Source of the DNA: a virus
Strand: one strand, 5' to 3'
DNA: 25,346 nt
Virus record (IMG/VR): IMGVR_UViG_3300046010_000083
Span: 1 to 25,346 of that record
A model generated the notes under the pieces. That model was not told where the DNA came from. It was given only the letters and a program-made list of their open reading frames with translations, and made no database searches. The translations under genes were made by a program, and so were the position numbers. Of the stretch, positions 1 to 25,346 are shown one piece after another; the first letter of the stretch is position 1; each line of letters starts with the position of its first letter.

Positions 1-24
1 TGGAAGTGTTAGAATGTCCTTCAT
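1..24 (-). CDS. Start of a gene running off the left edge (partial)
   Basis: An ATG at 24-22 opens a leftward frame whose first residues are MKDILTLP before the window ends. The start is well supported: it is preceded by AAGGGG and an ACAAC spacer, nearly the same ribosome binding site as the exonuclease gene at 4647. Further upstream lie a 5' hairpin and a promoter with TTGACA. Having its own promoter suggests it begins a new leftward transcription unit to the left of the lysozyme-like gene. Eight residues are too few to name a product. Confidence 0.6.
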
Positions 25-41
25 GTTGTCCCCTTGTTCAG

Positions 42-59
42 GTCGACGTTGTTGTCGAC
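42..59 (-). promoter_or_regulatory. 5' leader hairpin, GTCGAC-AACAAC-GTCGAC (minus strand)
   Basis: On the minus strand two copies of the palindromic hexamer GTCGAC flank a 6-nt loop AACAAC, giving a 6 bp stem. It begins exactly 6 nt after the proposed -10 and ends shortly before the AAGGGG ribosome binding site of the gene starting at 24. It would therefore sit at the very 5' end of the transcript. A sister element with the same loop and position lies at 4802-4819. A role in mRNA stability or translation, or as a DNA operator, is inference. Confidence 0.5.
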
Positions 60-65
60 ATGTTC

Positions 66-95
66 ATCGTAAGTCGTAGATACTCATTCTGTCAA
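66..95 (-). promoter_or_regulatory. Sigma-70-like promoter for the leftward partial gene
   Basis: The minus strand carries a perfect TTGACA (-35, at 95-90), an 18 bp spacer and TACGAT (-10, at 71-66). It points at the gene starting at 24. The -35 overlaps one arm of the inverted repeat at 94-114, which would suit an operator. Confidence 0.5.
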
Positions 96-114
96 CTGTT
101 CTGAGATAACAGTT
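94..114. promoter_or_regulatory. Inverted repeat overlapping the -35 (operator candidate)
   Basis: AACTGTT (94-100) and its perfect complement AACAGTT (108-114) are separated by 7 nt. The left arm overlaps the -35 hexamer of the leftward promoter by two bases. It could be a repressor or activator site. Read on the minus strand it could instead be a weak terminator-like hairpin after the lysozyme-like gene, but no T-run follows. Seen in sequence; function unproven. Confidence 0.4.
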
Positions 115-134
115 TCGTGACAAGTTTGCGGAGA

Positions 135-154
135 CGCGTTCTGACGCGTTCTGA
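135..154. repeat. Tandem decamer CGCGTTCTGA x2
   Basis: Two exact head-to-tail copies of CGCGTTCTGA occupy 135-144 and 145-154, about 40 bp upstream of the leftward -35. The complement TCAGAACGCG also occurs at 6028-6037 and 6500-6509, inside the two copies of the long intergenic repeat. All four lie outside genes. They could be protein-binding sites (activator or replication iterons); this is inferred from placement only. Confidence 0.5.
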
Positions 155-196
155 CCCCGATACGCATGACGACATCAGATCGCCCGTTTCGACGCA

Positions 197-739
197 TCAC
201 GCGCCTTCTACGTCGTTCTGACACGGTGTTTCAACCCATGCCCATTGATGCCATGCACAAAGACCGATCGATTCCGAGTAGGCGACAAGTTCTAGGGCGG
301 CACGAAGGTTGATCGTCGGGTCGAACAACTGATCGCATGATGTCAACACGCCCGCAGTTTGTAGATAACCGTCTGAGTAATACTTCGACGGTAAGCACCA
401 GAAGCGGTTGATCTGCGTCAACCCGATACTGCCCCCGTTTGGGTCTGCCGTGTTGATCTGCGACGGATCGCATCGCGACTCTCGATTGATGATGCGATCG
501 AGCGTCGGCAACAACGCGTCATCGAACCCGACCGCGTGAGCAGTCGACCACCATTGCGGGCATCGTGCATCAGGGGATGTTTGCACGACCGTCGTTGATG
601 TCGTCGATGACGACGTTGTTGTCGAAGTGTTGTTGATTGCAGTTGGTTCGGGCGTTGGTGCGTCTAACGCTTTGACGGGCAACGCGATCAGCGCGCCTAC
701 GGTCAATGCGATAGCGATGATGTTTCTTGACTTGATCAT
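197..739 (-). CDS. Secreted lysozyme-like lytic transglycosylase
   Basis: This 180-residue protein probably cleaves peptidoglycan outside the membrane. Residues 1-25 are a signal peptide or anchor (a few basic residues, then a hydrophobic stretch to VKALDA). Residues 28-55 are a Thr/Ser-rich linker. The rest resembles the soluble lytic transglycosylase/lysozyme fold: NRESRCDPS (residues 85-93) with likely catalytic Glu87, and GLTQIN (106-111). Six cysteines fit an exported, disulfide-bonded enzyme. Its ATG overlaps the stop of the replication protein gene (ATGA), so the two are translationally coupled. It is last in the replication operon, away from the M15 peptidase at 8073, so it may serve entry, host wall remodelling or a second lysis step. 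The family call is good; the role is inferred. Confidence 0.85.
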   Translation of the reverse strand: MIKSRNIIAIALTVGALIALPVKALDAPTPEPTAINNTSTTTSSSTTSTTVVQTSPDARCPQWWSTAHAVGFDDALLPTLDRIINRESRCDPSQINTADPNGGSIGLTQINRFWCLPSKYYSDGYLQTAGVLTSCDQLFDPTINLRAALELVAYSESIGLCAWHQWAWVETPCQNDVEGA

Positions 740-1524
740 TCATTCACCTGCTTTCTTGGTCGTCGGGACTCAATGGTCAGCGCGTACTGCGCAAGTGCGG
801 CATCTTGTTCTGCCTGCGTTCGGTGTGACATGGATTGTATCAGTTCGTCTTGCGCTCTGCCCGCGTGTGCCATTGCCGCACCCATACTTTGTGCCGCAGA
901 GATCGCGGGATCGACACGTTCAACGATCGTTTCAACTTGTTGTTGTTCGTCTAGCCAGCGTTCTGAGTTCAACCATGTCGCGAGATGCGCGCAGTATTGC
1001 ATGTCACGAATGTTCGACGCGTATCGTTCGACCGCTTTGATCAACACGTCAATCGACGGTGCATCGGATCGACGCATCAAACGATCAAACGCACGTTGAG
1101 CAGCCGCCTTCGCAACCTTCTTTGGATACACCTTCCACAACGCGTCAAACGTATGTGACGGTTCCTGACGGTTCATCAATAATGTATGCGCACCGTCGAA
1201 GTGCGACCTATTCGCGGTTGCAGTCACACCTAAGTCATCAGATAGGTCTGACTCAGTCCCACCTTTCGTCAATCGATAGCGACCGACTTTGCCACGCCCA
1301 TTGCCCGCACGCTCGATGACTTCGATCATGTCGTCTTTGATCATCTGTCTCATCGTTTGCGACACCCACGACGTTGAACATCGCGCCTTGCGTGCCAACG
1401 TGTGATGACTAGGGAAACAAACGCCTTCGTCGTTTGCGTAATCTGCCAACGCAAGATGCAACAACAAACGTTCGCCCGAGTACGGCGACGATTGCCACAC
1501 CCATGTCATCCACTTGATACTCAT
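736..1524 (-). CDS. Helix-turn-helix phage replication protein (initiator-like)
   Basis: A 262-residue protein with the layout of phage replication initiator or helicase-loader proteins. The N-terminal part (about 1-90) is a winged-helix domain: the ERLLLHLALADYANDEG stretch, then a helix-turn-helix around TLARKARCSTSWVSQTMRQM. The middle (about 125-200) has FDALWKVYPKK and a later ATWLNSERWLDE, a pattern typical of phage replication proteins. The C-terminus is helical and charged. The ATG at 1524 follows AAGGGGATCGA, a good ribosome binding site. It lies downstream of the recombination genes and is coupled to the lysozyme-like gene. No helicase or polymerase is in this window; they may lie to the left. 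The exact role (origin binding or helicase loading) is inferred. Confidence 0.75.
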   Translation of the reverse strand: MSIKWMTWVWQSSPYSGERLLLHLALADYANDEGVCFPSHHTLARKARCSTSWVSQTMRQMIKDDMIEVIERAGNGRGKVGRYRLTKGGTESDLSDDLGVTATANRSHFDGAHTLLMNRQEPSHTFDALWKVYPKKVAKAAAQRAFDRLMRRSDAPSIDVLIKAVERYASNIRDMQYCAHLATWLNSERWLDEQQQVETIVERVDPAISAAQSMGAAMAHAGRAQDELIQSMSHRTQAEQDAALAQYALTIESRRPRKQVNE

Positions 1525-1554
1525 TCGATCCCCTTATGTTTCAACGTCAATCAA

Positions 1555-2022
1555 TCAATCGAGATGTCCCGTATCGCGTGCCAATGCGATCAACTGTCCC
1601 AAGACATCAAGTTCGACAACTGCCAATCCTGATCGTTCACCGTCACCCATACAAACAAGCACGAACGCACGTGTGTCACCAATCGCACGTGCCGCTTCAC
1701 TTTGCGCCCGCGCCGACTTGTACCGTGTGATCACGGGCGACACTTGCGCACCCGCCTTCACTTCAATGCGGAACGCACCACCCCAATGTTCTTCATGACG
1801 CGAGTTGACACCCGTGATGCCTAACGTCTTGCGCGCACGTCGCGCCTTGCTGTCGCCTTTCGCGCGATTGCGTTTCCCGCGTGCAACGGGATCACCGCAA
1901 CCTTTGACACGTCGCGCACCGTCACGCGACACGCGACCCAACGTGCCAAACTTCGGACACTTATCGCCCAACGTGCAACGATCACGTCGACCTTGACATT
2001 CACCTTTGCGATCGTCGACCAC
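1555..2022 (-). CDS. Zinc-binding PD-(D/E)XK-type nuclease or resolvase candidate
   Basis: A 155-residue protein from a GTG at 2022. That start is chosen because AAAGGA lies 8 nt upstream; a TTG at 2040 would place this site inside the gene. Cysteines 9, 16, 22 and 42 look like a zinc-binding knuckle. A basic segment (about 47-66, RGKRNRAKGDSKARRARK) precedes SRHEE (74-78) and the core IEVKAG (86-91), whose Glu87-x-Lys89 fits the PD-(D/E)XK nuclease pattern. Related proteins are common in actinophage replication regions. It may process branched recombination or replication DNA, but substrate is unknown. It overlaps the upstream acidic-protein gene by 23 bp. The nuclease call is by motif only. 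Confidence 0.65.
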   Translation of the reverse strand: MVDDRKGECQGRRDRCTLGDKCPKFGTLGRVSRDGARRVKGCGDPVARGKRNRAKGDSKARRARKTLGITGVNSRHEEHWGGAFRIEVKAGAQVSPVITRYKSARAQSEAARAIGDTRAFVLVCMGDGERSGLAVVELDVLGQLIALARDTGHLD

Positions 2023-2335
2023 GTTTCTGTCCTTTCTCAACTTGGTGCATCAACACATTCATCGCTTCGAACCCCGCGATCGCAACTTGTGATGATGTCA
2101 TCGACGGTACGACACTCAACGCTTCTTCAAGATCAACGCGACTTGCACCAACCTTGTTGATCGCAATGAGCATGATGCCCAACAACCACTTGTTGCTTGT
2201 TTCGTGATCAATGACGTGTTCTTGCAACATCGCGACGATCGCACCGTTTGTTTCGTTGTTCGGCTGACCGATCCACCCGCCTGACGCATCGTCGAAGTCG
2301 TCAAACATGTCGAAGAAGTCGTCGTCCACGTTCAT
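2000..2335 (-). CDS. Acidic protein of unknown function
   Basis: I do not recognise this protein of about 111 residues. The N-terminus is strikingly acidic and aromatic (MNVDDDFFDMFDDFDD). A helical middle and a short basic tail (KGQKRGRRSQR) follow. The ATG at 2335 overlaps the WhiB stop codon (TGATG); a GTG one codon upstream is also possible. The acidic head and basic tail could suit a DNA-mimic or a partner of the neighbouring nucleases, but that is speculation. Its place between WhiB and a nuclease candidate supports a role in the replication and recombination module. Confidence 0.65.
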   Translation of the reverse strand: MNVDDDFFDMFDDFDDASGGWIGQPNNETNGAIVAMLQEHVIDHETSNKWLLGIMLIAINKVGASRVDLEEALSVVPSMTSSQVAIAGFEAMNVLMHQVEKGQKRGRRSQR

Positions 2336-2574
2336 CACACTAACCTTCGCATTCTTCGACGTTCAGACGGTGTTGTACCACCGAACATGCCCCAACGATC
2401 TTCTGCGGGTTCTTGACTCAACGCAAGTGCAAGACATTCATTGACGACGGGACATCGATCGCAGTATTCACGTGCCGCCTTCCACGTGTGGATCGTGTGT
2501 CGACGCGCAGACGGAAAGAAGATGTCACCGTCTGCACCCCGACATGCCGCGTGCTGTCGCCAATGTTCGATCAT
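2335..2574 (-). CDS. WhiB-like iron-sulfur transcriptional regulator
   Basis: A 79-residue WhiB-family protein. Four cysteines at 11, 38, 41 and 47 (AAC, then CDRCPVVNEC) give the family's [4Fe-4S] ligand pattern C-x(n)-C-x2-C-x5-C. The following RWGMFGGTTPSERRRMRR matches the glycine/tryptophan turn and the basic DNA-contacting tail. WhiB proteins are known only from actinobacteria and their phages and act with the host sigma factor. The ATG at 2574 is chosen because it overlaps the upstream stop (ATGA); an upstream in-frame start at 2631 would add 19 residues overlapping the previous gene. In mycobacteriophage TM4 a WhiB protein alters host gene expression; a similar role here is inferred. 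Confidence 0.9.
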   Translation of the reverse strand: MIEHWRQHAACRGADGDIFFPSARRHTIHTWKAAREYCDRCPVVNECLALALSQEPAEDRWGMFGGTTPSERRRMRRLV

Positions 2575-3053
2575 GTCAACAATGATCGCACCGCCCACAA
2601 CGGAATGAAGCGTGATCCCGCAAACAAGCAAACATCTTCTTCGTGTTGTAGTCGTTCACCCGTTTCGACATTCGCCCGATTGCCCCACGTGCGTCGTCGT
2701 TCGATAGACATGCCCGTTTCGTCACGCAAGTCGATCACGAAGTCATCGTCATCACATGCAACCATGATCAACGCGACACATGATCGTTGTTTGGCAACTG
2801 CGTTCAATGTCTTGACTTTGTGGTATGACAACATGAAACGATGCGCCGCAAAGTATTCAAGTGGATACGTTCGTACTTTGATCTCGACAACAGCCGCGAC
2901 ACCCCCGTTCGGGTGCATCAACACGCGATCGAATGGCGCGAACTGCGATGTCGTGACACACGCACCATGCCATTGTCGCGCTAGGCGATCTGCCGCGTTC
3001 TTCTCACCTAGAAGGTGATCAAACGTTTCCCATGTCCGATACTCGTCGCTCAC
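2571..3053 (-). CDS. PD-(D/E)XK nuclease-like protein
   Basis: A 160-residue protein starting with GTG at 3053, in a GTGA overlap with the upstream gene. Asp42 (FDRV) and the strand VVEIKVR with Glu57 and Lys59 reproduce the D...E-x-K active-site pattern of PD-(D/E)XK nucleases. Conserved-looking aromatic and basic residues follow (YPLEYFAAHRFMLSYHK). Its place just after the exonuclease and annealing-protein genes suggests a DNA-processing enzyme such as a resolvase or VRR/Hjc-like nuclease. No zinc knuckle or other domain is visible. Assignment is by motif and context. Confidence 0.65.
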   Translation of the reverse strand: MSDEYRTWETFDHLLGEKNAADRLARQWHGACVTTSQFAPFDRVLMHPNGGVAAVVEIKVRTYPLEYFAAHRFMLSYHKVKTLNAVAKQRSCVALIMVACDDDDFVIDLRDETGMSIERRRTWGNRANVETGERLQHEEDVCLFAGSRFIPLWAVRSLLT

Positions 3054-3694
3054 GACGACATCAACGACTTGATCACGGCTGACGCTTCTTTGCTTGTCAA
3101 CAACGACAACTCGTCAATGTGACGCCCAACGACATCACTTGCGTGTTGGTTCAGGTTTGCGATCGAATGTTCGCGTGCGAGTTTGTGCAACAAGTTCAGT
3201 TGTTTCTCTGATGCAACCGCACCGAGTTGACGCACCTTTGTCGTTTGTGGTGTTTCGACCAATGTCGCGTCTGGGAACGCATCTTTGACAACACGAATGA
3301 TGTTGCCTTCGGTGCGCGTTGTTGGTGTTGCGTGTTGTTCGTCGTTGCGTCGATTGATCACTTCGTCACGACTCGCAATGTGCGGTTCATCGACTGCGAG
3401 ACATGCCATGATCGCACGCCCCCAAGCAGATGTCTCAGCGTTCATGACTTCGCTGTTGCGTGTGAATGATGATGCACCGATCACGGGTTCTGCTGCGACT
3501 GCAACGGCAGGGCAGTTGTCGTCTGGTGAACGGAAACATGCAGCCGTGTAGACGATGAACTCGCGCCCACCGATCTCGACGATCTTGAACGGGTTTGCAG
3601 GATCGAACGGACGCAATACCGCTTCGGGATGTTTGTCACGTAGTTGCTTGATCCTTGTCGCCACGTCGACATAGTTCGATAGGTCGAATGTCAT
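3050..3694 (-). CDS. Putative single-strand DNA annealing/binding protein
   Basis: A 214-residue protein using the ATG at 3694, which overlaps the exonuclease stop (ATGA) and follows AAAGGGGAACAACC. Residues about 45-105 contain FIVYTAACFRS and NSEVMNAETSAWGRAIMACL. The ET-S-x-x-GRA signature is typical of phage ERF/Sak-like and related annealing proteins that sit beside YqaJ exonucleases. The C-terminal third (SEKQLNLLHKLAREH...) resembles a small helical tail found in such proteins. With the exonuclease it would form a two-component recombination system acting on double-strand ends. The pairing is strong; the precise annealase family is not established from sequence alone. Confidence 0.65.
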   Translation of the reverse strand: MTFDLSNYVDVATRIKQLRDKHPEAVLRPFDPANPFKIVEIGGREFIVYTAACFRSPDDNCPAVAVAAEPVIGASSFTRNSEVMNAETSAWGRAIMACLAVDEPHIASRDEVINRRNDEQHATPTTRTEGNIIRVVKDAFPDATLVETPQTTKVRQLGAVASEKQLNLLHKLAREHSIANLNQHASDVVGRHIDELSLLTSKEASAVIKSLMSS

Positions 3695-4647
3695 TGGTTG
3701 TTCCCCTTTGTGTTGATCCGCATGACGCGGGTTGGTTGTTGTTGTTTCATGTACGTCGCGACAAGATCGGGATGATCTTGTTTCAACGACGCAAGGTCGA
3801 CCGATGTTCGTCCCGCTTGTTCTTTCCAAGTGAGAACGGTGACACCGTTCAACGTTGCGATCTCAGCGTCGAGCATGATACGTGCGAGATGATCACGCGC
3901 CGCCTTCTCGATCGTTTCGGCTTGTTTCTTCAAGTCACGTGCATCGGCAAGGTCACGCACCCATGAATGTTCGTCGACCGTCAGTTCACGAACGATCGGT
4001 TGCGGTTTCCACATGTCGGCAATCTGTTCGGCTGTCAACGTGTCGATCATCGTTTCGGCAAGGCGTTCGTCTGCCATGTCGATTGCGTTGCCCAACAACT
4101 CGGCATCGTGCATCAACGTGTCCAACGCTTCTTGATTGCGTGGGATCTCATGATGCGTGATGTTCATGTCGCGATCAAGGACGATCAACCAGACGGGTCG
4201 TTGCATGACCAACATCTGCGCCCAACATTGCCACAAGTAGTCGTGTGGTACGTCATCGATGCTGTTGACGCGATGTCGTCGCGTTGTCTTGACTTCACCG
4301 ATCACGGCGGGCGTGTCGTTGTCGATACCGACCGCGTCGAGTGTGACCGTGAAACGATGATCGCGATACATGCTTGACGGTGTGATCATGTCGATGCCCA
4401 AACGTCGACCAAGTTCGTCGACCAACGCGGGTTCGAGTACGTTCCCGACGTGCATCGCGGCTGTTGTTTCGCTGACGCGCGGTTGTGTTCGTTTCGCGTG
4501 CCAAAGATCGGCACGTGTCATGAATGGTGACGCGTTCATCAATGCAGGTGCGTCGGATGCGCCGAATGTGACGCGTCCTTCATCATCGCGATGACGACGT
4601 TCCAACCATTCCATTGATCCGTGTTTCGGTTTCGGTATGACTTGCAT
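3691..4647 (-). CDS. YqaJ-type viral recombinase/exonuclease
   Basis: A 318-residue protein with the YqaJ domain (lambda-exonuclease-like PD-(D/E)XK fold) in residues about 10-180. Visible motifs are GASDAPALMNASP (29-41), GNVLEP with Glu72, LDA with Asp104, GEVK with Glu118 and Lys120, and WQCWAQM (139-145) with the family glutamine. These give metal ligands Asp104, Glu118 and Lys120. It would resect dsDNA 5' to 3', leaving single strands for the next gene's product. The ATG at 4647 follows AAAGGGGGCAAC. It is the first gene of the leftward recombination operon, with a divergent intergenic region upstream. The C-terminus is helical (DLKKQAETIEKAARDHLAR). The family call is confident. Confidence 0.88.
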   Translation of the reverse strand: MQVIPKPKHGSMEWLERRHRDDEGRVTFGASDAPALMNASPFMTRADLWHAKRTQPRVSETTAAMHVGNVLEPALVDELGRRLGIDMITPSSMYRDHRFTVTLDAVGIDNDTPAVIGEVKTTRRHRVNSIDDVPHDYLWQCWAQMLVMQRPVWLIVLDRDMNITHHEIPRNQEALDTLMHDAELLGNAIDMADERLAETMIDTLTAEQIADMWKPQPIVRELTVDEHSWVRDLADARDLKKQAETIEKAARDHLARIMLDAEIATLNGVTVLTWKEQAGRTSVDLASLKQDHPDLVATYMKQQQPTRVMRINTKGNNQ

Positions 4648-4786
4648 GTTGCCCCCTTTGTTGTGGTGCGATCACGTTGACACATGGGTGTCACACGGTT
4701 TCGCATCGATGTTGTTGTGATGCGACATTACAACCCAATCCACCGTCAGTTGTGCATCTAGCCAAACTGTCCGAGTTGACAAGGTG
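4648..4786. other. Divergent intergenic region with two inverted repeats
   Basis: This spacer lies between the leftward recombination operon and the rightward operon. It holds a perfect inverted repeat TGACAC-ATGG-GTGTCA at 4678-4693 and a 6 bp inverted repeat CGCATC / GATGCG at 4702-4707 and 4719-4724. On the minus strand the loop of the second contains AACAAC. Either could be an operator or leader hairpin for the exonuclease operon. I see no convincing -35/-10 pair for the leftward direction. A TTGACA at 4776-4781 is only 8 bp from the rightward -10. Confidence 0.4.
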
Positions 4787-4795
4787 TGCTATACT
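4787..4795 (+). promoter_or_regulatory. Extended -10 promoter for the rightward operon
   Basis: TGCTATACT is an extended -10 (TGn plus TATACT at 4790-4795). It would start transcription near 4802, about 35 nt before the first ATG. No good -35 lies at 17-18 bp, which the extended -10 could offset. A hairpin begins exactly 6 nt after the hexamer, as at the promoter near position 66. Confidence 0.5.
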
Positions 4796-4801
4796 ATTGT
4801 C

Positions 4802-4819
4802 ATCGATAACAACATCGAT
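4802..4819 (+). promoter_or_regulatory. 5' leader hairpin, ATCGAT-AACAAC-ATCGAT (plus strand)
   Basis: Two palindromic ATCGAT hexamers flank the loop AACAAC. The element starts 6 nt after the -10 and is followed at once by the purine-rich ribosome binding site of the gene at 4837. It matches the element at 42-59 in loop sequence, stem length, distance from -10 and distance to the ribosome binding site, though the stem bases differ at the outer positions. This compensated difference favours a structural role. Confidence 0.5.
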
Positions 4820-4836
4820 AGAAGGAGACAAGGGGA

Positions 4837-5244
4837 ATGATCAACGACAAGGTCGACCAAGCGGTGCGCGAGTTCGCACACGCGGTCGAGACATACGGCA
4901 TGCCCGTGTGGTACGCGCACGTCCCGATCACGGTGCAGGCATTAGTCCCGCGCGACGTGAAACGCGACGTACTCGCCAACGCTCGATTGAGCGAAGGTTG
5001 GGCGTACCAAGACGGTTGCTACTTCAAAGGACGCATCGACGCACGCGCGGCGTTGATCGCATGGGCGAAGGTCAACGTGTTCGAGATCATGACGGTCAAG
5101 GACATCGCGACATCGGCAGGCGTTCCTGAGTCGGCGGTGCGATCAATGATCATCGACCGACCCGACATCCTACGCAAGTCGGACGGGCGCACATACGAAG
5201 TACGCGACCCGCACGGTGATCGACAGATCGAGAAGGGCAGGTGA
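4837..5244 (+). CDS. Small protein with C-terminal winged-helix-like segment
   Basis: A 135-residue protein that I do not recognise by family. The ATG at 4837 has a strong site (GAAGGAGACAAGGGGA). The first 60 residues are mixed helix and strand with VWYAHVPITVQAL. Residues about 85-120 (MTVKDIATSAGVPESAVRSMI) look like a helix-turn-helix followed by DRPDILRKSDGRTYEV, which could be a wing. It is the first gene of a rightward operon facing the recombination operon, a position often held by early regulators. A regulator role is inferred from fold-like pattern and position only. Confidence 0.65.
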   Translation: MINDKVDQAVREFAHAVETYGMPVWYAHVPITVQALVPRDVKRDVLANARLSEGWAYQDGCYFKGRIDARAALIAWAKVNVFEIMTVKDIATSAGVPESAVRSMIIDRPDILRKSDGRTYEVRDPHGDRQIEKGR

Positions 5245-5245
5245 C

Positions 5246-5995
5246 ATGAAGCAAGCACGTTGGAAGTGTCCGACATGCGGTCACGGGTTGCTTGCACCGA
5301 CCCGCCCGCGACGCAACGATGTCCGTCGATACTGTTTGCCGTGTTCGTCGAAGGCAGGCGTGTTGGTCGAACGTGTCGCACCCGCGCTCGATGCACAACG
5401 CAAACGTCGCGACGATCAACGACGGGAACGCGAGAAGGCACAACGGGAACGGGAACACAAACGCAAGAACACACCACGCAAGGTTGCCGCCCGACAGTTC
5501 AGCAAGGTCGGTGCATACGGCATGCCGATCCAAACCGAAACGCAACGCCTATGGCGAATGTTGCGACACATGCCCACGACCTATCGCGGTGCGACAACTG
5601 CGATCAGTCGATCGAAACGAATGCCCGCACCGAAGGTCGCAGTCAAAGACAAGTATTGGTCGATCGACAAGGACGGTCGAGTGTTGAACACGGGAAGGAC
5701 AGCAGGACTCGCGTACACATGGCAACATCGCATCGCGGTCGAACCGAATGTCAGTTGGGAAACGTTGGCGCATGAGATTGTTCATTGCGCGGGATACCAC
5801 AAACACGATCACGCGTTCTATGCGACTCTCATCTGGTTGACCGAACGAAGGTGGCGCACGACGATCAAGGATCGACACACGATCACGCGGTACGGGTATC
5901 ACATCGATTGGATGATCGAACGACAGATCGATGACATCGTTCGCAATCACTTCCAACCGACATCGATCGAACCCACCCAATCAACAACCGAGTGA
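5246..5995 (+). CDS. SprT-like zinc metalloprotease with N-terminal zinc ribbon
   Basis: A 249-residue protein. The ATG at 5246 follows AGAAGGGCAGGTG, one base after the upstream stop. Cysteines 8, 11, 30 and 33 (CPTC, CLPC) make a zinc ribbon. Residues about 50-80 are a highly charged Arg/Glu helix, probably a coiled coil. The protease part has LAHEIVH (175-180; His176, Glu177, His180), the HExxH zinc site, with a third ligand likely His189 in HDHAF, as in SprT/Spartan-type minigluzincins. In cells SprT-like enzymes act on DNA-associated proteins. Usually the zinc ribbon follows the HExxH domain; here a ribbon is at the N-terminus. Substrate unknown; it could remove host DNA-binding proteins, which is inference. 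Confidence 0.78.
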   Translation: MKQARWKCPTCGHGLLAPTRPRRNDVRRYCLPCSSKAGVLVERVAPALDAQRKRRDDQRREREKAQREREHKRKNTPRKVAARQFSKVGAYGMPIQTETQRLWRMLRHMPTTYRGATTAISRSKRMPAPKVAVKDKYWSIDKDGRVLNTGRTAGLAYTWQHRIAVEPNVSWETLAHEIVHCAGYHKHDHAFYATLIWLTERRWRTTIKDRHTITRYGYHIDWMIERQIDDIVRNHFQPTSIEPTQSTTE

Positions 5996-6103
5996 CACCA
6001 CGATCGTAGAAAGGTCGCTAAGGCGCATCAGAACGCGCGTGCTGCGTCAAACCCACCGACCCCCCATGATGACACCCCTGCATCAGAGCGCGCCCGCTAT
6101 GCG
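5992..6103 (+). repeat. Long intergenic direct repeat, copy A
   Basis: A stretch of about 112 bp matches 6464-6576 in the same orientation, roughly three quarters identical by eye with almost no length change. Shared blocks in order are GTGACACC, CGTAGAA(A/G)GGTCGC, AGGCGC, TCAGAACGCG, TGCTGCG, CCGACCCCC, AGAGCGCGCC(C/T)GCT and ATGCG. It begins across the stop codon of the metalloprotease gene. Together with copy B it brackets the small gene at 6197-6430. Confidence 0.7.
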
Positions 6104-6112
6104 ATGCGTTCA

Positions 6113-6144
6113 GCGACGCGCCGACAACAACATCGACGCGTCGC
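6113..6144 (+). terminator. Hairpins between convergent genes (terminator candidate)
   Basis: GCGACGCG (6113-6120) pairs perfectly with CGCGTCGC (6137-6144) across a 16-nt loop that contains ACAACAAC. A second palindrome, CGCGAC-CC-GTCGCG, is at 6170-6183. They lie where the rightward operon meets leftward transcription, so a bidirectional terminator is plausible. Neither is followed by a T-run, so intrinsic termination is uncertain. The loop also resembles the AACAAC leader hairpins. Confidence 0.35.
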
Positions 6145-6196
6145 CCGCGAAGGGTGGGGAAGGGGAAACCGCGACCCGTCGCGTTGAACGCACTTG

Positions 6197-6430
6197 TCAG
6201 ATTACTCGAACCGACACGATCATGCCGATTGGTATGCACAACACATTGTCCAACCCGTCTTCGTTCGTGATCGATTGCGCAACAACGACATGACCCTTCT
6301 TGGCTTCGGGCAACAACCAACCGCACGTTTCGACGATGCAAGGTTCCTGATCGATGTCATCAAAGTCAACCCATGACGTTTCCGCGTGGGCATCATGCCA
6401 AACAACTACCGCCTTCGTTCGCTCGACCAT
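6197..6430 (-). CDS. Small protein of unknown function between direct repeats
   Basis: A 77-residue protein I do not recognise. The ATG at 6430 is preferred because AAGGAAGG lies 8 nt upstream; a TTG at 6451 would add 7 residues but lacks a site. The sequence is mixed alpha/beta and acidic (TSWVDFDDIDQEPC), with a hydrophobic C-terminal part (VLCIPIGMIVSVRVI), and gives no motif. The gene is isolated, opposite to the rightward operon and flanked on both sides by the roughly 112 bp direct repeats, which makes it look like an inserted or duplicated cassette. Confidence 0.6.
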   Translation of the reverse strand: MVERTKAVVVWHDAHAETSWVDFDDIDQEPCIVETCGWLLPEAKKGHVVVAQSITNEDGLDNVLCIPIGMIVSVRVI

Positions 6431-6463
6431 GACATCAACCTTCCTTGTCAATCTGCAATGTCG

Positions 6464-6576
6464 GTGACACCCTGCGCGTAGAAGGGTCGCATAGGCGCGT
6501 CAGAACGCGTCTGCTGCGCGAAACTACCCGACCCCCATCAACACACCCCCCAAACAAGAGCGCGCCTGCTAATGCG
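6464..6576 (+). repeat. Long intergenic direct repeat, copy B
   Basis: Second copy of the element at 5992-6103, in the same orientation. It lies between the 5' end of the small gene (6430) and the 3' end of the metallophosphoesterase gene (6587). Positions 6496-6512 also match, on the other strand, 17 consecutive bases at 132-148. Inside it GCGCGT-CAGA-ACGCGT can form a short hairpin. No coding frame is visible in it. Confidence 0.7.
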
Positions 6577-6586
6577 TCGTTCATGT

Positions 6587-7654
6587 TCACCAACCTTCCT
6601 TCTTGCGATCCACGCAGAAGATAGGCGCGTGCAACGTGATGCCTTTGTTCGGCGCAACGATCGCCAACGCCTGCTGCGGCTGCTCAAACCCAAAGTTGTT
6701 CACATAGGCATACTCATCGATGCCCTTCATCGATCCATTCACGACAAGTGACGGTGACGGCAAGTATTGATGCCAATGCCCAATCCAAAGTGTGTCGAAC
6801 GTTTGACCCGTTGCCAAGAACCGTTGCGCCTTACGTGCGCGCATCCGCATGATCGGTGGATAGATCCCACCAATCCCACCACCACCACTCACCTGATCAC
6901 CATGCGACAACAAGTGCGTCGAGTCATACACCTGCACGATCGCATCCGTACCTTCGGGAACGGTGAACGTGAAACGTTTATCGTCTTTGAAGAACCGTTC
7001 TAACTGTTTGCACAACAACCAATCAAAGTTTGTGCGTGCGCGCATCTTCATTCGCGGTTTGCGTGTCGTGCGCCCATGATTACCAGCAACACCCGCAACA
7101 TGAACATGCTTGAACTCGCCTGCAAGCAGATCGAGCGCAGACGCAATGTGTTCACACCAATAGAGAAACGACGACAACATCGTGTCTTCGTTCGTTTGTT
7201 GTAGTTCTTCGTGAATGTCACCCGAGAAGATGTCACCACCCAACATCACGACACAACCGTCATACTTCATGCCCGCAAGATAGTGACGTGACAGTTTGAC
7301 GACGTTCGCACACCAACGTTCCAACCTGATGCGTGCGATCGCGCGGTTGTATGCGTTCAATCCTTCAACTTCGGCAGGTTCGACGACTTCATCGAGATGC
7401 AAGTCAGACAACATCAACATCAACGTCGCTGACGCTTTGCTTGACGGTTTCTTTGGCATCGCCCACGCGATCGGTTGCAGATGTTGGGACTCGACATGTT
7501 CAACGAACGTCAACGCACGTTGCACCGACGCAAGTTGTTCAGTCAATCGAGCAACTTCTTTGACCGCGCTGTCGCGTTCACGTCGAACACGCAACAAGTC
7601 AACATTGTCATCAAGTGCGCGTTGATCACGCAGTTCATCACTCAGACCCGACAT
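6587..7654 (-). CDS. Calcineurin-like metallophosphoesterase
   Basis: A 355-residue protein with the metallophosphoesterase metal-binding series in order: SDLH (Asp84, His86), GGD (139-141, Asp141), GNHGR (191-195, Asn192, His193), SHGD (His251) and GHWH (His293, His295). Residues 20-50 are a charged helix, probably coiled coil. Such enzymes hydrolyse phosphodiesters with two metal ions; many phages carry them and their DNA or nucleotide targets are mostly unknown. There is no partner ATPase as in SbcCD. It is the last gene of the late operon, overlapping the small upstream gene by 17 bp. The ATG at 7654 follows GGGGGTTGT. The family call is firm, the substrate is not known. Confidence 0.85.
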   Translation of the reverse strand: MSGLSDELRDQRALDDNVDLLRVRRERDSAVKEVARLTEQLASVQRALTFVEHVESQHLQPIAWAMPKKPSSKASATLMLMLSDLHLDEVVEPAEVEGLNAYNRAIARIRLERWCANVVKLSRHYLAGMKYDGCVVMLGGDIFSGDIHEELQQTNEDTMLSSFLYWCEHIASALDLLAGEFKHVHVAGVAGNHGRTTRKPRMKMRARTNFDWLLCKQLERFFKDDKRFTFTVPEGTDAIVQVYDSTHLLSHGDQVSGGGGIGGIYPPIMRMRARKAQRFLATGQTFDTLWIGHWHQYLPSPSLVVNGSMKGIDEYAYVNNFGFEQPQQALAIVAPNKGITLHAPIFCVDRKKEGW

Positions 7655-7874
7655 ACAACCCCCGTCGCCAGTTCGACACCATTGTTTCTGACAACTTGAA
7701 CCCGCGACGTTGCATCACACGCACGATCGACACGGCAGGGATCGTGTGATCGTCAAGCGCGGCTAGAAACTCTTTGCGATCATTGTCATCAAGTTGATCC
7801 GCGATGTCATCGATACGTTTGCGACGCTCGACGCGTTTCTCAGCCTTGATCTCGGTCAGCAGACCCGCCACCAT
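7638..7874 (-). CDS. Small helix-turn-helix-like protein
   Basis: About 78 residues from the ATG at 7874, which has AAGGGGGC just upstream (spacing short). A GTG at 7925 would add 17 residues. The first half is charged and helical (EIKAEKRVERRKRIDDIADQ). The second half, IPAVSIVRVMQRRGFKLSETMVSNWRRG, has the pattern of a helix-turn-helix with a basic recognition helix. Small genes of this kind commonly precede metallophosphoesterase genes in phages, and it overlaps the one at 6587-7654. A DNA-targeting or regulatory partner is inferred. Confidence 0.6.
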   Translation of the reverse strand: MVAGLLTEIKAEKRVERRKRIDDIADQLDDNDRKEFLAALDDHTIPAVSIVRVMQRRGFKLSETMVSNWRRGLYVGSE

Positions 7875-8067
7875 TGCCCCCTTGTGCATGCCATTCAATG
7901 TGACGATCAACCTTGTTGCCGACACGTTCGACTTGTCGACCCACCTTCTTCAACTCATTCATGACAGACGCATGATCATCGTGGTTCTCGCGTCGAAACT
8001 TATTGATCATTGCAACAATGATCGTGAACGTTCCCGTCACGATCGCGACAATGATTGATGTTTCCAT
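7840..8067 (-). CDS. One-helix membrane protein, holin candidate
   Basis: 75 residues: a single transmembrane segment at about 4-21 (SIIVAIVTGTFTIIVAMI), then a long amphipathic, charged helix (HASVMNELKKVGRQVERVGNKVDRHIEWHAQ) and a Gly-rich tail. This is the layout of small actinophage lysis-cassette membrane proteins (DUF2746-like) that follow the endolysin gene. The ATG at 8067 lies 5 nt after the M15 peptidase stop. It may form lesions or regulate release of the endolysin; the other membrane protein at 8582-8776 could share or own the holin role. Confidence 0.65.
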   Translation of the reverse strand: METSIIVAIVTGTFTIIVAMINKFRRENHDDHASVMNELKKVGRQVERVGNKVDRHIEWHAQGGNGGGSADRDQG

Positions 8068-8072
8068 GTCAC

Positions 8073-8585
8073 TTAGGGTATCTGACGCAATGATGCGAAC
8101 GCAGCATTGACTAGGTCGGGATCATCGGCAAACGTCGGCATCACTTCACAATGGAACCAGTCGCCGTTCGGCGCGCCTTCGATCGTGCGAACGTCATACT
8201 TGATCCATTCCCGTCGATCACATCGCCACCCGCGCCCGAACGGTTGCGGGTAGTAATCCAAGATCAGTTCAAGCCCAATCAAGTCAGCATTGCTCACCAA
8301 TGTTCGCATGACATTGATTGCAACTTGTCGCCCGCCTTCTTCGATCCCGCGAGTCAACGAACCTTTGCCAATGTTGCGCATGAAACGGTAAGAGATGTCT
8401 ACGGCGCGACCCGTTGCGTGAACACTCAACGACTGTTTGCCGCGCATGTTCCTGACCATGAAGTCACCGTTGTTCCACAACGCACCGTCACCCAACTCGA
8501 TGACATTCTTGATCCATGCGGTCATTCCCGCACGTCGCCCCTTTGCGATCCCGTCTTGTGTTCCCGTGTATCGTCGCGCCTTCAC
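8073..8585 (-). CDS. M15-family peptidase endolysin (VanY-like)
   Basis: About 170 residues from the GTG at 8585, which overlaps the upstream stop (GTGA); a TTG at 8624 would add 13 residues inside the preceding gene. SVHATGRAVD (54-63) and DWFHCE (142-147) are the zinc-peptidase motifs SxHxxGxAxD and DxxHxE, giving ligands His56, Asp63 and His145. M15 enzymes cut peptide cross-links in peptidoglycan. No cell-wall-binding or signal region is seen, so release would need a holin, and two membrane-protein genes flank it. This is the main endolysin candidate; the transglycosylase at 197-739 may complement it. Confidence 0.82.
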   Translation of the reverse strand: MKARRYTGTQDGIAKGRRAGMTAWIKNVIELGDGALWNNGDFMVRNMRGKQSLSVHATGRAVDISYRFMRNIGKGSLTRGIEEGGRQVAINVMRTLVSNADLIGLELILDYYPQPFGRGWRCDRREWIKYDVRTIEGAPNGDWFHCEVMPTFADDPDLVNAAFASLRQIP

Positions 8586-8776
8586 GACCCGCGCCCGAAC
8601 GAAGGATCGTTGGAGTTTGCCCAACGCAACAATGGTGGCAACACGGCTGCAAGAGCCGCCTTTGCAAGATCATCAGGCGCATAGTTGCCAGTCGCTGCGA
8701 CCGCGCAGATCGCACCTATCACGCTGCGCACGTATGACGCAACCATTGACTTGTGTTTGTCGTTGAATGTGATCAT
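8582..8776 (-). CDS. Small two-helix membrane protein, holin candidate
   Basis: 64 residues with two hydrophobic stretches, about 13-29 (SYVRSVIGAICAVAATG) and 36-53 (DLAKAALAAVLPPLLRWA), and a short tail NSNDPSFGRGS. The form resembles small membrane proteins found beside endolysins in many aquatic phages. The ATG at 8776 overlaps the upstream stop (ATGA), and its own stop overlaps the peptidase GTG. The position directly before the endolysin gene is the classical holin place. Direct functional evidence is lacking. Confidence 0.65.
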   Translation of the reverse strand: MITFNDKHKSMVASYVRSVIGAICAVAATGNYAPDDLAKAALAAVLPPLLRWANSNDPSFGRGS

Positions 8777-9111
8777 GGCAATGTCACAAACTCATCAAGT
8801 TGCGCGTCATAGTAATCACCGATGCCAGCATACTGACCCCTGAATGGTGTGCCACCGTTTGCATGAAAACTACCGACATAGGTGCGGCTTGTTTCGATGC
8901 GTTCATCATCGTTGTTCCAAGTTGCTTCATACTTGCGGTAAGTATTGTACGAAGTTTGCTTCCAAGTCTTACCAGCACCATGAACCTGAGTCAGATAAGC
9001 AACACCTACTGCCTCTGATTCAGGGAACGACAAATCCTGAATGTCGCTGTTGATCACAACACTCACTTGAAACACTTTGTTGTGTTCGTCGAGCCATGCA
9101 AAGTGTGCCAT
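8773..9111 (-). CDS. MAHFA-type virion-associated protein, copy 1
   Basis: 112 residues of a type often found beside fibre genes in aquatic phages. Landmarks are MAHFAWLDEHNKV at the start, WKQTSYNTYRKYE in the middle, and RGQYAGIGDYYDAQLDEFV at the end. A shorter paralogue is at 10013-10258 with the same start, W-x-QTSYN and AGIGD. Start and stop overlap the neighbours (TAATG and ATGA), coupling it to the glycine-rich fibre gene upstream. It may be a fibre chaperone, tip protein or small structural part; the function is not established. Confidence 0.65.
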   Translation of the reverse strand: MAHFAWLDEHNKVFQVSVVINSDIQDLSFPESEAVGVAYLTQVHGAGKTWKQTSYNTYRKYEATWNNDDERIETSRTYVGSFHANGGTPFRGQYAGIGDYYDAQLDEFVTLP

Positions 9112-10016
9112 TACCTAAACCTCACCATCACAAGACCCGACCCACCAGCAGCCGCAGTAAACGGCGGGTCTTGGTTCATGCGTGCGAATCCGCCTGCACC
9201 ACCGCCACGATTCGCTGTTCCGCTTGTATTGGTCGTCGTCTGATTCGTTCCGCTACCGCCGCCATCCGTGCCTGCTGTCACGGCTTGCGTTGTTGAGTGT
9301 CCACCAGCACCACCGCCGCCGTAGCCAACAGATGAGCCAGTCCACGAGTACGACAAGCCGACGCCACCAGCGCCGCCTTTCATGGTTTCTTGTCCGCCAG
9401 TTTGCGTGTAGTTCGCACCAGCGCCACCTGCACCGCCACCGCCACCGCCTGCAGCGTAGTTGCTGTTGTTGTAGCCCTGACCGCCTGAAAAACCGTTGAT
9501 CGCCGATGTAGCGCCAGATTGAACGGCGTATGGCGTACCTGAGTCTCCTTGGCAACCACCACCACCGTTGGCTCCCCAGATTGACATAGTCGTTTCACCA
9601 CCTTGGTTCTTACGTCCTCCGCCACCGCCTACCATGACGAGACGAGATCCGATCCCACTCCAACCGCCGATGTTGCCGCCGTTGCTGTTTGCAGCGCCAC
9701 CAGCGCCGACAGTTACCGCGTATGTTCCAGCCGCAAAATAAGCCGTACCAGTAAGGATACCGCCGCCAGCGCCAGCGCCACCAGACGAACCGCTGCTGGC
9801 TCGTCCTAAGCCACCGCCCGCGCTCAGTACGAAGAAATCAAACAAGCCAGCCTCGCTCACAGTCAACGTGCCATCGCCCGTGAATGACAACAACTGCCAC
9901 GTGAAACCACCATCGCTAGGTGTTGTCAACGTGCCGCCAGATGCGACACCGTAATCTAAGATAGCGAGTGTGTCAGTTGTCTGCGATGAGACATAGCCCA
10001 TGTAGGAACGCGTCAT
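9111..10016 (-). CDS. Glycine-rich tail fibre or adhesin-like protein, copy 1
   Basis: 301 residues. The N-terminus has MTRSYMGYVSSQ, then a short beta-rich unit (DGGFTWQLLSFTGDGTLTVS, about 55-75). From about 85 on the protein is dominated by glycine-rich runs (GGGGGRKNQGG, AAGGGGGGAGG and others). It ends GSGLVMVRFR, a C-terminal pattern typical of phage glycine-rich repeat proteins. Such sequences can fold as polyglycine helices in tail tips and adhesins. It sits after the minor tail genes and before lysis genes, where receptor-binding proteins are expected. Host receptor binding is inferred. Confidence 0.7.
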   Translation of the reverse strand: MTRSYMGYVSSQTTDTLAILDYGVASGGTLTTPSDGGFTWQLLSFTGDGTLTVSEAGLFDFFVLSAGGGLGRASSGSSGGAGAGGGILTGTAYFAAGTYAVTVGAGGAANSNGGNIGGWSGIGSRLVMVGGGGGRKNQGGETTMSIWGANGGGGCQGDSGTPYAVQSGATSAINGFSGGQGYNNSNYAAGGGGGGAGGAGANYTQTGGQETMKGGAGGVGLSYSWTGSSVGYGGGGAGGHSTTQAVTAGTDGGGSGTNQTTTNTSGTANRGGGAGGFARMNQDPPFTAAAGGSGLVMVRFR

Positions 10017-10258
10017 TCTGTCACCTCACTTGACGACGAAACAAACTGCGACCCATTCCAAATGTCACCGATACCAGCAAACTTCCCACGATCAGCACCT
10101 TCGATCGGATTCGCATTGTACGAAGTCTGCACCCACTCACCACCAAGACCAATACTTGCGATGAACGCTTTACCTGCGGCTTCTGTCGGCGCATCATCAT
10201 TACCGACGACGATCACCTCACGCACCACACCGTTCTCGATCTTTGCGAAATGTGCCAT
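10013..10258 (-). CDS. MAHFA-type virion-associated protein, copy 2
   Basis: 81 residues from the ATG at 10258, which overlaps the upstream stop (TAATG); a TTG at 10300 is less likely. It begins MAHFAKIENGVVREVIVV and carries WVQTSYN and RGKFAGIGDIWNG, matching copy 1 at 8773-9111, but it lacks about 30 residues between the QTSYN and RG blocks. Each MAHFA gene directly follows a glycine-rich gene, so the pair was probably duplicated as a unit. Function unknown; association with the fibre is inferred from linkage. Confidence 0.65.
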   Translation of the reverse strand: MAHFAKIENGVVREVIVVGNDDAPTEAAGKAFIASIGLGGEWVQTSYNANPIEGADRGKFAGIGDIWNGSQFVSSSSEVTE

Positions 10259-11115
10259 TACGAAACCACCAAAGTTCCTGTGGAATCCCACGCATACCAA
10301 GTGTAAGAACCGTCAGTTCCGTTCGTTGTCGTGCCTGTCGTTGAGAAAGTAAGACCTGCGCCTGCTGCTTCTGCGGTGAGCCACCGAACGACAACACGAC
10401 CCGAGCCGCCAGCACCTTGGCTTGTTGTGTTGTAAGCACCACCACCACCACCACCACGGTTAGCAGTTCCATTAGTTCCAGAACTAACGCCGCCATTCCC
10501 TGCATTAGTTCCGCCCGTACCGCCAGCCGTACTTCCACCGCCACCACCGCCACCAGAGTAAGAAATGCTGCTACCCGTGTAGTTGTTCGTTGAAGCCGCA
10601 CCACCTGCGCCACCTGTCGTGCCAGAACCGTTGCTTCCTGTTCCACCAGCACCACCGCCGCCACCGCCGTTAGTTTGCACACTACCCGTCGTGGCTCCAC
10701 CATTGTTGCCTTCACCGCTTATGCCAGAACCACCACTTCTGCTCTCGCCACCAGCACCACCGCCAGAACCACCAAGACCCCCAACAGATGCATAGCCGCC
10801 GCCGCCGCCACCATTCGCACTACTAATAAATGAACTAGCCGTGCCAGTATTACCTGTTCCTATGTCGGTTGAAGCAGGCACCGCGCCACCTGCACCGACC
10901 TTCACGGTGTAGGTGGTCTTGCCGATGATGCCTGTTCCTGTGACGAATCCACCACCACCGCCGCCACCACTAGCAAACGCACCGAAACGAGTAAAGCAGC
11001 CACCAGCACCGCCGCCACCGACAAGCAGATACTCAACACTCAAGAAAGCCATCGTCGGCACAACCTGCGACGACTGCGATGACACATACCCAAGTTGACG
11101 GCGAGCAGTAGACAT
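10258..11115 (-). CDS. Glycine-rich tail fibre or adhesin-like protein, copy 2
   Basis: 285 residues, paralogous in plan to the protein at 9111-10016. It starts MSTARRQLGYVSSQSS, then VEYLLVGGGGAGG, long Gly/Ser/Thr runs, and AGGSGRVVVRW near 230. Beyond that it has a C-terminal unit, TDGSYTWYAWDSTGTLVVS, that resembles the unit placed near the N-terminus of copy 1. So the two fibres share parts in a different order. The ATG at 11115 is 8 nt after the preceding gene's stop. Likely virion surface or receptor-binding; inferred from composition and location. Confidence 0.7.
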   Translation of the reverse strand: MSTARRQLGYVSSQSSQVVPTMAFLSVEYLLVGGGGAGGCFTRFGAFASGGGGGGGFVTGTGIIGKTTYTVKVGAGGAVPASTDIGTGNTGTASSFISSANGGGGGGYASVGGLGGSGGGAGGESRSGGSGISGEGNNGGATTGSVQTNGGGGGGAGGTGSNGSGTTGGAGGAASTNNYTGSSISYSGGGGGGGSTAGGTGGTNAGNGGVSSGTNGTANRGGGGGGAYNTTSQGAGGSGRVVVRWLTAEAAGAGLTFSTTGTTTNGTDGSYTWYAWDSTGTLVVS

Positions 11116-11122
11116 CGATCAC

Positions 11123-11485
11123 CTATGCCGTGATGCGGTTCACGAAACCATGAACGACAAGAACATTGGTAGTCGCTGCGAACGCACGAACCACTAGCGG
11201 GGTTGCGTTTCCTTTCAACACAAGCCCAGGCACGACGGTGACAAGACCCGCTTCTGGCAGGACAGTAAGTTCGATGTTCCCGTTTGGTGCAGTCGTTGTA
11301 CCCCATTCGATCGTCAACTTGACGCTCGATGCTGACGTGTTCACCGCATACAACCAGATCTCATCGAATGTCGTCGTCGTTGATGATGCGGTGTGGATTG
11401 TCGTGCCACTTGATGCGGTCGCTGCGACAAGGATGCCTTGTCCGTCAGTTGATCCACTCAGAACGATCTTGTCGTATGTCGCCAT
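11123..11485 (-). CDS. Small beta-rich virion protein
   Basis: 120 residues, rich in Thr, Ser, Val and Ala, predicted beta sandwich (DEIWLYAVNTSASSVKLTIEW). The pattern resembles small phage structural proteins that bind or decorate tail or head parts. The ATG at 11485 has a strong site (AGGAAGGAACAAG). It lies between the baseplate-type gene and the fibres, so tail tip association is likely. No catalytic motif. I do not assign a named family. Confidence 0.6.
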   Translation of the reverse strand: MATYDKIVLSGSTDGQGILVAATASSGTTIHTASSTTTTFDEIWLYAVNTSASSVKLTIEWGTTTAPNGNIELTVLPEAGLVTVVPGLVLKGNATPLVVRAFAATTNVLVVHGFVNRITA

Positions 11486-11497
11486 TCTTGTTCCTTC

Positions 11498-11761
11498 CTA
11501 ACTGAACACTTGAACTTGTAGAACGTCAGCACCGCCGCTGATTGCTACCCACGCTGCACCGTTGTAGACTTCCATAGTCAGCGTGTCAAGCAGATACGAC
11601 ACTTCGCCTGCTTCTAGTGTAGGTTCACCGACACCACCATAGGCGTTCGTGCGGGTCGTAGCATTGGCAAACACCTTCACGCCGCGCATCAAGTATTGAT
11701 TGACGTTTGCAGCCGTGACGACTTCGCCACTTGCCCAAAGTTTCGTTCCCGTGATAGCCAT
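11498..11761 (-). CDS. Small tail-tip or collar fibre-like protein
   Basis: 87 residues. The segment GEVSYLLDTLTMEVYNGAAW belongs to a pattern common in phage tail fibre and collar proteins, where a Y-N-G-x-x-W turn ends a short beta repeat. The N-terminus (TKLWASGEVVTAANVNQYL) is typical of the same group. It is the first small gene after the baseplate-type gene and is followed by the beta-rich protein. The ATG at 11761 has AGGATCAAGG upstream. A structural role in the tail tip is inferred. Confidence 0.65.
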   Translation of the reverse strand: MAITGTKLWASGEVVTAANVNQYLMRGVKVFANATTRTNAYGGVGEPTLEAGEVSYLLDTLTMEVYNGAAWVAISGGADVLQVQVFS

Positions 11762-11777
11762 ACCTTGATCCTACTGC

Positions 11778-13025
11778 TTATGTGACCGCGTTGTCGGTAT
11801 CCAATACCCCGAATGTCACGTCGTTCAACGTGAACGGGAACACGATGTCGGCAACATACAATCCGAGTGTGACGACATGTCGATCGGGCGTGATCTGATG
11901 CACTATGCGTTCAATCCCATAGTCATCGGACACCGATGCGGGTGAACCCGTCGCGAATGTTCGCGTCACCGTGATCACATCGCCCATCTCTAATCCCAAC
12001 ACGATGTCACGGTTCGCTTCACTCAACGCTGAAACGATCAACTGAATGTTGTCGAAACGGTAAGCAGGTTCTTTGTAGATGTCTAGCAAACTTTCTGCCA
12101 ATGTCAAGGCAGCCGTGTTGGTTGCCAACAACAAGTTGTCGATCGACAACGTTGCAATCCCATACTCTGTTTGACTTGTCGCATCATCAGCCGCCTGCAC
12201 CGACCCGCCTTCGATCGTTGCTTGAACACGATTGAACAAGAACTTCTGATCGTAGATTGTTTCCATGCCTTGATAGACGATGCCTGATCCGTCATCCGCG
12301 AACGTTGTCACGGGCGACGCGAATGTCGCTGTCACACGATCGGTGAATGTCAGATCACCGTTTGCTGCGCAGAAGAACAAACCTTGTTCTGACTCAGCAA
12401 CACGTTGCAGGTAGGCGGCAGCGTTGGTGTTCGCGCTGACTTGATACGCGCCCAACGTCGACACTCCTGCATCGATGTCACGTGTTGCCAACGGATAGTT
12501 GATCTCAGGCAAGTCAAGTATGTTCGTGACACGTGTTCCCGACAGTTCTGCGCTCGGTGTGAACGCGCTACCCGTGAAGGCGTTTGCGATCAACACGAAG
12601 TCGTCTGACGCGGTGATCGTCACCGTACTCAGATCAAAGGAGTAGGCGACATCAATGTCGGTGATACGTCCCGTGAATAACGGTATTCCGTTTGATAACA
12701 CTTCGAAGCGTCGACGTGGTGTGACACCCGACTTGTTTGTCGTGACATCCCAATAGGGTGATGATTGATTGATCGGATCAAACCGTCGATCGTTGTTGTT
12801 CAACACGACGGTGCATGTGCCAGCCCTGAACGATGAGAACGCGTCTGAACGACCACGATTGATCGACATGCTTCGCACATAAGGCGAGATGTCTACACCG
12901 TCAAGTGTTCCGTCAAGTACGTCCTCACCGTCAAGTTGGCTGCTGTCAAGCGTGAACTCTCGAACGACGAACCCAAGAGCAGCGAGAACGGTGATCTGTT
13001 CACCAAAGACAAGCGTCGTTGCCAT
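11778..13025 (-). CDS. Minor tail or baseplate hub-like protein
   Basis: 415 residues located directly after the tape measure, the usual place of distal tail or tail-associated proteins. The N-terminal part has a beta-rich stretch with DGVDISPYVRSMSINRGR and TVVLNNNDRRFDP, a pattern seen in actinophage minor tail proteins. Then comes FEVLSNGIPLFTGRITDID, a hub-like beta domain. The C-terminal part has GDVITVTRTF and RIVHQITPDRHVVTLGL, also typical. It probably forms part of the tail tip that caps the tube. No enzyme motif is seen. Confidence 0.75.
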   Translation of the reverse strand: MATTLVFGEQITVLAALGFVVREFTLDSSQLDGEDVLDGTLDGVDISPYVRSMSINRGRSDAFSSFRAGTCTVVLNNNDRRFDPINQSSPYWDVTTNKSGVTPRRRFEVLSNGIPLFTGRITDIDVAYSFDLSTVTITASDDFVLIANAFTGSAFTPSAELSGTRVTNILDLPEINYPLATRDIDAGVSTLGAYQVSANTNAAAYLQRVAESEQGLFFCAANGDLTFTDRVTATFASPVTTFADDGSGIVYQGMETIYDQKFLFNRVQATIEGGSVQAADDATSQTEYGIATLSIDNLLLATNTAALTLAESLLDIYKEPAYRFDNIQLIVSALSEANRDIVLGLEMGDVITVTRTFATGSPASVSDDYGIERIVHQITPDRHVVTLGLYVADIVFPFTLNDVTFGVLDTDNAVT

Positions 13026-13026
13026 G

Positions 13027-16000
13027 TCAGATCACGCCGACGAACGCCCCGACATTGATCGGGATAGTGCCATTGGCGCGCACATACGCGGCAAGTGCAT
13101 CAATCACGGCTGCCCCCGTATCTTGTGGCGTTGACAACCCGCCTGCTTCGACATTGATGTTGATGTTCGTGTCACCCGTACCGTTTGGTGATGTCATCGC
13201 GGCTGCTGTTGATGCTGCTGTCGTCGTGCCTGCGATCGACGTAGACGGAACAGTCACCTTTCCGAACGCACGTTCCGCGCGATCACGTGTCGCCTTGTCA
13301 ACCGTTGACTGCAACGTCAACAACTCGCGTTGCGCTTCCGCAAGGTCACGCACCGCGTCCCGTTCACGCAACAACGCTTCTTCGACACGTTCACTTGCTT
13401 CGACCTGCTTGTCCTTCGCTTCATTCAACGCGTCAAGGGCTTCTTTGTAGGCATCGCTGCCTTCGGTCGCACCGTTGATCACTTCGTTCAATGTTGCTTG
13501 TGCTTCTGACTGTTCAAGTGTTGCGTCGCGCGTTTCATCGATCGCGTCAACGACAGCCAACTTTGCCGACTCCAAGTCACGTTCCGCTTCTGCGATCTGT
13601 TCGGGCGACGCTGCACGATTGCGTTCATCGTCAAGATCCTTCGTCGCCTGCTGTTGACCGATCGTCGCTTCGATGACACGCAACTTTGCTTCTTCGAGCG
13701 CGATCTCTTTCTTGCGTACTTCAATCGGGTTCGCATCGGGGGATGATCGCAACTCTGCAAGTTCCTTCTCGGCTTCAATGACATCAAAGTTCGCTTGTTC
13801 AATGTTGAACTTGGCACGTGTCAAGTTGCGTTCTGCATCAGCGACAGACGCAGGATCAGCAGTCAACGCACGCAGATCAGCAAGCCGTTTCTCGGCTGCC
13901 GCAACACCACGCACCGCTTCTTCTTGACGAATGTTCGCGTCACGCAAACGACGGTTCGCTTGATCAAGTTGTTTCGTCGCTTCGATCGCTTCTTTGCTTG
14001 ACTTCGGGAAACCACCGATGACCATGTTGAAACGTGCCTGCGCCTTGTCGACATTCGCGACACTCAGTTTCAATGCGTCCTTCGCTTTGCCGACATCCTT
14101 CGTTGCTTGCGCGGCTGATCGACTGCGTTCTTCATTCGTTTGCAACGCAGACGTGTACTTCTTCAACTGTTCTTGTGCCTGCTTCAATGCGTTCTTCGTG
14201 CCACCGCCCGCGCCGCCACCACCGCCCGCGCCGCCACCCGTGCCGCCCAACGCACCGTTCAACGCGTCCGTCGATGCCTTCACGCCTTTGGTTTGATTGG
14301 CGACATCAGCAAGTTCTGTCCCGTATCGTCGCGACGCTTGATCGGCAGTCCTGAATGTCGTCGATACCGTCGTGACTTCCTTTGCAGTCAAACCCATTGC
14401 AGTCGTCAACTTGTTCGTGTCAATCGTGACTTTGTCGATGTTCGGAACTAGCGGGATCGCGTTGAACTTGTCGATCAAGAAGTTGACTGCACCAACCGCC
14501 AACTCAGCAATCTTCGTTCCTAACATCTTGAACTTGTCAATGAAGAACTGAACTGCGTTGACCGCAATGTTCCCAAGTCCTTTGATGAAACCCATGAACA
14601 AGTCAGGCAACGCTGCGACAAGTGCGACAACAGCCCCACCGATCCCAATGATCAAGTCCTTGCCCAACAACGCAGTCCACTTGATCAACGACATCAACAA
14701 CTTGCCACCAAGTTCGAGCAACTTTGGAACAGCGTTCGACAACAGCCAGCCAGCCAACTCGCCTAAGAATGTGACAAGTCGATGCGGAAGTTCACGTGCC
14801 GCTTCACCGATCCACCCGACAAGTTTGTCACCCAACTGTTGAACGTTCGCGACAAGGTTAGGCAACGCGACATCAAGCAAGAACGTGACGATCTGTTGCG
14901 CGTATGCCTTCAACTTGTCAAGTAGTTTCGGAAACATCGGAACGATCCAACCGATCAACGCGTCACCAAGACGTGACATCGCACGCACAACAAACCCGAT
15001 CCCGTCTGACGTAAGCCAACCGATGAAACGTTGCATGAACATGATGATCTTGTCGATCGCACTTGGTAGCGCAGGCAAGATCCATTGAGTCAACGCATCA
15101 GTCAAGAAGTTGAACCCGCGCACGATCAACGCCTTGCCTTCGGTCGACAACCATGACGTGACGTTGTTGAACATGTCAACGAACGCCTGCAACATCAACG
15201 GTGCAAGTTCCTTGACTTTGCTGATCACAAACTCGATCCCACCCGAGAACCCGCCTTCTTGCAACGCTGTCCCGAAACCCGTCAACAACGGCAACACCTT
15301 CGTGCTGACAACATCAAGCATCATCGAGAACGCAGGCAACAACGCGGTTCCGATCTGCGCTGACACGTCTTGAAACTGCGCTGCAATGATCCTTTGCTTG
15401 TTCGCAACACCGTCACTTGTACGCTCGAAGTCGCCTTGCGCAAGCGCGGTATCCTTCATGATCAACGCGTAGGCGGCTTGTGTCTTGATCGCAATGGGCA
15501 ACGTTCCCGATGTCGTCTTGATCAATCCCATGCGCATCGCTTCTTCCTTCAAGCGCACATCATTCAACGCAACACCAAACCGCTTCAACGGTTCTGTCTC
15601 ACCTGACAAACCTGACCGCAACGCGTTCAACGCGTCATCGACAGACGTGTTGTTGAACGACGCAAGATCGGCAGCAAGTTTCACCATGTTCACCGACATG
15701 TCGGTTGCTTGTTCATTCGTCAACCCGAACGCTTTGATCAGGTTGCCGTATGTACCAGCCGCTTCCAACGCCTTCTGTTGAGAGATACCCAACGACGCTG
15801 CTGACTGTTTCGCGAAGTCGGTCACGCCTTTGGCTGAGTCACCGAACACGACATTGACCTTCGACATCGACTCTTGCAAGTTAGAAGCCGCATCAATGAA
15901 CTGCTTGCCCATGACTGCCGCCCCTGCCGACATCGCAGCAAACGCGATACCCGCCTTCTTCGTCAACCCGCCTAACTTCGATCCCAACGTGTCGCCCGCA

Positions 16001-16080
16001 TTGCCTACGCCCGTCAATGCCGACATCGCACCCTTGGCGTTGCCAAGGATCGTCAGCGTCAGTTTGCGTTCGCGTGCCAT
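13027..16080 (-). CDS. Tape measure protein
   Basis: 1017 residues, the largest gene here. Residues about 60-260 match the phage tail tape-measure minor domain: FIDAASNLQESMSKVNVVFG, the helix FAKQSAASLGISQQKALEAAG and LRSGLSGETEPLKRFGVALN. A hydrophobic middle (about 270-560) with repeated W/F/L helices such as GWLTSDGIGFVVRAMSRLGD is typical of the part that contacts the membrane. A glycine-rich hinge (GGTGGGAGGGGGAGGG) precedes a long charged coiled coil (about 630-930). The tape measure sets tail length; at the usual 0.15 nm per residue this predicts roughly 150 nm, that is, a siphovirus. It follows the frameshifted chaperone and a gp10-like gene. Confidence 0.92.
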   Translation of the reverse strand: MARERKLTLTILGNAKGAMSALTGVGNAGDTLGSKLGGLTKKAGIAFAAMSAGAAVMGKQFIDAASNLQESMSKVNVVFGDSAKGVTDFAKQSAASLGISQQKALEAAGTYGNLIKAFGLTNEQATDMSVNMVKLAADLASFNNTSVDDALNALRSGLSGETEPLKRFGVALNDVRLKEEAMRMGLIKTTSGTLPIAIKTQAAYALIMKDTALAQGDFERTSDGVANKQRIIAAQFQDVSAQIGTALLPAFSMMLDVVSTKVLPLLTGFGTALQEGGFSGGIEFVISKVKELAPLMLQAFVDMFNNVTSWLSTEGKALIVRGFNFLTDALTQWILPALPSAIDKIIMFMQRFIGWLTSDGIGFVVRAMSRLGDALIGWIVPMFPKLLDKLKAYAQQIVTFLLDVALPNLVANVQQLGDKLVGWIGEAARELPHRLVTFLGELAGWLLSNAVPKLLELGGKLLMSLIKWTALLGKDLIIGIGGAVVALVAALPDLFMGFIKGLGNIAVNAVQFFIDKFKMLGTKIAELAVGAVNFLIDKFNAIPLVPNIDKVTIDTNKLTTAMGLTAKEVTTVSTTFRTADQASRRYGTELADVANQTKGVKASTDALNGALGGTGGGAGGGGGAGGGTKNALKQAQEQLKKYTSALQTNEERSRSAAQATKDVGKAKDALKLSVANVDKAQARFNMVIGGFPKSSKEAIEATKQLDQANRRLRDANIRQEEAVRGVAAAEKRLADLRALTADPASVADAERNLTRAKFNIEQANFDVIEAEKELAELRSSPDANPIEVRKKEIALEEAKLRVIEATIGQQQATKDLDDERNRAASPEQIAEAERDLESAKLAVVDAIDETRDATLEQSEAQATLNEVINGATEGSDAYKEALDALNEAKDKQVEASERVEEALLRERDAVRDLAEAQRELLTLQSTVDKATRDRAERAFGKVTVPSTSIAGTTTAASTAAAMTSPNGTGDTNININVEAGGLSTPQDTGAAVIDALAAYVRANGTIPINVGAFVGVI

Positions 16081-16104
16081 TGTTCAATCGTACCCTGCGA
16101 CGTG

Positions 16105-16779
16105 TTAGTCAGGGAACGCGTCGCCTAGGTTGTCGTCGATGAAACGTTGATAGGACGCAGCGATCGCGTCATAGTTCATTGTCACCGACGCATAGACGAA
16201 GTTGTCTTTGTTCTTCACCCATGCAACGGGCGGTTGACCCTTTGCCGTAAAGTTGTTCCAACCTTTGATCGAACGCAACCCGCCTGCCTTCGTGCGTGAC
16301 AACGTGACTTGTGTACCGCCCGCACGTCGCCCGATGTTGCGCCCACGACTATCTACATACTGCGACTCCACACGACGCGCAACCTTGTCGATGTTCTCAC
16401 CTGATCGAACAAGTGTCGCACGTGCGCGCGTACCACGAACGTTCGGGGCTTTGATCAGACGTGTCTCATTGATGCGCGCATTGAAGTTCGCGCCACCGAA
16501 GTACGGCACGCCTTTGCCACCACCAACAACTTTGACTGCCATGCGACTGCTTGACGTTTCAAGTGTGGCAGCCGCTTTGCGTTGCTGTTTCGTTCTCGCC
16601 AACGCCTGCGCACCTCGAATGACAACACGGGCGACACGTTCATTCGCTTCTTGCAACAACGCATCAGCCGCACCTTTGTCGGTTGCCTTCTTGATCTCAC
16701 GTAGGAACGGTGTCAAGTTCATGACTTCGACTTTGCCGTACCCGCCTGACTGTCCCGAGATCCTAGGTTGTTTCGCCAT
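16105..16779 (-). CDS. HK97 gp10-like neck/tail protein candidate
   Basis: 224 residues, basic. After a short N-terminal tail, MNLTPFLREIKKATDK opens a helical part; then ETSSSRMAVKVVGGGKGVPYFGGANFNA forms a strand-rich segment. The C-terminal block has GWNNFTAKGQPPVAWVKNKDNFVYASV and a last helix. The layout resembles gp10-like tail completion proteins, which normally lie between connector and tail terminator. Here it sits between the chaperone and the tape measure, an unusual place. It starts 4 nt after the end of the -1 frameshift product. Structural role likely; family tentative. Confidence 0.65.
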   Translation of the reverse strand: MAKQPRISGQSGGYGKVEVMNLTPFLREIKKATDKGAADALLQEANERVARVVIRGAQALARTKQQRKAAATLETSSSRMAVKVVGGGKGVPYFGGANFNARINETRLIKAPNVRGTRARATLVRSGENIDKVARRVESQYVDSRGRNIGRRAGGTQVTLSRTKAGGLRSIKGWNNFTAKGQPPVAWVKNKDNFVYASVTMNYDAIAASYQRFIDDNLGDAFPD

Positions 16780-16783
16780 GTCA

Positions 16784-17196
16784 TCACCGCCTGCGTGTGT
16801 TCATTCGTTTCGCACGCCAACGAAGATACGCGATCAATGTTTCAATCGTTGACTCTGACTCCTGCAATAACACCGACGGGGCAATGCCCGTTTCAGCAGC
16901 GATTGAACAGATCAGCCAATGGGCTGAGTCGTCGCCAAAGGGGTATCACCGTCAACGTCACCGATCTCGACATTCTCGATCGTCTGAATCCAGTCGGGAT
17001 CAAACTTCTTGTCGGTGTTCTTGTTTCGTGTTTCCGATGACCACGCAAGCCACGCCAAGTCAGTCAACCTGATCTCTGTCTCGAAACGTGCGACTGATCG
17101 TTGCCATGTGCGCTCGAAACCAACAAAGTCAGCAAACACCGCCTGCACGTCACGCGTTGTTCCGTCGTTGTAAGTGACAGTCAGATTGATCTTCAT
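16784..17196 (-). CDS. Tail assembly chaperone, -1 frameshift (G-T type) product
   Basis: Reading the 0 frame from 17196 to codon 85 (Thr) and then shifting -1 at CCCTTTG gives a 137-residue protein ending at the TGA at 16786-16784. The added part reads HWLICSIAAETGIAPSVLLQ and then a helical basic end, the expected composition of the T domain. Its stop lies 4 nt before the next ATG, which fits real coding. In lambda and most siphophages the G and G-T products chaperone the tape measure during tail assembly. Seen directly by reading the sequence in the two frames. Confidence 0.82.
16912..17196 (-). CDS. Tail assembly chaperone, short (G-type) product
   Basis: 94 residues, acidic, ending in normal reading at a TGA shortly after the slippery site. 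It starts with the strand MKINLTVTYNDGTTRDVQAV and includes the helix AWLAWSSETRNKN, as usual for the G chaperone. The ATG at 17196 is preceded by AAAGGGG. It lies between tail tube and tape measure genes, as expected. Most translation should yield this form and a minority the longer one. Confidence 0.85.
   Translation of the reverse strand: MKINLTVTYNDGTTRDVQAVFADFVGFERTWQRSVARFETEIRLTDLAWLAWSSETRNKNTDKKFDPDWIQTIENVEIGDVDGDTPLATTQPIG
16936..16942 (-). other. -1 programmed frameshift slippery site CCCTTTG
   Basis: On the minus strand the chaperone gene reads ACC-CCT-TTG in frame. The heptamer C-CCT-TTG fits X-XXY-YYZ, so the tRNAs can re-pair on CCC and TTT. It lies 8 codons before the 0-frame stop and opens a 50-residue extension with chaperone-like sequence. 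A downstream stimulator was not analysed. Confidence 0.8.
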
Positions 17197-17226
17197 GTCA
17201 TGACCCCTTTCGTGTGATCATTGATG

Positions 17227-17634
17227 TCAGGCAGTTGCCTTTGCGATCGTGCCGCCTTGGAACGACAGTTCGGTCGTTGACAACTCGCCCACCGCACCGT
17301 TGATCGGGGTGTGAGATGCCAAGTACGCACCAGTAATCGTGTAGGACGGGTTCGTCGCGCTGACCGCACCAGAAGTCGGCTTGAACGTGACGGTCGTGGT
17401 CGTACCGACAAGCGGATAGATCGTTGCTTCGATGCTTGACGCGGCGAAGTCCTGATTGAGCGTCACGTCGCAGGTCACGTTGCCGAGTCCCCCCACGAAG
17501 TTGCGCGAGTTATCTCCGAACGCGGTGATCTCAACGGCTTCCTTCTCGTAGGTGATGACAACATTCGTTGCCTTGCCTGATACGGCGACCGAGTTGATCG
17601 TGACCGACACGTCGGTGAGAACGATTGCTGCCAT
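17227..17634 (-). CDS. Major tail (tube) protein
   Basis: 135 residues, nearly all beta strand (VVITYEKEAVEITAFGDNSR, VTCDVTLNQDF), ending in a chain rich in Ser and Thr. It is in the right place: after the tail terminator candidate and before the chaperone pair. The short length and EITAFGD turn fit the tail-tube (gpV-like) fold. The ATG at 17634 is preceded by AGGAC at 8 nt. Codons here look C-rich compared with the neighbours, as in a highly expressed gene. Fold inferred from pattern and order. Confidence 0.78.
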   Translation of the reverse strand: MAAIVLTDVSVTINSVAVSGKATNVVITYEKEAVEITAFGDNSRNFVGGLGNVTCDVTLNQDFAASSIEATIYPLVGTTTTVTFKPTSGAVSATNPSYTITGAYLASHTPINGAVGELSTTELSFQGGTIAKATA

Positions 17635-17637
17635 GAG

Positions 17638-17805
17638 TTAGTCCTGCTCTTTCTTGTCAAACTTCTTTGGTGCGTTGTTCACGACTTCGACGTGACCGCC
17701 TTCGATCAACGCGTCAACATTGAACCCGACAAGTGCATCATCATCGATGGTCGCACCTTGTTTGCCGAGCGTTGTGTTGTCGCTGGTGATCTTGTAAGCG
17801 GTCAT
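17638..17805 (-). CDS. Small 55-residue protein between terminator and tail tube
   Basis: An ATG at 17805 with AAGGA 8 nt upstream opens a 55-residue frame starting MTAYKITSDNTTLGKQG and ending in FDKKEQD. It fills the gap between the tail terminator and tube genes and stops 3 nt before the tube gene's ATG. Small acidic proteins with the same kind of sequence (GFNVDALIEGGHV) are common at this position in siphophages. Function unknown; likely a neck or tail assembly part. Confidence 0.7.
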   Translation of the reverse strand: MTAYKITSDNTTLGKQGATIDDDALVGFNVDALIEGGHVEVVNNAPKKFDKKEQD

Positions 17806-17815
17806 TAGTTTGTCC

Positions 17816-18223
17816 TTATGCGTGAACGACTACCGAACATACTATCTGAAGAAAGTCGGCTTCTGCAACAGTCAAACTGCTGATGCTTGTTGCCGTGTCA
17901 ACGATCAACGTTTGCGCGACACCGCCCAATGTTCGATCGCCTTCTAACGCTGCCCGCAATGACGACGCACCGCCGTAGGACAAGTATGCGTCAAGGTTCG
18001 CATGTGCAACGCGGTCAAGGTATCGCCCGACAATGACAAACACGTTGAAACGCATCTGCACGTCACCACCGCCCATTGCTGCGTGATACTCGATCGACTC
18101 AATCACGGGAAACGCGACAGGCGGGTTCAGTTGTTCGGGTTGATAGTCAAACGCGCGAAGCCCCGAAACGGTCGCAAGACGGTTCTTCAACCCCGTTGCA
18201 ACTTGTGAAACAGTTGCGGGCAT
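17816..18223 (-). CDS. Tail terminator-like protein
   Basis: 135 residues. Starts with a helix (VSQVATGLKNRLATVSGLRAF), then a hydrophobic strand core (FPVIESIEYHAAMGGG and MRFNVFVIVGR), then a helix and Val-rich ends. The plan (N helix, beta sheet, C helix) fits phage tail terminators and HK97 gp9-like neck proteins. Its ATG overlaps the connector stop (TGATG). It sits between the connector and the tail tube, as expected. Assigned by order and pattern. Confidence 0.68.
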   Translation of the reverse strand: MPATVSQVATGLKNRLATVSGLRAFDYQPEQLNPPVAFPVIESIEYHAAMGGGDVQMRFNVFVIVGRYLDRVAHANLDAYLSYGGASSLRAALEGDRTLGGVAQTLIVDTATSISSLTVAEADFLQIVCSVVVHA

Positions 18224-18822
18224 CAGGCAACGCCCAACATTCGGTAGGGCGACAACAAGTCACGCACGTCAGGATCAACTGATCGCACCGACACCGCCAT
18301 GTCACCAAACGCCATGACACCAAGCGCAGCGTTGTAGCGCGCAAACTGACGCATCGACAACAACACGCACGCTTCACGCACGTCATCAGGTATCGCTGCC
18401 CAACCCCATGTCGCAGTCACACGCACGCCCATCTCTTGTGGAATGTAGAACAACGGGAACGTCTTGCCACCGATCGCCGTGATCGTTCGGTAGGGACGTG
18501 TTTGCAACACGGCATCAAGCGGTTCGACGACATAGTCGGTATTCAACGTCCAAGTTGTCTCGAACGTCCCGTCACCGTCATCATCGGTTGCGACAACCAA
18601 ACCTGATGTCGATGAGATGTCAGGTACGGGCAAACGATAAGAGTCAGACGCAAAGAACTTGATCGCCTGCGTCGTTTGATAGAAGAACCTTCCGCAGTAT
18701 CCGTCGATGCGACGTGACGCACCTTCAATCGAGTTCTCGATCAACGCATCATCGATCGCATCACTCAAACGCAACGCTGCCTTCACTTCATTCAACGTGC
18801 AGTAGCCGTTCGTGATAGGCAT
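18223..18822 (-). CDS. Head-tail connector (gp6-like adaptor)
   Basis: 199 residues. The N-terminal helix pair CTLNEVKAALRLSDAIDDAL and IEGASRRIDGYCGRFF is the hallmark of phage gp6-like connectors (helical bundle that docks on the portal). The middle is beta-rich and less conserved (TYRTI-like PYRTITAIGG). The C-terminus has ACVLLSMRQFARYNAALGVM, then VDPDVRDLLSPYR, typical of the family's last helix and tail. The ATG at 18822 is 8 nt after AAAGG. It bridges the portal ring to the neck; firm by pattern and order. Confidence 0.82.
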   Translation of the reverse strand: MPITNGYCTLNEVKAALRLSDAIDDALIENSIEGASRRIDGYCGRFFYQTTQAIKFFASDSYRLPVPDISSTSGLVVATDDDGDGTFETTWTLNTDYVVEPLDAVLQTRPYRTITAIGGKTFPLFYIPQEMGVRVTATWGWAAIPDDVREACVLLSMRQFARYNAALGVMAFGDMAVSVRSVDPDVRDLLSPYRMLGVA

Positions 18823-18825
18823 ACG

Positions 18826-19020
18826 TCAACCTTTCTTGCGTCGTGTCGGCTTCTTTCTAGTCGTTGTTTCAACGTCGTGTTCAATCGATGATGTCTCAAC
18901 AACGTCGACGACATGCCCGAGTGATCGCAACACGTCATTGACCATTGCAACGCGGTCATGTAGACCGCGCGCAATGTATCCGTCACGTTCAAGCAGTAGC
19001 GCAGCAATGTGGTGGTTCAT
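18826..19020 (-). CDS. Small conserved-type protein next to capsid gene
   Basis: 64 residues: an N-terminal helix MNHHIAALLLERDGYIARGL, a second helix AMVNDVLRSLGHVV, then an acidic patch and a very basic tail (TTRKKPTRRKKG). Small genes of this form occur after the capsid gene in actinophages. It ends 4 nt before the connector gene. The basic tail could touch DNA or capsid; function unknown. No clear ribosome binding site beyond the gap after the capsid gene. Confidence 0.6.
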   Translation of the reverse strand: MNHHIAALLLERDGYIARGLHDRVAMVNDVLRSLGHVVDVVETSSIEHDVETTTRKKPTRRKKG

Positions 19021-19068
19021 GTGCCGATCCTACCGTTGTTCATCATCGCGCGTTGATCGCGCAACAAC

Positions 19069-20385
19069 TTAGAACGTTGGGGTGACCAGACCCGTGCCGC
19101 CGACAAGTGCGAAGGCGTTGGGGTAGCGGTTCGCGGTGAACGCTGAGTAGCCGTAGACGATCATCGTGATGTCGAGTTCGGCAGCCTTCGGCTGTTCGAA
19201 GCGCAGCATCATCGGTTCGCCTGCACCCTGCTCCCACAAGTGGGCTTCCTGAGTGTTGCCGACGATGATCACGTCTTCGTTCGAGCCAGCACCGTTGGTG
19301 GTGATGACGTTTGCGTCGGTGATGATCGGCAAACCGAGCATGGTGTAGCCCGAGTTTCCGTAGACAGGCGCACCGTTGCCCGATGCGAACGCAGGCTGAC
19401 CGTTGAAGTTCGGTACTGGAACAGCGAGTGGGCGGTTCTGACCGTCGACAGCAGCCAAGATGAACGCCAAACGACGTGGGTGCATCAGGATGAAGTTCGG
19501 ACCTGCGAAGAAGTTGGTCTGGATGCGCTGCACCGCGTCAACGACCTTCGGGTAGAGTTCTGCAACGCTTGGCGATGCGTCGGTGTAGGTCACGACCTGC
19601 GTGATCACGTTGGTCAACGACGTTGCCGAAGTGGTCACGAACAGCGAGTCCAAGTTGGTGTGGTATGCCGACACAAGGTCTGCCATGACAAGCGTGTCGA
19701 TGTTCGTACCACGCTCGATCGCCTGACGCGACACGTTCTGTTGACCTGCAACGGTCACGACCGACACGTCCAACTTGGTGTCGTCCATGTTGGTTTCCTG
19801 CACGGCAGCACCTTCGGTCTGCACGGCGGTTGCTGAACCAGTCGTCACTTTGCTGATCGACAGAGTCAGACCTTCGTTCGGCAACTGGTGTTTGCGGGCA
19901 ACGTCAAGGAACGGGCGACCTGCACGCGCGAACGGCGCGGCAAGGTTGGTCAAGAACTGCGGGACGATCAATCCAGCGAAGTTTGCGCTGGTGACATCAC
20001 GACGTTCGACACGTTCTTCGTTCATGTGACGTGCGAGACGCTCGGAAGCGGCAAAGTCGTTCATGAACTGCGCTGCGAACGCATCGCGAATGAACGAATG
20101 ATCGCTCTTTGGTGCGTAGGTGCGCGGCTCACTCTTGACTGCGGTGACTGCCTGCTCGACGTTGTTTGCCTTGCGTGCTTCTGCGGCTGCTGCTGCACGC
20201 TGTTCGAGTTCGACATGACGACGGATCTGCTCATCGAGATCGCGCACGACTTCAAGGGTGTCAGCGATCTGCTTGTCTTCGTCGGCGGTCAGTTCACGTG
20301 CATCGGCGGTCGCCTTTGCAACGATGTCATCAGCCAGCGCGAGTGCTGCATCGCGCTTCTCATTGAGTGTTGCCGAGTATGTCAT
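19069..20385 (-). CDS. Major capsid protein (HK97 fold)
   Basis: 438 residues. The first 75 are a charged, alanine-rich coiled coil (RDAALALADDIVAKATADAR...), the delta scaffold domain normally removed by the prohead protease. The remainder has HK97 features: a glycine-rich turn (TSANFAGLIVPQFL, about 135), the helix-rich P domain, a loop with FILMHPRRLAFI, the segment MLGLPIITDANV and a beta-rich A domain. The ATG at 20385 has AAAGGA at the right spacing. It lies directly after the protease gene, as in most HK97-type phages. Codon choice is C-rich, fitting high expression. Confident. Confidence 0.9.
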   Translation of the reverse strand: MTYSATLNEKRDAALALADDIVAKATADARELTADEDKQIADTLEVVRDLDEQIRRHVELEQRAAAAAEARKANNVEQAVTAVKSEPRTYAPKSDHSFIRDAFAAQFMNDFAASERLARHMNEERVERRDVTSANFAGLIVPQFLTNLAAPFARAGRPFLDVARKHQLPNEGLTLSISKVTTGSATAVQTEGAAVQETNMDDTKLDVSVVTVAGQQNVSRQAIERGTNIDTLVMADLVSAYHTNLDSLFVTTSATSLTNVITQVVTYTDASPSVAELYPKVVDAVQRIQTNFFAGPNFILMHPRRLAFILAAVDGQNRPLAVPVPNFNGQPAFASGNGAPVYGNSGYTMLGLPIITDANVITTNGAGSNEDVIIVGNTQEAHLWEQGAGEPMMLRFEQPKAAELDITMIVYGYSAFTANRYPNAFALVGGTGLVTPTF

Positions 20386-20403
20386 GGTCGGTGTCCTTTC
20401 GAC

Positions 20404-21744
20404 TTATCTGATCAACCGAGCAAGTGCGAGTTGTGCGCGTCGCACATTCACACCGATCGATTGATGTCCTAGGTTATCTGAACTCTCTACTTCTTGCAAC
20501 TGTCTAGACCTGATCTCGGCAACGGTGCGTTCATACGCAGGAAACGTCACAACGCTGACATCGAACAAGTCGACTTCGTCAAGTTCTCGAACCGTCATGT
20601 CGTCCGACCATGAATCCTTGATCGTGCGGAAGGCGAATGACATCTGCGATAGGTCGCCGCGCTTCAACGCCGACATGACACGCATCGCGTCTGGGTTGTT
20701 TGGATCAAGGTCAGCCGCAACTGCCAATCCGCGTTCGTCTTCATGCAGGCGCAACGTTCCCGACGTAGTGCGGGCAAGTGGCACGCCTTCATGATCAATC
20801 AACAGTCGCACATCTGCACCGCGTTCCAACGTCTTTGCAAACGCACCACGCTTCACATACTCGATGAACGGCATCGGTTCACTTGCCGAGTCGAACACCG
20901 CCGCATAGCCGTAGAGCGTCGTGCCTTCGGTTTCTTGCATCTGGCGAACATCGATCGTTGTGTAGGCGACACGACGTTCATCGTTGCCGATCGAACACCA
21001 ACGTGCTTCTTGCGTCATAGTGTCGAGCATACTAGCAATGTTGTCAACGTGTGATGATCGTTCATCATCAAGACGTGCAACAAGTCGTTCCGCGTACTGT
21101 TGCGCGCGTCGCGCACTCGCCTTCGTCGATCCACCGCCCCACAACAACATCGATACAAGCCCCGCCGTGATCTCATCGCCTTGCACCGCATCAAGATCAA
21201 CAATGTGTCGCGCAATCCAAGGCGCGATCCTTCGCCACTTATCTTCCGACAACGCTTCACCGTTTGCCATGCGTCGCGCATCAGCAACAGTCGCAGGCAT
21301 CAACCCGTCACCCGACTCGCCTTGTTCATGCAACTTCAATCCGCGTCGCGCTGATGCTGCCATGAATGTCGGTGCAATCAACGAAGGCGACTGTCGTTTG
21401 TCGTGATTGATGATCGATGCTTCTGACTCGTCGGGCATCTCGATCTCATCTTCCGACTCGCCTTCTTCCAACTCGCCTTCTTCCGACTCTGACTCTGACT
21501 CGATCTCTTGATTGATCGTCAAAGTACCGTAGTTGTAGATGACCGTCTGCATTGCCTCGCGTTGTTCATCGTCGACTTGTCCCAACGGCTCGATGTCTTC
21601 ATTGAATGAGATTGCCAACATCTGATCAACTGCGTCTTGTTTCGTTTGATGACATGCAACCGTCACGAACGACCCGTCTGCTTCTTGTTTGACAGTTGCC
21701 CAACCGTTGCAGTCGTCTTGACTTTGAGAGATACCGAAAGGCAT
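20404..21744 (-). CDS. HK97-type prohead protease with long N-terminal extension
   Basis: 446 residues, more than twice a plain prohead protease. Three parts are seen. (1) Residues 1-55: a small CNGWATVK...CHQTKQDAVDQML unit. (2) Acidic stretch 79-108 and a helical domain (about 127-228, with FMAASARRGLKLHEQGESGDG and SMLLWGGG). (3) Protease domain, about 275-420: YGYAAVFDS, LLIDHEG (His318), LSQMSFAF (Ser366 or Ser369), VSVVTFPAYE. It would cleave the capsid scaffold domain. The ATG at 21744 is 3 codons inside a longer TTG option (21750). The protease domain is confident; the roles of the other parts are unknown. Confidence 0.8.
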   Translation of the reverse strand: MPFGISQSQDDCNGWATVKQEADGSFVTVACHQTKQDAVDQMLAISFNEDIEPLGQVDDEQREAMQTVIYNYGTLTINQEIESESESEEGELEEGESEDEIEMPDESEASIINHDKRQSPSLIAPTFMAASARRGLKLHEQGESGDGLMPATVADARRMANGEALSEDKWRRIAPWIARHIVDLDAVQGDEITAGLVSMLLWGGGSTKASARRAQQYAERLVARLDDERSSHVDNIASMLDTMTQEARWCSIGNDERRVAYTTIDVRQMQETEGTTLYGYAAVFDSASEPMPFIEYVKRGAFAKTLERGADVRLLIDHEGVPLARTTSGTLRLHEDERGLAVAADLDPNNPDAMRVMSALKRGDLSQMSFAFRTIKDSWSDDMTVRELDEVDLFDVSVVTFPAYERTVAEIRSRQLQEVESSDNLGHQSIGVNVRRAQLALARLIR

Positions 21745-21746
21745 GA

Positions 21747-22013
21747 TCAATCAACGTTCGGTGTCAACACGCGAAGTACCGCAGTACCGACTTGCGAAGT
21801 CACTACGCCATACATCTTCTGTTTGATCGGCAAGTAGAACTCATGCGGTGACGTGTGCTTCTCTAACGGCAAACCGTTGTTAGTCGTCACCGTTTCATCA
21901 CCAACATAGATCGTTGCGCTTGTCACGATCTGCATGTAGACATAGCGGTTCTGATCATCGGCATCGACGATCAACGTTGGTGTCGTTCCTACTGTCACGC
22001 TAGTTGTCTTCAT
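21747..22013 (-). CDS. Small beta-rich protein between portal and protease
   Basis: 88 residues: VTVGTTPTLIVDADDQNRYVYMQ, then VTSATIYVGDETVTTNNGLPL and YGVVTSQVGTAVLRVL. The alternation of short beta strands and the T-A-T-I-Y-V-G turn are shared by many small phage structural proteins in this position. It lies between the portal and protease genes; the stop overlaps the alternative TTG of the protease. It may decorate the head or the virion surface; function not established. Confidence 0.65.
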   Translation of the reverse strand: MKTTSVTVGTTPTLIVDADDQNRYVYMQIVTSATIYVGDETVTTNNGLPLEKHTSPHEFYLPIKQKMYGVVTSQVGTAVLRVLTPNVD

Positions 22014-22017
22014 ACGA

Positions 22018-23187
22018 TCACCTCTCTGGCGGTTGTGCGTCAGTTCCGACGACTTGTGATGACGTTGGTGTCATGAACACATCGCCGCCTTCATACGGTT
22101 CACGGTTCTCTTGCTGACGTGCTTCGTTCGGTGACATCGTTCCCGAAACAATCTGAACTTGCTGCGCTTGAACACGTGTCAACAAGTCGGCACGCATGAA
22201 CTCATCTGCATTGAACCGAACACGTTGCGTCAATGGAAGCATCTCGCTGATCGCGTCTTCGATGCGACGCATGAACGGAAGCAAGGTGTATCGCACGAAG
22301 TTAGTGCCTGCACTCTCGATGTTCTGATAGGTCTGCGAGTTGCCGCCCGACCCGTTGATCATGTGGATCGGGATACGGTAGGCGCGCGCAATGTCACGGA
22401 CGATCGCTTCACGATGTTCGAGCATCTGACTATCTGCTGCGCTTGTCGTGATTGGTCGCCACTTCAACCCGCCCGTCAACACGGCAGGTCGACGACGTTG
22501 CGTGTGCGCATCTGACCATGTGTCACGAAGTACCTGCGCTTGTTCGGGCGTGATCGTCGTTTCTGTTTCAAGCACGCTTGACGGGGTTGCGCCTTCACCA
22601 TAGAACTGCGACAAGAACCGATCCATCGCTAATCCAATGCCGATCGTGTTGCGCATCGCTTCCAAAGGCGAAACAGCACGCACTTGGTTCGGCAACAAGA
22701 TCCAATGCACCGCGCGAATGTCATCACTCGAATACTCGGTGCGATCAATCGTGTAGATGTACGATGCACCGTCGTCAGAGATGACAGTTTTCTTGACAAG
22801 GTTCGGGTGAAGCACGCGCATCTCGGCAGGCAACTCGCCTGCGCGTCGCGGTGCGTAGATGTAGGCGCAACCATGCAAGGCAAGTGACAACATTGTTTGA
22901 TGCACGAACTCAAACATCGTTTGGTGCGCGTTCGGTTTGATCAGAACGCTTGGTGTCGGTAGTTTCTCGACACGTCCCGCACGTTGACGCGTCAGTTCAA
23001 GCGGCATTGTGGCAACAGAGTCGGCAAGAAGTGACACGGCTGACATCACGGCGGTTGACGCAAACGCGGTCAGTTCGGTGACAATCTCGCCTGACCAGTT
23101 CGGATAGAACGGTCGTGCCGTGATCTGGTACGGGTCGATCGATGTCGGCAAGGCGCGACGTTCGGTGATGCGACGTAGCAAACTCAT
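22018..23187 (-). CDS. Portal protein (HK97 type)
   Basis: 389 residues. Matches the HK97-type portal plan: N-terminal helix with ASTAVMSAVSLLADSVATMP, beta-rich wing, GEGATPSSVLETE, the family loop RIPIHMINGSGGNSQTYQNIES, the helix TLLPFMRRIEDAISEML and the clip/crown region (LTRVQAQQVQIVSGTMSPNEARQ). The portal forms the dodecameric DNA gate in the head. The ATG at 23187 overlaps the stop of the small membrane-protein gene (ATGA). Confident by motifs and by position directly after the terminase. Confidence 0.9.
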   Translation of the reverse strand: MSLLRRITERRALPTSIDPYQITARPFYPNWSGEIVTELTAFASTAVMSAVSLLADSVATMPLELTRQRAGRVEKLPTPSVLIKPNAHQTMFEFVHQTMLSLALHGCAYIYAPRRAGELPAEMRVLHPNLVKKTVISDDGASYIYTIDRTEYSSDDIRAVHWILLPNQVRAVSPLEAMRNTIGIGLAMDRFLSQFYGEGATPSSVLETETTITPEQAQVLRDTWSDAHTQRRRPAVLTGGLKWRPITTSAADSQMLEHREAIVRDIARAYRIPIHMINGSGGNSQTYQNIESAGTNFVRYTLLPFMRRIEDAISEMLPLTQRVRFNADEFMRADLLTRVQAQQVQIVSGTMSPNEARQQENREPYEGGDVFMTPTSSQVVGTDAQPPER

Positions 23188-23324
23188 GAGTTAGCCCAAC
23201 CCAACACGATGAAACATGCGCCAGCGACGATCAAACCTGCGGGGATTGCAAACAAACCCGCGCCGATCGTCAGCAGAACGCCGCCGATGACTTCGGAAAG
23301 TGTAGTGACTTGGTCGCGTGTCAT
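23184..23324 (-). CDS. 46-residue membrane peptide between terminase and portal
   Basis: An ATG at 23324 overlaps the large terminase stop (ATGA) and the frame ends in TGA overlapping the portal ATG (ATGA). The product MTRDQVTTLSEVIGG continues with a long hydrophobic stretch (LLTIGAGLFAIPAGLIVAG and FIVLGW), enough for one or two membrane segments. The double ATGA fit and the hydrophobic pattern make it a real gene despite its size. Similar small membrane proteins sit between terminase and portal in many actinophages; their role is unknown. Confidence 0.75.
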   Translation of the reverse strand: MTRDQVTTLSEVIGGVLLTIGAGLFAIPAGLIVAGACFIVLGWANS

Positions 23325-24829
23325 TCCCATACTTGCACAATACTAGGCGCAAGTGTGACCCTTTGACGCGATGTCGCACGGTCAAGAGCCATGACAAGGG
23401 CGATCGCTGCGTCGATCTTGCGTCGCGACTTACCCTTCGACAGTCGCCACCCTTGATCTGTCATGCGTTGCGCGGCACTCAACACTTGATCCGTGTAGGT
23501 CGGTGAACCGTCGTGCGTGACACGTTTGTTGACGATCATGTCATAGGCGTTCCCGCACGCAGGGATCAAACGTTGCGATGATTGCGGGTACTCGACCATA
23601 GGCAACCCGTCATCACTCAACGCTTCTGCTGATCGTTGGAAGTAAGCAGGGTCATAGACAAACTCTCGAACATCGAACTCTCGATGCAACGCGCGTAGGT
23701 GCATCTCAACGCCTGCAACATCAACGCCTTCGTCGCGCGGTTGCCAGATGCGCGCACGTGTCACGACCAAGTCGTCTTGGGGTTGGGCGATCACGACCGC
23801 GATGCTGTCATGTTTCAACGCCATGTCAATCCCAACAAACGTCGGAAGGTCGGGACGCAACTCTCGCGTGTCGAAACATTGTTGCCACGAACCTGCTGGC
23901 AACCATGACTCTTGCGCTCTGACCCATTGGTTCAGTCGCCAGCGACGGAACGCCGCTTCATCGGATTGTTTCATCGCGGTGCGCATGTCATCAATGTCGA
24001 TCAACCCAAGTTTCAAGTTCGGGTTAGCGATTGCCCATTGTTGTTCGTCGTTCAAGTCGCAATCTGGCGCGGCTTCCCACCACCACATACCGAACGTGTC
24101 ATCGATGACTTCACCAGCCGCACATTGTTTCCCGTACTGATACAAACGACCCGCAACCGTATCCAAGTCATACCCTGCGGTCGTGATCGACACGACAAGC
24201 GGTTCGATGCGCGCACCCGACCCAAGGGTCATCTGATCATAGAGATCGGGCGTTGACTGATTCCACAACTCATCGAACAGCACAAGTGACGGGTTCAATC
24301 CCGCCTGCCCCTTGAACTCGCTTGACAACACTCGAAACACCGAACCGAACCTAGGCATCTCGATCGCGTCACGGTACACCTTGCACTCACTTGACAACGA
24401 TTGACTGCTAAGTATCTGCTGCTTGCTCTCATTGAAGATGATGCGCGCTTGTTCACGGTCGCCCGCGACGACATAGATCTCTGCGCCCGACTCACCCGTG
24501 ATCATCCCGTAGACAGCAACCGTTGACAACATCAACGACTTGCCTTGCTTACGTGGCAACCCGATCAACGCGCGACGATAACGCAATCGACGCGTCACCG
24601 CGTCACGCTCAAACAACGCACGCAATAGCCACTTCTGCCAAGGCGTGAACAACAACGGTTCGCCTGATCGAAACCCCTTCATCACCGTGAAGTGATCAGC
24701 CGCAAACTTGATGATCTCATCACCGTCCGTGATGTTCGACTTGCGTGGCGTGTAGAACGCAGGTTGCCACTTAGTCGCTGGTAGCAGCGCGCTTCGTTTC
24801 GATCCTTCGCCTGATCTCGTTGAACTCAT
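23321..24829 (-). CDS. Terminase large subunit
   Basis: 502 residues, the ATP-driven DNA packaging motor. Walker A is GLPRKQGKS (90-98); Walker B is SLVLFDEL with Asp186 and Glu187; the coupling-motif stretch is VVSITTAGY (212-220). The nuclease domain starts at FVGIDMALKHDS (331-342, acidic residue Asp335) and ends near KIDAAIALVMALDRA. The length fits the family. The start overlaps the small subunit gene by 59 bp; no better start is seen because the next downstream ATG would remove part of the conserved N-terminus. Confident. Confidence 0.92.
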   Translation of the reverse strand: MSSTRSGEGSKRSALLPATKWQPAFYTPRKSNITDGDEIIKFAADHFTVMKGFRSGEPLLFTPWQKWLLRALFERDAVTRRLRYRRALIGLPRKQGKSLMLSTVAVYGMITGESGAEIYVVAGDREQARIIFNESKQQILSSQSLSSECKVYRDAIEMPRFGSVFRVLSSEFKGQAGLNPSLVLFDELWNQSTPDLYDQMTLGSGARIEPLVVSITTAGYDLDTVAGRLYQYGKQCAAGEVIDDTFGMWWWEAAPDCDLNDEQQWAIANPNLKLGLIDIDDMRTAMKQSDEAAFRRWRLNQWVRAQESWLPAGSWQQCFDTRELRPDLPTFVGIDMALKHDSIAVVIAQPQDDLVVTRARIWQPRDEGVDVAGVEMHLRALHREFDVREFVYDPAYFQRSAEALSDDGLPMVEYPQSSQRLIPACGNAYDMIVNKRVTHDGSPTYTDQVLSAAQRMTDQGWRLSKGKSRRKIDAAIALVMALDRATSRQRVTLAPSIVQVWE

Positions 24830-25247
24830 GTTGCTTGTGTTCCCCTATCCCTAGTGTTGCACGGTCGGTAGGACTGAAACCGATCTGCGACAACAAACTT
24901 GTGATCTGACGATCAATCTCTCGCAACGCGCGACGTTCTCGCCATGCCGTTTGTTGCGTGAACACAATAGTACGCAACTGCGAACGTTCATCGGTCATCT
25001 CACACGCCATCAACACGATGTCACCGTCAAGTGCGGGACGTAGCCACGCTGCACCCGACGACCAAACGCGATCCCACAACGCGCGACCATGCGTTCCCAA
25101 AGGACGATGCGGTTCGGGAACGTTCGACGCAAGTGAAGGCAACGCAATGATGTCGGCGTGCTTTGGCAACTTGCGTTTCCCAAGGTTGCCCAAACGCACT
25201 TTCTGTTCAACGGGTTTCGGTCGCCTGCCCGATCCTTTGCCGCCCAT
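24771..25247 (-). CDS. Terminase small subunit (P27 type)
   Basis: 158 residues. The opening MGGKGSGRRPKP, then PHRPLGTHGRALWDRVWSSG, and LLSQIGFSPTDRATLGIGE near the end match P27-family small terminases, which recognise phage DNA and load the large subunit. It precedes and overlaps the large subunit gene. The ATG at 25247 lacks a strong ribosome binding site, so translation may be coupled to the frame ending at 25254. It opens the late operon as far as visible here. Confidence 0.85.
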   Translation of the reverse strand: MGGKGSGRRPKPVEQKVRLGNLGKRKLPKHADIIALPSLASNVPEPHRPLGTHGRALWDRVWSSGAAWLRPALDGDIVLMACEMTDERSQLRTIVFTQQTAWRERRALREIDRQITSLLSQIGFSPTDRATLGIGEHKQHEFNEIRRRIETKRAATSD

Positions 25248-25253
25248 GCGTGA

Positions 25254-25346
25254 TCAATCGCCTATCGCGTCGGGACGTGTCGTCGGGGGGGTCAAGAAAA
25301 GTGGTTTATCTGCGGTCATGAGAGAGAAGGTCGGTCGTTTCTCCTC
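25254..25346 (-). CDS. Open frame running off the right edge (partial, uncertain)
   Basis: A leftward frame is open from the window edge to a TGA at 25256-25254, a few bases before the small terminase ATG. It ends in MTADKPLFLTPPTTRPDAIGD; that internal ATG (25319) could also start a 21-residue peptide. It contains a run of seven C's (plus-strand G's) at about 25286-25292. With only 30 residues visible I cannot name it. The tight spacing to the terminase favours a real upstream gene, but it may be chance. Confidence 0.3.
   Translation of the reverse strand, partial: EEKRPTFSLMTADKPLFLTPPTTRPDAIGD

Follow-up and report, generated by a model that had tools for sequence, protein, structure and literature searches.

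A duplicated, clade-specific non-coding element at a convergent operon junction of an uncultured phage, with a possible role at transcript ends

The stretch of DNA analyzed here (the window) is a 25,346-base IMG/VR virus record in which the genes for terminase, protease, major head protein, and tape measure lie on the - strand. The closest GenBank phage terminases share at most 40% identity with that of the window, and because those of Pontimonas and Streptomyces phages lead the matches, the record probably represents an uncultured phage of actinobacteria. Also on the - strand, genes with Gly-rich repeats (9111-11115; CCACCGCC runs on the + strand) possibly encode tail-associated proteins. A related genome carries, in a region that the window lacks (L101:2079-7598), genes for QueC and for GTP cyclohydrolase-like, ferredoxin/QueE-like, and PAPS-reductase-like proteins, which suggests 7-deazaguanine DNA modification; at L101:3987-5198 a ParB-like N-terminal part is fused to DUF6610.

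Toward the left of the window, a rightward operon of two genes, the second encoding a putative metallopeptidase, converges on a leftward operon that ends with an exonuclease gene and then a small gene (Table 1). The window also contains a replication initiator gene (736-1524), a RecE-like gene (3691-4647), and a gene for a WhiB-like regulator (2335-2631, - strand; phrog_472, E 2.5e-20). Upstream of the start of the RecE-like gene lies an inverted repeat, TGACACATGGGTGTCA (4678-4693), which is a possible operator; in one relative (L010, about 2230-2375), TTCCCTTCTA and TAGAAGGGAA upstream of the same gene form an inverted repeat that would cover its ribosome-binding site.

Table 1. Features of the convergent junction and of the partial match near the left end of the window
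Feature	Position	Strand	Remarks
First gene of rightward operon	4837-5244	+	No assigned function
Metallopeptidase, SprT/WLM-like by motif	5246-5995	+	HEIVH (HExxH) motif; WLM match only weak (E 0.014); last gene of rightward operon
Copy A	5992-6103	+	Begins on metallopeptidase stop codon (TGA, 5993-5995); model hit 6003-6065, + strand
Conserved 50-nt core, copy A	6005-6054	+	Alignment columns 34-83
C-rich, G-poor tract, copy A	6055-6082	+	rut-like if read as + strand RNA
Second box, copy A	6083-6098	+	TCAGAGCGCGCCCGCT; resembles core box at 6028-6043
Hairpin 2	6113-6144		GCGACGCG...CGCGTCGC, palindromic on both strands; two pairs with compensatory change; no T-tract
Hairpin 1	6146-6183	-	After small gene; loop holds TTCCCCTTCCCC
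Small gene, 77 aa	6197-6430	-	Predicted small beta-barrel; last gene of leftward operon
Copy B	6464-6576	+	Between exonuclease gene (ends 6587) and small gene (starts 6430); model hit 6475-6537, + strand
Conserved 50-nt core, copy B	6477-6526	+	Alignment columns 34-83
C-rich, G-poor tract, copy B	6527-6554	+	Downstream of core
Second box, copy B	6555-6570	+	CAAGAGCGCGCCTGCT; kept in all B copies
Exonuclease/metallophosphoesterase-like gene	6587-7654	-	phrog_284, E 8e-46; upstream of copy B
Partial match C	186-208	-	GAAGGCGCGTGATGCGTCGAAAC; spans TGA 199-197, stop of last leftward early gene; matches copy A core

Two copies of a direct repeat, A and B, bracket the small gene. The initial annotation placed and oriented them correctly, and its estimate of about three-quarters identity agrees with a global alignment (88 of 114 columns, 77%). 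The local alignment score of the pair is 92, against a maximum of 33 for 1,000 pairs of dinucleotide shuffles and of 52 for segment pairs drawn at random from the window (about 3,000 pairs); a repeat search of the window grouped A and B as a family of two, with 79% identity in an ungapped match of the first 73 nt. Each copy comprises a conserved 50-nt core running from CGTAGAAGGGTCGCATAGGCGCGTCAGAACGCG to TGCTGCGTCAAACCC on the + strand (columns CGTAG...AAACCC), a C-rich tract, and a previously overlooked pair of boxes of the form TCAGARCGCG...GCT (at 6028 and 6083 in A, 6500 and 6555 in B). With mismatches allowed, the box pattern occurs in the window overall at a chance number. Both copies are GC-rich, with no AT-rich stretch. 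Two candidate features of the - strand were discarded: a G-quadruplex motif occurs in copies of five relatives (L003, L005, L006, L007, and L009) but is missing from those of the window, L004, and L008, and so is not the shared feature; a nut/boxA-like GCGCTCTTG in B copies is not kept in A copies.

Apart from the window, eight IMG/VR contigs were found by protein and DNA searches to contain the element, and the carriers form one clade. Seven of the eight contain both copies; the most diverged (L008, with an exonuclease 81% identical) has copy A only. In one contig (L002, 3300046011_000069) the exonuclease gene, the small gene, and both copies are identical to those of the window, whereas the other contigs differ. 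In all eight, copy A lies at the metallopeptidase stop codon, where the rightward genes meet the leftward operon. The element is absent from about 60 relatives at greater distance, whose exonucleases are 62-73% identical, from metallopeptidase relatives outside the clade (profile search), and from 22 further records searched with a covariance model. No GenBank phage matched it in a DNA-level search, a 22-nt core pattern was not found in the prokaryote genomes searched, and a 15-nt core word gave, in a wider search beyond the clade, only matches lacking wider similarity to the element. Most relatives without a convergent metallopeptidase gene are also without the element; two (L041 and L042) have the gene and lack the element. 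Because all carriers form one clade, the association of the element with convergence may reflect a single historical event.

The distribution also bears on how the pair arose. Copy B contains GTGACACC, which matches the 3′ end of the metallopeptidase gene at copy A; in distant relatives this word lies inside the metallopeptidase coding sequence. Since L008 has A without B, and B carries what appears to be a metallopeptidase 3′ end, copy B is probably a duplicate of A that was inserted between the exonuclease and small genes within the clade. Some variants are common to the two copies within a genome, such as CCCTGC in L005 and CCCCGC in L009, a pattern that may be due to gene conversion or to co-evolution with a partner.

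The kept blocks had been attributed to selection on sites rather than to a recent duplication, and the comparison of relatives upholds this: both copies persist in seven related contigs, and the core is conserved far above four-fold sites. Between L003 and L008 the copy A cores are identical at 42 of 50 positions (84%), as against 48 of 121 four-fold sites of the exonuclease gene (40%); other pairs show similar contrasts, which indicate that the core is under selection. The substitution pattern is not that of a coding sequence. An open reading frame of about 45 codons begins just past the exonuclease stop in copy B and is open in six B copies, but nearly all differences are non-synonymous and are distributed among codon positions, the copy in the window has shifted frame with respect to the rest, and the A copies break the frame, so that a small protein encoded here is highly improbable. 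The element is real, selected, clade-specific, and non-coding.

The bracketed small gene is itself real, being intact in relatives and matching phrog_25889. It had been described as isolated; it instead closes the leftward operon, normally with the exonuclease gene immediately upstream. Sixteen aligned relatives of its product share invariant W, D-A-H, W, G, L, H, Q, P, and M positions, and the product is predicted to fold into a small barrel of five strands (mean pLDDT 85.5). Matches to this fold are middling (best Z 6.6; Hfq chains at Z 5-6, others similar), and two structure searches, one of them with Foldseek, listed no clear relative; "small beta-barrel" is therefore the only safe description, and the matches show no function. 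Direct repeats on either side of a single gene resemble a mobile cassette, as the initial annotation had suggested, in which the repeats would be recombination ends carrying the small gene. This we regard as hardly credible: the gene occupies the same place, usually abutting the exonuclease gene, in about 60 relatives that lack the element, it is present in L008 with a single copy, and every element-bearing contig also has it. The small gene is thus an old neighbor; the repeats came to it, not with it.

RNA structure, also proposed at the outset as a target of selection, is possible on the + strand. There the folding of the alignment surpasses that of column shuffles (z about -2.2 for all copies and -2.8 for B copies), but pair counts on the proposed structure are no higher than in shuffles. 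The consensus structure of the - strand is no better than column shuffles. A candidate + strand hairpin (GGGUCGC / GCGCGU-CAGA-ACGCGU / GCG..ACCC) is kept in 93% of cells, with a count of changes not above that of shuffles. Between the small gene and copy A lie two further conserved hairpins that had not been remarked on (6113-6183; Table 1). A structured 3′ UTR or small RNA, in which a + strand (or - strand) copy would be processed and stabilized or would act on other phage mRNAs, would account for the + strand fold and for the structural conservation of these neighboring hairpins. It is nonetheless an unlikely explanation, given that copies taken singly show no exceptional stability (z -0.5 to -1.3), that there is no significant covariation within the element itself, that Rfam 15 covariance models gave no match to it at gathering score, and that promoter-like sites around it do not rise above chance. 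A search for tRNA and tmRNA found none. An intrinsic terminator was considered and rejected; hairpin plus T-tract sites of the region are within chance, none falls in the cores, and one weak match (6560-6577) lies at the edge of copy B.

Hairpins with a TCCCCTTC-type loop recur after the small gene in several relatives (L010, L017, L041-L049, and L070). Of 73 relatives, 21 have CCCCTTC within the first 150 nt past the small-gene stop, where these loci would be expected to show about 0.01 occurrences per 150 nt. The TCCCCTTC loop is complementary to AAGGGGA ribosome-binding sites present in these phages; the hairpin could serve as a terminator or as an RNA binding those sites.

The C-rich tract differs from the core in what has been kept. 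Its excess of C over G ranks in the top 1.4% of 60-nt windows of this DNA for copy A and the top 0.4% for copy B (top 0.01-5% and 0.01-0.3%, respectively, in the relatives tested). The L008 tract is at background in sequence identity (12/26 to 15/26), yet it ranks in the top 0.4% of 60-nt windows for C minus G excess; composition kept without sequence being kept is the pattern expected of a Rho loading tract. A C-rich, G-poor RNA strand (C>G bubble), as in Rho terminators, was found on the + strand in each contig tested.

A third site, partial match C, had also escaped notice. An orthologous site is kept in two relatives (L100 and L102), making three genomes with the window. In profile searches C is weak (E 0.05-0.2, nhmmer) and its C-rich tract is absent; a model hit at 149-132 (E 3.7) corresponds to a neighboring box. 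Because the search pattern was drawn from these same sequences and the E values are of this order, the evidence is only suggestive that C is a third, partial copy at the end of the leftward early operon. If it is real, the element stands in the same sense at the stop codons of both operons facing away from about 4650-4830, which are deemed early because they carry RecE-like, WhiB-like, and replication initiator genes. Comparison with a permuted relative of 26.8 kb (L100/L101) shows that the left end of the window is a promoter region after the last gene of the leftward early operon. A strong promoter-like sequence, TTGACA-18-TACGAT, is located there (95-66, - strand), with tandem TCAGAACGCG-type boxes (TCAGAACGCGTCAGAACGCGTC) upstream of it, the whole arrangement lying at 66-154. 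L100 and L102 both keep the promoter; in L100 the tandem boxes are only partly kept and the region C box is disrupted.

These boxes raise the possibility that the element is a DNA site for a phage-encoded regulator, serving as an orientation-dependent roadblock or operator of the stoperator kind. TCAGAACGCG-type boxes occur twice in each of A and B as well as in tandem above the 95-66 promoter, so one protein could act both at the early promoter and within operons, and the core is asymmetric and kept in sequence more than in structure. This explanation deserves some weight but is on the unlikely side: the element has two full copies and one partial match only, as opposed to L5-type phages with their numerous short sites, the window overall shows no enrichment of the box pattern with mismatches, the box of region C is disrupted in L100, and the proteins scanned (part of the genome) include no repressor family, although the WhiB-like gene is present. 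Less likely still is a site for DNA replication, recombination, or packaging. A/B and C, in opposite orientation, flank the early module, the replication initiator and RecE-like genes lie between them, and recombination exonucleases are near; the GC skew, however, has no turning point at the repeats, the GC-rich copies contain no AT-rich stretch, and the element is missing from distant relatives in which those exonuclease and RecE-like genes are present.

We tentatively favor, while giving it somewhat less than an even chance, the interpretation that the element acts in + strand RNA at transcript ends, most likely as a factor-dependent (Rho-type) terminator, present twice at the place where early and late transcription would meet head-on. 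RNA from the rightward operon (4837-5995) would run past the metallopeptidase stop codon into copy A and would expose the core, possibly as the hairpin GGGUCGC..GCGCGU-CAGA-ACGCGU..GCG; the untranslated C-rich, G-poor tract that follows is of the kind that loads Rho, and transcription would stop before running antisense into the leftward late operon. Copy B, in the same orientation 470 bp further along, would be a second barrier ahead of the exonuclease gene, backing up the first, and C would be the corresponding mark where the leftward early operon ends. The orientation of C relative to its operon, which is the same as that of copy A, and the conserved hairpins flanking copy A, with the compensatory changes of hairpin 2, are counted in favor of termination. 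So are the selection on the core, the place of copy A, the lack of the element in most relatives without a convergent metallopeptidase gene, the C>G bias, and the + strand fold; the pair counts, the case of L041 and L042, the weakness of C, the restriction of carriers to one clade, the poor prediction of Rut sites by C>G bias alone, and the place of copy B weigh against it. Copy A directly follows the metallopeptidase stop; copy B does not directly follow a + strand gene. The early description of a duplicated regulatory element is plausible, and B appears to derive from A. The copies, how well they are kept, where they lie and in which direction, and their richness in C are observations; + strand transcription, the action of Rho or a phage factor, and the backup role of B are what we infer.

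A conserved sequence of 50 nt is not a known property of Rho sites, and the core therefore calls for something more than Rho loading. It is conceivable, if improbable, that a phage- or host-encoded factor recognizes the core and recruits or stabilizes Rho, which would give a sequence-specific terminator, present at the ends of both early operons and copyable to new junctions. The bracketed small beta-barrel protein, whose predicted fold is shared with Sm/Hfq-like proteins among others, could be part of such a system. Convergent operons lie close together in phage genomes, and little has been established about how transcription in uncultured phages such as these is kept from colliding. The question becomes directly testable with a conserved, duplicated operon-end element that was gained within a single clade, and the involvement of a sequence-specific factor would make the terminator portable.

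Several known systems resemble the element in part. The RNA-based replication origins of cluster A prophages (PMC7157519) are likewise non-coding, intergenic, and from actinobacterial phages; they are single transcribed regions beside parABS, whereas the element has two dispersed copies and no evidence of a primer RNA. Intrinsic bidirectional terminators share its position at a convergent phage operon junction, and hairpins 1 and 2 have that character, but the element is not a simple hairpin with a T-tract and it occurs twice. The operators and stoperators of mycobacteriophage L5 are asymmetric, repeated, intergenic sites whose orientation follows transcription (PMC9283540), features found in the element also; L5-type sites are of 13 bp and number more than 20 per genome, in contrast to an element of about 110 bp for which nhmmer and model searches of the contigs found only A, B, and a weak C, with no short 13-bp consensus in many copies. 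Rho-dependent terminators are a further parallel. Their rut sites, unlike the element, on which Rho would act, are not defined by a conserved 50-nt core or by duplication as a unit. C>G bubbles are an empirical sign of Rho terminators, Rut sites are poorly predicted by C>G bias alone, and most Rut sites of B. subtilis are antisense to genes (PMC12350095), a pattern that the placement of A and B fits. Copy A, read as + strand RNA, would resemble such terminators in being C-rich, G-poor, and untranslated just past a stop codon, where read-through would be antisense to another operon.
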